Part shown: positions 1 through 64,000 of the stretch, in pieces
How the letters are laid out: each line of letters opens with the position of its first letter
Numbering within the stretch: position 1 is the stretch's first letter
DNA from: Caulifigura coniformis
Lineage (GTDB): Bacteria; Planctomycetota; Planctomycetia; Planctomycetales; Planctomycetaceae
Direction: 5' to 3'
DNA: 64,000 bases
Assembly (NCBI RefSeq): GCF_007745175.1
Contig: NZ_CP036271.1
Span: 2,376,154 to 2,440,153, forward strand
The notes under the pieces: generated by a model
Seen by the model: only the letters and a program-made list of their open reading frames with translations
What the model was told of the DNA's origin: nothing
The model's database searches: none
Program-made: the position numbers and the translations under genes

Positions 1-2
1 TC

Positions 3-1955
3 AAAGGCGTGTTCACGCTGGGCGAACAGAACATCGAGACGCTGCAAAAGATCAAAGACCTCGCGGCCGAAGTCGACGCTCTTACAAAAAAACTGGAAAA
101 GCTGGGGGAGTCGTTGGGAGGGGCCGACGGAGCTGGCGGCAAGACCGGGGAACTGGACGTTCATGAAACCGCGATTCGAGATCAGTGCTGGTTGCAGAAA
201 CAGAAACACGACAAGACGCTCCAAGGTGCCTTCGTCGGTGTTCGTGACAAGAAGGAAAGTTTCAAAGCCAGGGTTCTCCAGGAGCGTTCGAACACCAAGG
301 GCAAGGTCGTTGACCTAGCGACGCTGGAAAAGCGAGCCTCGACCGTGTTCGGGGAAGCTCCAACGGCTGAGGCTGTCCTGCCCATGTTGGATGGCGCTGC
401 ACTGGCAGCGCACGAGTCCGCCGCGATCTTGAAAAAGCGAGTCATCGGCAAGGCCGACGTCGACATCGCTGCGATGATCAAGAAGCTCGGAAACAGCGAC
501 TGGGTGCGGGAAGGTCGGACGTTTCTCGATCAGAACGAGCAGAAATGCCCCTTCTGTCAGCAGCAAGTGTCCGCGACTTTTGAAAAGAGCCTCGCGGAGT
601 ACTTTGACGAGGCGTTCGAGAAGGACAGCAAGGCGATCGAATCACTGTGTATCGCGTACAAGAGTGATGCCGCACGATTGCAGCAGGAAGTGGCCGCGTT
701 GATCTCGGCTCCGTCCCGCTTTCTGGACGTCGAAAAGTTGAAGCTTGAGAAACAGATTCTCGATTCGACCCTGACCATCAACCTCCAGCGACTCGACGGG
801 AAACGGAAGGAGCCAAGCACCCCAGTCATTCTCGACTCGTTGCAGAATGTTGTGGCGGCGATGATCGCTCTGATCAACGACGCCAACAAGCAGATTGCGT
901 CCCACAACCTGACGGTCAAGAACCTGTCGGCGGAAAAGGCACAACTCACGCACGACGTCTGGAAGTTCGTCGTCACGGAATTACAGGCGGATTTGACCGC
1001 CTATGACTCAAAAAAGAGTGCGGTCCAGAAGGCAATCGACGGCATTCGTGCTCAAATCGAGGCGGCGAAAAAAGAGAAAGCGAAGAAGGAGGCCGATATT
1101 CGTTCGTTGGAAAAAACGACCACGAGCGTCCAGCCGACCATCGATGCGATCAATGCGCTACTGGGCTCATTCGGGTTCTCAGGATTCTCTCTCAAGGCGT
1201 CCAGCGGAAACAGTTACAAGCTAGTTCGAGCGGACGGCTCGGACGCCAAGGCAACGTTGAGTGAAGGAGAGAAGACGTTTGTCACCTTTCTGTACTTCTA
1301 CCACCTGCTCAAGGGCAGCGATTCCCAATCGGGAATAACCCGAGATCGCGTGGTGGTTTTCGACGATCCCGTATCGAGTCTGGACAGCGACGTCCTGTTC
1401 ATCGTGGGGAGCCTCATCAAGGGACTGTTTGACGAAGTACGAAACAAGACAGGACACATCAAGCAGATCTTCGTCCTGACGCACAACGTGTACTTCCACA
1501 AGGAGGTCACGTTTAACCCGAATCGGCGCAATCGGGATGCGATGAAGGAAGAAACGTTCTGGGTCGTGCGGAAGGCAGACACGTTCTCGAAGATCGAGAG
1601 GCATCTTTCGAATCCGATCAAGACCTCGTACGAGCTCCTCTGGGGAGAAGTGCGAAGCGAGAATCGATCCCGCCTGACGATTCAAAACACCTTGCGGCGA
1701 ATCCTGGAGAACTATTTCAAGATCCTCGGCGGCATCAACCCTGACCACATTTGCGACATGTTTCAGGGGAAGGAACGTCTGATCTGCAAGTCACTGTTCT
1801 CCTGGGTCAACGACGGTTCTCACTATGCCCATGACGACCTGTACGTTTCGATTGACGAATCGATGGTGCAGACGTACTTGAATGTCTTCAGGGAGATCTT
1901 CGTGAAGGCGAAGCACGAGGCTCACTTCAATATGATGATGGGACTGTCGGCCTGA
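3..1955 (+). CDS. AAA_13-family ABC/SMC-like ATPase, 5' end outside window
   Basis: The frame is open from the first bases of the window, so the gene begins upstream and the Walker A (in the first ~60 residues of AAA_13 proteins) is not seen. Counting from the GTG at 9: a FTLGEQN segment typical of the end of the N-terminal ABC half; charged coiled-coil stretches at about 50-175 and 200-390; a CPFC pair near 180 that looks like a zinc-hook CxxC; the ABC signature LSEGEKT near 416; Walker B VVVFDDPVSSLD near 447-458; a THN H-loop near 491. The last ~130 residues (NTLRRILENYF, SWVNDGSHYAHDD) match the usual AAA_13 tail. Known relatives include the anticodon nucleases PrrC and RloC, but I cannot identify their nuclease triad with confidence, so toxicity is unproven. 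It is the first visible gene of a tight operon: the next start codon directly follows its stop. Confidence 0.85.
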   Translation, partial: KGVFTLGEQNIETLQKIKDLAAEVDALTKKLEKLGESLGGADGAGGKTGELDVHETAIRDQCWLQKQKHDKTLQGAFVGVRDKKESFKARVLQERSNTKGKVVDLATLEKRASTVFGEAPTAEAVLPMLDGAALAAHESAAILKKRVIGKADVDIAAMIKKLGNSDWVREGRTFLDQNEQKCPFCQQQVSATFEKSLAEYFDEAFEKDSKAIESLCIAYKSDAARLQQEVAALISAPSRFLDVEKLKLEKQILDSTLTINLQRLDGKRKEPSTPVILDSLQNVVAAMIALINDANKQIASHNLTVKNLSAEKAQLTHDVWKFVVTELQADLTAYDSKKSAVQKAIDGIRAQIEAAKKEKAKKEADIRSLEKTTTSVQPTIDAINALLGSFGFSGFSLKASSGNSYKLVRADGSDAKATLSEGEKTFVTFLYFYHLLKGSDSQSGITRDRVVVFDDPVSSLDSDVLFIVGSLIKGLFDEVRNKTGHIKQIFVLTHNVYFHKEVTFNPNRRNRDAMKEETFWVVRKADTFSKIERHLSNPIKTSYELLWGEVRSENRSRLTIQNTLRRILENYFKILGGINPDHICDMFQGKERLICKSLFSWVNDGSHYAHDDLYVSIDESMVQTYLNVFREIFVKAKHEAHFNMMMGLSA

Positions 1956-2360
1956 GTGCCCGAAGTCGAAAGGGAACGGCCGTCGATGCCGGGAATTGAC
2001 CACCAGTTGCGTTCGGCAGAATCCGTGACCGCGCAGGGACTGTCCTCCGATGCGGCCGTGGTTTCGCAGTTGGAACAGCTTCGTCATCTCTGTTTAGCCG
2101 TATGCCCTGACTGTCTCGTCCAGCGTCGAACGGACAAGAAGAGAACGGCGGTAATCTTCGTGGTTCCCGCTCTCGCGAATATGAAGCAAGACAAGAACTT
2201 GATGACAGTCTGGCCCGGAGCGAGATCCGTCCGCCTGAGAATCATGTTCCCCAAGCCATCGCCGCGGGAAGAAGCCCTCGATCAGGCGAAGCTTTCGCAC
2301 TATTGCGAGCGAATGTTGGGGCTTCTGATCAATCTTGGTAATTCGACGACGTCAACATGA
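1956..2360 (+). CDS. Hypothetical protein, middle gene of the AAA_13-Nmad3 operon
   Basis: A 134-residue protein that I do not recognise. It starts with GTG immediately after the ATPase stop codon and its own stop overlaps the start of the Nmad3 gene (ATGA), so it is almost certainly translated by coupling with both neighbours. It has no signal peptide or membrane segment. A CPDC pair lies near residues 50-53 and could bind zinc. A hydrophobic strand (TAVIFVVPAL) follows at about 64-73. The C-terminal part (DQAKLSHYCERMLGLLINLG) looks helical. Its position between an ATPase and a predicted nucleotide-modification protein suggests a dedicated accessory or adaptor role, which is inference only. 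Confidence 0.6.
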   Translation: MPEVERERPSMPGIDHQLRSAESVTAQGLSSDAAVVSQLEQLRHLCLAVCPDCLVQRRTDKKRTAVIFVVPALANMKQDKNLMTVWPGARSVRLRIMFPKPSPREEALDQAKLSHYCERMLGLLINLGNSTTST

Positions 2361-3196
2361 AGATCATCTTCAGCCGCAAGGGTTTTGACCTCACGGCGGG
2401 CGGTTGCCCCAGCCCGATTCTGCCGGATGGCAGACTGGTTTCGCTGCCGATCCCGGATGACTGCGGCCCTTGGCGTTATCGAGATGTCCGACTGGGATCG
2501 GAGAGCCTTGCCCAGTTCGTGGAAGATCTCTCCCAAAAGCAGCTTCGGGGGGCATCGACGATGCATTTCGATCCGGATCTGCGCCGAGATGCCGTTCCAC
2601 GTGTGCGTGGATGGCGCCCGATGTTTGGACAGGGCGGAAAGGCAAGGACGCACCTAGCTGGCCACAAGATCGGAGAAGGCGATCTGTTCTTGTTCTTTGG
2701 GTGGTTTCGAGAAGTGGAGAAGGAGCGAGGACGCTATCGCTTTGTCCGGGGTGCACCACATCGCCACATACTGTTCGGCTGGCTGTATGTTGGAGAACGG
2801 TGGGAGTCCCCGTTTGTCGATCCTCCAGCCTGGGCACTGGACCATCCTCACCTGATCAATGACTACGAGAATGGAAGCTCGGTGTTCGTCGCCTCGGCGA
2901 AACGGCCCTTCGCAGCAGGCGTCTTCCAGGAATTCAGCGAAAGTCTGGTACTGACCGAGTCGGGGGCACCTCGCTCGTCGTGGCTGCTTCCAAGGTGGAT
3001 GCACCCTCGTGGAAAGAAATCCTTTCTGAGCTATCACGGAGAGCGCAGCCGATGGCGCAGTAGCAGAATGGGAACTCATCTGCGGACCGTCGGCCGCGGC
3101 CAAGAATTTGTGCTCAACACTGCCCATTATCCTGAGGCGGGGCCATGGGCGAACGAACTTGTCAGGAGAAACTCTGGCGATCCGGCACGCGAGTAA
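2357..3196 (+). CDS. Nmad3-family putative nucleotide modification protein
   Basis: A 279-residue protein whose N-terminus (FSRKGFD, then GGCPSPILPDGRLVSLPIP at about 15-33) matches the hallmark of the Nmad3 family (nucleotide modification associated domain 3), as I remember it. Computational work on hypermodified DNA bases predicted such proteins to act in DNA base modification; no biochemical activity is known to me. Other visible blocks are HFDPDLRR (~70), a hydrophobic GDLFLFFGWFR (~108-118) and an HRHILFGWLYVGE segment (~135-147) with histidines that could be catalytic or structural. It has no signal peptide. The start overlaps the previous stop by 4 bp, making it the last gene of the AAA_13 operon. 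The combination suggests a defence or DNA-modification cassette (inference). Confidence 0.8.
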   Translation: MKIIFSRKGFDLTAGGCPSPILPDGRLVSLPIPDDCGPWRYRDVRLGSESLAQFVEDLSQKQLRGASTMHFDPDLRRDAVPRVRGWRPMFGQGGKARTHLAGHKIGEGDLFLFFGWFREVEKERGRYRFVRGAPHRHILFGWLYVGERWESPFVDPPAWALDHPHLINDYENGSSVFVASAKRPFAAGVFQEFSESLVLTESGAPRSSWLLPRWMHPRGKKSFLSYHGERSRWRSSRMGTHLRTVGRGQEFVLNTAHYPEAGPWANELVRRNSGDPARE

Positions 3197-3551
3197 GCAG
3201 GGTACTTCCGTTGCGACCAGGTTTCCTGGGCCGATGCTTCGAGTTTGCGGACAGCGATTGGCACGAAAAAGCCCTCACGAAGCAGGAACAGACGGGCGGG
3301 CTAAAACCAGTCCGCTCGACCACCTCGTAAGGGCAACTTCATTGTCGACAATCAAGGATCGGCTTCTCAACACTGGCCGCGGATAAGATGACGACTAAAT
3401 CGAATTCAGTCCGCAGCCGACCAGCGGCCATGTAGCAGTCCTTTGCTCATTGATACGGAAAGTCGCGACCGTCAGGCACTTCGGAGTCGAGGGAGGGACT
3501 GGATTCACGATTCGAACTCGTGGCCACGAAGTTCATGTCACCACTCCCCGC
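3197..3551. other. Intergenic region between the Nmad3 operon and the transposase remnant
   Basis: About 355 bp without a convincing gene. The short rightward frames here have no family features and no good ribosome binding sites. I saw no strong hairpin with a T-run for the preceding operon. Confidence 0.4.
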
Positions 3552-4195
3552 CTAAGCCGCCTTCCGTTCGAACGACTTCACCAGGCCGCCCACGTAAGAC
3601 CGGACCTCGATTCTGTTCCGAATCGGTTTGTCCACCTCGTCGGGCACGGTGCCCAGCGGTGGCAAGTGGGCTCGCTCCATGTGGGCCCGTTGCCCGTTGT
3701 AGTACACGAGGAAGCTTTCGATGAGGTAGTCGAGATGCCGGTTACCAAAAAGAATGAATTTGAAGAGCAGCTCGTGCTTCAGAGTTTGTATCAGCCGCTC
3801 GCAGCGTCCATTCAGGTTCGGTGAGGCGACCGGCAAGGGGTTCGTCCTGAGTCCTCCCTTCTCGCACGCCGCTGTGAAGGCCCGCGAGAACTTCGTGTCC
3901 CGATCATGCATCAGGATGTCGGGCTTCTTCTCCCGGTCCTTCGTCTTAACCAGAAACTCCTTCGTCTGCCGGACCACCCAGGCCGAGTTCGGATGCTGCG
4001 TCGATTTCGAAACAATTGCTTCCCGTGTCCCAACTGAAGCAGACGACGGCGCTCATCGGGCTTTGTGTGGACCTGACCCTTGATCCTCGTGCGGAGAATC
4101 TTGTTCTCCTCCTTCAGGAATTCGACGTACCGAGCCAACTGGCGGTCGGTCACGGAGGCGATCAGGGCCAACAGTGGGTGGTAAATCGCCGCCAT
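3552..4195 (-). pseudogene. Degenerate integrase-core (DDE) transposase
   Basis: Two leftward frames together make one transposase. The N-terminal part (from 4195) reads AAIYHPLLALIASVTDRQL then ARYVEFLKEENKILRTRI, the usual N-terminus of integrase-core transposases common in planctomycetes. After residue ~55 the frame is lost. The C-terminal part (3552-3977) has the integrase core: DILMHDRDTKFSRAF (an Asp), then NLNGRCERLIQTLKHELL with the final Glu region, then LVYYNGQRAHM near the end. Part of the middle is missing, so the gene is frameshifted and internally deleted. Fragments of the same family occur at 16973-17060 and 20026-20130. No terminal inverted repeats were identified. Confidence 0.75.
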
Positions 4196-4325
4196 CCAGG
4201 TATCGTCGCAGTCTGTACTGTGGAATGGGATTACACATTCCTTGTACAGCGCTTTGACCCTTTGAAAACGACGGTGAAACGCTCTTCGAACGGATGATTG
4301 AGAAGTCGTTCTTCAAATGCGTCAC
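4189..4325. repeat. Diverged repeat: transposase upstream region, copy 1
   Basis: This stretch, covering the transposase N-terminus and the bases upstream of it, resembles 20091-20235. Shared strings include TATCGTCGCAG, GATTACACATTC, ACAGCGCTT and AATGCGTC, in the same order and spacing. In both places a small-ORF scar follows to the right. This shows that the same mobile unit landed, or was duplicated, at both sites and then decayed. Confidence 0.6.
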
Positions 4326-5195
4326 ATCTGTCGTATTTGGCCAAATCGTGAGCTGGCGTTGATCGCATCAGAGGGGATGCGCGTCGCCGTTGGACTTCGG
4401 CAAAGCTGCCTCCACCAGCGACACAATCGCCGCGCGGATGGAGGGCGAAAGATCGCCCCAAACTCCCTCGATGACGTCGAGTTCCCTCCCGATGTCAGCG
4501 CGAAGATCAAGACCTACGTCTACCGACTCATCGACCCCCGAAATGGCGAAACGTTCTACATCGGCAAAGGCCAGGGCAATCGCGTGTTCGCTCATATTCG
4601 CGACGACCTGGGTTCCGACGAGAGCGACACGCTCACCAACAAGTTGAAACGCATTCGAGAGATTCGGAATGCGGGCTTTGAGGTCATCCATGTGATTCAT
4701 CGTCACGGAATGGACGACAAAACGGCCTTCGAAGTTGAAGCGGCCCTTCTGGACGCATTTCCCGGTCTGACCAATCAAGCGGGGGGCGTGGGGAATAACG
4801 ATGTTGGGGCGATGCATGCGGGAGAGATCATTCGCCGTTATCGGGCAGAGCCAGCAGAGTTCATTCATCGGGTTATTCTGATCAACGTCAATCGGTCGGC
4901 AGTCGAGTCCTCTCTTTACGAGGCGACCCGTTATGCATGGAAGGTTGGACCAAAGGCTCATCGTGCAGAAGTCGTGCTCCCAACTGTCCAAGGGCTGATT
5001 GTTGGGGCTTTCATTCCGGAAAAATGGCTGGCTGCTGTTCCGGAGAATTTCCCAGGACGAGATGAAGTGCCGGGCCGCCTCGGCTTCATCGGCAGAGAAG
5101 CCTCGCGAGAAATCAGGGAACAGTACGTGGGAAAAAGAGTGCCAGATGCGTTCCGAAAACCGGGCTCTGCAAACCCCATCAAATATACGTGGTAG
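4317..5195 (+). CDS. GIY-YIG nuclease-domain protein (LEM-3-like group), start uncertain
   Basis: Residues from about 63 on form a GIY-YIG domain: YVYRLID as the GIY strand, FYIGKGQGNRVFAH as the YIG strand with the conserved Arg, then a helix and EVEAALLDAFP with the catalytic-type Glu. The rest (about 150-292) is an unassigned C-terminal region. The arrangement fits the COG3680 / LEM-3-like GIY-YIG group, cytoplasmic endonuclease-like proteins of unclear role. The first ~60 residues are translated from the reverse strand of the small-ORF scar (4368-4510) and do not look like authentic protein. No ATG or GTG sits close upstream of the domain in frame. The native start was probably replaced when the scar formed, so the gene may be 5'-truncated. 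Confidence 0.7.
   Translation: MRHICRIWPNRELALIASEGMRVAVGLRQSCLHQRHNRRADGGRKIAPNSLDDVEFPPDVSAKIKTYVYRLIDPRNGETFYIGKGQGNRVFAHIRDDLGSDESDTLTNKLKRIREIRNAGFEVIHVIHRHGMDDKTAFEVEAALLDAFPGLTNQAGGVGNNDVGAMHAGEIIRRYRAEPAEFIHRVILINVNRSAVESSLYEATRYAWKVGPKAHRAEVVLPTVQGLIVGAFIPEKWLAAVPENFPGRDEVPGRLGFIGREASREIREQYVGKRVPDAFRKPGSANPIKYTW
4368..4510 (-). repeat. Small-ORF scar, subfamily B, copy 1
   Basis: Read leftward this encodes a tail LDVIEGVWGDLSPSIR then AAIVSLVEAALPKSNGDAHP, closely matching the tail encoded at 33993-34125 (LDLIDSVWGDLPPSIR then AAIVSIVEAALPKPNS). At DNA level both contain GAAAGATCGCCCCAAAC or GGAAGATCGCCCCAAAC. No start codon or complete gene is left. It belongs to a set of five scars that mark module borders in the left half of the window. 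In planctomycete genomes I recall similar short genes ending in WP.L...I..GI..M...A next to integrases, so this is probably the 3' end of an integrase-linked small gene (partly recall). Confidence 0.6.
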
Positions 5196-5258
5196 AGTAT
5201 CGACGGCATTGCAGTGTTGTATCAGCCGTGATGCGATGGCACTCCAGTGCGAATGGCA

Positions 5259-5392
5259 TCAGATGGCGTCCTCACTCATCGTGATGAGTGCAGCCATGAA
5301 GGGCGCTGAGAGTCGTGGCCACGACTCGACGACCTTGAGCAGTTGGGGATCGACTGGTTGACAGTCAACGCCAGCGAGTGTCCGTCACACGG
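5259..5392 (-). repeat. Small-ORF scar, subfamily A, copy 1
   Basis: The leftward translation is CQPVDPQLLKVVESWPRLS followed by APFMAALITM, almost the same as the tail at 17068-17307 (CRPVDPQLLKFVESWPRLS). At DNA level GTGGCCACGACTCGACGA and GATCGACTGGTTGACA are shared or nearly shared with that copy. The reading frame ends early here through point changes, and there is no start codon. It lies between the GIY-YIG gene and the arsenic island and marks a module border. Confidence 0.65.
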
Positions 5393-5422
5393 CGCTCGGC
5401 TGCCACGTGTAAGATGAGCATG

Positions 5423-5794
5423 CTACGGCTCGCAGCACCCACCGCTTGCGCCCACCGTTTTGGCCCGCCGCCGGTCTGCTTGAAGCTCGGGCACTTCGGC
5501 AAAACAGGTTCCAACACATTCGATCAATCGACGGTGAAGATGGTCCCCAACTGGTGACAGCGAGTAGTGCCGCCAGAGACCGTCTTTCCGTGATTGAACA
5601 AGTCCAGACCGCTGCAGGAGCAGTAAGTGCCGAGAGATCTTGGGCTGCGGCTGCTGCAAAATGGTGGTGATATCACCCACGCAGCGTTCCCCCTCCAGCA
5701 ACAGAAACAGGATGCGAATCCGCGTGCGGTCCGCGAACGCGCGAAATAGCTGATCCATGGGAAGCAGCGGACGAGGCTTGTTTCGCAGTTTCAT
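5423..5794 (-). CDS. ArsR/SmtB-family metalloregulator (arsenic unit 2)
   Basis: A winged-helix repressor of 123 residues when started at the ATG at 5794. The frame is open further upstream, to 5977, but that part has no family features and would overlap the ABC ATPase gene. The core contains FRAFADRTRIRILFLLLEG, CVGDITTIL, then the recognition helix PQPKISRHLLLLQRSGLV and the wing KDGLWRHYSL. Cysteines occur in the CVGD helix, in CVGTC near residue 91-95 and as a C-terminal GGCCEP. Clustered thiols of this kind are used by ArsR proteins to sense trivalent arsenic. It is the last gene of a leftward unit with an ABC ATPase, a permease and a thioredoxin-fold protein, and may repress that unit through the palindrome at 8735-8756 (inference). 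Confidence 0.85.
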   Translation of the reverse strand: MKLRNKPRPLLPMDQLFRAFADRTRIRILFLLLEGERCVGDITTILQQPQPKISRHLLLLQRSGLVQSRKDGLWRHYSLSPVGDHLHRRLIECVGTCFAEVPELQADRRRAKTVGASGGCCEP

Positions 5795-5888
5795 GGCTGT
5801 GACTGCCCGATAATCTGAATGACCGCTGCGCATCGTGACGGCCGCAGACACAAAGTCAAATCCTGTGCCTGCGGCCGTGTCTGTCACC

Positions 5889-6584
5889 TCAGGCGACACA
5901 TCGTGCGGCGTTTCCGGCTGGTGAGTCCTGGATCCCGCCATTGACCAGCCGAAGCGTTCGCTGCGCACGTGCGGCACAGGCCGGATCGTGCGTCACGACG
6001 ATCAGGGTCCGACCTTCCTTGTGAATCTCGTCGAACATCGCCAGCACCTGCTCGCGAGTTTCGGGATCGAGATTGCCGGTCGGCTCATCTGCCAAAATCA
6101 ATGCTGGATTGATGGCCAGCGTTCGAGCCAGCGCCACGCGTTGCTGCTGGCCGATGCTCAGTTCCGAGGGCAAGTGCTGCGTTCGGTCTCCCAAGCCGAC
6201 ACGTTCGAGTGTCTGCCGCGCCCGATCAACCTGTTCCTCCTTCGGCACCCCGCCGAGGCACAACGGCATCTGCACGTTCTCCAGGGCCGTGAGGTACGGA
6301 ATCAGGTTGAACGTCTGGAAGATGAATCCAATCTTCGCGCCCCGCAGCCGTGTGCGGGCCGACACTGACAGGTCGTACATGGATTCCGTACCAAGCTGCA
6401 TCTTGCCGGTGCTGGGGGCCAGCATGCCCCCCAGGATCGAGAGCAACGTGGTTTTGCCGCTGCCGGACGGCCCCACAATCGCGACATACTCTCCATCGGC
6501 AATGTCGAGTGTCGTCGGCTGCAATGCCGTGACCGCAGAGCCGTGCCGATGATACTGCTTACTGATGTTGTTGAGTTTCAACAT
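5889..6584 (-). CDS. ABC transporter ATP-binding protein, LolD/MacB type (arsenic unit 2)
   Basis: A 231-residue ATPase with every ABC motif intact: Walker A GPSGSGKTT near 38-46, Q-loop FIFQTFN near 88-94, signature LSIGQQQR near 142-149 (Ile replaces the usual Gly of LSGGQ, as in some MacB-type proteins), Walker B LILADEPTGNLDPE near 162-175 and the switch His in VVTHD near 197. The family energises FtsX/MacB-type permeases that move substrates or act on envelope proteins without crossing the membrane themselves. The start is 2 bp from the stop of the permease gene at 6587, so the pair is one transporter. The next gene downstream is an ArsR regulator, which places the transporter in arsenic or related metalloid handling. 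Confidence 0.9.
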   Translation of the reverse strand: MLKLNNISKQYHRHGSAVTALQPTTLDIADGEYVAIVGPSGSGKTTLLSILGGMLAPSTGKMQLGTESMYDLSVSARTRLRGAKIGFIFQTFNLIPYLTALENVQMPLCLGGVPKEEQVDRARQTLERVGLGDRTQHLPSELSIGQQQRVALARTLAINPALILADEPTGNLDPETREQVLAMFDEIHKEGRTLIVVTHDPACAARAQRTLRLVNGGIQDSPAGNAARCVA

Positions 6585-6586
6585 GG

Positions 6587-7801
6587 TTACACCTCCTTAA
6601 AGCACAGGCACGGATCGAGACGGGACGCCCGCCAGGCGGGCCAGAGACTGGCGACGAGGGCGACCAGCACCGACAGGCCGACGGACAATCCCGCCAGCAT
6701 CGGAATCGGGCGAACACCGACATTGGCAAGGAGTGGTCCGAGCCAGAACGCGGCCACGCTCCCCAGGGCAAATCCAAACACACCGCCGACCAGTCCCAGT
6801 GCGAGTGCTTTCCCCATGATGAGCCGGAGGATGAAGCTGGGTGTTGCACCGAGGGCCATCAGCGTGCCGATCTCCTTACGGCGTTCGGACACGTTGGCAA
6901 ACAGCGAACTTGCCATGGCCGCGCCGCCGACGGCCAGCAACACCGCCAGGAACAGCAACGACAGATTCTCCATGAGGCGATTGACGTTCTGCTGCGTCTG
7001 AACCACCTGTGTGATGGTGACAACCTTGGCATCCGGCAGCAGCGAGTTCAGTCCACCGACGAGGCCACCGGCGATTTCCTTGCAGCAGCCGACGATCTCG
7101 ATCACGTTCACCACCGGACCGCTGGCCGAAAGTTCCTGCACCGAGTGCAGGTGGGCGAAGATCCGATCGTCATCGACAGTTCCCGTTGCCGGGAGGACCG
7201 CAAGGACTTTGAATGCCTCGCCGAACAGCGTGACGCTGGAGTCTTCTCTGAGAGCCAGCTTGGTCGCCGTTTCAGAGCCGACCAGCACTTCACGCTCACC
7301 GAGCGTCTCAATGACCCGTTTGCGGGCGAGCTGTGCGTGGTCGACCTCCTTGCCGGGGATTTCCACCGTCGATCCGCAGCCGATCGGGCGTGCAAACACA
7401 CCGGCTCCGCCCCAGGCCGCCTTCGCCTGAAACTCACTCTTGGGCAGGATACCCGTCACCGTCACTTTGCGTTCACCGACGGTCGCCGGAACGCTCAGCT
7501 TGGGGGACAGATTGTCGACGCCTTCCAGCGTCGACAGCGAAATCAGATCGACATACTCCTCCGGGAGTGTCTGCCCGTGACTGTCGGCCGCGTAGTAATC
7601 CTGCAGGCTCACATCCTTGGGAAGGATCAGGACGTTCGCCCCGAGCGAATCGACTTCCCGCATGACGGCCAGTTCCGAGTAGGTCGTGACCGTGCGGATG
7701 GCGACGAGTGAGGTGACGCCCAGCACGATGGCCAGCAGACACGTCAGCATCGGCACCGGCCGCTCAGAGAGTTCCTTTTGAATCAGCTTGATAAGGTTCA
7801 T
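6587..7801 (-). CDS. FtsX/MacB-type ABC permease with vicinal cysteines (arsenic unit 2)
   Basis: A 404-residue permease with the four-helix FtsX layout: one TM segment at about 17-37, a large extracytoplasmic domain at about 40-275 (MacB-PCD type), then three TM segments at about 279-300, 325-357 and 368-390. Two features are unusual. The extracytoplasmic domain has a vicinal Cys pair (IVGCCKEI, residues 239-240) plus Cys142. The C-terminal cytoplasmic motif, normally RLDPxxALR in MacB-like permeases, reads RLDPCLCF with a Cys-x-Cys at 398-400. Vicinal dithiols bind As(III) well in other proteins. The gene is directly coupled to its ATPase downstream and sits 57 bp after a thioredoxin-fold gene. 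I infer an arsenic or thiol-metalloid transport or envelope role; the substrate is unknown. Confidence 0.85.
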   Translation of the reverse strand: MNLIKLIQKELSERPVPMLTCLLAIVLGVTSLVAIRTVTTYSELAVMREVDSLGANVLILPKDVSLQDYYAADSHGQTLPEEYVDLISLSTLEGVDNLSPKLSVPATVGERKVTVTGILPKSEFQAKAAWGGAGVFARPIGCGSTVEIPGKEVDHAQLARKRVIETLGEREVLVGSETATKLALREDSSVTLFGEAFKVLAVLPATGTVDDDRIFAHLHSVQELSASGPVVNVIEIVGCCKEIAGGLVGGLNSLLPDAKVVTITQVVQTQQNVNRLMENLSLLFLAVLLAVGGAAMASSLFANVSERRKEIGTLMALGATPSFILRLIMGKALALGLVGGVFGFALGSVAAFWLGPLLANVGVRPIPMLAGLSVGLSVLVALVASLWPAWRASRLDPCLCFKEV

Positions 7802-7858
7802 GAATGAACTCCTTTCGGCGCAGGCATGCTTCTGAATGAAACACGCCGAAGTGTGAAA

Positions 7859-8629
7859 TCAATTCCTGGCCGTGGTCTTGGCAGGCTGGCAGCCGTTGGG
7901 GCCGCACTTACCGCCCGGGCAACAGCTGGACTGCGCCGTCTTGAGCGTCGCGACAATCTGATCTTTGGTGACGGAAGTCGGATACGACGCGAGCACTGTT
8001 CCGGGGGGCGCGATCAGTGCCGTCGTCGTGGACGGGTGGTTCGTCAATTTGAGGCTTTTCAGGAACTCCTGTTCGGTGGGGTCGCCTGAGCTGATCGACA
8101 CGACTTCGGTGGACATTCCGTAGGCCGGGTCTTTGAGGAAGTCGGCGACTCCGTTAGGCACTTCCATGGCCGGATCGTGATGCACGCACAACAGTGCCAG
8201 CTTCTTCGTCTGGCCCGCCAGCAGGCAGGCCGCTGTTCCCTTACTCACGATTGCTTTGTCGAGCTGTTCGGCCGTAACTCGAACGGGGAATCCGCCGGTG
8301 ACGGCGCGGTTCGGGGCAATCGCCAGCGTCAGCGGCATGGGCGCCCGGCCGAGCTGCCACTGGTCGATGAGGACTTTCTCCTGAGGGTTGGCGACATCGA
8401 TCTCCACGAGTCGCCGCTGCTCGGGATGCTTGGCCGTCTCAGTCGTGAGTGTCTGTCGCATCGTCTGCGTCGCCGCGTCGTTCTTGCGGGAGAACAGAAT
8501 GAACAGATGCTGACCCTGAGAACGGGCTTCCTGGAGTTCTTTCTGACCGGGTGACAGTTCGGCGGCGGAGGAGGAGGCCGCAACTGCGCAGACAATCGCA
8601 GTGCACAACAGCGTGAGTGTTCGGGACAT
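7859..8629 (-). CDS. Secreted thioredoxin-fold-like protein, no CxxC, C-terminal Cys cluster
   Basis: The start is taken at the ATG at 8629: AGGAAG stands a few bases upstream and the product begins with a clear signal peptide (MSRTLTLLCTAIVCAVAA, then SSSAA). The mature protein begins like a thioredoxin-fold domain (GQHLFILFSRKNDAATQTM at about 40-58), but the place where CxxC would be holds SRKNDAAT, so it is unlikely to be a normal oxidoreductase. A second strand-helix unit follows. The C-terminus is rich in Cys and Gly: SSCCPGGKCGPNGCQP at 234-249. It is the first gene of the leftward unit with the FtsX-type permease, its ATPase and ArsR. It may deliver or sense metalloid outside the membrane (inference). 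Exact family not recognised. Confidence 0.75.
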   Translation of the reverse strand: MSRTLTLLCTAIVCAVAASSSAAELSPGQKELQEARSQGQHLFILFSRKNDAATQTMRQTLTTETAKHPEQRRLVEIDVANPQEKVLIDQWQLGRAPMPLTLAIAPNRAVTGGFPVRVTAEQLDKAIVSKGTAACLLAGQTKKLALLCVHHDPAMEVPNGVADFLKDPAYGMSTEVVSISSGDPTEQEFLKSLKLTNHPSTTTALIAPPGTVLASYPTSVTKDQIVATLKTAQSSCCPGGKCGPNGCQPAKTTARN

Positions 8630-8734
8630 GGAAACTTCCTTTCTGAATAGTCCGGGGGGCGTGTGAACCTCGAAACAAAGGTAGGGCTCACGAGCGAGGG
8701 CGATGACCGCCACTCCGGGGTGGGTTCTGTAATC

Positions 8735-8756
8735 TATATTCGTCCAGACGCATATA
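8735..8756. promoter_or_regulatory. Near-perfect palindrome, candidate ArsR operator of arsenic unit 2
   Basis: Two 10-bp arms (TATATTCGTC and GACGCATATA) separated by 2 bp form an inverted repeat with one mismatch. It lies 106 bp upstream of the thioredoxin-fold gene start at 8629. On the leftward strand TATAGATT overlaps it as a possible -10. The size and 2-bp centre fit ArsR/SmtB operators. It would let the distal arsR gene (5423) repress its own unit. Confidence 0.55.
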
Positions 8757-8920
8757 CTGATTTCAGTGTTTCGGTTGCGCGCCAAGGCGATTCCCAGAGT
8801 TGCGACGCTGTGTGACAGGCCGCACAGGTGGAGATTCCGCGAGGCCTGCATCAGAAGCGCGCGAAGAGGAAGGGTGAATGCGGGCTTACCCGATTTGCTT
8901 GTTGAAGCACGCGTTCCGAA

Positions 8921-10021
8921 TCAACCCGAGCCGACGGCCGGAGATGGGAACCAGTTGCGTGTGCGATTGCAGACCGAGCAGACGCTCAGCATGACCGGCA
9001 CTTCGACGAGGACGCCGACAACGGTCGCCAGTGCCGCGCCGGAGTCAGGTCCATAGAGAGCAATCGCCGTTGCGACAGCCAGTTCGAAGAAGTTGCTCGC
9101 TCCAATCAGGGCCCCTGGAGCTGCAATGGAGTGCGGCACACCCAGCCACCACATCAGTCCGTAAACCAACGAGGAGTTGAAGTAGACCTGAATCAGAATC
9201 GGAATCGCAATCAGAATCACATGCAGCGGATGCTGCAGGATGTTGTCGGCCTGAAACGCAAAGATCAGAACCAGTGTCACCAGCAAGGCCAGGACGGCCA
9301 GCGGCTGGAACTGCGGCAGGAACTGGGCCTCGAACCACGCCGCTCCTTTGGCTCGAACAAGCAGCATTCGCGTCAGGGTGCCGATGACGAGCGGAACTAC
9401 GATGAACACCGCGACCGAAAGCAGAATCACATTGAATGGCACTGCCAAACCCGCCACCCCGACCAGAAGGCCGACAATCGGCGCAAACAGCACGAGCATG
9501 AGAAGGTCGTTGAGTGCCACCTGCACGAGCGTGTAGGCCGGGTCGCCGTCCGTCAGGTAACTCCAGACAAACACCATCGCCGTACAAGGCGCGGCGGCCA
9601 GGATGATGACGCCCGCGGTGTACTGTCGCGCCAGTTCCTCCCCGATGATCGGTAGGAAGAGGATCTGGAAGAAGAGCCATCCAAGCACAAACATTCCGAA
9701 CGGCTTGACCAGCCAGTTGACGAACAGCGTGACGACAATCCCCTTTGGTCGACGCGTGACGCCCCTGAGCGAGGCGAAGTCGATCTTCATCATCATCGGG
9801 ATGATCATCAGCCAGATCAGCACGGCGATCGGGCCGTTGATCTGGCTTCCCGATGCAAACTCCAGGCTACGAAGGAAGGTGGTCGCCTGCGGCAGGAGTT
9901 TTCCGATCGCGATGCCGCCCACCATGCACAGGGCGACCCACAGCGTCAGGTAACGCTCGAACAGGTTGAGCCGTTTGACTTCAGGCGAGACAGCGCTGGA
10001 TAGAGTCGTTGGGTCAGTCAT
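8921..10021 (-). CDS. acr3: Acr3-family arsenite efflux permease
   Basis: A 366-residue membrane protein with about ten TM helices and the hallmarks of the ACR3 (BASS superfamily) arsenite exporters: [21 protein letters not shown] at the start, [13 protein letters not shown] near 86-98, the conserved cysteine in [15 protein letters not shown] near 145-159, and the [14 protein letters not shown] motif near 318-331. It exports arsenite using the proton gradient. The start overlaps the stop of arsC by 4 bp, and arsA lies upstream, so it is the last gene of the main ars operon. An ArsA usually pairs with ArsB, but ArsA-Acr3 pairing is also known. Confidence 0.95.
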
Positions 10022-10452
10022 TTTGAATTCAAAAGCTCAGGCAGGCGATCACGCACGAAGTCACGAATTTCATCGCGGACACGACGGTAGTGCTGCAGGC
10101 CTTCCTCATCGCTGGTAGCGGACTTCGCGAGCTTGGGCGGATCATCGAAGCCAACATGCACGACGCGGGACGCACCGAGGAAGGCCGGACAATTCTCGTC
10201 CGCATGACCGCAGACAGTGATCACCAGACCAAAGGGCACACCTTCGAGGCTGCTGGCCAACTTGGACGTTTGCCCGGAAATATCGACCCCCGCTTCGGCC
10301 ATGACTTTGACCGCGTTGGGGTTCAGACCGTGGGCTTCGATTCCGGACGAGTAGGCTTCGACTGTGTCACCAAGCAGGCTTCGCGCCCAGCCTTCGGCCA
10401 TTTGGCTCCGGCACGAGTTTCCCGTGCAAAGGAACATGACTTTCGACTTCAT
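10018..10452 (-). CDS. arsC: Arsenate reductase, LMW-phosphatase (thioredoxin-coupled) type
   Basis: A 144-residue enzyme that reduces arsenate to arsenite in the cytoplasm. The phosphatase loop is CTGNSCR (Cys9 to Arg15, the Cx5R motif) and the shuttle cysteines are Cys81 and Cys88 in [13 protein letters not shown]. These correspond to Cys10, Cys82 and Cys89 of plasmid pI258 ArsC, shifted by one. The HVGFDDPPK segment near 115 carries the conserved Asp. All catalytic residues are present. It overlaps arsA upstream by 4 bp and acr3 downstream by 4 bp, so the three genes are translationally coupled. Confidence 0.96.
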
Positions 10453-12251
10453 ACGTTTGTTATCTCCTTCACGACTTGAGGTGTTTTCGATTCGCAGATT
10501 TCACCGACAAGATCCAGAAGTGCGGCGCACCCAACGGGCGGCTGCGGCCGCCATGGAATCAGCGCCGTGCGGGCCGCGTGTTCGCTCATGACTTCTCGCA
10601 GGTAAGGCTGTTCCGCCTGCTGGCGAGCACGCAGCAGCGGATCGGTGACCGACAGTGGTGCGAGGCTCTGGTTGACGACCCATGCAAATGGCTCAATGCC
10701 AGCCCGCCGGAGGTCGCGCTGGAGTGAAGCCGCTTCGTGAACCGGGGTGGCCTCCGGCAGCGTGACGATGAGGACTCGTGAGAAATTGGGATCTCGCAAT
10801 CGCGGCAACAGGTGCTCCACGGCCGGAGGCATCTGGTTGGTCTGTCGTGTAACTTCGCGGTGATAAGCGAGCGCCGAATCGAGCAGAAGAATCGTATGTC
10901 CCGTCGGGGCCGTATCGAGAACGACGAAGCGGTCCGCCCCCTCGGCCACCGCATCGGCGAAGGCACGAAACACGGCGATCTCTTCCGTGCAGGGTGATCG
11001 CAGGTCTTCGGCCAGGAGCGACTTGCCCTGCTCATCCAGACCGGCTCCCGCTGTCTGCATCACCTGTTCGGAATACTTCGCGGTTTCAGCCGCAGGATCG
11101 ATGCGACTGACGGTCAGTTGTTCGAGGTTTTCACCGGCGACGGCCGCTGCAATGTGAGCGGCGGGGTCAGTCGTCGAAAGATGCACGCGATGTCCCCGGT
11201 GAGCCAGTGCAACGGCGACGGCGGCCGCAACCGTCGTTTTGCCAACGCCTCCCTTGCCCATCGAGAGAATGACGCCGTGTCCCGCCGCTTCCAGCTCATC
11301 GACGAGCGGCGCCAAGCCTGGCGGGATCGTGAGCGACGAGACTTCACTGCGTGCAATCGCGACGGATCGTTGCGATTTGCCGAAGGAGCGCAAAGCCTCC
11401 ACACCGACAACGCCATTGGCCGCGAGCGGGATAATCGTCTGAGGAAAGTTGCGGAGCGAGTCGGGAAGCTCGTCCAACGCCAATTCACTTCGTCGCTGCA
11501 TGGCGACGGCCAGCGGGTCACTCGGGTCGGTTGCCTGAAACACGGCGTTCACGACAAGGTGCTGATTCTTGACCCCGAGTTCCGCGAGTTCGCCGCTGGT
11601 GCGGGCCGCTTCCCGGAAGGCCGTTGCCTCGGCCCTGGCAACCAGAACAAGCGTGGTGATCGCCGGATCGGCGAGGGCCTTCACCGTCTCCTGATAGAGC
11701 TTCTGTTGTGACTGAAGACCAGCGAGTGGGCCCAGGCACGATGTGCCCGTCGTGTTGCTCTCCATGAAGCCCGACCAGGCGGACGGCAGAGTCAGCAAAC
11801 GAAGGGTGTGGCCGGTTGGAGCCGTGTCGAAGATGACGTGATCGAAGTCTGTGGTGGCGGTCGGATCTCCAAGCAGTCGTGAGAACTCATCGAACGCCGC
11901 AATCTCCAGCGTGCAAGAGCCGGAGAACTGTTCTTCCATGCTGGCGATCGCCGCCGGTGGCAGCATTGTCCGGTACGGGCCCACCATCCGCTCGCGATAC
12001 TCCTTCGCTGCGGTCTCCGGATCGAGATTCATGGCGAAGAGTCCAGGGACGGCTGCGATGGCGACCGGTTGATTCCCCAATTGCGTCGCCAGCACCTCGT
12101 CCAGGTTCGACGCCGGATCGGCCGAGACCAACAGCACCCGTTTTCCGGCGTCGGCCAGACGGACGGCCGTGGCGCAGGCCACGGAGGTTTTGCCGACTCC
12201 GCCTTTGCCGGTAAAGAACAGGTTGCGTGTGGGGGTTGCCAGAATTTCCAT
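10449..12251 (-). CDS. arsA: Arsenical pump-driving ATPase ArsA, two-domain form
   Basis: A 600-residue protein with two homologous halves. Half A1 has the P-loop GKGGVGKT at 15-22 and [12 protein letters not shown] near 142-153. Half A2 has a second GKGGVGKT near 331-338 and [12 protein letters not shown] near 447-458. The DTAPTGHT signal that couples As(III) binding to ATP hydrolysis is thus present twice, as in classical ArsA. A Cys in CTLEIAAF (first half) and one in CTEEIAVF (second half) match the conserved metalloid-site cysteines. ArsA sits on the membrane pump (here Acr3) and receives As(III) from ArsD. It lies 56 bp downstream of the ArsM-ArsD gene and overlaps arsC by 4 bp. Confidence 0.96.
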
Positions 12252-12307
12252 CGATGTTTTTCCTACGACTCGTCAATCAGTGTGCGTATCGGCGCAGAAA
12301 TGTGCGT

Positions 12308-13537
12308 TTAGCAGGATCCGCCGCTGCTCTTGGCTGGATCCTCGGTCTGCCCTGAACTGGAGTTGGTCGTCCACATCTCCAGCATTTCCCGCGACGGGTA
12401 GCCGCGACGGCTGACGATCTTGCCGTCCACCATCACGATGGGCAGGCACTCGACTCCCCGAACGCCGATCAGCTTGTGGACTTCCGGGTACTTCAGGAAC
12501 TCCTGCGGCTGCTGGGCCAGGTTATAGCGTTCGACCGTGTGGCCCTGTGATTTGAGCCAGTCGAGATCAGCCGCAAACTTCGGCAGGACTGGATCGACCC
12601 GCGGACCGCAGACGCCTGTAGAACAGCACATTGGCTTGTCAAAGACCTGGATGGTTTTCATGGCGTTGTTCTCCTTCTGTTGTTCAAACGTGAAAGACTC
12701 ATCCACCGTTTTCAGCGCATGAACCCGGACACTTGCGGCGTACGCGTTCACGTCCAGGGTCTGCAAAACCGACTTCAATTCATCGTGCAGGCCCGTGGGC
12801 GCAGAATCTCCACACGCCGACCCACCGCAACATCCATTCCCGCTCGCTTGAGCGTAGGCGTTCAGGTTCGCTCCGGTGTCCTGGACAACGACCGCCTCGA
12901 AGCCTGCTTCGCGCAGCAGGCGTTCGTAGTCCTCGATCAGAATTGCTCCGGCGATGCAGCCGACGAGGGCCTGCACACTGTCAGCGACGGATTCGGGAAG
13001 CGGCTTCCGCAGCGCGATATCGCTGACGACCATGCGGCCGCCCGGCTTTAGAACTCTCAGGATTTCCCTGAACACGGCCGCTTTGTCTGGCGCAAGGTTG
13101 ATCACGCAGTTGCTGATGACGCAGTCCACGGACGCATCCGGCAGCGGCAGTTGATCGATGCGGGCCAGGTGAAACTCGACGTTCGTCGCTCCCACTTCCG
13201 CCGCTCCCGCCCGAGCACGATCAACCATGTCGGGCGTCATGTCGATGCCGATGGCCTTGCCAGTCGGGCCCACTCGTTTCGACGCCAAGAGAACATCTAG
13301 GCCGCCGCCACTCCCGAGATCGACGACAGTCTCCCCTTCCCGCAGCCCCGCCAGAGCTACGGGATTTCCGCATGACAGGCCCATGTTCGCTTGTGGCGGG
13401 AGAGACGCGAGGTCTTGTTCCGAGTATCCGAACGCCGCCGCCACCGCACGGACTCCTGCGTGTTCGTTGTTGAGGCCACTGCGGGCCACAGCTCCGTACT
13501 GTTCTGAAACGACCTTCAATTGCTCTTCGGTATCCAT
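12308..13537 (-). CDS. arsM-arsD: ArsM-ArsD fusion: arsenite S-adenosylmethyltransferase joined to arsenic metallochaperone
   Basis: One continuous frame of 409 residues. Residues 1-250 are ArsM: SAM-binding [16 protein letters not shown] near 71-86, and the three conserved catalytic cysteines at 56 (LSCGNP), 144 (SNCVINL) and 194 (VGCIAGA). [12 protein letters not shown] motif follows at 234-243. Residues 293-409 are ArsD, beginning [20 protein letters not shown]; counted from that Met, the As(III)-binding cysteines are 12, 13 and 18, exactly as in known ArsD. ArsM methylates As(III); ArsD hands As(III) to ArsA, encoded next. A strong ribosome site (AAGGAG, 9 bp spacing) precedes the internal ArsD ATG at 12661, so free ArsD may also be made. 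GGAGGAG precedes the ArsM start. Confidence 0.93.
12671..12676 (-). promoter_or_regulatory. Internal ribosome binding site for ArsD inside arsM-arsD
   Basis: On the leftward strand the sequence AAGGAG stands 9 bases before the ATG at 12661, which begins a normal-length ArsD (117 residues). It suggests that arsD was once a separate gene joined in frame by loss of the arsM stop, and that two products (fusion and free ArsD) may be made. Confidence 0.6.
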
Positions 13538-13592
13538 CGGCTCCTCCAGCTAAATCGTTCATCGCCGAAAGGCGATCAAATCGGCAAAAAAT

Positions 13593-13919
13593 TCACAGAT
13601 CCGAGATCAAAGACTTCAGCTCCCCCAACGCCTTGGAGTTGACGCAATAACAGACGCGGGGCCCGTCCACTTCCCCCTGAATGAGTCCGCACTCTTTCAG
13701 GATCTTCAGGTGCTGGGAGACCGTCGACTGGGCCACCGGCAGCTCGTCCACGATCTCACCGCACACGCACGATTGGCGGCGGGTCAGGATTTGCAGAATC
13801 TTGACTCGTAGCGGGTGCGCGATTCCCCACGCCAGTTCAGCCAATCGCTCATCGACGGGAACGCCGCGGCGATCCGCGGCGGGGGCGCACGTCCGATTTG
13901 CCTTCGCCGCTCGTGTCAT
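13593..13919 (-). CDS. arsR: ArsR arsenic-responsive repressor of the main ars operon
   Basis: A 108-residue winged-helix repressor. The DNA-binding part is [19 protein letters not shown] at about 61-79 with the wing [10 protein letters not shown]. The As(III) site is SCVCGEIV with Cys51-x-Cys53, placed like the ELCVCDL motif of E. coli ArsR; further thiols are Cys11, 77, 90 and 92. It is the promoter-proximal gene of the leftward ars operon (arsR, arsM-arsD, arsA, arsC, acr3) and probably controls it through the inverted repeat at 13935-13952, and perhaps the divergent OsmC/P-ATPase genes. Confidence 0.95.
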
Positions 13920-13934
13920 TCAACCGCTCCTAAT

Positions 13935-13952
13935 TATCGTTCATTCACGATA
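13935..13952. promoter_or_regulatory. Inverted repeat upstream of arsR, candidate operator
   Basis: Perfect 6-bp arms TATCGT and ACGATA with a 6-bp centre lie 16 bp upstream of the arsR start, in the divergent region between arsR and the OsmC-family gene. The position fits an autoregulatory ArsR site. It does not share sequence with the palindrome at 8735-8756, so the two ArsR proteins may be specific for their own sites. Confidence 0.45.
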
Positions 13953-14069
13953 GGCGATGTGAGTGCATTTGTCAAACTTGGAATTCTCGATTGCCCGAAC
14001 GGCCCCTGCAGGGGCATTCTGGTACACCCAGTGGAGATGTATCAGCGAGCTTTGCTGCGGAGGACAACA

Positions 14070-14495
14070 ATGAGTCAGCCCAAGATGACCTTTCACGTCG
14101 AATCGCGGCGAGTCGATGCCCATTCCAGCACGTCGCGTTGCAAGGACGCGGAGATCCCTCTGGATACCGACCTCGCCGGGAACCGGGATGCATTCAATCC
14201 TGCCGAACTGCTGCTGGCTGCACTTTCGGCGTGCATCATCAAAGGGATCGAACGCGTGTCTCCGATTCTTCGGTTCACGTTCACTTCGCTCGAAGTCAAG
14301 GTGGTCGGCGTCCGACAGGATGTTCCACCGAAGATGGAGTCCATCGACTACGAAATCATCATCGAGACTGACCAGTCAGACCATCAACTGGACCTGCTAC
14401 ACGAGAACGTGAAGAAATACGGAACTGTCTTCAACACCGTGGCGCCAGGAACCGTGCTCCGCGGCGTGCTGCGCCGCAAAGGGGCTGAAGAATGA
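14070..14495 (+). CDS. OsmC-family protein
   Basis: The start is taken at the ATG at 14070, preceded by CGGAGG at 7-bp spacing; the frame is open upstream but without family features. The product is 141 residues with the OsmC fold signature: FNPAELLLAALSACIIKGIER at about 44-64 holding the conserved Cys of the LSAC motif, then strands EVKVVGVR and the YEIIIET segment. OsmC/Ohr proteins reduce hydroperoxides with a pair of cysteines. Only one clear conserved Cys is visible here, so this may belong to the YhfA-like subgroup of unclear function. It is divergent from arsR and 42 bp upstream of a metal ATPase gene. Confidence 0.8.
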   Translation: MSQPKMTFHVESRRVDAHSSTSRCKDAEIPLDTDLAGNRDAFNPAELLLAALSACIIKGIERVSPILRFTFTSLEVKVVGVRQDVPPKMESIDYEIIIETDQSDHQLDLLHENVKKYGTVFNTVAPGTVLRGVLRRKGAEE

Positions 14496-14537
14496 TCAGA
14501 CAGAATTCGTCGATCTTGAAGCAGCCGGAAGCCCTTC

Positions 14538-16955
14538 ATGAGTGACCAGACCCATGTCACGATCGGATTGGTCTTACCTGCCGTCCCGGACGCCCACGAT
14601 GCCTGCGTGCAGCGCCTGGCCAATTTGCTCAGCGCTCAAGATGGGATTGAAAAGGCCCATCTGGCAGCTCGCACTGCTCCGGGGCCCGACGAACTCTGCA
14701 TCCACTTCGACTCGACTCGGCTATCCGTCGGAGAGGTCCGAGCGCTCGCGGCACGGGCCGGGGCGGAAATCGAACATCGCTTCGGTCACCTTCTGGTTCG
14801 ATCCCAGCCATTGCACGCGCGCCAGGCGCTGATGGCGGAAGCACGAATCAAAAGAATCCCCGGCGTACTTGATGCAGGGTTGTCCCCCGCGGGAGTGCTG
14901 CGTGTTGAGTTCGATCGACACGTCACCGGTGAAGCCGACCTTCGCGAGGCCGTGTCAAAGATCGGCATTCGGGTCCTCACCCCGGCAGCTGCGCCAGTTC
15001 CGGGAGCCGCGGCTCATGAACAGGGCGGACTGTTGGGCGGGCCGTGGGAGCTTCGTTTCGCCATCCTGTGCGGAGCGGCCCTTTTGCTCGGCTGGCTGGT
15101 GTCCTGGACGTCGGTCACGCCTTGGCTGACATGGGGCCTTTATCTCGCCGCATATTTCTTTGGTGGGTTCTTCACGTTCCGCGAAGCAATCGCAGACCTG
15201 CGCGCCCGTCGCTTTGAGATCGACTTTTTGATGCTCGTGGCGGCTGTCGGGGCAGCGACGCTGGGCGACTGGTTCGAGGGGGCGTTGCTGTTGTTTCTGT
15301 TCAGTCTCGGGCATGCCCTGGAACACTATGCCATGGGCCGTGCCAAGCGGGCGATTGAATCGCTGGCCGAACTCGCACCGCAGACAGCACTGGTGCGTCG
15401 CGACGGGAAGACCGAAGTGCTTCCCGTGGAGCAGCTGCGGCCCGGAGACATCGCGATCGTCAAGCCGAACGAACGACTTCCGGCGGACGGGTTCGTGGTC
15501 AAAGGACAGAGCAGCGTCAATCAGGCTCCGATTACCGGTGAAAGTGTTCCGGTCGAGAAGCAGGCCCTGGATCCGTCGACGCACTCCGTGACGAGCCCGG
15601 ACCGGCTCGCTGCACAATTCCGGGTCTTCGCCGGAACCATCAATGGCAGCGGAGCCCTGGAGGTGCAAGTCACGAAGCTTGCCAGCGAATCGACGTTGGC
15701 ACGCGTCGTCAGGATGGTGAGTGAGGCGGAAACACAGAAGTCACCGACGCAACGCTTCGCTGATCGGTTTGAGCGATACTTCGTTCCGGCTGTGCTGGGT
15801 TTCGTCGTCCTGCTGCTGTTCGCATGGACCATCATTGACGAGTCCTTCAGTGAATCGTTCTATCGGGCGATGGCGGTATTAGTTGCGGCCAGCCCGTGCG
15901 CTCTGGCCATTTCGACGCCCAGTGCCGTCTTGAGCGGAGTGGCGCGGGCGGCACGCGGGGGAGTTCTCTTCAAGGGCGGGGGGCCACTCGAAAACCTGGG
16001 GCGGGTGGGCACCATCGCATTCGATAAGACCGGCACCATTACCGAGGGCAAGCCGCGACTGACTGACGTTGTTCCGGCTGACGGGAGCAATGCGGCAGAG
16101 TTACTGCGGGTGGCTGTGGCCGTCGAAGCGCTCAGCGATCACCCGCTGGCGGCCGCAGTCGTTCAGGGCGGCAAAGAACGTTTCCCTGGAGAAATTGCGG
16201 TCCCGGCTCATGACGTTGAGAGCATCACCGGGCGCGGCGTCAAGGCGACCGTTGATGGCCAGACGGTCTACCTCGGCAAGAGCAACCTGTTCAGCGAAAT
16301 CGAAGGCCCGGCACTGACTGAGTCCTTGAGAACGTCGGCGGAACATCTTGAAGCGAGCGGTCGGACAACGATGATCGTTCGGTGGGGAGACAAGTACTTG
16401 GGTGTCCTGGGGCTGATGGACACGCCTCGTCCAGCAGCAGCTGGCGTCATCGCCCGATTGCGGCAGCTCGGCATCCAGAAAATGCTGATGCTCTCCGGCG
16501 ACAATCAGCAGGTCGCGAACGCCGTGGCCCAAGATGTAGGACTCGACGAAGCTCGCGGCGACTTGATGCCTGAAGACAAAGTGGCCGTCATCAAGTTGCT
16601 TCGGGACTCCTCGGGTGTGGCGATGGTGGGCGATGGCGTGAATGACGCCCCCGCGATGGCCAACGCGACCGTCGGGATCGCCATGGGGGCCGCCGGTTCG
16701 CACGTCGCGCTGGAGACGGCCGATGTCGCCCTCATGGCAGACGACCTGAATCATCTGCCGTTTGCTGTCGGCCTCAGCCGTCAAACGAGCCGCATCATCC
16801 GCCAAAACCTTTGGATCAGCCTCGGCATGGTCGCCTTCCTTGTTCCAGCAACTCTACTCGGCTTGCGTTTGGGCCCTGCTGTCCTCCTGCATGAGGGGTC
16901 AACACTGCTTGTCGTACTCAATGCCCTGCGACTGCTGGCCTACCATGACAAGTAA
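14538..16955 (+). CDS. P1B-type heavy-metal translocating ATPase, P1B-4-like
   Basis: An 805-residue P-type ATPase. The first ~150 residues form two ferredoxin-like HMA-type domains without CxxC. Then come TM helices (~165-260), the actuator motif ITGES near 332, the metal-site motif SPCALA in a TM helix near 452, the phosphorylation site DKTGT near 496, the SDHPLA ATP-binding motif near 533, and MVGDGVNDAP near 695. The last helices contain HEGST and LLVVLNALRLL. SPC together with HEG(S/G)T is the signature of the P1B-4 group (Co, Zn, Fe, sometimes Cd), not of copper pumps. It acts in the inner membrane as an exporter. It follows the OsmC gene in the arsenic island. The absence of CxxC in the N-terminus is consistent with P1B-4. 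Confidence 0.92.
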   Translation: MSDQTHVTIGLVLPAVPDAHDACVQRLANLLSAQDGIEKAHLAARTAPGPDELCIHFDSTRLSVGEVRALAARAGAEIEHRFGHLLVRSQPLHARQALMAEARIKRIPGVLDAGLSPAGVLRVEFDRHVTGEADLREAVSKIGIRVLTPAAAPVPGAAAHEQGGLLGGPWELRFAILCGAALLLGWLVSWTSVTPWLTWGLYLAAYFFGGFFTFREAIADLRARRFEIDFLMLVAAVGAATLGDWFEGALLLFLFSLGHALEHYAMGRAKRAIESLAELAPQTALVRRDGKTEVLPVEQLRPGDIAIVKPNERLPADGFVVKGQSSVNQAPITGESVPVEKQALDPSTHSVTSPDRLAAQFRVFAGTINGSGALEVQVTKLASESTLARVVRMVSEAETQKSPTQRFADRFERYFVPAVLGFVVLLLFAWTIIDESFSESFYRAMAVLVAASPCALAISTPSAVLSGVARAARGGVLFKGGGPLENLGRVGTIAFDKTGTITEGKPRLTDVVPADGSNAAELLRVAVAVEALSDHPLAAAVVQGGKERFPGEIAVPAHDVESITGRGVKATVDGQTVYLGKSNLFSEIEGPALTESLRTSAEHLEASGRTTMIVRWGDKYLGVLGLMDTPRPAAAGVIARLRQLGIQKMLMLSGDNQQVANAVAQDVGLDEARGDLMPEDKVAVIKLLRDSSGVAMVGDGVNDAPAMANATVGIAMGAAGSHVALETADVALMADDLNHLPFAVGLSRQTSRIIRQNLWISLGMVAFLVPATLLGLRLGPAVLLHEGSTLLVVLNALRLLAYHDK

Positions 16956-16972
16956 ATCGAGGTACGGAACGA

Positions 16973-17060
16973 GGCAGCAGTCCTTCGGAGCGGCCCCGGA
17001 CATAGGACTTAATCACGATCTGTTCTCGAATCCGTTTTCCGACCTCGTCGGGGAAGATCC
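16973..17060 (-). pseudogene. C-terminal remnant of the DDE transposase family
   Basis: The leftward translation reads IFPDEVGKRIREQIVIKSYV, aligned with TVPDEVDKPIRNRIEVRSYV at the end of the transposase at 3552-4195. Nothing of the catalytic core remains. It lies just left of the small-ORF scar at 17068-17307, at the right border of the arsenic island. Confidence 0.6.
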
Positions 17061-17067
17061 CTCGTGG

Positions 17068-17304
17068 CTAGGTTGGGATGGCGGCCTCGATCATTGTGAT
17101 GAGCGCAGTCTTGATGGGCGCTGAAAGCCTGGGCCACGACTCGACGAACTTGAGCAGTTGCGGATCGACTGGTCGACACTCAAAGCCACCGACTGACTCG
17201 CAAGGGCGCGCGTTCCTGCAACCGAGACTGCCACCAAGATTCGCCGTTTGCGGTAAGCGGTCGTCAGCAAGTGCGCTTACAGAATTTGGAATTCCGTCTA
17301 CGGA
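17068..17304 (-). repeat. Small-ORF scar, subfamily A, copy 2, with a partial tRNA-Arg core
   Basis: An open leftward frame of up to 79 codons (TTG at 17307) encodes GCRNARPCESV, then VDPQLLKFVESWPRLSAPIK and TALITMIEAAIPT. The DNA is strongly similar over ~230 bp to 20262-20506. Its right end contains GTCTACGGA (17296-17304), the first 9 bases of the 17-bp core found at 20490 and 34244. The stop codon of the reductase gene at 17298 lies inside this core. Marks the junction between the arsenic island and the sulfur module. Confidence 0.7.
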
Positions 17305-18962
17305 CAACGATCTGCAACCTTCGGCCGAAAGAGTTCAAAGGTCTTATACCCACCGCCAATGTTCAAAGCGTCGATTCCGTGCTGCAACAGGATTCGTGTC
17401 GCCAGGTAGCCGCGTTGCCCGACCTGACAATACGCGTTCACCTTTCGGCCGCGTGGGATCTCGTCCAATCGTGACCGAAGCTCGTCGACCGGGATGTTCA
17501 CCGCACCCGGAATGTGACCGGCCTCGAATTCTTTCGGTGTGCGCACATCGATCAACAACGGCTCGTCTTCTGATTGACCGGAGAGCACCGCTTCAAGATC
17601 CACTTGCGGATGGTCGCCACGCAAGAGCCCGCTCGCTACGAATGCGACCATGTTGATCGGGTCCTTCGCAGAGCCGTACTGCGGAGCATACGACAATTCC
17701 GACTCCTCAAGATCAAACACGGTCATTCTGGCCTGAATGGCGATCGCCAGAACGTCGATGCGTTTGTCGACTCCAGCTCCGCCCACGCCTTGTGCGCCGA
17801 GCAACCGACCTGAAGACGGATCGAACAGCACCTTGAGCGTCATTCCCTCGGCGCCCGGGTAGTACCCCGCGTGATGCGCGGGGTGGATGTAGACCTTTCG
17901 ATAGGGGCGATTCAAACGACGGAGCGTTTTCTCCGATGCTCCTGTGGCGGCCGCCGTGTGGTTGAAGAAGCCGAGAATGGCAGTCCCCTGGGTTCCACGA
18001 AACTTGACGGAGCGCCCCATGACGTTGTCCGCCGCGATGCGGCCTTGACGATTCGCCGGACCGGCCAGGGGAATCTGTGTTGTATTGCCCGTTACGAAAT
18101 CTGTGACCTCGATCGTGTCGCCGACGGCGTAAATGTCCGGGTCGGCCGTTTGCAGATACTCGTTGACCTGAATCCCTCCACGCGGGCCGACGGCGAGCCC
18201 TGCGTCCACGGCGAGCTTGTTTTCAGGCCGAACTCCGATTCCGAATACCACGAGATCCGCGGGAATCTTCTCTCCAGACGTCAGCCCGACAAGCAACGCG
18301 TGACCGGACGGCTCCAGCGACTCGGCGGATTGTCCCAGAACAAGTCGGACGCCCTTCGCGGCGAGCCCCTGAACAATTGGCGTCGTCATTTCCTTATCAA
18401 ACGGCGTCAGAATCTGGTCGTTCTTTTCCACGATCGTCGTAGTGATTCCACGTCGAACAAAGTTCTCGGCCAGTTCGAGGCTGATAAACCCGCCCCCCAG
18501 GAGCACTGCTGATTTGACGCCGTGGTCGATCTGTTCCTTGATCCGGTCTGTGTCTTCCAGGTTCCGCAGCGTAAAAACTCCCGGCAAATCCATGCCGCGA
18601 ATCGGCGGCCGGAACGGGGCGGCTCCGGTGGCCAGAATCAGCTTGTCATACGATTCGGTGTATTCGCGGCCTGTGACCAGATCGCGGACACGAATGTTCT
18701 GTGCCTTCCGGTCGATCGACTCGACCGACGAACGGGTCCTCACATCGAGGTTGAAGCGGGAGCGCAGTCGTTCCGGTGTTGTGACGAGCAGCTTCTCGCG
18801 ATCCGCGATTTCGCCGCCGATGTAATACGGCAATCCGCAGTTCGCGAAGGAAACATCTGGGCCTCGCTCGAAGACAACAATCTCAGCCTCTTCCGACAGC
18901 CGCCTCGCTCGCGCCGCTGCGGACGCTCCTCCTGCTACTCCACCGACAATCACCAGTTTCAT
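17298..18962 (-). CDS. CoA-disulfide / polysulfide reductase fused to a rhodanese domain
   Basis: A 554-residue flavoprotein. FAD binding is by VIVGGVAGGASAAARARR near the start; the redox cysteine is Cys42 in FANCGLPYYIGG, the signature of CoA-disulfide reductases. The NAD(P)H site is AVLLGGGFISLELAE near 153-167; YAVGDTIEV near 281 is the second FAD contact. From about 460 a rhodanese domain follows (LLIDVRTPKEFEAGHIPGA) with its active cysteine in AYCQVGQRGY near 520. Such CoADR-Rhd fusions reduce CoA persulfide and polysulfide with NAD(P)H. It is the last gene of a leftward unit with a rhodanese membrane protein and ArsR. The last codons and TAG lie in the tRNA-Arg core repeat, so the 3' end may have been reshaped by integration. 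Confidence 0.92.
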   Translation of the reverse strand: MKLVIVGGVAGGASAAARARRLSEEAEIVVFERGPDVSFANCGLPYYIGGEIADREKLLVTTPERLRSRFNLDVRTRSSVESIDRKAQNIRVRDLVTGREYTESYDKLILATGAAPFRPPIRGMDLPGVFTLRNLEDTDRIKEQIDHGVKSAVLLGGGFISLELAENFVRRGITTTIVEKNDQILTPFDKEMTTPIVQGLAAKGVRLVLGQSAESLEPSGHALLVGLTSGEKIPADLVVFGIGVRPENKLAVDAGLAVGPRGGIQVNEYLQTADPDIYAVGDTIEVTDFVTGNTTQIPLAGPANRQGRIAADNVMGRSVKFRGTQGTAILGFFNHTAAATGASEKTLRRLNRPYRKVYIHPAHHAGYYPGAEGMTLKVLFDPSSGRLLGAQGVGGAGVDKRIDVLAIAIQARMTVFDLEESELSYAPQYGSAKDPINMVAFVASGLLRGDHPQVDLEAVLSGQSEDEPLLIDVRTPKEFEAGHIPGAVNIPVDELRSRLDEIPRGRKVNAYCQVGQRGYLATRILLQHGIDALNIGGGYKTFELFRPKVADRCP

Positions 18963-18992
18963 GCTGTGTTCCTCCGGAAAATGTGTGTTGCT

Positions 18993-19553
18993 TTACTGCG
19001 GACACGTTTGAGTGGTCGGTTGAGCGGTCTGGTTCCACGGCATCCGGGCCAGGATCATTCCCATTCCGCAGGTATCGGTGACCCCCGCAAACACCAGTCC
19101 CGCTCCGACAAACGCGGAGAGCCCGACGAACGCCGGATGCACCAGCCAGGCGAGCACGACCCCAAGGAGCACCAGTGAACCTGCGGCAATCCGGACCTGA
19201 CGTTCCAGCGAGACCGCCTTTCGGCCGCGAATGACGGGCACCCCCGAGTCCACGCACGCCAGTGTTCCGCCTTCGACATTCACAACGTTCGTGAAGCCTG
19301 CCTTCAGAAACTTCTCGCAGGCCTGTTGCCCGCGACTTCCGGAGAGACAGACGACGTAGAGGGGGGCATTCGCTGAGTCGTTCCGCGAACGCATGATCGA
19401 GGCTGCATCAAGTTGGTCCAGCGGAACATTTCGGGCAAACTCGACGTGCACCTCCTCAAACTCGACCGGCGTGCGGACGTCGATCAGTTCGAGGCGTTTG
19501 CCTTCTTTCCACAGGGCAGCGAGCTGCTGGGGGCGAATACTGGTGATGTTCAT
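18993..19553 (-). CDS. Rhodanese domain plus DUF2892 (YgaP-like) membrane protein
   Basis: The start is the ATG at 19553, with GGAGG 5 bases upstream; the frame is open for 41 more codons without support. The product has 186 residues. The rhodanese domain occupies 1-115: ELIDVRTPVEFEEVHV and the active-site loop VVCLSGSRGQQA with the sulfur-carrying Cys near 67. Residues 120-186 are a DUF2892 region with two TM helices (IAAGSLVLLGVVLAWLV and FVGLSAFVGAGLVFAGV) ending TDTCGMGMILARMPWN, as in E. coli YgaP. It is a membrane-bound sulfurtransferase, here between an ArsR regulator and a CoADR-rhodanese gene, which points to persulfide or polysulfide handling. Confidence 0.9.
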   Translation of the reverse strand: MNITSIRPQQLAALWKEGKRLELIDVRTPVEFEEVHVEFARNVPLDQLDAASIMRSRNDSANAPLYVVCLSGSRGQQACEKFLKAGFTNVVNVEGGTLACVDSGVPVIRGRKAVSLERQVRIAAGSLVLLGVVLAWLVHPAFVGLSAFVGAGLVFAGVTDTCGMGMILARMPWNQTAQPTTQTCPQ

Positions 19554-19606
19554 GGTTTCCTCCAAAAGTTTGGCTCGCACGCGACGGGTGCCGCTGTCAG
19601 TCCGAC

Positions 19607-19617
19607 ATGTCCCGACA
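19607..19617. promoter_or_regulatory. Candidate ArsR operator copy upstream of the rhodanese gene
   Basis: ATGTCCCGACA occurs here, 54 bp upstream of the rhodanese gene start, and again at 20002-20012 upstream of the arsR-like gene. Two copies of an 11-mer in the promoter regions of one small regulon suggest the binding site of the ArsR protein encoded between them. Confidence 0.5.
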
Positions 19618-19647
19618 CGACGACAAACATGTCCCCAAAAAACTCCG

Positions 19648-19971
19648 TCACTTTCCCCCGAAGCGTGCTTCGACACAGCCCATCAGGCTGGCCAGGTGCG
19701 TTTCGACAACCTGGTAATACGTGTTCCTCCCCTCCTTCTCGCTCGCGAGAAAGCCGCACCGTTGCATGAGCCGGAGATGTTCCGAGGCCATGTGGCTGGG
19801 AATCTCGCAGGCCTCGGCCAGCTCCCCGACCGTGAACCGGTCCTGAAGCAGCATCTGCACCATCCGCAGCCGATGCGGATGGGCGAGCGTCTTCAGGCAC
19901 TCGGCAGCCTGCGCAAGGCCCGCAAGGGGCGTGAGCTTGACCCGATTCTTCGATTTCAACGCCGTCGACAT
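19648..19971 (-). CDS. ArsR-family regulator of the sulfur module
   Basis: The start is the ATG at 19971, preceded by GGAGGAG. The protein has 107 residues with a winged-helix fold: CLKTLAHPHRLRMVQMLL, FTVGELAEACEIPSHMASEHL (positioning and recognition helices) and the wing KEGRNTYYQV. Cysteines stand in the first helix (AECLK), at EACEIP, QRCGF and MGCVEARF. A thiol near the first helix and one near the last helix are also found in BigR/SqrR-type persulfide sensors, which regulate rhodanese and sulfur-oxidation genes. Given its neighbours (rhodanese-DUF2892, CoADR-rhodanese), a persulfide or sulfide sensor is more likely than an arsenic sensor (inference). Confidence 0.88.
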   Translation of the reverse strand: MSTALKSKNRVKLTPLAGLAQAAECLKTLAHPHRLRMVQMLLQDRFTVGELAEACEIPSHMASEHLRLMQRCGFLASEKEGRNTYYQVVETHLASLMGCVEARFGGK

Positions 19972-20001
19972 GCTGATCTCCTCCATGCAGAATATGTCGT
20001 A

Positions 20002-20012
20002 ATGTCCCGACA
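20002..20012. promoter_or_regulatory. Candidate operator copy upstream of the sulfur-module arsR
   Basis: The same ATGTCCCGACA as at 19607-19617, located 31 bp upstream of the regulator start. Here it is also part of an inverted repeat: ATGTCG at 19994-19999 and CGACAT at 20008-20013. Confidence 0.5.
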
Positions 20013-20025
20013 TTTCAAGCAGTCA

Positions 20026-20130
20026 ATTTTCCCTGTTGGGGCGATTTACGGCCGGTTACGGAAGCAAATCGGGCGAGCGGAGGGTGGAAAATCACCGCCA
20101 GCCATATATCGTCGCAGCATGTACTTTGGA
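20026..20130 (-). pseudogene. N-terminal remnant of the DDE transposase family
   Basis: The leftward translation contains AVIFHPPLARFASVTGR, corresponding to AAIYHPLLALIASVTDR of the transposase at 3552-4195. The upstream DNA (20091-20235) also matches the upstream DNA of that transposase (4189-4325). Together with the C-terminal remnant at 16973-17060 in the same orientation, it looks as if the sulfur module separates the two ends of one transposase copy. Confidence 0.6.
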
Positions 20131-20261
20131 ACGTGATTACACATTCATTGAACAGCGCTTGGACCCTCCAAACGCTATCGACTTGTGTCTCCGCGGGCTG
20201 CACAACACGAGTCTGCTCGAATGCGTCCCTGGTTTCGCATTCAGTCGAGCCCGAGTGCCGG

Positions 20262-20506
20262 TTACGTCGAGACTGCCGCCTCGATCATCGTGATGAGAGC
20301 GGTCCTGATCGGCAGCGAGAGTCGAGGCCAGGCGTCGAAGATGACGAGCAACTGAGCATCGAGCTGTTGCCGGTCAATGACAGTCACTGACTCGCAAAGT
20401 CGAGCGTTCCTGCAACCCGGACTGCAACCAGAATTTGGCGTTTGCTGTAAGCCGTTGTCAGCAAGAGCAGTTGCAGAAAGCGGGTTTTCGTCTACGGAAC
20501 CGAAGG
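20262..20506 (-). repeat. Small-ORF scar, subfamily A, copy 3, with tRNA-Arg core
   Basis: The leftward frame encodes RNARLCESVTVIDRQQLDAQ, then FDAWPRLSLPIRTALITM and IEAAVST, clearly the same family as copy 2. The right end holds GTCTACGGAACCGAAGG (20490-20506), 17 bases identical to 34244-34260 in the truncated tRNA-Arg. The coding frame of the ATPase gene to the right begins directly after this core. Confidence 0.75.
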
Positions 20507-20507
20507 G

Positions 20508-22115
20508 CCCTTAATCGATGAGGACGTCTTCAACCTCAGTGACCTCCTTTTTCATCTTTGCGGCAGTACGCCGATCAAAGTGCGGAAGAGGACCCGCGAC
20601 CCAGATTCGCCGATGATTCGCCTCAGCTTTCGCGACATTTGGTGGTACTGCTACCTCGAACAGACGCATCTGGACTCGTCCTTCTTTCGATTGGAGGACC
20701 CCTTTCGCGGCCGCAAGAGTCAAGATGCAATGCGATTCTTCACCGGTTTGCATTCCGAACGCTTGAGCCAGTTCGAAACTGAGCTCTATCGGACAATCGA
20801 TCAGCAGCAGGGGAAGCGCGAGGCGGTTCGTCAAATTCGGGAGTTCATGACTCGCTTCGAGCTGGGATCGGAATTTGACGTGACTGGGCAGATCAATGAG
20901 GCGCAGGGTGAACTGCAAGAGGCGGAGGCGCGACGAATTCGGCTGGAAGAGGACCGCGATGCGAGCGTCCATCCGACGGACCCCCTGCGGGAACGGCTGC
21001 GCTCCATGGGTTTGCAGATCGCCGACATCCATGCCGCGATCCGCGGCACCGAAGAGGCTATCGCGGAACAACGTGCACTCCGCGCGGAGCTCATCACGAC
21101 CAAAGTGAAAGTCGATCGTACCGAGCAGGCCGGAAGGCTGCTGGAAGGCGTTGACTATCTCCGTTGTCCCCAGTGTGGCGTTGATATCGCAGATCGGGTT
21201 CTCCGACCGGATCAGTGCCGACTCTGTGGAAGTGATCCGGTCGAGCGGTCCAGCGTTCCGAGTCTTGAACTCGAAGCGATGCGCCGGGAATTGAATGATC
21301 GAATCGATCAGATCGCCGACTCAATTGAACGTCGAGAGCGGGGGCTGGGACGCAGCAGACGACAGCTTGAGCAGCTGCGGGCGGAGAAGCGACGGCTGGA
21401 CCAGACGCTTCAGCGTGAACTGGCCCGTTACGACTCCGCTTTTGTGGAGAGCGTGCGCGAGCTCGATCGTGAGATCGCCACACTGACCGAGCGACTCCGT
21501 TCACTGGCGAAACTGCAGGAGATGCCCCGAGCGATCAGCACCTTGGAACAACAGGCCGGGGCACTCCAAGGAGACATCGACAATCTGAGAAGCGCGATCG
21601 ACGAAGAACGACTGAGGTTGCGGCACGCTGACAGAAACGTGGCTGCAATTGCCGCTGCCTTTCGCGACATCATGCTATCGATTGGCTTCCCAGGAGTGGT
21701 TGACACCGACGAAGTCGTGATCGATCCGCGTAACTGGAAGCCAGTTGTTTTGCATCAAGGACAAGAATGGAGCTTCTGGGATGCGGGAAGCGGTGGAAAA
21801 AAGACTCTTTTCAATGTCTGTTATGCTTTGGCCGTCCACACCGCGGCTCGACAGCGGGGAATGCCTGTCCCTAACGTCCTCATCATCGACAGCCCGACGA
21901 AGAACATCAGTGACGATGAGAACCCCGAGCTCGTTAAGTCGCTGTACAACGAGATCTATCGCCTCGCCTCGTCAGACCGACGCCATCCGACGCAGCTGCT
22001 GCTAATTGATTCGGACATGGTACTTCCAGAGGTGCCTATTGAGGGATTCGTTCAGCGCCATCTCGCAGGCACGGACGATGCTCCCAGCTTGATTCCGTAC
22101 TATAGCGGTCCTTGA
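20508..22115 (+). pseudogene. SMC-like ATPase with zinc-ribbon motif, 5' end missing
   Basis: The homologous-looking frame is open from right after the tRNA-Arg core (DEDVFNLSDLLFHLCG) through GTG 20580 and ATG 20613, to a stop at 2113-2115 past 20000. The P-loop expected at the N-terminus of such proteins is absent, so about the first 100-150 residues are gone. Present are MIRLSFRDIWWYCYLEQTHL, long coiled coils (~90-185 and 225-330 from GTG), a four-Cys zinc motif CPQCGVD...CRLCG near 192-212, the signature-like WDAGSGGKKTLFNVCYALAV near 398-417, and Walker B NVLIIDSPTKNI near 430. It resembles DUF3732-like and other SMC-type proteins linked to defence loci. Truncated exactly at the integration core and probably inactive. 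Confidence 0.7.
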
Positions 22116-22650
22116 CGAGCGACGACCTTTGACGCTTCATGCGGTTGAGATAGCGAGTTCGCATGTTTGCCGGAGCGGATAGTGCTTCGCTGCACCTGGC
22201 CTGAAGGCAGGGTTCCGAGCAACGAGAACACCGGAGGTTGACTCGCGGTTCCGGCTTGGGTGAACGTGTGCCGTCAAAACACGTCCACATTCCCTCTCAA
22301 GGCAAGGGACCTGCTCGCTTCTGATGCGAGCCGTGGCTCGGAAAATCCGCGGGGTCCGGGGCAGCGCCCCGAAACGCGAGCTCAAATCGAGAAACCGTCC
22401 AGCTGCACGACAGGATCGAGCAGGCGGAAGAGCCGTCGGAAGGCAGGACGGGCGCAAGATTCGGAAGATCGCCCCCCAAGGGACCGTTAACCAGGAGCGC
22501 GCAGCCAGCCGATTCTGACGGTTGCTCCGCAAATGTCGGCAAAACGGCGAGACGGTCGGGCACCTCTAGCGACGAGCGTATGCCGGCTGACGGGCAGCGG
22601 CGGGATTTCCGATACGAAAGGCATGCGCTTGGATGCGCGTTCTTTGAGCC
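22116..22650. other. Intergenic region before the metal efflux island
   Basis: About 535 bp in which I see no convincing gene, tRNA or terminator. It probably contains the promoter of the metal efflux genes, but no clear -35/-10 pair or regulator-type palindrome stands out. Confidence 0.4.
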
Positions 22651-23064
22651 ATGGAAGGTAGCGTGGATCGGATCCGCCCGATCGTCGGCATTCTCACGGG
22701 CATCGCCTGCCTGATGCAGACGGCGTATCCCCGGTGCTGCGCCGCGGCCACGCCGCTGGTCTGTGCCGCTGCGGAACGGGCCGAAATATGCCACGGCTGT
22801 CGGTGCTGTGGTGGTGGCTGCAATGGTCCTCGCGATCACGGGCACGAACGTCCCGCGGACGGCTCGAAACGGTGTCCGTTCTGCCGCGGCCAGGTGCTGC
22901 CAGCAACCATGCGTGATTGCGACGGCGCCCCGGTGGACGAGCCGATCACGCTCCGGATCGCAACCGAATCACTCAAACCGACATTGTCGTCTTTCCTGGT
23001 CACCTCCAATCAATTCAACGCGTGGTCTCCGGCGGTAATTGGAACGCCGCGGATGCAGGTCTAG
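22651..23064 (+). CDS. Cysteine-rich probable secreted metal-associated protein
   Basis: 137 residues. The N-terminus (VGILTGIACLMQTAYP, then RCCAAATPLVCAAA) looks like a signal peptide. The mature part is packed with thiols: CHGCRCCGGGCNGPRDHGH then a CPFCRG pair, with His between them, suggesting zinc or copper binding. The C-terminal half is less distinctive. I do not recognise a family. It lies directly upstream of a TolC-like gene and resembles in style the Cys-rich protein at 24819-25274, so both probably belong to the metal efflux system, as periplasmic binding or sensing proteins (inference). The start could also be the GTG 12 bases downstream. Confidence 0.55.
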   Translation: MEGSVDRIRPIVGILTGIACLMQTAYPRCCAAATPLVCAAAERAEICHGCRCCGGGCNGPRDHGHERPADGSKRCPFCRGQVLPATMRDCDGAPVDEPITLRIATESLKPTLSSFLVTSNQFNAWSPAVIGTPRMQV

Positions 23065-23123
23065 CGCCGTTGCGCGCTCATCCGTTCCTGCGTCCCCGGC
23101 TCCTTTCTTGGACGGCAACCGCC

Positions 23124-24608
23124 ATGCACCAGCGCGTACGACTGTGGTTCGTTTCCGGCTTCATCGGCCTCTCTTCGCTCGGCTGCCAGACGGCGGCCCG
23201 GCATTCGGCGAGGTCCTCGCCACCTCCAGCACACATGCGCGTCGCACCGGAGGCTCCGGCGATTGCGGCTTCGCCGATTCCCGAAACAGATCTCGGGAAG
23301 GCGACGGACGATTCGTCGCCGGCCGATAGCGATCAAGAGCCACTGAGCGACATCCGACTGACCGCCGCAGAGGAGGACACCGTCGCAGGGTCACCCTCGG
23401 TGTCGCTGCAGTATCTTGAGTCGGTCGCCCTGGCGAACAACCCCGCGATCCGGCAGGCATCCGCGGCCGCGTACAAAGCCATGGGGGCCCGACAGCAAGT
23501 CGGGCTCTTGCCCAACCCTACCGTGGGATACTTCGGCGAGCAGCTGGGAGACGCCGGCACCGATCAGCATGGCGTCTCGCTGACGCAAACGATCGTGCTC
23601 GGCGACAAACTGGCGTTGAACGCCTGCGTTCTGAGCCAGAGCGTGCAAGCGCAACTGTGGGAACTGGAAGCCCAGCGTTACCGCGTCCTGACGGACGTCC
23701 GGTTGCGATACTACGACGCCATGGCGGCGCAGCAGCGGCTGCGTGCGGCCGAGGAGTTCATCCCGGTCGCTCAACGAGGTGTTGAGATCGCGCGAAGTCG
23801 TAAGGAAGCGGCAGAAGGTGCGCAGCCAGAAGTCCTCCAGGCCGAGATTCAGCAGAACGAACTGGAGTTGTTGCAGCAACGGGCGACGTACGCATTCCAG
23901 GCGGCCTGGAAGGAGCTATCGGCGACTGTCGGACAACCGCGGATGCTTCCGACGGAACTGGCCGTGCCCAATCCGCCATCGACGGACCCTCGCGACTGGG
24001 AGGACGCGTACAATTCCATCGTAGCGCGGAGCCCGGAGCTGCGGGCCGCGAATTCGCGGATCGCCCGCGCGTCTATGAACCTTCGCCGGCAGCAAGCCCA
24101 ACCCATCCCGAACCTGGAACTGCAGCTCGGATTCGGCCGCGACCTCGGAACGGACTCGGAGTTTGGGCGGGTTCAGGCGGGAATGCCGATTCCCGTCTTC
24201 AACGACAATAGGGGTAACATTTCGACCGCGGAGGCGGAGTATTGCCGGGCCTTCCACGACCGCGAGAGGTTGCAGATGTCGGTCCGGGCCCGGTTGGCAA
24301 GGGCAGCCCAGGAGTTCGATTCTGCTCGCGCCGCGGTCCGACGTTATGACGAGGCCATCTTGCCGAAGGCGAGCGAGAGCCTGCGGCTGAGCGAGCAAGC
24401 GTACGAGACCGGCGAATTCAACTTCCTGCAGGTCTTAATCGCGCGGCGAACCTACTTCGATACGACGCTGCAGGCAATCGATGCCAGGCGGGAGCTGGCC
24501 CAGGCGGCCGCCACGGTCGACGGTCTGTTACTGTCCGGCGGGCTCGCCGACGTCCCCGACGCAGGGGAGGACGATTCCTTACGAGGGCAGGCCTTGGACG
24601 GCCAGTGA
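23124..24608 (+). CDS. TolC/CusC-type outer membrane efflux lipoprotein
   Basis: The start is the ATG at 23124, giving 494 residues with a lipoprotein signal (WFVSGFIGLSSLGC, lipid Cys at 21). After a Pro/Ala/Ser-rich linker (22-85) come two outer-membrane-factor repeats: one with YLESVALANNPAIRQASAAA near 95-114, and a second near 290-460 with long alpha-helical stretches and FNFLQVLIARRTYFDTTLQ close to the end. These proteins form the channel of tripartite efflux pumps. The downstream adaptor and RND pump complete the set. Long frames upstream of 23124 in the same register overlap the Cys-rich gene and are not credible. Confidence 0.88.
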   Translation: MHQRVRLWFVSGFIGLSSLGCQTAARHSARSSPPPAHMRVAPEAPAIAASPIPETDLGKATDDSSPADSDQEPLSDIRLTAAEEDTVAGSPSVSLQYLESVALANNPAIRQASAAAYKAMGARQQVGLLPNPTVGYFGEQLGDAGTDQHGVSLTQTIVLGDKLALNACVLSQSVQAQLWELEAQRYRVLTDVRLRYYDAMAAQQRLRAAEEFIPVAQRGVEIARSRKEAAEGAQPEVLQAEIQQNELELLQQRATYAFQAAWKELSATVGQPRMLPTELAVPNPPSTDPRDWEDAYNSIVARSPELRAANSRIARASMNLRRQQAQPIPNLELQLGFGRDLGTDSEFGRVQAGMPIPVFNDNRGNISTAEAEYCRAFHDRERLQMSVRARLARAAQEFDSARAAVRRYDEAILPKASESLRLSEQAYETGEFNFLQVLIARRTYFDTTLQAIDARRELAQAAATVDGLLLSGGLADVPDAGEDDSLRGQALDGQ

Positions 24609-24762
24609 CGAGGCAGGAATCCAAGGGAGTTCGACTTTTTTGTTTGCGGACAACTCCAATGCTTCCGTCTGATGTCACAAGCGGCGACCCTCTCCCGGCT
24701 TACGGACAAGAATGCAGGAACGAATCGGCCCTTGGGTCGGACGGGGCGGCTGGAATCTGTTA

Positions 24763-24791
24763 TAGGCATGCCATGCTTGCACCGATATAAT
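24763..24791 (+). promoter_or_regulatory. Possible promoter with a GGCATGCC palindrome
   Basis: A perfect TATAAT (24786-24791) stands 28 bases before the GTG start at 24819. The 8-bp palindrome GGCATGCC (24765-24772) lies where a -35 or spacer operator would be. The -35 itself is weak (TAGGCA). It may be a regulated promoter for the second half of the efflux island. Confidence 0.35.
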
Positions 24792-24818
24792 CCGCAGATC
24801 TTGTGCCCAGGAGCGTTC

Positions 24819-25274
24819 GTGATTCTCCGTTTGCTACTGCTGCTGCCCGCGTTCGGAATGCAGGTCATTCCGGCGGCGGCTGCGTCGTGGCAATTGTGTA
24901 TCTGCGAACAGGGCTCGGTGTGCATCGACGGCGGCGCCCACACCTGCAAGTGCTGTAAGGATGAATCAGCCGCGAAATGCCACTGCTGCGACGATGAGGC
25001 ATGCCACGCCGATTGCCCTGCGTCGCTGGCCCAGATGTCCAACGAGCCACGCGGCTGCTCGCACATCCCGCTTGTCGGCGAACAGCCGCCCCGCATCGGC
25101 ACCCCCCGATTCGTCGACGCGCCGCTCGCCGTGCATGCGGATGCTATCATCGCCTTGCCGAGCGAACTGGCGCAGGGCACTTGCGTCGTTGTCCAGCGTC
25201 TGGCGATGACGGCGACCGGGCCTATGTCTTGCTCCCCGGTCGCATTGCGCGCCACGGCAGTCATTCGCTGCTAG
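24819..25274 (+). CDS. Cysteine-rich secreted metal-associated protein
   Basis: The start is the GTG at 24819, with CAGGAG 6 bases upstream. The product (151 residues) starts with a signal peptide (ILRLLLLLPAFGMQVIPAAA). The mature N-terminus is dense in Cys and His: CICEQGSVC, then HTCKCCKDE, KCHCCDDEACHADC, at least 12 cysteines in 45 residues. This arrangement suggests a soft-metal-binding periplasmic protein. The C-terminal half has few features. It sits between the TolC-like gene and the adaptor gene. No family name is known to me. Confidence 0.65.
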   Translation: MILRLLLLLPAFGMQVIPAAAASWQLCICEQGSVCIDGGAHTCKCCKDESAAKCHCCDDEACHADCPASLAQMSNEPRGCSHIPLVGEQPPRIGTPRFVDAPLAVHADAIIALPSELAQGTCVVVQRLAMTATGPMSCSPVALRATAVIRC

Positions 25275-25425
25275 GCGATTCTCTCTCGACAGTTTTCTTG
25301 ACCAAGCGGCGATCGCTCTTCGATCCCCGTGTGCCGCGGCCAGTTTCATCACGGCCGCCAATCGATCCCTGATGACGCCGTCAGCCCCTTTGTGGTCGAC
25401 GGCTCTGAACGCAAACGGAGGACGT

Positions 25426-27048
25426 ATGTCCGTTTCCACGCTCGACGGTTCACCGTCGATCCCTGTCCCGCCAGCCACACTGCCGCCGGCCGCTACCCAG
25501 CCCGCGCGTAGTTGGGCGCGTCGCGCCGCAGGAATGCTTCCGAACATTGTCGTCTTCTCCGGCTTGGGGGCTGTGCTGTACTTCGGTCACCGTACCGGGT
25601 GGGAGTTGCCGCGGCTCTCGGCCATCGTCGGGACGGCGGCCGCGCCGACGGACGACTGGTGCGAGGAGCACCTCGTTCCCGAGTCGCAGTGCGTCGAATG
25701 CAACAAGGACCTGTTCCCGCGGCCCAAGGAATTCGGCTTTTGCCGGACGCACGGGGTCGCCGAGTGCGTGCTCGATCATCCCGAACTGGCGCAAACGCAC
25801 GAAGCGCCGCAACTCCCCAAATACGATACGGCGAAAGCCATTTCGCTCCTTCCGCGGCCGGAGAACAATAGCCGCAATACGCTCCATAAGATGCTCGTGC
25901 AGTTCGCCTCCGCCCAGGCCGCGGCGAAAGCCGGAATCGACGTGGACGTCGTCCAGGAGCGGTCGATCACCGAAGCACTCGCGAGCAGCGGGGAAGTGCG
26001 GTTCGATCCGACGCGGGTCGCCCATCTTTCGACGAAAGCCCCGGGCTCGGTCGCGGCTGTCCTGAAAAAGAAAGGGGATCGCGTCAAGGCCGGAGAGGTC
26101 GTCGCCCTGATTGACGCCGCAAGCGTCGGGCAAGCCAAGTCACAATTGTTGCAAGCGATCGTGCAAATGCAGCTGACGGAGACGACGGTCGAGCGGCTCA
26201 AAGGAGCCACCGCCAATGGGGCCATCTCGAAAAAATCGCTCATCGAAGCCGAGAGCGAGCACAAGCAGGCCGAAATCGCATTTTTGGCGGCACGGCAGAC
26301 GCTCTCGAACCTCGGGTTCGTCGTTCCGGCCGACGTCGAACGCCACGACGCGAAGCAGGTGTCAGAGGAACTGCAATTGCTCGGCGTCCCAGCCGAAATT
26401 GAGATCCCGAATGGCGGTCGTCAGCTGGCGAACCTGTTGCCAATGCGATCAGTGTTCGAAGGAACGATCGTCGCGGCTGATGTGGCCCGAGGCGAAGTCG
26501 TCGACGCCGCGAAGTCACTGTTCACAGTGGCGGATCCGAGCAGCATGTGGCTGATCCTGAACGTCCGCCAAGAGGACGCCCGCTTGGTCAAAGAAGGTTT
26601 GCCGGTGGCATTCCAGCCCGACGACGGCACGCCGGAAGTACGGGGGTGCGTGTCGTGGCTCAGCCCGGTGGTCGACGAGCGGACGCGGACGCTCGAAGTC
26701 CGCGTCGCGATCGAGAACGCGGACGGGCGACTCCGCGACAACACGTTCGGAACCGGCCGCATCATCCTGAGGGAAGAACCCAACGCGATCACCGTGCCGC
26801 TGAAGTCGGTGCAGTCGACGAGCGACGCGCACTTCGTATTCGTGCGGGACAAGGACTACCTCAAGGAAGGAGCACACAAGGTCTTCCACGTACGCCAGGT
26901 GCGGATCGGCGGAAAGAACGGTGACCACATCGAATTGCTCGCGGGCGTCTTGCCGGGCGAAATAGTCGCGACGGAGGGAAGCGGTGCGATCCTCGCGCAG
27001 CTGCTGCGGAGCAGCTTCGGCGCGGGCTGCGGTTGCCACGAGGAATAG
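25426..27048 (+). CDS. RND efflux periplasmic adaptor (CusB/CzcB type) with N-terminal metal-binding repeats
   Basis: The start is the ATG at 25426 behind CGGAGG; 540 residues. A membrane anchor (NIVVFSGLGAVLYFG) lies at 40-54. Next is a metal-binding region: W78-C79-E-E-H82-x2-P-E-x2-C89-x2-C92, followed by a variant C106-x2-H109 ... C114-x3-HPEL at 105-121. The adaptor core follows: barrel-sandwich strands (ASSGEVRFDPTRVAHL, VAAVLKKKGDRVKAGEVVALI), a helical hairpin at ~230-300, a beta-barrel and membrane-proximal domain (ADPSSMWLILNVRQEDARLV near 370). The C-terminus is GCGCHEE. The same WCxEHxxPExxC motif occurs twice in the lipoprotein encoded after the pump, which suggests metal transfer between them. 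It is 5 bp upstream of the pump gene. Confidence 0.9.
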   Translation: MSVSTLDGSPSIPVPPATLPPAATQPARSWARRAAGMLPNIVVFSGLGAVLYFGHRTGWELPRLSAIVGTAAAPTDDWCEEHLVPESQCVECNKDLFPRPKEFGFCRTHGVAECVLDHPELAQTHEAPQLPKYDTAKAISLLPRPENNSRNTLHKMLVQFASAQAAAKAGIDVDVVQERSITEALASSGEVRFDPTRVAHLSTKAPGSVAAVLKKKGDRVKAGEVVALIDAASVGQAKSQLLQAIVQMQLTETTVERLKGATANGAISKKSLIEAESEHKQAEIAFLAARQTLSNLGFVVPADVERHDAKQVSEELQLLGVPAEIEIPNGGRQLANLLPMRSVFEGTIVAADVARGEVVDAAKSLFTVADPSSMWLILNVRQEDARLVKEGLPVAFQPDDGTPEVRGCVSWLSPVVDERTRTLEVRVAIENADGRLRDNTFGTGRIILREEPNAITVPLKSVQSTSDAHFVFVRDKDYLKEGAHKVFHVRQVRIGGKNGDHIELLAGVLPGEIVATEGSGAILAQLLRSSFGAGCGCHEE

Positions 27049-27053
27049 ACCAC

Positions 27054-30000
27054 ATGGACGTTCTCAACCGCATCATCGACTTTTCGCTACACAACCGGGT
27101 GCTCGTCGTCCTCGGCGTCGTCGCGGCTGCCGTCGCCGGCGTGTTCTCGCTGCAGCACATCGACGTCGACGCGTTCCCGGACACGACGCCGGTGCAGGTC
27201 CAGATCAACACCGTCGCCCCGGCCCTCAGTCCTGAGGAGATGGAGAGGCAGATCACGTTCCCGGTCGAACAAGCGATCAGCGGGCTGCCCGGTCTCGAAG
27301 AGATGCGGTCGATCTCCAAGTTCGGGCTCTCGCAGGTCGTCGTGATTTTCGAAGATGGGACGGACATCTACTTCGCTCGACAACTCATCAACGAGCGACT
27401 GGCCACAATCGATATTCCGGCCGGCATCGGCAGGCCCAAGATGGGTCCGGTCGCGACCGGCCTTGGCGAGGTCTTCCATTACGTGGTCACTGGTCAAGGA
27501 ACGGATCCCACGGACCTGCGGACGATTCACGACTGGACGATCAAGCCGCCGCTGCGCACCGTGCAGGGGACCGCCGAGATCAACAGCTGGGGCGGCTACG
27601 AGAAGCAGTACCAGGTCCGCATCGACCCCAACAAGCTGATCAAGCACGGGCTGACATTTGAGGAAGTCACGGCCGCGGTGCAGCGCAACAACTTCAACGT
27701 CGGCGGCGGCAACATCTCGCAGGAGAGCGGGATGCTCCTGGTCCAAGGGCTTGGCCGGACTGTGGGCGTAGACGAACTGCGGCAGATCGTCCTCGCTTCC
27801 GAAGATGGCGTGCCGGTGCAGTTGCGGGACGTCGCCGAGGTCGTCATCGGACATGAGATCCGGCGGGGCGCGGTCACGGCGAACGGCAAAGGCGAAGTCG
27901 TCCTCGGGCTCGGCTTCATGCTGATGGGCGAAAACAGCCATGAGGTGACTTGGGCGATGAAGGACAAGCTCGCGTCGCTGCAGGCCACCCTGCCGGCCAA
28001 CGTGCAGGTCAAACCGGTCTACGACCGCACCGAACTTGTCGACTTCGTCATCCATACCGTCCGCAACAACCTCTTGGAAGGCGGTCTGTTCGTCGTTGCC
28101 GTGCTGTTCGCGTTTCTCGGCAACCTGCGGGCTGCGATAATTGTCGCACTGGCGATCCCGCTGTCGATGCTCTTCGCCTTTTCAGGCATGTACCGGTTTG
28201 GCATCGCGGCCAGCCTGCTCAGCCTGGGCGCGATCGACTTCGGCATGGTCGTCGACAGCTCGGTCGTGATGATCGAGAACTGCGTGCGGCACTTGGCACA
28301 CGACTCGAACGGCCGCAAGAGCCGCCTGGAGATCATCCGGGACGCGGCCGTCGAGGTCCGCGGGCCGACGATGTTCGGCGAACTGATCATCATGATCGTC
28401 TACCTGCCGATCCTTACCCTGGAGGGGATCGAGGGCAAGATGTTCCGGCCGATGGCGCTCACGGTCATCTTCGCGCTCATGGGCTCCATGGTCCTGTCGC
28501 TGACGCTGATGCCAGTGCTGGCCAGCATCCTGCTCCCCAAGAAGATCGAGGAACGCGAACCGTGGCTGATGCGGGTGGCCCACGCCATCCACTATCCGAT
28601 CCTGCAGTTCGCAATGCATCACAAGCTCGCGGTCATGGGCTTCGCGGCCACGGTCCTGATCCTGGCCTTCGGCATGATCGCCCCGAACCTCGGCTCGGAG
28701 TTCGTGCCGAAGCTCTCGGAGGGGGCCATCGTCGCCGGCGTGATCCGCCTCGCCGGGACGGATCTGCAAGAGTCGATTCGCTCGAACACGCACATGGAGA
28801 AGGCGTTGCTCGCGGAATTCCCCGACGAAATCGAGAACGTCTGGAGCCGCGTCGGCACGGCCGAAGTGGCGACCGATCCGATGGGCGTCGAGCTGACTGA
28901 CATCTTCATCACACTCAAACCACGCTCGGCGTGGACGAAGGCCCACACCCAGGCCGAACTCACGGAGAAGCTGGAAAAGCTCCTTCGCGAGTTTCCCGGA
29001 ACGAAGCTGGGGTTCTCGCAGCCCATCGAAATGCGGATCAACGAAATGGTCTCGGGCGTCCGGTCGGACCTCGGCGTGAAGCTCTTCGGCGACGACTTTG
29101 ACCAACTAGTGAAGACGGCCCAGGAAATCGAAACCGTGCTGCGTTCGATTCCGGGCGCGGCGGACCTTAACACCGAGCAAGTCACCGGCCAGCCGATGGT
29201 GCAGATCAAGGTCAAGCAGGACCAGCTCGCGCGCTACGGCGTGTCGGCCCAGACCGTGCTCGACTTCGTCGAATCGATCGGCAGCAAACCGCTCGGTGAA
29301 ATCGTCGAGGGGCAGCTGCGATTCCCCCTCATCGCGCGCTTGCCGGAAGACATCCGACAGAGCCCGGAGTCGATCGGTGCGATGCTCATCGCCACCCCGG
29401 CCGGGGAGCGGATCCCGCTCACGCGGCTGGCCGCCGTCGAAGTCGTCGAAGGACCGTCAACCATCACGCGCGAGTGGGGACAGCGGCGGATCACGATGAC
29501 GGCCAACGTCCGCGGGCGGGACCTGGGCAGCTTCGTCGCCGAGGCGCAGCGTAAGATCGCCGAGAGGGTGGCGCTCCCACCCGGCCGGTACCGAGTCGAG
29601 TACGGCGGCCAGTTCGAGAATCTCGAACGGGCGAGGACGCGGTTGCTCGTCGTCGTGCCGCTAGCGCTCGTCTTGATCTTCATTCTGCTCTACCTCACGT
29701 ACCACAACGTCGTCGACGCCCTGCGTGTCTTCACCGGCATTCCCTTCGCCTGGGTGGGCGGCATCTTCGCGCTCTGGCTGCGGGACATGCCGTTCTCGAT
29801 CTCGGCGGGCGTCGGTTTCATCGCCATGTCGGGCGTCGCTGTCCTCGACGACATGATCCTGGTGTCGTATATCCGCCAGCTGCGCCAGCAGGGCCTTCCG
29901 CTTGACGAGGCCGTGACGCAAGCGGCCATCACGCGGTTGCGTCCCGTCCTGATGACGACGCTCGTCGCGAGCCTCGGCTTCCTGCCAATGGCCTTTAGCG

Positions 30001-30227
30001 AAGGAATGGGCGCGGAAGTGCAGCGCCCCTTGGCGACCGTCGTCATCGGCGGCGTGCTGGGGGCGATGGTGATGTCGCTGCTCGTCCTGCGCGTGCTGTA
30101 CCTGATCTTCAACGCACCCGTGGAGCGGCACCGCCGCGATCGGGCGCACGAGGAAGAAACCCCCGACGAGGCACTCGTTGCTGCCTCGTCATCGAGTTTG
30201 TCGTTTTCGAACGGAGTTCACCGATGA
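27054..30227 (+). CDS. Heavy-metal RND efflux pump, CusA/CzcA family
   Basis: The start is the ATG at 27054 (GAGGAA upstream); 1057 residues, about 12 TM helices. Family hallmarks: MDVLNRIIDFSLHNRVLVV as TM1, HIDVDAFPDTTPVQVQI, TFPVEQAISGLPGLEEMRS, and in TM4 the acidic proton-relay segment AIDFGMVVDSSVVMIENC near 395-412. Two large periplasmic loops follow TM1 and TM7. The final helices (VGFIAMSGVAVLDDMILVSY and LMTTLVASLGFLPMA) are typical. It drives proton-coupled export of metal from periplasm or cytoplasm to outside. The metal is not clear from sequence. The stop overlaps the start of the metal-binding lipoprotein gene by 4 bp. Confidence 0.94.
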   Translation: MDVLNRIIDFSLHNRVLVVLGVVAAAVAGVFSLQHIDVDAFPDTTPVQVQINTVAPALSPEEMERQITFPVEQAISGLPGLEEMRSISKFGLSQVVVIFEDGTDIYFARQLINERLATIDIPAGIGRPKMGPVATGLGEVFHYVVTGQGTDPTDLRTIHDWTIKPPLRTVQGTAEINSWGGYEKQYQVRIDPNKLIKHGLTFEEVTAAVQRNNFNVGGGNISQESGMLLVQGLGRTVGVDELRQIVLASEDGVPVQLRDVAEVVIGHEIRRGAVTANGKGEVVLGLGFMLMGENSHEVTWAMKDKLASLQATLPANVQVKPVYDRTELVDFVIHTVRNNLLEGGLFVVAVLFAFLGNLRAAIIVALAIPLSMLFAFSGMYRFGIAASLLSLGAIDFGMVVDSSVVMIENCVRHLAHDSNGRKSRLEIIRDAAVEVRGPTMFGELIIMIVYLPILTLEGIEGKMFRPMALTVIFALMGSMVLSLTLMPVLASILLPKKIEEREPWLMRVAHAIHYPILQFAMHHKLAVMGFAATVLILAFGMIAPNLGSEFVPKLSEGAIVAGVIRLAGTDLQESIRSNTHMEKALLAEFPDEIENVWSRVGTAEVATDPMGVELTDIFITLKPRSAWTKAHTQAELTEKLEKLLREFPGTKLGFSQPIEMRINEMVSGVRSDLGVKLFGDDFDQLVKTAQEIETVLRSIPGAADLNTEQVTGQPMVQIKVKQDQLARYGVSAQTVLDFVESIGSKPLGEIVEGQLRFPLIARLPEDIRQSPESIGAMLIATPAGERIPLTRLAAVEVVEGPSTITREWGQRRITMTANVRGRDLGSFVAEAQRKIAERVALPPGRYRVEYGGQFENLERARTRLLVVVPLALVLIFILLYLTYHNVVDALRVFTGIPFAWVGGIFALWLRDMPFSISAGVGFIAMSGVAVLDDMILVSYIRQLRQQGLPLDEAVTQAAITRLRPVLMTTLVASLGFLPMAFSEGMGAEVQRPLATVVIGGVLGAMVMSLLVLRVLYLIFNAPVERHRRDRAHEEETPDEALVAASSSSLSFSNGVHR

Positions 30228-30586
30228 AGTTTCGAACGTGGATCATCACTTCGACCGCGGTTGCGCTGGCGGCCGTCATGGGATGCGGGAAGGCCGGCAC
30301 ACAGCCGGCGGCGGGCACGGCCGACGTCGCCGCGAAGGAAGGCGCCTCGTCGGAAGCAGGCCACATCCACGACGGGTGGTGGTGCACCGAACACGGCGTC
30401 CCGGAAGACATCTGCGGCTTGTGCAGCAGCAAGGTCGCCGCCGAGATGCAGAAGAAGGGTGACTGGTGCAAAGAGCATGACCGACCCGAGTCGCAGTGCT
30501 TCCTGTGTCACCCGGAACTCGAAGCGAAATTCGCTGCGCAGTACGAAGCGAAATACGGCAAGAAGCCACCGAAGCGCGAGGGATAA
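30224..30586 (+). CDS. Metal-binding lipoprotein with two WCxEHxxPExxCxxC repeats
   Basis: 120 residues. A lipoprotein signal ends at AAVMGC (lipid Cys 21). After a short linker come two copies of a 15-residue motif: W53-C54-T-E-H57-G-V-P-E-x2-C64-x2-C67 and W81-C82-K-E-H85-D-R-P-E-x2-C92-x2-C95 followed by HPEL. Each has three Cys and one His, a plausible metal site. The same motif is in the adaptor at 78-92. The C-terminus is Lys-rich. The gene is translationally coupled to the RND pump (ATGA overlap). It probably acts as a periplasmic metal chaperone or sensor of the pump (inference). A damaged copy of its 5' end follows at 30857. Confidence 0.8.
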   Translation: MKFRTWIITSTAVALAAVMGCGKAGTQPAAGTADVAAKEGASSEAGHIHDGWWCTEHGVPEDICGLCSSKVAAEMQKKGDWCKEHDRPESQCFLCHPELEAKFAAQYEAKYGKKPPKREG

Positions 30587-30617
30587 GGCCGGTCAGTCTC
30601 CTTGTGGAGGGATTGCG

Positions 30618-30839
30618 ATGAGCCTCGCGAAAGAGATTGCGAAGTTCGCCTGCGGTGCCGAAGCGTTCCACGCCTGCATGCATGGCTATCTGTGGCTGTC
30701 CGGAACGAATCTCGAAGTGTTTGGGATCCATCAGACGCCGCTGTGGAATGCCCTCGGGGGCGTCATCAACGGTTTGGCCTCGCTCTCGCTGGGAATCTAT
30801 GCGTGGCGAGGGGCCGGACGGTCCGCCGTCGCGCAATGA
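30618..30839 (+). CDS. Small membrane protein of the metal efflux island
   Basis: 73 residues, with TGGAGG 7 bases before the ATG. It contains an EIAKFACGAEAFHACMHGYL segment with Cys and His residues, then hydrophobic stretches (LYWLSG-like and ALGGVINGLASLSLGIYAW) that suggest one or two TM helices. No family assignment. Position right after the lipoprotein gene suggests cotranscription with the pump. Confidence 0.55.
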   Translation: MSLAKEIAKFACGAEAFHACMHGYLWLSGTNLEVFGIHQTPLWNALGGVINGLASLSLGIYAWRGAGRSAVAQ

Positions 30840-30856
30840 CCTTCGGCCGCCGCAGG

Positions 30857-30950
30857 ATTTCGAACGGAGGTTATCGAAGAAGTTTCGAACGTGGATCGCC
30901 GGCTTCGGCCGCGGCCCCGGTCACGACCGTCATGGGATGCAGGAAGTTCT
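30857..30950 (+). pseudogene. Degenerate duplicate of the 5' end of the metal-binding lipoprotein gene
   Basis: Compared with 30211-30295, this stretch repeats CGAACGGAG, then AAGTTTCGAACGTGGATC (18 bases identical), later GTCATGGGATGC. The original ATG has changed and the frame is lost, so it is a decayed partial duplication including the ribosome site. Confidence 0.65.
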
Positions 30951-31199
30951 GGTACGCAGCAGGCAGCAAACGTGTCAACGCCACCCTCCTTTAGTCGAAG
31001 AGCATTGCAGGGGTTGGCGATTATCGCCTGCTGCCTGCCGCAGCAGGGCTGCATGTGCGGCTGCTCAAGTTCGGCTACACAGATGCTGACGCCAGCGCTG
31101 AAGCCGCAGAAGTTGGCTCTTACCCGAGATCCCGCCGTGGATAACAGGTTCATTTTCACCGCCAGGATTGGCAAAGAACAAGAAGGGATTCCGAGATGA
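30891..31199 (+). CDS. Possible small cysteine-rich lipoprotein (start uncertain)
   Basis: An open frame that overlaps the start of the next gene by 4 bp. Its first ~35 codons come from the decayed duplicate, so a later TTG (31005 or 31014) may be used; from there the product begins LAIIACCLPQQGCMCGCSSS, resembling a short signal peptide with a lipobox-like or Cys-rich end. The rest is featureless. The overlap with the HMA gene and the Cys-rich N-terminus favour a real gene, but evidence is weak. Confidence 0.3.
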   Translation: MDRRLRPRPRSRPSWDAGSSGTQQAANVSTPPSFSRRALQGLAIIACCLPQQGCMCGCSSSATQMLTPALKPQKLALTRDPAVDNRFIFTARIGKEQEGIPR

Positions 31200-31528
31200 A
31201 AACTTTCCAAGTAATGGTCATGTCGATGACGCTGTGCGCCGTCTGCGGTTTCGACGCGATCTCAACCGCGGGGGAGCCTCAGCCCACCATCGTAACGGTC
31301 AAAAAGCTCTGCCCGACGTGCGGCAAGAAGATCGTGCAGAAACTTTCTCAGATGCCCCAGGTTGCCGAGGCAACGATGAGCGTCGAAGAGCGAACCTTGC
31401 GAGTCCGGTGTGCTCCGGGCGGCTCCGTATCACCCCGGGCCGTGTGGGAGGCCGTCGAAAGCGGCGGGGAACAGCCGGTGAAGATTCAGTGCCCGGCAGG
31501 CACGTTCACAAGCAAGCCGCGCGAATAG
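31196..31528 (+). CDS. Secreted heavy-metal-associated (HMA-like) protein
   Basis: 110 residues. The N-terminus (MKTFQVMVMSMTLCAVCGFDA) looks like a signal peptide. The rest has the ferredoxin-like HMA pattern: TIVTVKKLCPTCGKKIVQKL with a CPTC metal site, then strand AEATMSVEERTLRVRC and helix SPRAVWEAVES. This is the MerP/CopZ type of fold, usually binding Hg, Cu or Zn. In the periplasm it would act like MerP, collecting metal for an importer or pump. It sits between the RND operon and a P1B ATPase. Confidence 0.75.
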   Translation: MKTFQVMVMSMTLCAVCGFDAISTAGEPQPTIVTVKKLCPTCGKKIVQKLSQMPQVAEATMSVEERTLRVRCAPGGSVSPRAVWEAVESGGEQPVKIQCPAGTFTSKPRE

Positions 31529-31599
31529 AACCGTGAGTCACTGCGACGCCGAGGGACGCTCGAGAGCCAAAATGTGCCTAGTCCGCATGCACTCGGGCA

Positions 31600-31625
31600 C
31601 CTCCGGCGGCGTATGTCGCCGGAGG
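31600..31625. terminator. Strong hairpin upstream of the P1B ATPase gene
   Basis: A perfect 9-bp stem (CCTCCGGCG / CGCCGGAGG) with an 8-base loop lies 72 bp after the HMA gene and 62 bp before the ATPase start. There is no T-run, so it is either a weak terminator or an mRNA processing or attenuation hairpin. Confidence 0.4.
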
Positions 31626-31686
31626 CGTCCAAGGGCGAACTCGCCCCGTGCCAAATCGTGAGGCTTCAAGACGAACAGAAAACTCG

Positions 31687-33798
31687 ATGATGCAGCACGT
31701 TGATCTTCGCGTCGCCAACCTCGACTGTGAGCATGATGCGTCCCGACTTCGCAGGGGGCTTGCGCAAACGCCCGGAATCGAAGTCGTTCGCATCTCTTCG
31801 TCCGCGGCCAAGGTCCGCCTTGCCTTCGATGAAGAACGGACCTCGCGTGAGACGGTCGAATCGCGGCTTGCCGAGATCGGGTTCCCGGTATCAGCAGAGC
31901 GAGGCAGGCCACCGGCGGTTAGGCCGTGGAACAACCCAAAGGTGATCACTTCGGTCCTGGCCGGCCTGCTGCTGTTGCTGGCGTGGATCGCATCGCTCGT
32001 CGACTTGCCGGAAGGCCTGAGTACCGGCGGCTACTTGCTGGCGGTGCTCATCGGCGGATTCTATTTCGGTCGCGAGGCCATTCAGGACCTGCTGTTCGAG
32101 CGGCGGATCGGCATCGAGCTGCTCATGGGCGTCGCCGCCATCGTGGCCTTCGCGCTCAGGCAGGCGGGTGAGTCCGCCATGCTGGTGTTCCTGTATTCGA
32201 TCAGTGAAGCCCTGGAAGGCTATACGGAAGAGAAAACGCGGTCTGCGATCAAAGCGCTGATGGATCTGACTCCGAAACGGGCGACGGTGCGGCGCGACGG
32301 ACGACAGATCGAAATCCCGGTCGAAGAATTGCAGGTCGGCGACGTGTTCCTTGTGCGACCTGGCGAGGCGGTGCCGACCGACGGCAAGGTCCTGTCCGGC
32401 CGGTCAAGCGTCAATCAGGCGCCGGTCACCGGCGAAAGCGTCCCAGTCGAGAAGGAAGCAGGCAGCTCTGTGTTCGCTGGCAGCATCAACGGCGAAGGCG
32501 CCTTGGATGTTCGTGCTGAAAAGACGTTCGCGGAAAACACCATCTCGCGCATCATCGAGATGGTGGAAGAAGCGCAGGAGAAGAAAGGCCAGAGTCAGCG
32601 TTTCATCGAGAGGTTTGGCGCATGGTACAGCCCCGCTGTCCTCGTCATCGGCGTCTCACTTGGAATCCTGTCCCCGCTTCTGCTTGACGCGGAGTGGCTT
32701 ACCGCGTTGACGAGGGCGACGGTGTTCATTGTCGCCGCCGCCCCGTGCGCGCTGGTTATTTCGATTCCCATCACCTTGGTCGCGTCCCTTGGTACGGGCG
32801 CGCGGATGGGCGTTTTGATCAAGGGCGGAATTCATGTCGAGCAATTGGCGAACGTGACGGTCGTCGCCTTGGACAAAACGGGCACCATCACGCGTGGACA
32901 GCCGGACGTGACCGACGTCGTTTCCGGCGATGAAGCGGCTTTCCCGAACAATGTCCTGCTGTCTGTGGCCGCAGCCATTGAAGCGAGTAGCCAGCATCCC
33001 TTGGCGCGAGCGATCGTCCGGCGTTCGGAAGCCGACGGAATCGCGTCCGCGTCGGTCGAAGATTTCCGTTCGATCACCGGCGCCGGGGCCACGGCACGTT
33101 ATCAAGGGACGATCGTCTACATAGGGAAGCCCGAGTTCTTCGAACGGGAACTCCATGCCGACCTGGGACAGATTGCCGGGACAATCACACGCCTGCAGGC
33201 CGAGGGCAAGACGGTGGTCCTGCTCGGGGAGAAAGCGCGAGCCTGGGGACTAATTGCCGTTCGTGACAACGTTCGAGCGAACGCGCGCGAGGCCGTTCGT
33301 GCGCTGCGTGACGCCGGTGTCAAGAAAGTGGTCATGCTTACCGGCGACAATGCCCTGGCGGCGCGTGTCATCGCGGATGAAGTAGGCGTCAACGAGGTAT
33401 TCGCTGATCTCAAGCCGGAAGACAAAGTTACGAAGGTGCGAGAGCTCACGGACAAGCATGGTCGGGTGGCGATGGTCGGCGATGGTGTTAATGACGCGCC
33501 CGCGCTTGCTCAGGCCGCGGTTGGAGTCGCGATGGGGGCGGCTGGCACGGATGTCGCCCTGGAGACAGCGGACGTGGCGTTGATGGCCGATGATCTAGAG
33601 AAGCTGGTCTATGCCCTGCGGCTGGCGAAGAGAACTCAGAAGATTGTCACGCAAAACCTCGTATTGTCGGTGGTCGTCACAGCGGTTCTGGTCGTCGGTG
33701 CACTGATGGGGAGTTTTTCATTACCTGTCGCGGTTATCGGTCATGAACTCAGTGAACTCTTTGTCATCGTGAATGGCCTGAGGATGTTGAAAAGTTAG
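31687..33798 (+). CDS. P1B-type heavy-metal ATPase with APC metal-site motif
   Basis: The start is the ATG at 31687 (a GTG at 31648 is possible); 703 residues. An N-terminal HMA-like domain has LDCEHDA instead of CxxC. TM helices follow; TGES near 254; the membrane metal motif is AAPCALVIS near 349-357, i.e. APC where CPC or SPC is usual; DKTGT near 396; SQHPLA (the HP motif) near 438; MVGDGVNDAP near 596. The last helix region reads GHELSELFVIVNGLRMLKS. The altered APC suggests a metal preference different from ZntA/CopA. It acts in the inner membrane as an exporter. It is the last gene of the efflux island before the tRNA-Arg border. Confidence 0.9.
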   Translation: MMQHVDLRVANLDCEHDASRLRRGLAQTPGIEVVRISSSAAKVRLAFDEERTSRETVESRLAEIGFPVSAERGRPPAVRPWNNPKVITSVLAGLLLLLAWIASLVDLPEGLSTGGYLLAVLIGGFYFGREAIQDLLFERRIGIELLMGVAAIVAFALRQAGESAMLVFLYSISEALEGYTEEKTRSAIKALMDLTPKRATVRRDGRQIEIPVEELQVGDVFLVRPGEAVPTDGKVLSGRSSVNQAPVTGESVPVEKEAGSSVFAGSINGEGALDVRAEKTFAENTISRIIEMVEEAQEKKGQSQRFIERFGAWYSPAVLVIGVSLGILSPLLLDAEWLTALTRATVFIVAAAPCALVISIPITLVASLGTGARMGVLIKGGIHVEQLANVTVVALDKTGTITRGQPDVTDVVSGDEAAFPNNVLLSVAAAIEASSQHPLARAIVRRSEADGIASASVEDFRSITGAGATARYQGTIVYIGKPEFFERELHADLGQIAGTITRLQAEGKTVVLLGEKARAWGLIAVRDNVRANAREAVRALRDAGVKKVVMLTGDNALAARVIADEVGVNEVFADLKPEDKVTKVRELTDKHGRVAMVGDGVNDAPALAQAAVGVAMGAAGTDVALETADVALMADDLEKLVYALRLAKRTQKIVTQNLVLSVVVTAVLVVGALMGSFSLPVAVIGHELSELFVIVNGLRMLKS

Positions 33799-33992
33799 GG
33801 GTCTCTCTCGCTTCCTCGGGGTGTACGTCAAATCGGCCGTTGAAGCGGCACACCCCTGGAGGTGGTTCCATCAGCTGTCGATCGTGATCGCAATATCCCG
33901 TCCGAAGCTCGTCAACATGCCCGGAAACTCAGGGAGTTTGCAGCACTCTCACATCTGACGCTTTAACCACATCCGAGCAGTCGTTGTTTGCA
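33799..33992. other. Short intergenic region right of the P1B ATPase
   Basis: No gene or terminator-like hairpin with a T-run was seen between the ATPase stop and the small-ORF scar. Confidence 0.35.
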
Positions 33993-34220
33993 TCAGGCGG
34001 GGTGTGAATTGCTGTTAGGCTTTGGCAAGGCTGCCTCAACAATTGACACAATCGCGGCACGAATCGACGGGGGAAGATCGCCCCAAACAGAGTCGATCAG
34101 GTCAAGTTGCTTATTCGCGTAAGCGTCAGGTTGAGTCACATCGCGACAATCAGCGGCCTCGGCGCACTCCCATAACGCTGCGCGCTCTTCCCCAGACTTC
34201 CATAACACGTTACCCGTCAA
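33993..34220 (-). repeat. Small-ORF scar, subfamily B, copy 2 (best preserved)
   Basis: An open leftward frame of 75 codons (possible TTG at 34220 directly after AAGGAG, or GTG 12 bases later) encodes NVLWKSGEERAALWECAEA, then LDLIDSVWGDLPPSIR and AAIVSIVEAALPKPNS. The tail is nearly that of 4368-4510. This could be an intact small gene. It stands directly left of the truncated tRNA-Arg, the position expected for a gene linked to an integrase. Confidence 0.6.
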
Positions 34221-34240
34221 CTCCTTCGCAAGATCCGTAT

Positions 34241-34287
34241 TCGGTCTACGGAACCGAAGGTTGGAGGTTCGAGCCCTCCGGGGTGTA
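34241..34287 (+). tRNA. Truncated tRNA-Arg(ACG), 3' half only; att site
   Basis: The anticodon stem TCGGT/ACCGA (34241-34245, 34253-34257) encloses the loop CTACGGA with anticodon ACG. Then follow variable AGGTT, T-arm GGAGG-TTCGAGC-CCTCC (34263-34279), the 3' acceptor strand GGGGTGT and discriminator A (34287), then CCT instead of CCA. The pattern matches bacterial tRNA-Arg(ACG). No D-arm or 5' acceptor strand (expected ACACCCC) exists upstream, so this is not a working gene but a displaced 3' end left by integration at a tRNA gene. Confidence 0.85.
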
Positions 34288-34291
34288 CCTA

Positions 34292-34325
34292 GGGCCGCAA
34301 CGACATACGTCGAGCGGCCCTTTTT
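34292..34325 (+). terminator. Rho-independent terminator after the tRNA-Arg fragment
   Basis: Stem GGGCCGC / GCGGCCC (34292-34298, 34314-34320) with inner pairing CGAC/GTCG and a five-T run at 34321-34325. Probably the original terminator of the tRNA-Arg transcript, moved together with the 3' half. Confidence 0.85.
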
Positions 34326-34373
34326 GTTGCCCCCAAAGTGTCCCCACTTTTTTTGGGTACCGTTGGGTCCAGG

Positions 34374-34637
34374 TCACGCTGCCGGAGCTTCTGGCCCGGC
34401 GTTCACCGGCTTCCCCAGGAGACGCTGCAGGACAGCCGCATCTTGCTGGATGTCGCCGGGGGCATAGTGCTTCCGAGTCGTCTCCCAGGATGAGTGCCGC
34501 ATCACCCGGCAGATCACCAACGGGGGGGCCCCCGCGTCCCGCATGCGTTCCCCGCATGACCGGCGATGAGCATGAGCTGACGCGTACTTCGTTGGCCGTC
34601 CGGTCCGTTCGTCAGCCGGGCCGACGTTCAACTGCAC
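34374..34637 (-). pseudogene. C-terminal fragment of a tyrosine recombinase (integrase)
   Basis: 87 codons remain. They hold the catalytic C-terminus: ASAHAHRRSCGERMRDAG (HxxR box), PPLVICRVMRHSSWETTRKH (the second His) and KHYAPGD (nucleophilic Tyr). The N-terminal core-binding domain and the first catalytic Arg are gone. It stands 50 bp right of the tRNA-Arg fragment, the usual place of an integrase relative to its att site. Confidence 0.8.
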
Positions 34638-34816
34638 CCGGTTCCGGGTCGCTCCTGCCAGCTTTTCACGAGCTTGAAACGGATTTCGGAGCGATCGAAC
34701 TGGATCGAAGGCGTCATGCTGAGGGCGCGACGAATCCGGTTGTCGTCCTCGCGCACGGCGATGATGCCTTCGACCGTCTGTCCGGCTTCGGCCAACGCCT
34801 CCTGAACGTACTCCAT
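34628..34816 (-). pseudogene. Gene tail remnant resembling PD-(D/E)XK (NucS/DUF91-like) proteins
   Basis: Leftward frame from the ATG at 34816: MEYVQEALAEAGQTVEGIIA, then REDDNRIRRALSMTPSIQFD and IRFKLVKSWQER. The pattern GIIxxxExDxRxxxALxxxPxI then strand FxLVK is like the C-terminus of NucS/DUF91-type nuclease proteins. The upstream part of the frame lies in dnaE2 antisense and is not real. Only a tail remains, between the integrase fragment and dnaE2. Family assignment is tentative. Confidence 0.4.
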
Positions 34817-34848
34817 GAAGTGGAGTGTCTGTCGCCGGGGCAGTCGAG

Positions 34849-37800
34849 CTACCGAAAATCCCGCGACTTCGGCAGAGCCGACTCGATCCAGCCTGACAAA
34901 TCCTCGATCCGGTCGACGATCACGTGAATCACGCCATGCTGCCGTTGCACCATGCCGCGGGCGAGCATCAGCCTGGACGTACGTGCTGGCTTGTGGAATC
35001 GTTCCCACGTCCCGGCGTGGACGAGAAGATTGACGTGCCCGCATTCGTCTTCCAGCGTGCAGAATGTAATCCCGCTCGCGGTTCCCGGCCGTTGCCGCAG
35101 AAGCACCAGGCCCGCGACCTTCACCCGTCGATCCTCGGGCCAATCGGCCAGGCCGCTCGATGGTGTGACCCCGAGGTTGTCGAGTTCATGCCGCAGGAAA
35201 GTCAGCGGGTGATTGCGAAGCGACAGCCCGGTCGTGCGATAATCGGCCAGCACATGGTCCCATGCGTGCATCTGCCCCAGCGGCGGGGTCGGTGCATCAT
35301 CGGCTTGAAACTCCAGGGGGCCGGAGGCAGCCTGTTCGAGGGCTTGCCAATAGCCCTGGCGACGATCGAGCTGGAGCGAACCGAACGCATCCGCTTGAGC
35401 CAGGCGGGCAAGGACCGGCCGGCCCAGGTGTGTTCGCTGTCGGAATTCCGCGAGCGAGCGAAAGGGGCCGGACGAGCGCGCCGCCATGATCTGCTCGACA
35501 GCCTTGGCCGGCATGCCGCTCACCATGCAGAAGCCGAGGCGGACGGCCGCCTGGCCGGAACCGGCAGGCTTTTCGAGCGTGCATTCCCAACTGCTCGCAT
35601 TCACGTCGACGGGATGCACGGCCACGCCGTGCTGACGGGCATCCGAGACGAGTTGGGCCGGTGCATAGAAACCCATCGGCTGGGCATTGAGGATCGCCGC
35701 CAAGAACGCATCGGGGAAATAACACTTGAGCCAGGACGAGACGTAGACGAGCAGCGCAAATGACGCGGCGTGGCTTTCCGGGAAGCCGTAGCTTCCGAAC
35801 CCTTCGAGCTGCCGGTACAGGCGCTCGGCATAGTCCGCGTCATAGCCCTTCATCAGCATGCCGGCGATGAGCTTGGTCTTGAACGGACCCAGGCCCCCTT
35901 TTCTCTTCCACGCCGCCATCGCCCTTCGGAGTTGGTCCGACTCGCCTGGCGTGAAGCCCGCCGCGACGACGGCCAGCTTCATGGCCTGTTCCTGGAAGAG
36001 CGGCACGCCCAGCGTCTTGCTCAGCACACGCTCAACCTCCCTGCTGGGATAGGTGATCTTCTCCTCGCCGCAGCGGCGCTTGAGATAGGGATGCACCATG
36101 TCGCCCTGAATGGGCCCCGGCCTGACAATCGCCACTTCGATCACCAGGTCGTAGAACTCTTTGGGCTTGAGCCGCGGCAGCATCGCCATCTGAGCCCGGG
36201 ATTCGATCTGGAAGACGCCGAGCGTATCTGCCCGCTGGATCATCCGGTACACGGCCGCATCTTCCTTCGGCACGTTCGCGAGCGTCAGCTCTCGTCCATA
36301 AGTGTGTTCGATGAGCTGGAACGCCTTCCGAATCGCGGTCAGCATTCCGAGCGCCAGGCAATCCACTTTCAGGATGCCCAGTTCGTCCAGGTCATCCTTA
36401 TCCCATTGGATGACCGTCCTGCCCGGCATGCTCGCATTCTCAATGGGGACCAGTTCGCAGAGCGGCCGATGCGACAGCACCATGCCGCCCACGTGCTGGC
36501 TGAGGTGTCGCGGAAAGCCCAGGAGATCCTTCAGCAGAAACTTGAACTGCCGCATGATCCGGGAGCCCGGATCGACGCCGGCCTCGTGGAAGCGCCGGTC
36601 AAAGGTGCTGGCATCCTCGGCATAATGCTCCATCACTCCGGCCATCCGGCCGGCCTGGTCGAGCGACATGCCCATGGCTTTGCCGATGTCGCGGACGGCC
36701 GAGCGATGCCTGTAGGTGATGAGTTCGGCCGTCATGCCCGCCCGTTCGCGGCCGTATTTCTCGTAGACGTACTGGATCACTTCCTCGCGGCGTTCATGCT
36801 CGAAGTCGATATCGATGTCGGGCGCTTCGCCGCGTTCTTTGGAGATGAACCGCTCGAACAGCACGTCGATCTGCTCGGGATCGACCGAGGTCACTTCCAG
36901 GCAGTAACACACCACCGAATTGGCGGCCGAGCCCCGCCCCTGGCAGAGAATGTTCCGACTGCGGGCGAACCGCACGAGGTCCCACACGGTGAGGAAATAG
37001 GCCTCGTATCTCAACTCGGCGATGAGCGCGAGTTCATGTTCCAGCAGGGTCCGCACCTTGTCCGGGATCCCATCGGGATAACGTTGGCGGGCGCCCTCCC
37101 AGCTCAGTTTCGCCAGATGCTCTCTCGGGGTGACGCCGCGAGGACACAGTTCCTCCGGATAGTCGTATCGCAGCTCGTCGAGGCTGAAATGGCAGCGGCC
37201 GGCGATCTCCAGCGTCCGTTCAATCGCCTCTGGCGCGGCCGCAAAGAGCTGCCGCATCTGGCCCGAGGATTTCAGGTGCCGCTCGGCATTGGGGAAAATG
37301 CGGGGGCCCAGTTCAGAGACCTTGCAGCGGTGCCGGATCGCAGTGAGGACATTCTGCAGATAGCAGCGTTTCGGGTCGTGATAATGCACGTCGTTGCTGG
37401 CGACGAGCGGCAGATGCGTCGCCCGCGACAGCTCCTGAAACCGCTCCAGCCGCCAGGCATCGTCCGGACCGTGATGCAATTCGCCGAACAGGTACCCGCG
37501 ATCGCCGAAGATGTCGTGGCAGAAGGAGAGCGGCGACGTGTCTTCACTCAGTGGTGACGACACCGCCAGGCCGAGCAGTCCATCAGCGTGATTGGCAACG
37601 TCGTCCAGGCTCAGCAGACACTCGCCTTTCTTCGTCCGCCGGCAACCCAGCGTGAGCAGCCGACAGAGATTCGCATAGGCGCTTCGATCCGTGGCGAGCA
37701 GCACGAGCGATGGACCGTCCTGTGGCGCGATTTCCGCGCCGATCAGGAGCGTGAGGCCCGTGCGCTTCGCAGCCGCATGAGCGCGGACGACACCGGCCAC

Positions 37801-38007
37801 GCTGTTGCGATCCGTGATGGCGAGGGCCGCGTAGTCGAGTTCCGTCGCCCGGTTCACCAACTCGTCCGGATGCGACGCTCCTTCCAGAAAGGAGAAGTTG
37901 GTTTTGCAATGCAACTCGGCGTATGGAATCCCGGAGCCTGCAGACGCCGCCAGATGAGGCGACACCGTGACATAGGGACGTTCTTTTTCCCGCGGAAGCT
38001 CGGGCAT
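34849..38007 (-). CDS. dnaE2: Error-prone DNA polymerase DnaE2 (ImuC)
   Basis: 1052 residues, the C-family polymerase of the SOS mutasome. The PHP domain is at the N-terminus (ELHCKTNFSFLEGASHPDEL near 29-48). Palm motifs include the catalytic PDIDIDFEHERREEVI near 398-413 and GQGRGSAANSVVCYCL near 349-364; the HhH and OB-fold parts follow (RPVLARLAQADAFGSL near 874; VKVAGLVLLRQRPGTA near 962). Length fits DnaE2 (about 1050) rather than DnaE1 (about 1150). It is the last gene of the leftward imuA-imuB-dnaE2 operon, starting 3 bp after the imuB stop. The C-terminus abuts the integration border. Confidence 0.96.
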   Translation of the reverse strand: MPELPREKERPYVTVSPHLAASAGSGIPYAELHCKTNFSFLEGASHPDELVNRATELDYAALAITDRNSVAGVVRAHAAAKRTGLTLLIGAEIAPQDGPSLVLLATDRSAYANLCRLLTLGCRRTKKGECLLSLDDVANHADGLLGLAVSSPLSEDTSPLSFCHDIFGDRGYLFGELHHGPDDAWRLERFQELSRATHLPLVASNDVHYHDPKRCYLQNVLTAIRHRCKVSELGPRIFPNAERHLKSSGQMRQLFAAAPEAIERTLEIAGRCHFSLDELRYDYPEELCPRGVTPREHLAKLSWEGARQRYPDGIPDKVRTLLEHELALIAELRYEAYFLTVWDLVRFARSRNILCQGRGSAANSVVCYCLEVTSVDPEQIDVLFERFISKERGEAPDIDIDFEHERREEVIQYVYEKYGRERAGMTAELITYRHRSAVRDIGKAMGMSLDQAGRMAGVMEHYAEDASTFDRRFHEAGVDPGSRIMRQFKFLLKDLLGFPRHLSQHVGGMVLSHRPLCELVPIENASMPGRTVIQWDKDDLDELGILKVDCLALGMLTAIRKAFQLIEHTYGRELTLANVPKEDAAVYRMIQRADTLGVFQIESRAQMAMLPRLKPKEFYDLVIEVAIVRPGPIQGDMVHPYLKRRCGEEKITYPSREVERVLSKTLGVPLFQEQAMKLAVVAAGFTPGESDQLRRAMAAWKRKGGLGPFKTKLIAGMLMKGYDADYAERLYRQLEGFGSYGFPESHAASFALLVYVSSWLKCYFPDAFLAAILNAQPMGFYAPAQLVSDARQHGVAVHPVDVNASSWECTLEKPAGSGQAAVRLGFCMVSGMPAKAVEQIMAARSSGPFRSLAEFRQRTHLGRPVLARLAQADAFGSLQLDRRQGYWQALEQAASGPLEFQADDAPTPPLGQMHAWDHVLADYRTTGLSLRNHPLTFLRHELDNLGVTPSSGLADWPEDRRVKVAGLVLLRQRPGTASGITFCTLEDECGHVNLLVHAGTWERFHKPARTSRLMLARGMVQRQHGVIHVIVDRIEDLSGWIESALPKSRDFR

Positions 38008-38010
38008 GGC

Positions 38011-39570
38011 TCAATCGAAGACTCCATTCAGGAACCAGTCTCCTTTCGACGGATCGCGGAAGATCCACAGCCATTCGCCGGTCTCCAGTTCGACGCGGTA
38101 ATACTCCCGGTGGCACTGAAGTCGTTCCCACCAGCCGGTCTCGATCCATTCCGGTCCCCACCAGCGCGTGACCGAACGGAGCTGGTCCTTCCATCTCACC
38201 CGCTGGGGTGGGCCGTCCGGCACCACCGACCAGACGATGAGGCCAGCCGGCGCCAGCAGCGTCGCGGGTCGCTCCCAGGGCAAGGACGGTGTGATCTTCG
38301 GAGTGGAGAATCTGTTCGGCCGCGCGGCTTTCGTTGAAACCGCATCGATCCACGGTGACACAGCGACACTGAACTCCGGCTGGGCATCGGGAGAGAGCGA
38401 CGCTCGCAACACCGCATCCCTCCCCAGGCGGCTGCTCAGCCGCTCGATCAACCGCTCCACGTCCTGGCATGAAGCCGACTGAAGGCCATTGTCGAATAAC
38501 GTTCCGGGCCGATCGGTAGGCGCCATCGTCCGGGTGGCTTCCATCCAGACGCTGTGAACCGATCCGGGAAACGGCCGCTGCTCCCATTGAAGCACGAGAA
38601 GATTCAGCACATGCCTGGCGTCTTCTGCCGGGCGGACCAGCTCGACGGTATAAGTTTCACGTCGCTGGCCCGCGGCTTCGAATCGGCACAGGCATTGAAG
38701 CAGGCCGATGCCGCGATACCGGCAGACATCAAGAACGTCGGTGAGCAGCTGACCGCAAATGATCTCCAGGGCCGCCTGATCGCAGGTCGCCTCTTCGGAC
38801 GCCCATCTTGCAACGATCGGCTCGGGCTCACGAACGGGAATCAGCAACTCCGGATCAATGCCGAGCGCCTGGCGAATCCGTTGAACGACGATTGGCTCGA
38901 ATCGCGAGGCCAGTTCCGCCCTGGCGAACCGGAGCAACTGTCCGACGTCCTCAATCCCGAGTCCACCCAGGGTGTGAAGGGCATCGCCAGGCAGTCGCAA
39001 AGCAGCGAGCGGGAGTCGCGTGAGGGAAGATTCGGTCGCTCCGCTCGGAACGGTGACGATGCTCCGGCTGGCATAGTGGGCCAGCGCCCAGGCCGCCCCC
39101 ACCGTGTCGGCCACGGCGCAGCGGAGCCTCCATTCTTTCGCCCTGAAGAGCCGGACAAGCGCCCGCACGAGCAATGGCTCGCCGCCGAACAGATGCTCGC
39201 AGCCATCAAGATCCAGAAACAGGCATTCCGGCCGCTCGCCCTCTTCCATCGCCGTCATCGGACTGAAGCGTTCCCGGCATCGAAGTGCCAGCTCATGCAG
39301 GCATTGACGATCGACCTCCGGCTCCATCGGAAGCAGCAGGATGCTCCCTTGTCCTTTCAGTAAAGGATGGCCGGCGAGAATCTCCGCCTCCGCCCGCGAC
39401 ATGCCGGGCCGCAGGCCAAGCCGGCTGGCGGCAGGCGAACAAACGGCGAGCCGCTCGCCTCGAGGCGTGGTTTCCAGCAGGGCGAGCGGACGGCGCCTAG
39501 CTTCCGGTCGCTCGGAGCGCAACCGCTGGATCGGCCAGAGCGGGAGCCAGACGCACAGGATTCGCGGCAT
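38011..39570 (-). CDS. imuB: Y-family polymerase-like mutasome protein ImuB
   Basis: The start is taken at the ATG at 39570, whose product begins MPRILCVWLPLWPIQRL, the usual ImuB N-terminus; the frame stays open to 39684 without support. 519 residues. It has the Y-family layout: a palm (ECLFLDLDGCEHLFGG near 140-155), a thumb with HhH-like LGIEDVGQLLRFARAEL near 228-244, and a little-finger region. ImuB lacks the catalytic acidic residues of true Pol IV/V and serves as a clamp-binding hub linking ImuA and DnaE2. The 5' end overlaps imuA by about 74 bp. Confidence 0.92.
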   Translation of the reverse strand: MPRILCVWLPLWPIQRLRSERPEARRRPLALLETTPRGERLAVCSPAASRLGLRPGMSRAEAEILAGHPLLKGQGSILLLPMEPEVDRQCLHELALRCRERFSPMTAMEEGERPECLFLDLDGCEHLFGGEPLLVRALVRLFRAKEWRLRCAVADTVGAAWALAHYASRSIVTVPSGATESSLTRLPLAALRLPGDALHTLGGLGIEDVGQLLRFARAELASRFEPIVVQRIRQALGIDPELLIPVREPEPIVARWASEEATCDQAALEIICGQLLTDVLDVCRYRGIGLLQCLCRFEAAGQRRETYTVELVRPAEDARHVLNLLVLQWEQRPFPGSVHSVWMEATRTMAPTDRPGTLFDNGLQSASCQDVERLIERLSSRLGRDAVLRASLSPDAQPEFSVAVSPWIDAVSTKAARPNRFSTPKITPSLPWERPATLLAPAGLIVWSVVPDGPPQRVRWKDQLRSVTRWWGPEWIETGWWERLQCHREYYRVELETGEWLWIFRDPSKGDWFLNGVFD

Positions 39571-40234
39571 GGGGACAAAACTCCACGTCTGCGACTCCGC
39601 CGCCAAAATGAGACCGACACCGAACCAGTTCCACACGGAATCGTCGCCCGCGCAGCGGATCTGGGCGGGCATTCGAGGAAACAATCGGCACCGGCATCAC
39701 CCGCCAGCGCACATCCGCCCAGCTCGGCTCCTTCATCGCCCGAGCGGGCCGTACCAGCAAGCCGAGTCCGCCCCCATGCTCCGCAGCGACCTGCAATCGC
39801 CGAAGCGCGACCGACGACGTCTCGGGAAGCCATCCCAGGCAAGCGGCCATACCGGGACAGCGGAGCGATTGCTCCCAGGCCCATAATGCGTCGGCAGAAC
39901 TTGAGGGGCGGATCAGCACCGCCCGCTCCAGCGGAATGCCCCATCCCGGCAGGCAGGCCGGATAAACCTGCCGCTTCGGATCGATGATCGCGACGACCGA
40001 AGCAGCGCGGGACTTCATCGCCTGTGAAGCCGCCAGCAGGGCGAAAGTGAGTCCGCCTTCTGCGGCATGGGAGAGCCATTCGGTGAGCCCCCCGGCTTTC
40101 AATCCCCTGTTGGGCAGCAACTGGTCGAGGGCCGACGCCCCCGTGGACGAATGGCCTTCCGAGATGGCGCGAACCGCCTGCCGGCGTTGGAGCTCGTGGG
40201 CAAGCGCGCTCAGGACATGGTTCGGAGTGGCCAT
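39497..40234 (-). CDS. imuA: ImuA, RecA/SulA-like mutasome protein
   Basis: The start is taken at the ATG at 40234 (MATPNHVLSALAHELQRRQA); an upstream ATG (40252) and GTG (40258) are possible. 245 residues with a RecA-like core: LKAGGLTEWLSHAAEGGLTFALLA where the P-loop region lies, ASVVAIIDPKRQVYP as a Walker B-like strand, and RAVLIRPSSSADALWAWEQSLRC. The Walker A is degenerate, as in other ImuA proteins. It interacts with ImuB and DnaE2 in damage-induced mutagenesis. It is the first gene of the mutasome operon, divergent from an SRAP gene. Confidence 0.9.
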   Translation of the reverse strand: MATPNHVLSALAHELQRRQAVRAISEGHSSTGASALDQLLPNRGLKAGGLTEWLSHAAEGGLTFALLAASQAMKSRAASVVAIIDPKRQVYPACLPGWGIPLERAVLIRPSSSADALWAWEQSLRCPGMAACLGWLPETSSVALRRLQVAAEHGGGLGLLVRPARAMKEPSWADVRWRVMPVPIVSSNARPDPLRGRRFRVELVRCRSHFGGGVADVEFCPHAANPVRLAPALADPAVALRATGS

Positions 40235-40242
40235 GCGATTAA

Positions 40243-40264
40243 GTGTACACATGAACACGTTTCA
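40243..40264. promoter_or_regulatory. Inverted repeats in the imuA/SRAP divergent promoter, candidate SOS operator
   Basis: GTGT and ACAC arms separated by 8 bp (40243-40258) overlap a second weak palindrome, TGAAC-ACG-TTTCA (40252-40264). This is the only clear dyad between the two DNA-damage genes, so it could be a LexA-type site. The planctomycete LexA box is not known to me. Confidence 0.35.
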
Positions 40265-40328
40265 CGCAACCGCTCATCCGCCAATCGCAGTTCCGCCCGG
40301 CTCCCGTCCGGCCGCTACAATCCCGATC

Positions 40329-41006
40329 ATGTGCGCCCGCTATAACTTGCGAATCTCGCCGCAGAAGCTCGCCGAGATCTTTGGCGTCGTCCGCAGCGTC
40401 GAGTACCAGCCTCGCTTCAACATCGCCCCGACGCAGACCGTCGTGGCCATTCGCGAGCAGAACGGCGAGCGCGTGGCGACGAATATGCGCTGGGGACTCG
40501 TCCCGTCCTGGAGCAAGGACCCGAAGGCCGGCAAGCCCCTCATCGTCGCTCGCGCCGAAACCGTCGCGACGACCAATGCGTTTCGGTCTGCCTTCAAGCA
40601 CCGGCGCTGCCTGATCCCCGCGACCGGCTTCTATGAATGGGAGCATCGCGGAAAAGAGAAGCTGCCCTACAACATCCATCTGCCCGGCGACGAGCCCTTC
40701 GCCTTTGCGGGGATCTGGGAGACGTGGAACGGCGGCAATCAGCCGCTCGAATCCTGTGCCCACATCACGACCGAACCCAACTCAGACATGGCGTGGCTGA
40801 AGGATCGCATGTCGGTGATCCTGCATCGCGACGACTGGCCGGCCTGGCTCGATCCGGAAATTCGGGAGCCGGAGCCGTTGCTCTCACTGCTGCATCCGTG
40901 GCAAGGCACGCGGCTCGAACTGCAACCGCTCGATCCCGTCATCAATAGTTCAAAGATCGAGGGCGAGCAGTTTTTCCGGCCGCTCGACACTCCGGCCTCC
41001 GGCTGA
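40329..41006 (+). CDS. SOS response-associated peptidase / abasic-site protein (SRAP, YedK/HMCES)
   Basis: The start is the ATG at 40329 so that Cys is residue 2, as required: the SRAP Cys2 forms the thiazolidine crosslink to abasic sites in single-stranded DNA. 225 residues with the family motifs MCARYNL, PRFNIAPTQ, MRWGLVPSW, ARAETV, HRRCLIPATGFYEWEH (catalytic-type Glu) and HITTEPN...MSVILHRDDWPAWLD with the conserved His. It protects abasic sites during replication. Divergent from imuABC, sharing the promoter region, which supports a joint DNA-damage response. Confidence 0.95.
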   Translation: MCARYNLRISPQKLAEIFGVVRSVEYQPRFNIAPTQTVVAIREQNGERVATNMRWGLVPSWSKDPKAGKPLIVARAETVATTNAFRSAFKHRRCLIPATGFYEWEHRGKEKLPYNIHLPGDEPFAFAGIWETWNGGNQPLESCAHITTEPNSDMAWLKDRMSVILHRDDWPAWLDPEIREPEPLLSLLHPWQGTRLELQPLDPVINSSKIEGEQFFRPLDTPASG

Positions 41007-41034
41007 AGGCGCGCCGGACCGGATCGACCGCCGT

Positions 41035-42480
41035 CTACGCGGCCCGATCGGCCGGAGCCGTGCTCGTGATCAGCCGGGTCGTCCGCACCGCGGCCTTGCG
41101 GCGGCGACCTGAACTCAGGCGGATCGACTGCCGGCGAATGATCTGGATGGCGAGCAGCCTGTGATCGGCCGCGGTCGGTTCTTCGATGCGGCTCACGAAA
41201 CGCAGGGTGGTCGCCCGCATCACGGCGCTGGCGCAGAACAGCAGGTGGAAGCCGTTGACGCTCCAGCTGCCGAGCGTCGTATTCCAGCCGTGGAGCGACG
41301 TCAGGATGGCTCCGCAGCTGATCGAGGTCGCACAGCCGACCAGCCCGGCCATCGCCATGCCGGAGGCGATGAACATGGCCCGGTTCCTGGAGGGGGACTG
41401 CTTGAGCAGGAACCCTTCCTGGCCGATCTGGATGCCGATGTTCATCGCGTGATCGACCATGAACGCCGGCGCGAGGAACATGAACGCCAGGTTCGGATCG
41501 CGCGGGGCGAGCAGCAGCACGATCATGTTCAACGGCTTGAACAGGGTGCAGTAGGTCAGCAGCGGCTTGTTGCCGTGACGTTCGGCGAACCGGCCCAGGG
41601 CCGCCGCCGAAAGAGCGCCGCCGATCGCGGAAACAGACCACAGCATCAGCACCTGGAACAGGCTCATCCCGATGTGCTGCAGCAGATACAGGCTGATGAA
41701 CGGGGCGCCGATCATCGCCGCGAAGTGCCACATGCAGGCGTACTTGATGAACGACCGGAATGCCGAGTTCCGGAACGGTTCCAGGAACACCTGCTTCCAG
41801 TTCGCGCTGGCGGCCGGGTTGACCGGCGGTTCCTCGATCCTGAGGAACAGGCAGAGGTCGATCACGCCGACAATCGAAGCGAGAATGCACAGGTGGGTGT
41901 AGCTCTGCTGGATCGTCATCCCGGACAGCGCGACATACAGCGCGCAGGTCGCGAGACTGGCGGAGATCGTCCAGTTCATCCACCGCTGGCGGATGCCCCA
42001 GAAATCGCTGAGACCTTCGCGGGGAAGGTAGTCGCCCATCCACGACATCCACAGAGGCGAGCCGAACTGGGCCAGGCCGTGCAGCGCGATGTTCGCGGCG
42101 AGAAACACCCACACCCAGCCGGTGTGGAAGACACCCGGCCAGAAGACCGGAGCCAGCGCGACCGGCACGAGCAGCGTCCGCTGGATCAGCGACAGCCCGA
42201 ACCACAGGGGGCGGCGGTAGCGCAGGCGGTTGGCGGCAAGCCCGGCCAGGAGCTGCATGAACAGCATACCGGTCGGGAGGGCGTTAAAGACGCCGACGTG
42301 GAGACCCGTGCCTCCGAGAGCTCGCGTGTATTGAACCGCTGCTGCTGAGGTGACGATCTGAAGAAACGCAGTGCCCAGGCAGCCGGCGATAATGATCGCG
42401 GTCTGGGCTTTCCGTAAGGGCCACAAGGGAGTCACTCCGATGCCGCATTCATTGCGGCCATTCACATTCGCCATCGCCAC
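41035..42480 (-). CDS. MFS-type transporter
   Basis: 481 residues with about 12 predicted TM helices in two halves (for example AIIIAGCLGTAFLQIVTSAA, ALPTGMLFMQLLAGLAAN, then WVWVFLAANIALHGLA; second half AAMIGAPFISLYLLQHIG and WSVSAIGGALSAAALG). The loop GDYLPREGLSDFWGIRQRWM near 160-180 resembles that of planctomycete and bacterial MFS proteins of unassigned substrate. The C-terminal ~50 residues are basic and cytoplasmic. No operon partner. Substrate unknown. Confidence 0.8.
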   Translation of the reverse strand: MAMANVNGRNECGIGVTPLWPLRKAQTAIIIAGCLGTAFLQIVTSAAAVQYTRALGGTGLHVGVFNALPTGMLFMQLLAGLAANRLRYRRPLWFGLSLIQRTLLVPVALAPVFWPGVFHTGWVWVFLAANIALHGLAQFGSPLWMSWMGDYLPREGLSDFWGIRQRWMNWTISASLATCALYVALSGMTIQQSYTHLCILASIVGVIDLCLFLRIEEPPVNPAASANWKQVFLEPFRNSAFRSFIKYACMWHFAAMIGAPFISLYLLQHIGMSLFQVLMLWSVSAIGGALSAAALGRFAERHGNKPLLTYCTLFKPLNMIVLLLAPRDPNLAFMFLAPAFMVDHAMNIGIQIGQEGFLLKQSPSRNRAMFIASGMAMAGLVGCATSISCGAILTSLHGWNTTLGSWSVNGFHLLFCASAVMRATTLRFVSRIEEPTAADHRLLAIQIIRRQSIRLSSGRRRKAAVRTTRLITSTAPADRAA

Positions 42481-43073
42481 CGTCTTGAGCCGGACCTGGG
42501 CATGACGAATGGGAATATGGATCGTCCGACAGCCGAGTCAGTTCGCACAGATTTGTGCGGGAGCGCGAAGAATTCTCAAGATCCGTGTCTGGCGGACCGT
42601 GGGGAAGGGGGCGGCGACACGAAAACGAAGATCGCCAGGCGTCAAACGCCCTCCGAGCCATCGCCGGCCACTGACCTCCCGCCTGTCTCTTCAAACTCCT
42701 CGGCCGCAGACGACAGGTGCGAGAAGCGCTCTCGCCAGCCTGCCTTTCCCTGATGGAAAGGGTCCCCGATGGGGGCGGGGTTCTCGCAGATCGCGGGCCG
42801 AACCGCAATCGGGGACCACTCAACACCGCGTGCGGCCGACGTCCGCGACATGAAACCCACCTTAAGTTTGGCGGCAACATCATGTTCCGCTGCGGCCGAA
42901 TCTGCCATTCGACAGTCAGCCGGAACCGATCACCTCTCGGGAGGCTCGGGCGGGCGATGTCCAACTGAGCACAGACTGTCGCCGGGCGGTCGCAGGTGGT
43001 CTCCCTCGGTTTGAACGTCGGCAGGGGGAAGACGTAGGCATCCCTCCGGGGTCTGGCCGATTCGAATCGCGAC
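42481..43073. other. Intergenic region, no gene recognised
   Basis: About 590 bp between the MFS gene start and the terminator of the next leftward unit. Frames are open on both strands because the GC is high, but none has a ribosome site with a protein-like sequence. It should contain the MFS promoter. Confidence 0.4.
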
Positions 43074-43113
43074 AAAAAAAGCCGGAGGGGCCAGCCATTG
43101 CGGCCCTACCGGC
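43074..43113 (-). terminator. Rho-independent terminator of the 43138-44695 unit
   Basis: Read leftward, GCCGGTAGGGCC pairs with GGCCCCTCCGGC (about 12 bp with one imperfection, 8-9 base loop), followed by seven T at 43074-43080. It lies 25 bp after the lipoprotein gene stop. Confidence 0.85.
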
Positions 43114-43137
43114 GGAAGGACGATTTGCCCGCGCGGG

Positions 43138-43521
43138 TTACAGCTCGAACTTGAAGTCGTTCGGGCCGGCCTGGGTGACTTCCTGCGTCAGCTTGCTCGC
43201 CTCGTTGTACTTGCGGGGGATCAACTCATCCCCGGCCTCGCCGGACATCTTGCTGATGCGCACGGTGTACTTGCCGGGAGCAGCGCCGGGGTTCGTCCCC
43301 ATGTACTTCAGCTCAAACTTGCCGGCCGCGTCGGTGTTGCCGACCGCCAGGGGGCCTTTTTCCGGCTGGAAAGTGACGATCGCGTCAGCAACCGGCTTTC
43401 CGCCCTGGGTGACCGTGCCAGTCACGGGGGCGAGTTCCGGAAGCGGGGGCTCGCCCGTCCCACAGCCCGTGGCGATGGTCATTCCCAGAATGGCAGCAAT
43501 CTTCAGAAACCTGTTCCGCAT
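43138..43521 (-). CDS. Carboxypeptidase-regulatory-like (transthyretin-fold) lipoprotein
   Basis: The start is the ATG at 43521, giving 127 residues with a lipoprotein signal (KIAAILGMTIATGC, lipid Cys 20). The mature part is one beta-sandwich domain with the pattern common in planctomycetes: PVTGTVTQGGKPVADAIVTF, then AVGNTDAAGKFELKY and GKYTVRISK. It ends with NDFKFEL. Such small surface lipoproteins are encoded next to DUF1559 genes; their role is unknown. Here it follows the DUF1559 gene at 43733 and closes the unit before the terminator. Confidence 0.85.
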   Translation of the reverse strand: MRNRFLKIAAILGMTIATGCGTGEPPLPELAPVTGTVTQGGKPVADAIVTFQPEKGPLAVGNTDAAGKFELKYMGTNPGAAPGKYTVRISKMSGEAGDELIPRKYNEASKLTQEVTQAGPNDFKFEL

Positions 43522-43732
43522 TGGTATGAATCTCAAAAAAATGATGCCTCGCCTGAATGGGGAGCTGGCAAATCCGGCCCCCTCTCTGAATCCCTGACCG
43601 AAGCCACGACAGCGTCCGAAGGGCGCTGTTGGAATCCGGAAGGAATGTGACCACGGCCGCGGGAGGCTTCTCCGCAGCCGTGATCCAGCCGTCAACGACG
43701 AACGATCGGGCGTGTGCCCGGGTCGCCGGTGT

Positions 43733-44695
43733 TTAGAACTCTCCGATGACTTCGCCGTTCTTGATCGAAACGAGTCCGGTGATCGTCGTCATATCGACGT
43801 TCTGGCTCAGGAAGCGGATTGCTCCATCCCCCAGCAACACGTGAGCTCCGCCGGTGTGCGCGCTTCCCGCGCCCCAGGCGTACACATAGGGCTGCGGAGG
43901 AGTCGTCGCATATGGCACGTTGATGCCGCGGCTGGGCACGATGTACATCGTGTGAGTGTACTGGTTCCAGTACGGCCCGGCCTGGGCGACCTGCTTCTGC
44001 AGCGGCGTCTCGATGAACAGCATGGTGTTGCTGGTTCCGTCCTGGATTTCGCCGATCCGGGCGGCGCCGTTGTGCCACCAGGCGGACTTCGTGTTGTCGT
44101 TCACCGCCCGGTACGTTTTCGCCCAGATGGACGCAGTGCCGATTTCCGTCTGAGCCGTCACGAAGCCGTAGCTCGTGCGATGGGCCCGGTTGCGGGAGTA
44201 CGGGCCCGCAGCGGTCGAGGTGCTCGGGTTATCGGTCGGCGTTCCCGAAGGACAGAGGAAGCCGGGGACGACGTTGTCGAGCGCGGTCAGGTTGGGCCAG
44301 GTCGAGCCGACGGTCGCCGAGCAAGCGGTCGTGTGCAGCGCGTTGCCGGAAGGGAGGCTGAAATTGATCTGGTTGTACAGCGGCCCCTGATCCATGTAGG
44401 GGAGCATGAACATATAGCCGGTGTGATTCAGAACCTGCCGGTTCGGCGCCACGAGGAACAGATCACAGCTCGCCGCGCCCGGATTGATCGTCGCCGGGGG
44501 GAACATGTTCATCGTGTCGTGATAGTTATGCAGTGCCAGCCCCATCTGCTTGAGGTTGTTCTTGCACTGCGTCCTTCGTGCGGCCTCCCGTGCCTGCTGC
44601 ACGGCCGGCAGCAGCAGGGCAATCAGAATCGCGATGATGGCGATGACGACAAGCAGCTCAATCAGCGTAAAACCAGAACGTCTCACTCGTACCAT
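43733..44695 (-). CDS. DUF1559 pseudopilin-like protein
   Basis: 320 residues. The N-terminus has the type IV prepilin signal: basic MVRVRRSG, cleavage before [19 protein letters not shown], then [20 protein letters not shown], which is highly conserved in planctomycetes. The middle is the DUF1559 domain; near the C-terminus is the H-X9-DG motif ([18 protein letters not shown]). These proteins are exported and assembled by the type II/IV secretion-like pilus machinery; their exact function is unknown. Planctomycete genomes carry tens to hundreds of them. Followed by a small lipoprotein gene. Confidence 0.95.
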
Positions 44696-45038
44696 TACTC
44701 AAACATTCCCTGAACGAAAACAACGTAATCAGCGATTGGGACTCTTGAGCGACTTGCCGCCAGAACGGCGGTCCAATTCCGCCATGCAGCAGAGAATCTG
44801 GCGGCGTGACAGTAACCGGCCCGGAGACGGCCCGCCATGACATCACACACAATCACCCTGTGATTATTGGTTTTCCCGCACGGGACCAGCGCGGAGCTGC
44901 TGTCAATTCAGGCCAGGTTGCCTGGCAACTGGACAACCGGGCCCGCGTTCGTCGAACCCGGGGCCGATGTCCCGGGAAAACCTGACTCGGGCTCGTGGAA
45001 CTGGCTGGCCTCCGCAGCGGCCGTCCCCGCGACCTCTG
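44696..45038. other. Intergenic region, no gene recognised
   Basis: About 340 bp upstream of the DUF1559 gene and downstream of the DUF4272 gene. It should hold the DUF1559 promoter. No clear terminator was found. Confidence 0.35.
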
Positions 45039-45716
45039 TCAGGTACTCAAGTCGACGTCGTCCCACGCGCCCCCCGGCGAGAGACACCAGGCGAGGCCGT
45101 GACGCCGCTCGTGCACCGTGCCTCCGTCCGCCACCGGATGGAATCCCTTCGGAACAGTGCGGCGTCCGACCTGCGCGCTCCGCACGGCGTTGTGAGCGCA
45201 ATAGAAATAGTCGGTCAGCTCGATCACCCTTGCCGTCGGCTGCGGCGTGGATTTCGCGACAAGATCGTCCACCGAGCTCTCGAGTCCGGGCAGGAACTTG
45301 AGCAGCATCTCCAGGATGGTCTCCCCCGGGATCATGCCCCCCAGCGCACCGGGAGTGCGCCAGAAGCCCAGGACCCAGGCCAGTGACCACATGTTTTCCA
45401 GGCGCCAGCCAATCGCGTCGACGTGTCCGGCGTGGGCTTCGTCCCGGTCGAGCGCCCAGATCTCCTGTTCTTCCGGAGTCATCATCTCAGTCAGGCGATT
45501 GATCCGGTCATACTCGCGAATGCGCGGCCCCTGGGTCTCCAGATCGGCGACCCAGGTGTAGAGGGCATCGAGCGCCATCAGCCGATGAGCGATTTCCCGA
45601 ATGGGCCGAAGCTGGATCAGTTTGTCGTTGAGAGGCAGGCTGCCCGCGACTTTGAACCCCTCGTCGCGGAGCCGCGCCAGGTTCCGCTCACGAATGTCAC
45701 TAAGATTGGGTTTCAT
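45039..45716 (-). CDS. DUF4272 domain-containing protein
   Basis: The start is the ATG at 45716 (MKPNLSDIRERNLARLRDEG); upstream codons lack family features. 225 residues. The pattern IREIAHRLMALDALYTWVAD, then MTPEEQEIWALDRDEAHAGH and WRLENMWSLAWVLGFWRTPG is typical of DUF4272, a soluble family found in many bacteria, sometimes near toxin-immunity or regulatory genes. No catalytic motif known. No operon partner here. Confidence 0.85.
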   Translation of the reverse strand: MKPNLSDIRERNLARLRDEGFKVAGSLPLNDKLIQLRPIREIAHRLMALDALYTWVADLETQGPRIREYDRINRLTEMMTPEEQEIWALDRDEAHAGHVDAIGWRLENMWSLAWVLGFWRTPGALGGMIPGETILEMLLKFLPGLESSVDDLVAKSTPQPTARVIELTDYFYCAHNAVRSAQVGRRTVPKGFHPVADGGTVHERRHGLAWCLSPGGAWDDVDLST

Positions 45717-45958
45717 CGAAGATGAGTGTGCCGCCCGCCGGCGCACAGGGCAATGACCGCCACGACGATTCGCCGGCGGGACAAGTCCGTCACCTGGCGA
45801 GACGCAAGGCGCCCATGGAAAGTGGCATCCCGTCACGTCACTGAAATCGGCGATACATCCGGATCAATTCCCGCAAGCCGCCGGTCGGAATGAAGCTGCC
45901 CGGGCCCCGTCCGCGCCTGGCGACCCGGCAAATGGCCGTGGCCCGGCGTTCGAGCGGG

Positions 45959-47206
45959 CTATTCCGGCGCTTTGCCGAGGACCAGGCAGGCGTTGTGGCC
46001 GCCGAAGCCGAAGCTGTTCGACATGACGCGGTCGACCTTCAGGCTGCGGGCCTTGTTCGGCACGTAGTCGAGATCGCACTCGTCGTCGGGATCTTCGAGG
46101 TTGATGGTCGGCGGGACGACCTGATCGAGCAGGGTCTGGACCGACACCACGAATTCGACGCCGCCCGATGCGCCAAGCTGATGACCGATGGCGCTCTTCG
46201 TGCTGGAGACGCAGAGCTTCTTCGCGTGGTCGCCGTAAACAGTCTTGATGGCGATCGTCTCGGCCTTGTCGCCCTGGGGCGTGCTCGTGCCGTGGGCGTT
46301 GATGTACTGGATCTGGTCCGCGGTCAGCTTGCCATCGCGGAGGGCGCCGGCCATCGCGCGGGCGGCACCGCGTCCTTCGGGATCGGGGCTCGTCATGTGC
46401 GAGCCGTCGGCCGACATGCCGTAACCAAGCACTTCGGCCAGGATCGTCGCTCCGCGGGCCCGTGCGAACTCGAGTTCTTCGAGGACCACGACGCCGGCGC
46501 CTTCGGCCATCACGAAACCGTCGCGACCTTTGTCGAAGGGGCGACTGGCTCCCTGGGGGTTGTCGTTGCGGGTCGAAAGGGCCTGCATGCGGGCGAAGCC
46601 GGAGAGTCCCATCGGGGTGATCGCGGCTTCACTGCCGCCGGTCACCATCACGTCGGCCATGTCACCCTGGATCAGCTTGAAGGCGTCGCCGATGGCGTTG
46701 GTCGCCGAGGCACAGGCCGTGGCCACCGCGCTGTTGGGGCCTTTGAGCTTCCAATGGACGGATACGTTCCCGCTGGCGGCGTTGACCATCAGCTTGGGAA
46801 TCATGAACGGCGAGACGCGCTGCGGGCCGCGGTCGAAGAGGGCGGCGTGCTGGGCTTCGATTTCCGAGAGCCCGCCGATGCCGCTGCCGATGAGCGTGCC
46901 GTAGCGGTAGGCGTCGCCCGCGCCGAGGTCGATGCCCGAATGGGTGATTGCCTTGTGAGCGGCAACCATTCCGAACTGCACGAAGCGGTCGATCCGGCGG
47001 ATGTCCTTGTCGCCGATCTCGAAATGCTGCTGGATGTTGAAGTCGGAGATTTCGCCGCCGAACGAAACCTTGAATTCCGAGGCGTCGAAACGCTGGATCT
47101 TTCCAACGCCGCTTTTGCCGGCGCAGAGATTGTCCCACAACGCTCGGACTTCGCAGCCGAGAGCTGTAACGACACCCAGACCTGTGACGACAACTCGTCT
47201 ACGCAT
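45959..47206 (-). CDS. fabF: Beta-ketoacyl-ACP synthase II (FabF)
   Basis: 415 residues with the full thiolase-fold condensing enzyme. The catalytic Cys is in ATACASATNAIGDAF near 163-165, the two His in INAHGTSTPQGD near 304 and KSAIGHQLGASGG near 340, and Lys precedes the latter. The N-terminus RRVVVTGLGVVTALGCEV and C-terminal NSFGFGGHNACLVL are standard. It condenses malonyl-ACP with acyl-ACP in fatty acid elongation. It lies 212 bp downstream of acpP in the same direction, the classic acpP-fabF pair. Confidence 0.97.
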   Translation of the reverse strand: MRRRVVVTGLGVVTALGCEVRALWDNLCAGKSGVGKIQRFDASEFKVSFGGEISDFNIQQHFEIGDKDIRRIDRFVQFGMVAAHKAITHSGIDLGAGDAYRYGTLIGSGIGGLSEIEAQHAALFDRGPQRVSPFMIPKLMVNAASGNVSVHWKLKGPNSAVATACASATNAIGDAFKLIQGDMADVMVTGGSEAAITPMGLSGFARMQALSTRNDNPQGASRPFDKGRDGFVMAEGAGVVVLEELEFARARGATILAEVLGYGMSADGSHMTSPDPEGRGAARAMAGALRDGKLTADQIQYINAHGTSTPQGDKAETIAIKTVYGDHAKKLCVSSTKSAIGHQLGASGGVEFVVSVQTLLDQVVPPTINLEDPDDECDLDYVPNKARSLKVDRVMSNSFGFGGHNACLVLGKAPE

Positions 47207-47418
47207 GACAGTTCATTCCGTCATTCCACTGATGACGGGCGCCGGGTTGGAAACATCCTGTTTTTGCGGCAGCACGACTTCGGAAATCCTTTCCGAAGCT
47301 GAATTACGACTTCCACCGGTCGCCTCCATGCATTGGAGACGACTGCGGCGGGCCGTCAAGTGGCTGGCCTCTCGCCAACCCCTCGCTGCCCGCCGTCCTG
47401 GCCAGCGGCCAGGCGGCC

Positions 47419-47664
47419 TCAGCCGGACCGGGCCTTCTTCACGTAATTGACCGCATCGCCGACCGTCTTGAGCTTCTCGTAGTCTTCGTCGGGAATGCTG
47501 ATTCCGAAGTTGTCTTCGAAGGCCATTCCGAGTTCGACAAGCGCCAGCGAGTCAGCCTTCAGGTCGTTGATGAAGTTCTTGGATTCTTCGACCTCTTCGC
47601 GCGGAACGTCCAGCTTATCGCTGACGATGTCCTTGACCTTTTCCGCGATCTCCATGTCCGACAC
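47419..47664 (-). CDS. acpP: Acyl carrier protein
   Basis: 81 residues, acidic, with the phosphopantetheine attachment site DSLALVELGMAFED (Ser near 40; the usual motif is DSLDxVEL, here Ala replaces Asp). N-terminus EIAEKVKDIVSDKLDV and C-terminus TVGDAVNYVKKA are typical. It carries growing acyl chains. fabF follows. The Asp to Ala change next to the Ser is seen in some ACPs and does not by itself indicate loss of function. Confidence 0.95.
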   Translation of the reverse strand: MSDMEIAEKVKDIVSDKLDVPREEVEESKNFINDLKADSLALVELGMAFEDNFGISIPDEDYEKLKTVGDAVNYVKKARSG

Positions 47665-48102
47665 GTCTTGCTCCTTGGTGCGGGAGGGCGGTCACCGCCA
47701 TTCCCGTTCGATCTTTTTCGCGAGTTTTTTTGCGATCATCAATCCCGGGCGAGCCACCTGCCCGAGACGCATCCGATGACCATGATGCGGCCTGAGCCGC
47801 CTGAATCTCCATCTTTCAGCGACATTCGTCGCCGTCTGTTCCGCCTGCCGACAGCCGGACGGTGGAAGATATAGCGGGTGGTTCTGATGGTGTAAACGGG
47901 AACTAGATGGTGGGTTGGGGCAGTTTCGGCAGGAGTTGCGGGTCCGATCCATCCGCGCCAACCGCTCCCCTCAGAGGGACGCACTCTGCGGCCCCCTCCA
48001 GAGCCCGTTTTCCGAGGGGAGTCAGTTTTTTCCGGTGGGGGCCTCGGTTAGAGTGAAAGCTCGTTTTTTCAGCTGTTCTCCCGGTTCGATTGCGTTGGTT
48101 CC
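47665..48102. other. Divergent intergenic region between acpP and the ABC-2 permease gene
   Basis: About 440 bp. Must contain the leftward acpP promoter and the rightward permease promoter. Poly-T stretches at about 47707-47731 read on the plus strand are close to the acpP start and may be leader features. No gene recognised. Confidence 0.4.
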
Positions 48103-49068
48103 ATGCACACGACCCTTGCGCAGGCGGCCGCCCCGGCGACCGTGGCCTCGTCCAATCTGATTCTCCTGGCGGGCCTGGGCGTCTTTGCCATCCTGCTGGC
48201 GCTCTTCAACTACGGAACGCGGGCCGGAACGATCGCCCGCGCCACCTGGAAAGAATGCCTGCGGCAGCCGGTGTTCTCGATTCTCACCGCCGTCGGCGTC
48301 CTGGTCGTGATCGCGAACATGATCGTTCCGTTCTTCGCGATGGATGACGAAACGAAGATGTTCATCGACTGCGGTCTGTCGACGATCCTGATCTGCTGCC
48401 TGCTGCTGGCCGTCTGGACCGCGAGCATCGCGGTCGCAGAGGAAATCGAAGGCAAGACGGCGATGACCCTGCTGTCGAAGCCGATCAATCGCCGGCAGTT
48501 CATCCTCGGGAAATACTTCGGAATCCTGCAGGGCGTGCTGACGCTGCTCGTCGTGCTCGGGCTCGTGATGTATGTCTCGACCTATCTGAAGTTCGGATAC
48601 GACCACAAGGAGCAGGCCAAAGGGGCCCTCGAGTACTACGTGATGGCGGAAGGCAGCAGCATTCCGAAGCCCGAGCCGCAGCGCCTGGCGGCGGCGAACG
48701 CGATTATCCCGGGCCTGACGCTGATCCTCATGGAAGCCGCTCTGATGGCGGCCGTGAGCGTCGCCATTTCGACGCGGCTCCCGATGTTGCCGAACATGAT
48801 CACCTGTTTCGCCATCTTCGTGATCGGGCACCTGACTCCTGTGCTCGTTGCGGCCGGCAGATTTAAGCTCGTGTTTGTCCAGTTTTTTGCAAATCTGGTC
48901 GCCACGCTGCTGCCAGCCCTGGATAATCTCAATATGTCCCCTGCGATCTCGACAGGGAAAACCATCCCGGTGCAGTACGTGGCGCTGAACGCCGTTTACA
49001 CGGTGGCGTATGTCGCTGCGGCGATCCTGGTGGCGTTCCTGCTGTTCGAAGATCGCGATCTCGCCTGA
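48103..49068 (+). CDS. ABC-2-type transporter permease
   Basis: 321 residues with about seven TM helices (LILLAGLGVFAILLALF, ILTAVGVLVVIANMIVPFFA, STILICCLLLAVWTASIAVA, GVLTLLVVLGLVMYVSTYL, then ILMEAALMAAVSVAIST and the two last helices). The motif EEIEGKTAMTLLSKPINRRQ near 125-144 is typical of ABC-2 membrane proteins related to gliding/NatB-type permeases. No intact ATPase gene is next to it: the following gene encodes an ABC exporter with a damaged nucleotide site. It may work with an ATPase encoded elsewhere. Confidence 0.85.
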   Translation: MHTTLAQAAAPATVASSNLILLAGLGVFAILLALFNYGTRAGTIARATWKECLRQPVFSILTAVGVLVVIANMIVPFFAMDDETKMFIDCGLSTILICCLLLAVWTASIAVAEEIEGKTAMTLLSKPINRRQFILGKYFGILQGVLTLLVVLGLVMYVSTYLKFGYDHKEQAKGALEYYVMAEGSSIPKPEPQRLAAANAIIPGLTLILMEAALMAAVSVAISTRLPMLPNMITCFAIFVIGHLTPVLVAAGRFKLVFVQFFANLVATLLPALDNLNMSPAISTGKTIPVQYVALNAVYTVAYVAAAILVAFLLFEDRDLA

Positions 49069-49216
49069 TTGATTCAGGCAGGAAGTTGGGGGGTCGGGTC
49101 CCAGGCGACCGGCTGATCGGAGACCGGGCGGTCGCTTCGCGGGACAATTCGGCAACAACGTTGGGAGATGAAACCGACAGCAGGAGGGAGCGCTCCGGTC
49201 ATCCGCTGCACGGCTT

Positions 49217-51145
49217 ATGTCTCTCACACCCTTCGAACAACTTCTTCCCACCCGGGCATTGGGCCGCGGGCGAGGCCTGGCCGCCTGGTTCTGGGGCATC
49301 GTCGGGGCCGTCGCACTGTGCGGCGTCCTGGTGTCGATCGCCCTCATGCTGGACCTCTGGATCCACCGGGGCGAGCTGCCGCTCCGGGGCGACGACGTCG
49401 CACGGGCCCGCGAATTCCTCGTCGTTCCCGGGCTGGACGACGGGATCGAGTTCGTCACCCTGACCGATCAGGGGCTGGCGCCGACCGTCTGGAGAAATCG
49501 TGACACCTGGTGGGGCCGCACGCTCGCCTGGATTTACCGCACCTTCCCGGCGCCGCGAACAAACCGCGGCGCTGTCGCGTTCCTGTTGATCGTCGGGATG
49601 GGGTGCGCTCTTGTGCGGATCGCCGCGCGGGCCCGCGTCCGACGTGCGGCCGAAGAATACGCCCTCCAATCCGCCTCGAGCCTGCGGTCGCACCTGCACC
49701 GCCAGACGCTGCGGATCGGCCTGGGAGACCTCGAAGGGGACCGCGCGACCCGCGCCCAGCAACTGTTTGTCGATGAAGTGAACGCCGTCCGCGACGGACT
49801 GAGCGACTGGATCACCGGCCTCTGCCGCGACATCCCGACCATCCTCGCGCTGTTTCTGCTGGCAGTGCTGGTCGACTGGCGACTCTCGCTGATTTGCCTC
49901 CTGCCGCTCCTGGGCGTCTGGTGGTTCGTCGACTTCGAGCAGAAACAGGGCGAGGCCCGCCGCCAGCAGGCGCAGCTCAACGCAGAATCCGCCGTCCGGC
50001 TCCTCTCGGCCGGGCTCTGCCAGTCGCGGCTGGTTCGCGGCTATGCCATGGAAGCCTTCGAGCAGGACCGCTTCCACAAGAATCTGAACCAGTTCCAGTC
50101 GGAGGTCTCGGCCGGCCGGAGAAGGCAGTCGTGGTCGCGAAGGCTGGCACGGGTCGCCATCGCCGCGCTGGCGGCCATGATGCTGTATTTCGTCGGCGCC
50201 GCGGTCCTCGCCCATCGCCTGGCTCCGGCCGACGCTTTCCTGCTTCTCTCATCGTTCCTGGCGGCGACCCCGAGCGCCAGCGTCTTCGGAATGCTCGCGG
50301 CCTCCCGCAAGGCCGTCGACAAGGCGGGGATTCCGATCTACGCCTTCATCAACGAGATTCCGGAAGTCGGGCAGGCCGTGGGCGCGAAGTTTCTCGAACC
50401 ACTTTCCCGGACGATCATTTTCGAATCGGTCACGGCCCGCCGGGGCGACCGCGACGTGCTGAAGCAGCTCGACCTGCGCATTCCCGCCGGGAAAACGACG
50501 GCGATCGTCTCACTCGACCCGCTCGCGCCGCGCACGCTGGGCCACCTGCTGCCGCGGTTCATCGAACCGCAGTCGGGCAGGGTGCTCTACGACAGCGAAG
50601 ACATCGCTTGGGGAACGCTCGAATCGCTGCGGGCAGAGACGCTGTACGTCAGCGGCGAAGACAACTGCTTCAGCGGAACCGTGCTCGAGAACATCACGGG
50701 CGGCGAAGGGCGGTATTCCGTCTCGGACGCGGCCGATGCGGCCAAGCTGGTGCATGCCCACAGCTTCATTCTGAGATTCCCGATGGGCTATGAAACACTC
50801 ATCGGCGAACGGGGAGAGCGCCTCGAGCCGGGCCAGGCGTTTCGCATCGCGCTGGCGAGAGCCATTCTCCGGAAGCCGGCAGTCCTGGTCGTGGAAGAGC
50901 CCGACTCGCCGCTGGATGACGACACCAAGGCGATTCTCGACGACACGTACCAGCGGATCTCACAGAACCGGACGGTCATCTTCCTGCCGCACCGCCTGTC
51001 GACCGTGCGGCGGTGCGACCTGATCGTCCTGCTGGCGGAGGGGAAGGTCGCGGCGATCGGCTCGCATGCGGAACTGCTGAAGAGCAGCGAAGTCTACCGC
51101 CACTGGGAATACGTTTCGTTCAACGCATTCCGCAAAAAAGGCTGA
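49217..51145 (+). CDS. ABC exporter-like protein with degenerate nucleotide-binding site
   Basis: 642 residues in the fused TMD-NBD layout of ABC exporters. TM segments at about 25-47, 117-138, 200-245 and 315-375. The NBD starts near 395 (IIFESVTARRGDRDVLKQLD). Where Walker A should be (GxxGxGKST) it reads TTAIVSLDPLAPRTLGHLL near 427-445, with no glycine-rich loop and no Lys in place. The signature is RLEPGQAFRIALARAIL near 535-551 (LSGGQ to LEPGQ), Walker B is VLVVEEPDSPLDDD near 556-569 and the H-loop FLPHRLSTV has its His near 594. ATP binding in this subunit is thus doubtful; it may be a pseudo-ATPase partner or a regulator. The gene is intact otherwise, so it is not simple decay. Confidence 0.82.
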   Translation: MSLTPFEQLLPTRALGRGRGLAAWFWGIVGAVALCGVLVSIALMLDLWIHRGELPLRGDDVARAREFLVVPGLDDGIEFVTLTDQGLAPTVWRNRDTWWGRTLAWIYRTFPAPRTNRGAVAFLLIVGMGCALVRIAARARVRRAAEEYALQSASSLRSHLHRQTLRIGLGDLEGDRATRAQQLFVDEVNAVRDGLSDWITGLCRDIPTILALFLLAVLVDWRLSLICLLPLLGVWWFVDFEQKQGEARRQQAQLNAESAVRLLSAGLCQSRLVRGYAMEAFEQDRFHKNLNQFQSEVSAGRRRQSWSRRLARVAIAALAAMMLYFVGAAVLAHRLAPADAFLLLSSFLAATPSASVFGMLAASRKAVDKAGIPIYAFINEIPEVGQAVGAKFLEPLSRTIIFESVTARRGDRDVLKQLDLRIPAGKTTAIVSLDPLAPRTLGHLLPRFIEPQSGRVLYDSEDIAWGTLESLRAETLYVSGEDNCFSGTVLENITGGEGRYSVSDAADAAKLVHAHSFILRFPMGYETLIGERGERLEPGQAFRIALARAILRKPAVLVVEEPDSPLDDDTKAILDDTYQRISQNRTVIFLPHRLSTVRRCDLIVLLAEGKVAAIGSHAELLKSSEVYRHWEYVSFNAFRKKG

Positions 51146-51284
51146 CCCGCAAACGCGTCGCGGGCCAGCCAGATTCCTCACAGCCAGGTTCCTCAGCAGA
51201 TTGGCGGATCATCCGGCGAGGGCAGGGCCAGTCCAGAGCGATGATCGCCCGGCCTGTCCTGCGTCGTGAACTCTCCAGACGCAG

Positions 51285-51776
51285 CTATTCGATCTTGATG
51301 TCGAACGTGCTTGGAGCGGTCGGGACGGTGTGAGCCAGGCCCGAGCGATCCTCGTACTCGTACTTCTTCGGAAGCACGTTCTTCGCCGGAGGAGTCGGCT
51401 TCGTCTCCTCCTTGTACGCCTTCTGCTCCTCTTCATAGCTGATGAAGCGCTGCTCCTGTCCGCCGGCCGGAGCCGGCGGCGGGCCACCTTCATACTTCAA
51501 CACCTTGATCTTGTAGCTGCCCGGCTGGGCGCCGTCGTTCTGCGCGAACGTCGTCACCGAATACTTGCCGTCCTTGTCGGTGATCGCCGACGCCGGCTGA
51601 AGCTTCTGGTCGTCGGGAACGAACAGGACGCGGGCCCCGTCAACCGGCTTCCCACCCTGAGTCACCACGCCGGTGACCGGGTAGACTTCCGGCTTCGCCG
51701 GCTCACCCGAGCAGCCGGCCTGAAAAACAGAAAGCAGGCAAACGCCCAGCGCGCAGAGGGAGTTCCAGGGTTTCAT
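51285..51776 (-). CDS. Carboxypeptidase-regulatory-like lipoprotein, copy 1 of a tandem pair
   Basis: The start is the ATG at 51776: 163 residues, lipoprotein signal ending VFQAGC (lipid Cys 22). A beta-sandwich domain follows (PEVYPVTGVVTQGGKPVDGA, then ASAITDKDGKYSVTTF and GSYKIKVLKYEGG). A Pro/Ala and Glu/Lys-rich section (EEEQKAYKEETKPTPPAKN) precedes the C-terminal strand TFDIKIE. From EPAKPEV to the end, the protein is identical to the copy at 53468-53959, while the signal peptides differ, which suggests gene conversion. It follows its DUF1559 partner gene. Confidence 0.88.
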   Translation of the reverse strand: MKPWNSLCALGVCLLSVFQAGCSGEPAKPEVYPVTGVVTQGGKPVDGARVLFVPDDQKLQPASAITDKDGKYSVTTFAQNDGAQPGSYKIKVLKYEGGPPPAPAGGQEQRFISYEEEQKAYKEETKPTPPAKNVLPKKYEYEDRSGLAHTVPTAPSTFDIKIE

Positions 51777-51868
51777 ACCGACAACCTTGGTGGGGAGATG
51801 AATGAACGAAAACAGCGGATGCCCGGAACGTCTCCGGGCATCCGCGCCGTAATGATTGGCTGGAGAAA

Positions 51869-52972
51869 TCAGAACTCGCCGACCGCCTCGCTGCCCGCGA
51901 TGGAGCCGATCCGGCCCCACGTGCCATAGACGCTCTGGCCACCACCGACCGGCTGCTGAGCGGCGGTGTTGCCGGTATCGATGTTGTCGCTGATGAACCG
52001 GACGGCGCCGTCACACATCAGGCCGTGCACGCCTCCGGTGTGGCGGCTCTGCGGCGGGAGAACACTGTTGTTCTGGTCGCCCCAGTTGCCGCCGTCAGCA
52101 CAGATCGGGGCATTCGGCGGGAGGACCGTGTTGAACGACACCAGCGTCGACGGACCGTCGGTCCACTTGATGCCGCGGCGGCCGCGAACATTCGTTCCCG
52201 ACACGTAGTACCGACCGTTCACCACGGTGCGGCACAACGACGGAGAGGCAATCAGTCCCGAGATGTTGTTGGCGAGGGCCATGCCGATTTCGATCTGGTT
52301 GGCAGCGGCGGTGAAGCCGACGTCCGGACCGGCGCCGGTCGGAACCTGCGACAGCAATTCGCTCATGGCGATCGTGTTGCTGGTGCCGTCGACCACGTCG
52401 CGGATCGAATTGAAGAATGCCCGGCCGAACAGGCCGCGAGTCCGGATCGCGTTGTTGATGTTCTCGACCTGATCGCCGTGGCTGAAGCAGTAGCTGTGCG
52501 ACGAGGGCGTGGTGGCTCCGTTGTCGGAGGGACACTTCAGCATCGGAGGCGCGGTGTTCCACACGGCCCAGTTCTGGTCGCCGCGGGGGCCGCCCGGAGC
52601 GATCGGCGTGCCGGCCGTCGGGTCGCCCGCCTGGATCTGGTTGAACATCGGCGCCTGGTCGAAGTAGGGCAGCAGACCCACGAACCCGGTGACGCGTGCC
52701 GAATTGCTCTGCTGCACGGTGCCGGCAACACTCAGGCTCCAGGTTCCGGAGCTGCCGTACTTTCGCTCGGTGAACTTGCCGAACACATCATGGTAGTTGT
52801 GCAGAGCCAGCCCGAGTTGCTTCAGGTTGTTCTTGCATTGCGTGCGGCGGGCTGCCTCACGGGCCTGTTGCACAGCAGGAAGGAGAAGTGCAATCAGAAT
52901 GGCGATGATCGCGATCACCACCAGCAACTCAATCAGCGTGAACCCAAAACGACGAAATCGATAGCGCGACAC
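51869..52972 (-). CDS. DUF1559 pseudopilin-like protein, copy 1 of a tandem pair
   Basis: The start is taken as the GTG at 52972 (AAGGGGA upstream), giving 367 residues that begin [10 protein letters not shown], then the prepilin helix [20 protein letters not shown] and [18 protein letters not shown]. The DUF1559 domain contains [20 protein letters not shown] and the H-X9-DG motif [18 protein letters not shown]. Close paralogue of 54056-55156 (very high identity in blocks). Exported pseudopilin-like protein of unknown function. Cotranscribed with the lipoprotein gene downstream. Confidence 0.93.
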
Positions 52973-53467
52973 TGAAATCCCCTTCGAAACGAGTGCATAC
53001 AGGGAAAACTGCCGTCGTGGCGGCTCCAAGAGGAGCCCGATGAATTGAGATTCATGCTAACTCGCCGCTTTGTCACCAGCAAGAAGGAAGTCTGGTGCGT
53101 TGACGAAACACCCTCCTCATGTTCCGTCTCTTCACAATTGTTGATCGTCCAGCCCGACACGATCGGCAATGGCCGCCTGGATGAGGTCATTGTGGGACAG
53201 GACTCCGCCCGACCGGAAACAGAGCCCCCCTGCCAAAAAACGAGCAGTTCTGGACAGAATGCAGCGGTTCCGCGCGCGCCGGGGAGGAAACAATCCTCCT
53301 CCCCGGTCACGGCAGACCAATCTTCGTAGCCCGTTCCGGAAAACGCCCTGGACTCGAATCGCCAGGGGCGACCGGGTCATGACGGCCGCCATCAACACGC
53401 AACGGCCGCCCTCTTCGGCGCAAAAGCACGGCCAGAAAAGGCGTACTTTTGCGAGTTTCCGACGCAG
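52973..53467. other. Spacer between tandem units, with hairpin at 53279-53306
   Basis: Contains the promoter of the left DUF1559 gene and the 3' region of the right unit. CCGGGGAGGA and its partner CCTCCTCCCCGG form a strong stem at 53279-53306 with a short loop. A T-run is lacking, so it is only a possible terminator of the right unit. No gene seen. Confidence 0.45.
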
Positions 53468-53959
53468 CTATTCAATCTTGATGTCGAACGTGCTGGGAGC
53501 GGTCGGGACGGTGTGGGCCAGGCCCGAGCGATCCTCGTACTCGTACTTTTTCGGAAGGACGTTCTTCGCAGGAGGAGTCGGCTTCGTCTCCTCCTTGTAC
53601 GCCTTCTGCTCCTCTTCATAGCTGATGAAGCGCTGCTCCTGTCCGCCGGCCGGAGCCGGCGGCGGGCCACCTTCATACTTCAACACCTTGATCTTGTAGC
53701 TGCCCGGCTGGGCGCCGTCGTTCTGCGCGAACGTCGTCACCGAATACTTGCCGTCCTTGTCGGTGATCGCCGACGCCGGCTGAAGCTTCTGGTCGTCGGG
53801 AACGAACAGGACGCGGGCCCCGTCAACCGGCTTCCCACCCTGCGTCACCACTCCGGTGACCGGGTAGACTTCCGGCTTCGCCGGCTCACTGGAACAACCG
53901 CACTGCAACAGGGAGAGAAGGCACGCCGCCAGGGTGGAGGCAGAAACCCAGGATTTCAT
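53468..53959 (-). CDS. Carboxypeptidase-regulatory-like lipoprotein, copy 2 of a tandem pair
   Basis: The start is the ATG at 53959: 163 residues, lipoprotein signal (AACLLSLLQCGC, lipid Cys 22). The mature sequence from EPAKPEV onward is the same as in copy 1 (51285-51776): beta-sandwich PVTGVVTQGGKPVDGARVLF, the EEEQKAYKEE section, and final TFDIKIE. Only the signal peptide and the bases near the start differ. It follows its DUF1559 partner by 96 bp. Confidence 0.88.
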   Translation of the reverse strand: MKSWVSASTLAACLLSLLQCGCSSEPAKPEVYPVTGVVTQGGKPVDGARVLFVPDDQKLQPASAITDKDGKYSVTTFAQNDGAQPGSYKIKVLKYEGGPPPAPAGGQEQRFISYEEEQKAYKEETKPTPPAKNVLPKKYEYEDRSGLAHTVPTAPSTFDIKIE

Positions 53960-54055
53960 GTCGAGAGCCTTGGAACATGAGGAATGGGAATCGACGAAAA
54001 TGCGGATGCCCGGACAGTCTCCGGGCATCCGCGCCGTGAAGATTGGCTGGACAGA

Positions 54056-55156
<1,101 letters not shown>

Positions 55157-55355
55157 AGGAAAAATCCCCTTCAAAATGAGTGCTTCAGGGACAAGTCGAA
55201 AATCGCTCGAACTCCTCGCGAAAACTTCACACGAGGAATGGCGAACCCTTAATGCTAGTCCGCACTCGGGCGCGCAACAAGAAGAACATTGGGCCCGTCC
55301 GGCGAATGGCAGAGGCGCCGCGACTCGCGATCCGTCCGAACGATCCTGAGGGCCC

Positions 55356-58300
55356 TTAACCGCAGTTCGGGCAGGAAAAATGCAGGCTGAGACGATCCCG
55401 CTTCCAGCGGTCCTCGGGCCCGTCATCGAGATGGATGACGTGGACGACCCCCTTGCCCAGATCGAGCGCGGCCTCGATCGAATCACCGATCCGACTGCGC
55501 ACTTTCTGATCAACCTTCAGGCGGTCGATGATCACTTCCAGATCATGAGCGCGGCGGTGGTCGATCTTCGGAATGTCCTCGATCGGGTAGGTCTGGCCAT
55601 CAATGCGGACACGCACGAATCCTTGCGTCGCCAGCCGATCCCAGAGCTTCTCGAACGTCTGACCCACCGGAACTTCCACAGGGGCCGCAACATAAAGCCG
55701 GGCGCCATTGGGAGCCGAAAGGACGCGGGCGATGATCTCGTCGGTCGTCTGCCGCGTCACCGGCGCTCCGCAGTCGGGACAATGCATCTGTCCCAGGCGT
55801 GCAAACAGAACGCGCAGGTAGTCGTACACCTCCGTGACCGTTCCAACTGTCGAACGAGGCGTGCTGCCGACCGTTTTCTGCTCGATCGCGATCGCCGGCG
55901 AGAGGCCATGGACGTACTCGACCCGCGGCTTGGGCATCTGCCCGAGAAACTGGCGGGCATAGGCCGACAGCGATTCGACATACCGCCTCTGGCCTTCGGC
56001 ATACAGCGTATCCATCGCCAATGACGATTTTCCGCTCCCGCTGGGACCGCAGAAAACACTCATTTCGTCCCGCGGAATGTCGAGATCGACATCCTGGAGG
56101 TTGTGCTGCCTGGCGCCGCGGATGGCGATATGCGTGAGCCCCGCGGCGGGCGGGGAAGTGATCCGCGCGGCCGAAGTCACCTTGGGCGCTGCGGATTTCT
56201 TCTTCGAACGGCCATTGTTCGTCGCGGGCGTCACGGGGCTGACGCTGCCCCGCTCGCCATTCTGAGTCAGGATCGGCCGCAGCGCCCGGCCGGTGTGCGA
56301 CTCCCCGCAGGCGGCGATGTCCTCAGGCGTTCCGCAGGCGACGACGCGTCCGCCGCCGCGTCCCCCTTCCGGCCCCATGTCGATGACGTAGTCCGCCGTC
56401 TTCACGACATCCAGACTGTGCTCCACCACGATCACGGTATTCCCCGCGTCGACAAACCCGTGGAGCACTTCGAGCAGCTTGCGGACGTCTTCAAAGTGCA
56501 GGCCGGTCGTCGGCTCATCAAGCAGGTAGACCGTCTTCCCGGTCGAACGCTTTCCGAGTTCGCGGGCGAGCTTGACGCGCTGGGCCTCGCCGCCGGACAG
56601 CGTCGGCGAAGGCTGCCCGAGCTTCATGTAGTCCAGACCGACGTCATGCAGCGTCTGCAGCAGCTGCCTGATCTTCGGAATCCCCTGGAAATGCTCAAGC
56701 GCCTCCTGCACGTCCATGTTGAGGACGTCGGCGATGCTCTTGTCCTTGTACTTCACCTCGAGCGTTTCGTGATTGAAACGCTTCCCTTCGCAGACGGCGC
56801 ACGTCACCCAGATGTCGGCCAGGAAGTCCATCTCGAGCTTCGTCGCGCCGTGGCCTTCGCACGCTTCACAGCGGCCGTCGGCGACGTTGAAGCTGAACCG
56901 CCCGGGCGTGTATCCGCGAACCTTGGCCTGCGGCAGCTGAGCGTAGAGGACCCGGATCTCATCCAGCAGCTTCACGTAAGTCGCCGGGTTCGATCGGGGC
57001 GTCCGGCCAATGGGGGACTGATCGATGTCGATCGCCTTGTCGATCAGGTCCAGGCCGGTCACCTTCACAAACCGCTGGTCGAGCGGATTCGTCTCGGCGA
57101 CGACGACGTCTTCTCCCTGGTCGCCGTTGTCCCCTCTCGACTCGCCCTCGGCCGAATCGGGCTTTCCTTTCCCGCGCTTCTTGTTGACGTCGCGCTTGAG
57201 GACCTGCCAGAGGATGTCGTTGATCAGCGAACTCTTGCCCGAACCGCTGACGCCCGTGATGACGATGAACTCACCGAGAGGGAATTCGACGTCGACTCCC
57301 TTCAGGTTGTGATGCCGGGCGCCGCTGAGCGTGATCTTCCCCTTGCCCGGCTTGCGACGCTGCTTCGGGATCTCGATCGCGCGGGCGCCGATGAGGAACT
57401 GGCCGGTGACGCTTCGAGGCTCGGCCTCGATGGCGGAGACCGCTCCCTGGGCGACGACTTCACCGCCCCGCACGCCCGGACCGGGGCCGAAATCGACGAT
57501 GTGATCCGCGGCCCGCATCGTCTCTTCATCGTGCTCGACGACGATGACCGTGTTCCCCTGGTCGCGGAGATCGCACAGGCTTTCGAGGAGCTTCGTATTG
57601 TCCCGTGGATGCAGGCCGATGGAGGGCTCGTCGAGGATGTACAGCACGCCGACCAGTCCGCAGCCGATCTGCCCGGCCAGGCGGATGCGCTGCGACTCAC
57701 CGCCGGAGAGCGTCGGAGCCGTCCGATCGAGCGACAGATAGTTCAGCCCGCAGCGCAGCAGGAATCCCAGCCGGCCGGTGATTTCCTTCAGGCAATCGTT
57801 GGCGATGAACTGCTGCGTGTCATCCAGGATGAGGTCGCCGAAGAAGTCGCGCGCCTCTTCGATCGTGAGGCCGCAGACTTCCGGAAGCGAGAGCGCACGG
57901 GTGGTCGCGGCGGGCGATTCTCCGGACACGACCTGGGGGGCGGCGACGGTCGATTTCCCGCGACGCTTCCGCGCGGGAGCGGCAGACAGTTCTTCGACCG
58001 GAGGCGCGCTGCGGGACGTAATACGGACGCTGCGGGCCTGTTCGTTGAGCCGCGTGCCGTGGCAGACCGTGCACGGAACGAAGTCCATGTACTTCTCGAG
58101 CTGACGGCGCCGCATCGGGTTCCGGGCCTTGCGGTAATCGTCCAGCAGTTCCGTGACGAAACCGGCCCAGGTTCCGCCGTGCTTCCAGACGCCTCCCGAA
58201 TGCCGGTAGGCGAACGTGATATGTTTGTCCCCCGTGCCGTTGAGGAAGTGGTCCCGCGCCGCGTCCGGCAGTTCGTTCCAGGGCGTTTTCAGGAATGCAC

Positions 58301-59411
58301 CGGAGGGGAGGTCGTCGAGGGATTCGATCGTCTTTGCGACCCCCTCGAAGATGTGCTTCCGCCAGCGTCCGATCTTCTTGATCGGCCCGAGCAGGTTCAG
58401 CGCTCCCTGGAACAGCGACTTGTCGCCGTCCTCGACCAGCTGATCGATCCGGAAATCATGCCGCGCCCCCAGGCCGTTGCAGTGGGTGCACATCCCGAGC
58501 GGACTGTTGAAGCTGAACAACTGCGGCGAGGGCGGCTCGTAACTCACTCCGCACTGCGAGCAGGCATATTTGGCGCTATAGCGGAGGTCCGTCGCGCTCG
58601 TCGCCGGAGGAGCTTCGTCTTCGTCGGTCTCTGATGGTGCGATTCCAGTTGCCGACACAGCTTGCGTCGCCAACGGACGATTGCCGCTGGCGATCTCCCG
58701 ATCGACGATCACCGCCCCGCCCGAGAGACGAATGGCGCTCTCGACAGCCTCTGCAAGGCGGCCCCGGTTCTGCCGGCCCGCCGTCAGGCGGTCGATCACG
58801 ACATCGATGTTGTGCTTGAAGTGCTTCTTGAGACCGAGGTCGTCGCTGAGGTTGACGATCTGGCCGTCGACGCGGGCACGGAGAAACCCCTGCTTGAGAA
58901 GGTCGGCGAAGAGATCGCGGAATTCCCCCTTCTGGTTGGTGACGATCGGCGCCAGCACCTGGAACCGCGTTCCTTCCGGCAGCGCGCTGATCCGTTCGAG
59001 GATCTGGTCGGTCGACTGGGCCGTGATCAGCGAGCCGCAGCGCGCACAGTACCCCGCGCCGACACGGGCGAAGAGAACGCGGAGGTAGTCGTAGATCTCG
59101 GTGATCGTGCCGACGGTGCTCCGCGGATTCCGGGAGGTCGCCTTCTGCTGGATCGAGATCGACGGCGCGAGCCCGGAAATGGCGTCGACTTCGGGCTTCG
59201 GCATCTGCCCGAGAAACTGCCGCGCGTAGGTCGACAGCGATTCCACGTACCGCCGCTGGCCTTCGGCGTAGATCGTGTCGAACGCGAGCGAACTCTTCCC
59301 CGACCCGCTGACGCCCGTCATGACGATCAGCTTGTTCCGCGGCAGGACGAGGTCAACGCCACGAAGGTTATGTTCGCGCGCGCCGCGGATGATGATATCG
59401 GACGGAGGCAT
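55356..59411 (-). CDS. uvrA: UvrA excinuclease subunit with partial second UvrA copy at the C-terminus
   Basis: The start is the ATG at 59411 ([20 protein letters not shown]); 1351 residues, whereas ordinary UvrA has about 940. Residues 1-1060 are a complete UvrA: Walker [10 protein letters not shown] near 33 and near 720, zinc-finger cysteines ([19 protein letters not shown]; later [17 protein letters not shown]), signatures [11 protein letters not shown] and [11 protein letters not shown], Walker [12 protein letters not shown] and [10 protein letters not shown]. After a Lys/Ala-rich linker, residues ~1095-1351 repeat the UvrA N-terminus: [34 protein letters not shown], then end at HFSCPNCG just where the first zinc finger would continue, with no signature or Walker B. 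PVC relatives such as Chlamydia have a full double UvrA. UvrA recognises DNA lesions in nucleotide excision repair. Confidence 0.93.
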
Positions 59412-59656
59412 GGACGGGTGGACAGGTGTCGGGGCGGGCCGAATTGTAGGCACGCCGAACCCTCTGTGTAGTCTCCCTTGCGGACCACAGAATTTCGGTT
59501 TCACCGCTCCAGCCGCCTTGGCCGATAATCTCACTCGGTCGATTCAAAATTGCCAATCGCCGAAAAAGGGGGTACAATTCTCGCGATAAGGATCCGGTAC
59601 TGAGTGTCTTCACTCAGCCATAGGCCCAAAAGGTCGCCGGGTTCTTTTTCTTGCGC

Positions 59657-60406
59657 TCAGGTCAAACCCGCCTCGGGCTTTTGCCGCATCACCTTGATGC
59701 TCTCTTGGAGCCATCCGCCAACCGTCGTCTTGTAGACCATGCCCTGTATCTGTTGCCAGAATGGGTCGAATTCCCGAGCACCCTGATAGTGGAGGGCAAC
59801 TGCGGTAGTGACGAGGTCAGCAAGTTGCAGCCCATAGTTGTGACCTTGTGAAACAGCGAACAACGGGATTCGCAGTAGGCTGTCAAATCCTCTGCCCATC
59901 GCGCTCTTAACGAAGAAGTTTGTAATCGCGCGAGCGTTGGCCTCGTGGGTGCGGTGTTCTCGATTGTCGAAGATGAGCTTCGCGGTGCGCCCCGGAAACT
60001 CGAGCTTCATGAAATTGTCGATGCGCTCGAAAAGATACCTGAACGTCGTATCAAGTGTCGCCTCGTTCGCGCAAACGAACGACTTCATCGACGGTCGAAA
60101 GCACACGACGCCGAACACTCGAATCCGGTATCGAACTGCAAGATCGAGGAGCAGTGACGCGAGTCGCCAGTGATTTGAATCGCCGTGAATCGCGATCTGC
60201 TTCAACGTTGCCTTTCCAAGCAGTTCCTTGCCGTGAATTTCCTGATCCTCTCGCAGGACAACGTCGTGGAAAGGACGTCGAACCTTGAAGAACTCAAGTT
60301 GAAACTCGTGAAAGATGTCTTCAGGGATCGCCACCCCTGCAAGCACTCCGAACTCCGCATTCGTATTGCGGTTGGTTCGAAAGCTTTCGTCGAGAAAAAT
60401 CAGCAT
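59657..60406 (-). CDS. DUF3800 domain-containing protein
   Basis: 249 residues. The family pattern is clear: LIFLDES at the start (Asp and Glu), IHGKELLG near 57-64, an IFDNREHR segment near 144, and GLQLADLVTTAVALHYQG near 190 with the conserved QxADL. The fold is RNase H-like with acidic residues that could bind metal, so a nuclease role is plausible but unproven. DUF3800 genes are often found in genomic islands and near defence genes. Here it stands alone between typA and uvrA, 34 bp from the typA stop, transcribed leftward. Confidence 0.88.
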   Translation of the reverse strand: MLIFLDESFRTNRNTNAEFGVLAGVAIPEDIFHEFQLEFFKVRRPFHDVVLREDQEIHGKELLGKATLKQIAIHGDSNHWRLASLLLDLAVRYRIRVFGVVCFRPSMKSFVCANEATLDTTFRYLFERIDNFMKLEFPGRTAKLIFDNREHRTHEANARAITNFFVKSAMGRGFDSLLRIPLFAVSQGHNYGLQLADLVTTAVALHYQGAREFDPFWQQIQGMVYKTTVGGWLQESIKVMRQKPEAGLT

Positions 60407-60440
60407 GCCCCCACCATCGACAAGGGATGCGACTGGATAA

Positions 60441-62261
<1,821 letters not shown>

Positions 62262-62757
62262 GGATCTTCTGCAATGGTCAGCGGCCGGGTGAGCAAGCTG
62301 GGCCGGTGAATCGGGGCCGGGGGCGTGATGGCGTCTGGTTCGTTCGCAGCCCTGGCGAACGGGAATCTTCCCTGAATCGTCACGCGCCATCTTCGGTTTC
62401 AGCCGATTTCAGGGGCGTTTTTGATGCAGCATCCCCGCAATCTGGATCATCGACGGGGGCAGCAATCGGGCAGTCGTCGCCTGGAGCGACGGATTCAAGC
62501 GGTGCGAAAGTGTATCAAGTCTCCCGCCCGTGTCAAAATGGGAATTCCATGAAATTCCGCGCAACACCCGATCCGCACGGGCCTTGGGAGTTTCCCGAAC
62601 TCCCGCTTGCGCCGCGGCCCGAAAGTTCACCAATCGCCGTAACACCCGCCGACACACTGCGCCCCGCCATCCAGCAGAAGCCCGGGCCCGCCCCACCTCC
62701 CGCCCGCCCAGGGCGCTCAATCCCCTTTCCGAACCGGCAGAACCAGGAGCGGCCACG
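62262..62757. other. Intergenic region between typA and the small membrane protein gene
   Basis: About 500 bp. Should contain the typA promoter (leftward) and a promoter for the small gene and pcm (rightward). Open frames here have no protein-like features. Confidence 0.4.
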
Positions 62758-62871
62758 ATGTTGACACAACGATGGGCCCCCTGGCTGGCGACAGCCATCC
62801 TCGTGACAACGGTCATCTCCGTCTGTGTCGTCGCGTGGTACGCCTCCTGCCCGCCGGTGAATTGCCCATAG
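62758..62871 (+). CDS. Small single-TM protein (37 residues)
   Basis: ATG at 62758 with AGGAG 8 bases upstream. The peptide MLTQRWAPWLATAILVTTVI then SVCVVAWYASCPPVNCP has one hydrophobic helix (about 8-28) and a short C-terminus with two Cys and Pro residues. No homologue recognised. It is 33 bp upstream of pcm and may be cotranscribed. Confidence 0.45.
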   Translation: MLTQRWAPWLATAILVTTVISVCVVAWYASCPPVNCP

Positions 62872-62904
62872 CAAGGGCGTTCGCCACAGGCGAAAATCCA
62901 CGGA

Positions 62905-63582
62905 ATGACAGATCGCCCGGAGTCTCCCGCGCCCGGTACACGCCTTCGGCGACTGCTCGTCGAAAGCGGAATCCGAGACCCCCATGTGCTCGAGGCAATT
63001 GAAACGACCCCACGGGAACGGTTTGTCGACCCCTCCCTCCGCGGCGCCGCCTATGAAAACCGGGCCCTGGCGATCGGCTCACGGCAGACCATCAGCCAAC
63101 CCTTCGTGGTGGCGCGGATGACAGAATTGCTCGAACTCTCGGGGACGTCTGAGGAGAAAGTCCTGGAGATCGGAACCGGCAGCGGCTACCAGACCGCCGT
63201 GCTCTGCCGCCTCACAGGACGCGTCATCACCATCGAGAGAATCCCCGCGCTCGCGGCCGCCGCACGCGCACTCCTGACGCAACTCGGCGCCTCGAACGTC
63301 GAGTACCACACGGGGGACGGCTCCACCGGCTGGCCCTCATCCGCCCCCTACGACGGTATCATCGTGACCGCGGCCGCCCCCCGCGTTCCCCAGACGCTCT
63401 ACGACCAGCTGAAGCCGGGAGGCCGGCTCGTCGTGCCGGTCGGGACAGAAGAAAACCAGGTCATGCAGCAGGTCGTGCGCGGACCCGACGGCCCCATCGT
63501 CACCGACGACTTCCATTGCCGGTTCGTCCCCCTGATCGGCATCGAAGCCTGGCGCCCCAAAGGGCCCAGCCAGGGGGATTGA
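62905..63582 (+). CDS. pcm: Protein-L-isoaspartate O-methyltransferase
   Basis: 225 residues, SAM-dependent repair enzyme for isoaspartyl residues in damaged proteins. The N-terminus has MTDRPESPAPGTRLRRLLVE and VLEAIETTPRERFVDPSLRG, typical of Pcm; IGSRQTISQPFVVARMTELL near 57-76 is the substrate-site motif; SAM motif I is VLEIGTGSGYQTAVL near 85-99; PYDGIIVTAAAPRVP and LKPGGRLVVPVG complete the fold. Length fits the family (about 210-230). Confidence 0.96.
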   Translation: MTDRPESPAPGTRLRRLLVESGIRDPHVLEAIETTPRERFVDPSLRGAAYENRALAIGSRQTISQPFVVARMTELLELSGTSEEKVLEIGTGSGYQTAVLCRLTGRVITIERIPALAAAARALLTQLGASNVEYHTGDGSTGWPSSAPYDGIIVTAAAPRVPQTLYDQLKPGGRLVVPVGTEENQVMQQVVRGPDGPIVTDDFHCRFVPLIGIEAWRPKGPSQGD

Positions 63583-64000
63583 AGGCCGCGCAGCGTCGGG
63601 GAGAGTGAACGGAAACACCGGAATGCCCGGCCTTCCAACTCCCGGACACCCGAACCGGCATTGACCACCGGGCTCGACCTCCAACCGGCAGCGAATGCTC
63701 GGCCCTCATGTCCCGGCGGCAGGACGCGGTCGTTGATGCCGGGCCAAGGCCGGGAAGGCGATCAAGAATCGATGGAATTTCCCAGACCGGGAATGCAAAG
63801 TTCCTGCGCCAGACTGGGAATCCGGCCGCAGACGCGCCATGATTCGCCATCAGCGACTGGCCAACGGCCACCCTTGGACCCGCGTCATCGTGTCGAGCCT
63901 TATCTCGCACTGGCGGAATGGGTTCAGTCACTTTGTCCGCACCCGAGCAGAGCGACTTGAGTCCCTCCGGGATGCGAGAAAGACGATCGATCCGTCGGGG
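63583..64000. other. Window end, no gene recognised
   Basis: About 420 bp after pcm. No convincing coding sequence; frames on both strands reflect high GC. A short inverted stretch around CCGGGTCTGGG-like repeats is not convincing as a terminator. Confidence 0.35.

Follow-up and report, generated by a model that had tools for sequence, protein, structure and literature searches.

An FtsX/MacB-type ABC system with conserved periplasmic thiols, proposed to handle arsenic and soft metals, in Caulifigura coniformis

We found that an arsenic island in the window (the whole stretch of DNA analyzed, 64,000 nucleotides) encodes a triad, composed of a secreted thioredoxin-fold protein, an FtsX/MacB-type permease and an ABC ATPase, which we read, with a probability of roughly 60%, as a thiol-based, ATP-driven periplasmic system that handles As(III) or soft metals. 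The family to which this triad belongs very probably handles thiophilic metal(loid)s, and is apparently undescribed, as our literature searches turned up no description of it. As originally predicted, four genes with the cysteines claimed for them lie in order on the minus strand from 8629 to 5423: the secreted protein (256 aa; 7859..8629), the permease (404 aa; 6587..7801), the LolD/MacB-like ATPase (5889..6584), whose ATG begins two bases past the permease stop codon, and an ArsR/SmtB-family regulator with an ECVGTC motif and a terminal GGCCEP (5423..5794). The neighboring unit, also on the minus strand, encodes an Acr3 arsenite efflux pump (8921..10021; TIGR00832 cut-off passed), a thioredoxin-type, ArsC-like arsenate reductase (10018..10452; 146.8 bits, below the TIGR02691 cut-off of 174.3), an ArsA pump-driving ATPase (10449..12251; TIGR04291 cut-off passed), ArsM and ArsD in a single reading frame (12308..13537; NF008823 and NF033727 cut-offs passed) and a first ArsR-family regulator with a CVC motif (13593..13919).

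The triad is conserved in a family known from several phyla, with a partner within 8 kb in 95 of 97 loci and an ATPase within 1.5 kb in 96 of 97. An ars pump or enzyme was encoded within 8 kb of 29 of 47 loci in one group (the arsenic group), compared to 0/39 loci in a second (the metal branch) and 0/19 other FtsX loci; when the comparison was limited to loci flanked by 5 kb or more on each side, ars genes were found at 16/26, compared to 0/18 other FtsX loci (Fisher p 1.5e-5). The co-occurrence anticipated for permease homologs was evident for ArsR (39/47 arsenic-group loci) and Acr3 (25/47), but weak for ArsM (11/47, with many contigs short). Among the 18 arsenic-group loci with neither an ars pump nor an ars enzyme within 8 kb, some on short contigs, 12 keep ArsR, and none was found in L024, L041, L062, L070, L141 and L190. 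In the metal branch, heavy-metal RND pumps (CusA/CzcA-type, HME-RND) or P1B-ATPases lie within 8 kb of 23/39 loci, while the other 16 have neither within that distance, some of them on short contigs; HME-RND or P1B genes are also near 5/47 arsenic-group loci, and P1B in 1/19 of the other-FtsX control loci. Curated cut-offs were passed by three of four sampled RND neighbors and by both sampled P1B neighbors. On the permease tree, genomic context changes three times among 65 of 77 rows, and the type of partner tail once among 68 of 77 rows; in a 97-row tree the arsenic group does not form one side of a branch (two changes), and one tree placed the window row with the metal branch.

Since the metal branch has the same thiols without an ars context, the proposal that the system is dedicated to arsenic holds at most for one group: 39 permeases with C142, C239 and C240 occur in non-arsenic contexts (0/39 with an ars pump or enzyme encoded within 8 kb), an outcome that the original prediction had named as refuting it. 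What survives of that proposal is an FtsX/MacB-type ABC system that is linked to metal(loid)s and distinct from ArsA-Acr3, and what is lost is the dedication to arsenic on the grounds of its thiols, which are the mark of a broader family for thiophilic metal(loid)s, beyond arsenic.

By domains and fold, the permease is a member of the FtsX/MacB-type (type VII) ABC superfamily. It matches Pfam FtsX (61.9 bits; cut-off 25.5) and MacB_PCD (43.0 bits; cut-off 27), has a MacB_PCD-like periplasmic domain preceded by one long N-terminal helix and followed by three long C-terminal ones, and its model resembles 5xu1_M (Z 24.3), LolE (9rld_E, Z 22.1), MacB (5gko_A, Z 20.7) and a heme exporter (7w7a_B, Z 18.6). 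It is not the MacB macrolide exporter proper, as its score to the NCBIfam MacB model PRK10535 was 50.8 bits (cut-off 966) and the ATPase is unfused.

Three sets of conserved residues lie between long helices 1 and 2 of the permease model, and thus in the periplasmic domain: C142 (codon 7376..7378, minus strand), in a loop within a stretch of pLDDT below 50; H217-x-H219 in an FAHLH motif (7145..7153, minus strand); and the vicinal pair C239-C240 (7082..7087, minus strand). Among 98 full-length family permeases, C142 is present in 97, H217 in 96, H219 in 94, C240 in all 98 and C239 in 97, with an in-frame TGA at this position in L142. The cysteines are similarly conserved in the 39 of these 98 permeases that came from whole-length genome searches and not from peptide patterns (C142 39/39; C239 38/39 plus the one TGA; C240 39/39). 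The pair is absent from all four other FtsX permeases used as an outgroup, although two have a single Cys aligned at 239 and one has His at 217. Two further cysteines, C398 and C400, occur in the LDPCLCF sequence at the permease C terminus (6602..6610, minus strand) and should face the cytoplasm, judging by the topology of MacB and LolE. These had been proposed as an arsenic feature, but C400 is a trait of the metal branch, found in 25/34 metal-branch rows and 1/43 arsenic-group rows, the one being the window permease itself. We also note that the original prediction numbered C239-C240, C398 and C400 correctly and overlooked C142 and H217xH219, which are about as conserved as the pair.

The secreted partner begins with what resembles, by eye, a signal peptide, and its model (mean pLDDT 90.0) consists of two thioredoxin-like units followed by a disordered, Cys-rich tail. 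The first domain has a thioredoxin fold (2vlt_B, Z 13.2, rmsd 2.1 over 99 residues), and the second was called thioredoxin-like by secondary structure only. CxxC is absent from the region of the thioredoxin site in all 67 aligned members, including that of the window. The protein ends in SSCCPGGKCGPNGC, within which the aligned Cys tail CCPGGKCGPNGC extends from C236 to C247 (7889..7924, minus strand); C242 is conserved in 67/67 and C247 in 65/67 of the same aligned members. The type of tail differs between the arsenic group and the metal branch, following the class of the neighboring genes, and both the Cys-Gly-Pro and the CCDDxNCKH tails appear to resemble metal ligands.

Judging from in-frame TGA codons, two or more other lineages seem to have selenocysteine in place of a tail or pair cysteine. 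The L142 locus has, in addition to the TGA at permease position 239, a TGA in the tail of its lipoprotein partner (SGUK-stop, compared by eye to GGCK-stop in L023, L069 and L079) and a third in the linker, for which no Cys counterpart was seen in other members. The L142 genome (77% complete) encodes SelA (523 bits), SelB (352.3 bits) and SelD (398.2 bits), all above cut-off, with SelD carrying a TGA of its own; as for tRNA-Sec, the sole RF01852 match above threshold in this genome (49 vs 47 bits) is tRNA-Ser(tga) according to ARAGORN. In L133, the tails of both lipoprotein partners are interrupted by TGA where cysteines are expected next. Hairpins resembling bSECIS elements follow the TGA codons, but did not clearly stand out from shuffled sequences (z -0.58, -1.25 and -2.25 in L142; -1.85 and -1.61 in L133). 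A tail TGA may be a genuine stop codon: among 28 other partner ORFs with a TGA end, three likewise have a short extension with at least two Cys. Cys-to-Sec swaps at conserved positions would be an evolutionary argument that these thiols do chemistry. If present, selenocysteine would provide higher affinity for soft ions or faster exchange, and the family would include both an FtsX-type permease selenoprotein and a selenocysteine-tailed carrier, neither of which we found described in the literature.

In the window, the ATPase gene is separate from that of the permease, and there is a single permease per unit. For the regulator, the probable start codon, as read by eye, is the ATG at 5794 and not the GTG of the long ORF at 5977. 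Of 28 ArsR-like genes just downstream of the ATPase, 13 end in GGCC as does the window regulator, 12 are CxC-type ArsR, two have a CC end without GG, and one is truncated. Between the ATPase and regulator genes, an inverted repeat with no strand assigned (5838..5878; two 15-nt arms, 93% complementary, 11-nt gap) is a possible operator or attenuator.

Cytosolic pumps, reductases and methylases are the usual explanation for resistance to arsenic and to soft metals; if our reading is correct, an ABC unit working in the periplasm through invariant thiols would add a step in the envelope to both. We put at slightly below even odds the wider proposal that the arsenic group and the heavy-metal branch are undescribed ATP-driven envelope machines, in which a thioredoxin-fold carrier with a matching tail delivers a soft metal(loid) by thiol exchange, or by selenol exchange in some lineages, to a vicinal CC or UC site on the permease. 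The particular hand-over that we draw from these sequences is more tentative still. Binding of As(III) to the regulator cysteines would de-repress the unit, and the Cys tail of the secreted protein would capture As(III) (in the metal branch, a soft metal). The carrier would then dock at the periplasmic domain of the permease and pass the ion to C239-C240 and C142, perhaps with H217 and H219, residues that are conserved and that may form a joint site. ATP binding and hydrolysis might drive a conformational cycle like that of MacB and LolCDE, whose fold the permease shares, and this cycle could either release the ion outward or reset the carrier. At metal-branch loci, an adjoining CusA/CzcA-type pump could take over the ion once it is released. 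The apparent selenocysteine substitutions make the site testable by Cys/Ser/Sec exchange.

We considered that the triad might instead be a thiol-redox repair machine, in which the ABC engine and its thioredoxin-fold partner reduce or remodel envelope proteins damaged by disulfides or metals, such that the neighboring metal genes point to the cause of the damage. Cys-to-Sec replacement is typical of redox sites, and its apparent occurrence at both pair and tail, together with the thioredoxin fold and the vicinal cysteines, speaks for this idea. We nevertheless consider it unlikely, since none of the 67 partners has CxxC in the thioredoxin-site region, the tails look like metal ligands, and tail type varies with the class of neighboring genes. 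Less probable again is a system confined to arsenic, whose substrate would be the methylated or thiol-bound form that ArsM produces, as had been suggested. Although ArsM-ArsD and the triad share one island in the window, and ArsM is near 11 arsenic-group loci, the 39 metal-branch loci have the same thiols, and neither an ars pump nor an ars enzyme was found within 8 kb of them; moreover, Acr3 is the commoner companion in the arsenic group, where ArsM was not found within 8 kb of 36/47 loci, many on short contigs.

Two other alternatives follow from the relatives of the permease. The triad might, in the manner of HrtBA or MacB, pull a metal-organic compound of hydrophobic nature out of the membrane, with the partner merely receiving it; the heme exporter among its structural relatives and the single-permease architecture are consistent with this, but we think it improbable given that C142, HxH and C239-C240 map to the periplasmic domain, while the remaining conserved cysteines belong to the secreted partner. 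Least probable in our view is trafficking like that of LolCDE, in which the ABC unit sorts or releases its own partner. The fold is indeed near that of LolE, and a lipobox-like motif occurs in a number of partners (including the first tandem copy in L019, L026, L035, L045, L050 and L071), but the motif was not flagged in the window's partner or in many others, there is one permease gene in place of LolC and LolE, the score to the lolCE model TIGR02212 is 43.6 bits (cut-off 362.45), and the invariant thiols are left unexplained.

Relative to known systems, our proposed metal(loid)-handling triad is like MacB of MacAB-TolC and the other type VII ABC systems, including LolCDE, in its FtsX C-terminal domain, MacB-like periplasmic domain and LolD/MacB-like ATPase. 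It differs in having a separate ATPase gene, a single permease, a dedicated thioredoxin-fold secreted partner and the invariant C142/C239-C240/HxH residues, as well as in passing no curated MacB or LolCE cut-off; an adaptor (MFP) is near only 3/47 arsenic-group loci, and an outer-membrane factor near 0/47 by one-query BLAST, with clustering placing one near L070. The heme exporter HrtBA, which has a homologous permease fold, also combines an ATPase with a single permease and acts on a toxic metal compound, but is not known to have a secreted partner or a Cys pair. In NosL-NosDFY copper delivery, a periplasmic metal carrier works with an ABC transporter; its permease family and partner differ from those of the triad, for which it is a possible working model. 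The selenocysteine-assisted organometal (SAO) system (SaoP, SaoB, SaoX, SaoC and SaoT) combines ABC transport genes with predicted selenoproteins and has been linked to the handling of organometals or metalloids (PMC13188914). The triad differs in its FtsX-type permease and thioredoxin-fold partner, and the Sao NCBIfam models matched none of seven proteins (the window secreted protein and permease, four further members and the L146 partner; E up to 10) and none of three TGA readings of L133 and L142 (E up to 1). Finally, ArsA-Acr3 arsenite efflux shares both the island and the inferred toxicant with the triad, but the two are built from different protein families, and while ArsA-Acr3 acts on cytosolic As(III), the conserved thiols of the triad should face the periplasm.

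Four minus-strand genes make up the window unit, in this order: one for a secreted protein at 8629-7859, one for a permease of the FtsX/MacB type at 7801-6587, one for its ABC ATPase at 6584-5889, and one for a regulator of the ArsR family that probably starts at 5794 and runs to 5423. These genes and their cysteines are as the original prediction described them. All four, the first three of which we call the triad, lie downstream of a minus-strand ars unit encoding ArsR, ArsM-ArsD, ArsA, an ArsC-like protein and Acr3, in which the ArsM methyltransferase and ArsD metallochaperone domains share one 409-aa reading frame (12308-13537, minus strand), possibly a natural fusion. The permease scored above the FtsX and MacB_PCD cut-offs of Pfam, and in a profile search it fell far under the curated MacB and Lol model cut-offs; its structural model (mean pLDDT 82.9) matched 5xu1_M (Z 24.3), LolE (22.1), MacB (20.7) and a heme exporter (18.6). 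At E 0.001, no Pfam family matched the secreted protein, which is modelled (mean pLDDT 90.0) as two consecutive strand-helix units followed by a disordered Cys tail; the first unit resembles thioredoxins (Z 13.2 over 99 residues), and the second would be thioredoxin-like, judging from secondary structure. We also noted an inverted repeat with 15-nt arms between the ATPase and regulator genes (5838-5878) and, by eye, fragments of integrase/transposase-like ORFs to the left of the island (3552-4325, minus strand). A search of positions 5300-9000 found no sigma-70-type promoters, against 0.6 expected.

Related loci were found in two ways. A scan of bacterial and archaeal genomes with six peptides, two of them spanning the cysteines, yielded 69 loci, and a whole-length search of 59 genomes separated a class of near-full-length matches, all with E values of at most 3.3e-105, from the following matches, which began at 1.9e-22. 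Of 97 loci, 95 have the secreted partner no more than 8 kb from the permease, and 96 have the ATPase no more than 1.5 kb away. Because the 97 context rows still contain the identical permease pairs L070/L141 and L057/L058, as well as near-copies, these counts are of loci rather than independent events; since the rows are related, the Fisher values given below overstate the evidence and serve as a guide only. At E 1e-60, the permease occurs in 37 of 392 sampled genomes of the window's phylum, the window's own genome counted, and in 4/345, 5/68 and 4/39 genomes of the phyla to which a Desulfomonilaceae, a Hydrogenedentes and a Riflebacteria genome belong; each of these three counts contains the genome picked because it has the permease. 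The window's own genome carries a second, metal-type copy (6166047-6167267; tail CCNDENCKH). A search for plasmid carriage in 72,556 records gave no match at E 1e-30.

We found that the thiols of this family are nearly invariant. Residue counts and trees exclude partial permeases at contig ends or breaks (for example L056, L067 and L074-L076, and further L079, L081-L084 and L103); the duplicates L086 and L008 were removed from the 77-row tree and the C398/C400 counts, and L134, L132, L138 and L194-L196 were also removed from the 98-permease residue count and the outgroup tree. Among these 98 full-length permeases (window numbering), C142 is present in 97, C239 in 97 (the 98th has a TGA codon), C240 in all 98, H217 in 96 and H219 in 94. 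None of four outgroup FtsX permeases has C142 or the C239-C240 pair; a single Cys aligns at position 239 in two of them, and a His at 217 in one. Since two of the six scan peptides contain the cysteines, we made a separate count of 39 rows found by whole-length BLAST or profile searches, and conservation was equal there, the query itself containing the C239-C240 pair. The tail of the secreted partner is similarly constrained: C242 is present in 67/67 and C247 in 65/67 aligned members, and 125/128 partner ORFs have at least two Cys among their last 45 residues. Two of the three exceptions are TGA cases at one locus, L133, discussed below; the third, from L190 (6852-7982), is a homologue with no Cys tail and a coiled-coil-like stretch at its end. 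C398 and C400 were rejected as a mark of arsenic function, as C400 occurs in 25/34 metal-branch rows versus 1/43 arsenic-group rows, the one being the window; C398 is found in 34/34 and 27/43, respectively.

These subdivisions come from the permease tree. In the 97-row tree, a single branch sets off the metal branch (39 rows; SH-aLRT 99) and another the third branch (11 rows; 100). The other 47 rows, which make up the arsenic group, require two changes and are thus not established as one clade. We tried to root the tree with four other FtsX permeases, but the branches to the outgroup rows measured 4.56 and 7.18 changes per column, and two of these rows landed within the family; the attempt was therefore rejected, and the tree gives neither a reliable root nor an arsenic-versus-metal polarity. 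The window permease, on a long branch (0.65-0.68), sits where the arsenic group and the metal branch meet: the 77-row tree has it branching off first within the 43-row arsenic group, and the tree with the four outgroup permeases joins it to the metal branch (SH-aLRT 94). The window permease may preserve an intermediate state. The third branch (L127, L143-L150, L191, L192) is 41-44% identical to the window permease and keeps the CC pair; its partner tails include CCGDPSCKGCK, and its neighbours are mostly without assigned identity.

We examined gene neighbourhoods within 8 kb, assigning neighbours by BLAST to window and sample proteins at self-chosen cut-offs and using curated models for representatives only; 3/4 RND representatives passed TIGR00914 (that of L064 fell under every cut-off shown for it), and both P1B representatives passed TIGR01525/TIGR01512. 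The original prediction called the unit a candidate arsenic-dedicated ABC system, perhaps for methylated arsenic made by ArsM or for thiol-bound arsenic. The link to arsenic is genuine in the window's group, where 29/47 loci have an ars pump or enzyme (the sense of 'ars genes' in the counts that follow) and 39/47 an ArsR, but the thiols are more widespread, as the metal branch keeps the same pair with ars genes at 0/39 loci and HME-RND or P1B genes at 23/39. ArsM did not hold up as the key partner, being near only 11/47 arsenic-group loci versus 25/47 for Acr3; ArsC is near 15/47, and HME-RND or P1B genes near 5/47. The third branch has ars genes at 2/11 loci and ArsR at 3/11. Control FtsX loci from the same class (20, less L170, which lacks a permease match) have ars genes at 0/19 and P1B at 1/19. 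Among loci flanked by 5 kb or more on each side, including 18 controls, ars genes occur at 16/26 arsenic-group loci versus 0/25 metal (Fisher p 1.0e-6) and 0/18 control loci (p 1.5e-5), and HME-RND/P1B genes at 14/25 metal versus 1/18 control loci (p 8.5e-4). On the 77-row tree, context requires three changes among 65 rows, the 12 rows with no labelled neighbour being uncounted. In L037, L040, L042 and L084, small His-rich proteins of two families (c10, c12) are encoded upstream of the triad, between it and the RND genes; a Pfam search with one representative per family gave no significant match.

The partner tails follow the same arsenic/metal split, CGP-type versus CCDDxNCKH. By patterns written after the tails had been seen, tail type requires one change among 68/77 rows, the 9 rows with an 'other' tail or no partner being uncounted. 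Tandem partner genes occur in L018, L019, L026, L035, L045, L050 and L071, the first copy having a lipobox-like motif (by eye in L018) and the second not flagged. Of 28 ArsR-like genes immediately after the ATPase, 13 end in GGCC and 12 are of the CxC type.

In two genomes, in-frame TGA codons stand at or beside these cysteine positions (U marks the selenocysteine reading). The L142 permease (genome G321) is open through a TGA exactly at C239 (IEVVG-U-CKEI). Upstream is a lipoprotein-like partner-family protein (BLAST 24% identity, E 2.7e-11 to that of L068), whose reading frame continues through a TGA in the linker (GGGG-U-GP) and another in the tail (SCGSG-U-K-stop). The tail TGA, with tail positions here and in L133 compared by eye, matches the GGCK-stop end of L023, L069 and L079; for the linker TGA we noticed no Cys counterpart in other members, and if it were unread the protein would lose its signal sequence. 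This region (L142 1-5047), with its three in-frame TGA codons, adjoins an RnfC-like gene, recognised by eye. L133 (genome G325) is an ars locus with ArsC, ArsM, Acr3 and ArsR, and both of its tandem partners (4844-6471) end in a TGA at the very point where the Cys tail would be expected to continue; read-through would give ACG-U-GSVCAPVGC and SGSG-U-GGGGCAPAGCK before the next stop.

Any single one of these codons could possibly be a nonsense mutation, an assembly error or a true stop. Counting against the selenocysteine reading, among 30 partner ORFs that end in TGA, 3 of the 28 besides those of L133 (L020, L095, L191) also have a short extension with at least two Cys, which we put down to chance rather than to selenocysteine tails because the normal tail is already complete there, and these three show that Cys-bearing extensions past a TGA do arise by chance. 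A nonsense mutation, assembly error or true stop is less likely for all four TGAs that coincide with or adjoin Cys positions across the two genomes. SelA, SelB and SelD are over cut-off in G321, where SelD carries its own in-frame TGA; none of the three is over cut-off in the window's genome. SECIS-like hairpins are present at L142 and L133 and are not clearly better than shuffles. An RF01852 match in G321 (49 bits versus a threshold of 47) was rejected as tRNA-Sec, since ARAGORN calls it a tRNA-Ser(tga). For the other permease matches listed in the phylum searches of the window, Desulfomonilaceae, Hydrogenedentes and Riflebacteria, no additional TGA inside the gene was reported; a TAA occurs in one match from those searches and in one from another search.

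The analysis shows gene linkage, model folds, conservation, the context split and the TGA positions; the mechanism is proposed. The tail of the secreted partner would capture a soft ion and transfer it to a CC/C142 site, perhaps with the HxH histidines, in the periplasmic domain of the permease, from which ATP would drive its release; the ion might then exit the cell, be handed on to another pump or be parked on the carrier.

We found no description of the triad among the literature matches listed, and the work of Haft on Sao and selenoprotein neighbourhoods could overlap with the selenocysteine part. A review of the prokaryotic selenoproteome (PMC13188914) lists SaoP as an ABC permease selenoprotein and cites two Haft papers, for Sao and for other selenoprotein neighbourhoods; the word FtsX is absent from its main text. 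The sampled family proteins and the TGA readings of L133 and L142 all fell outside the NCBIfam Sao models.
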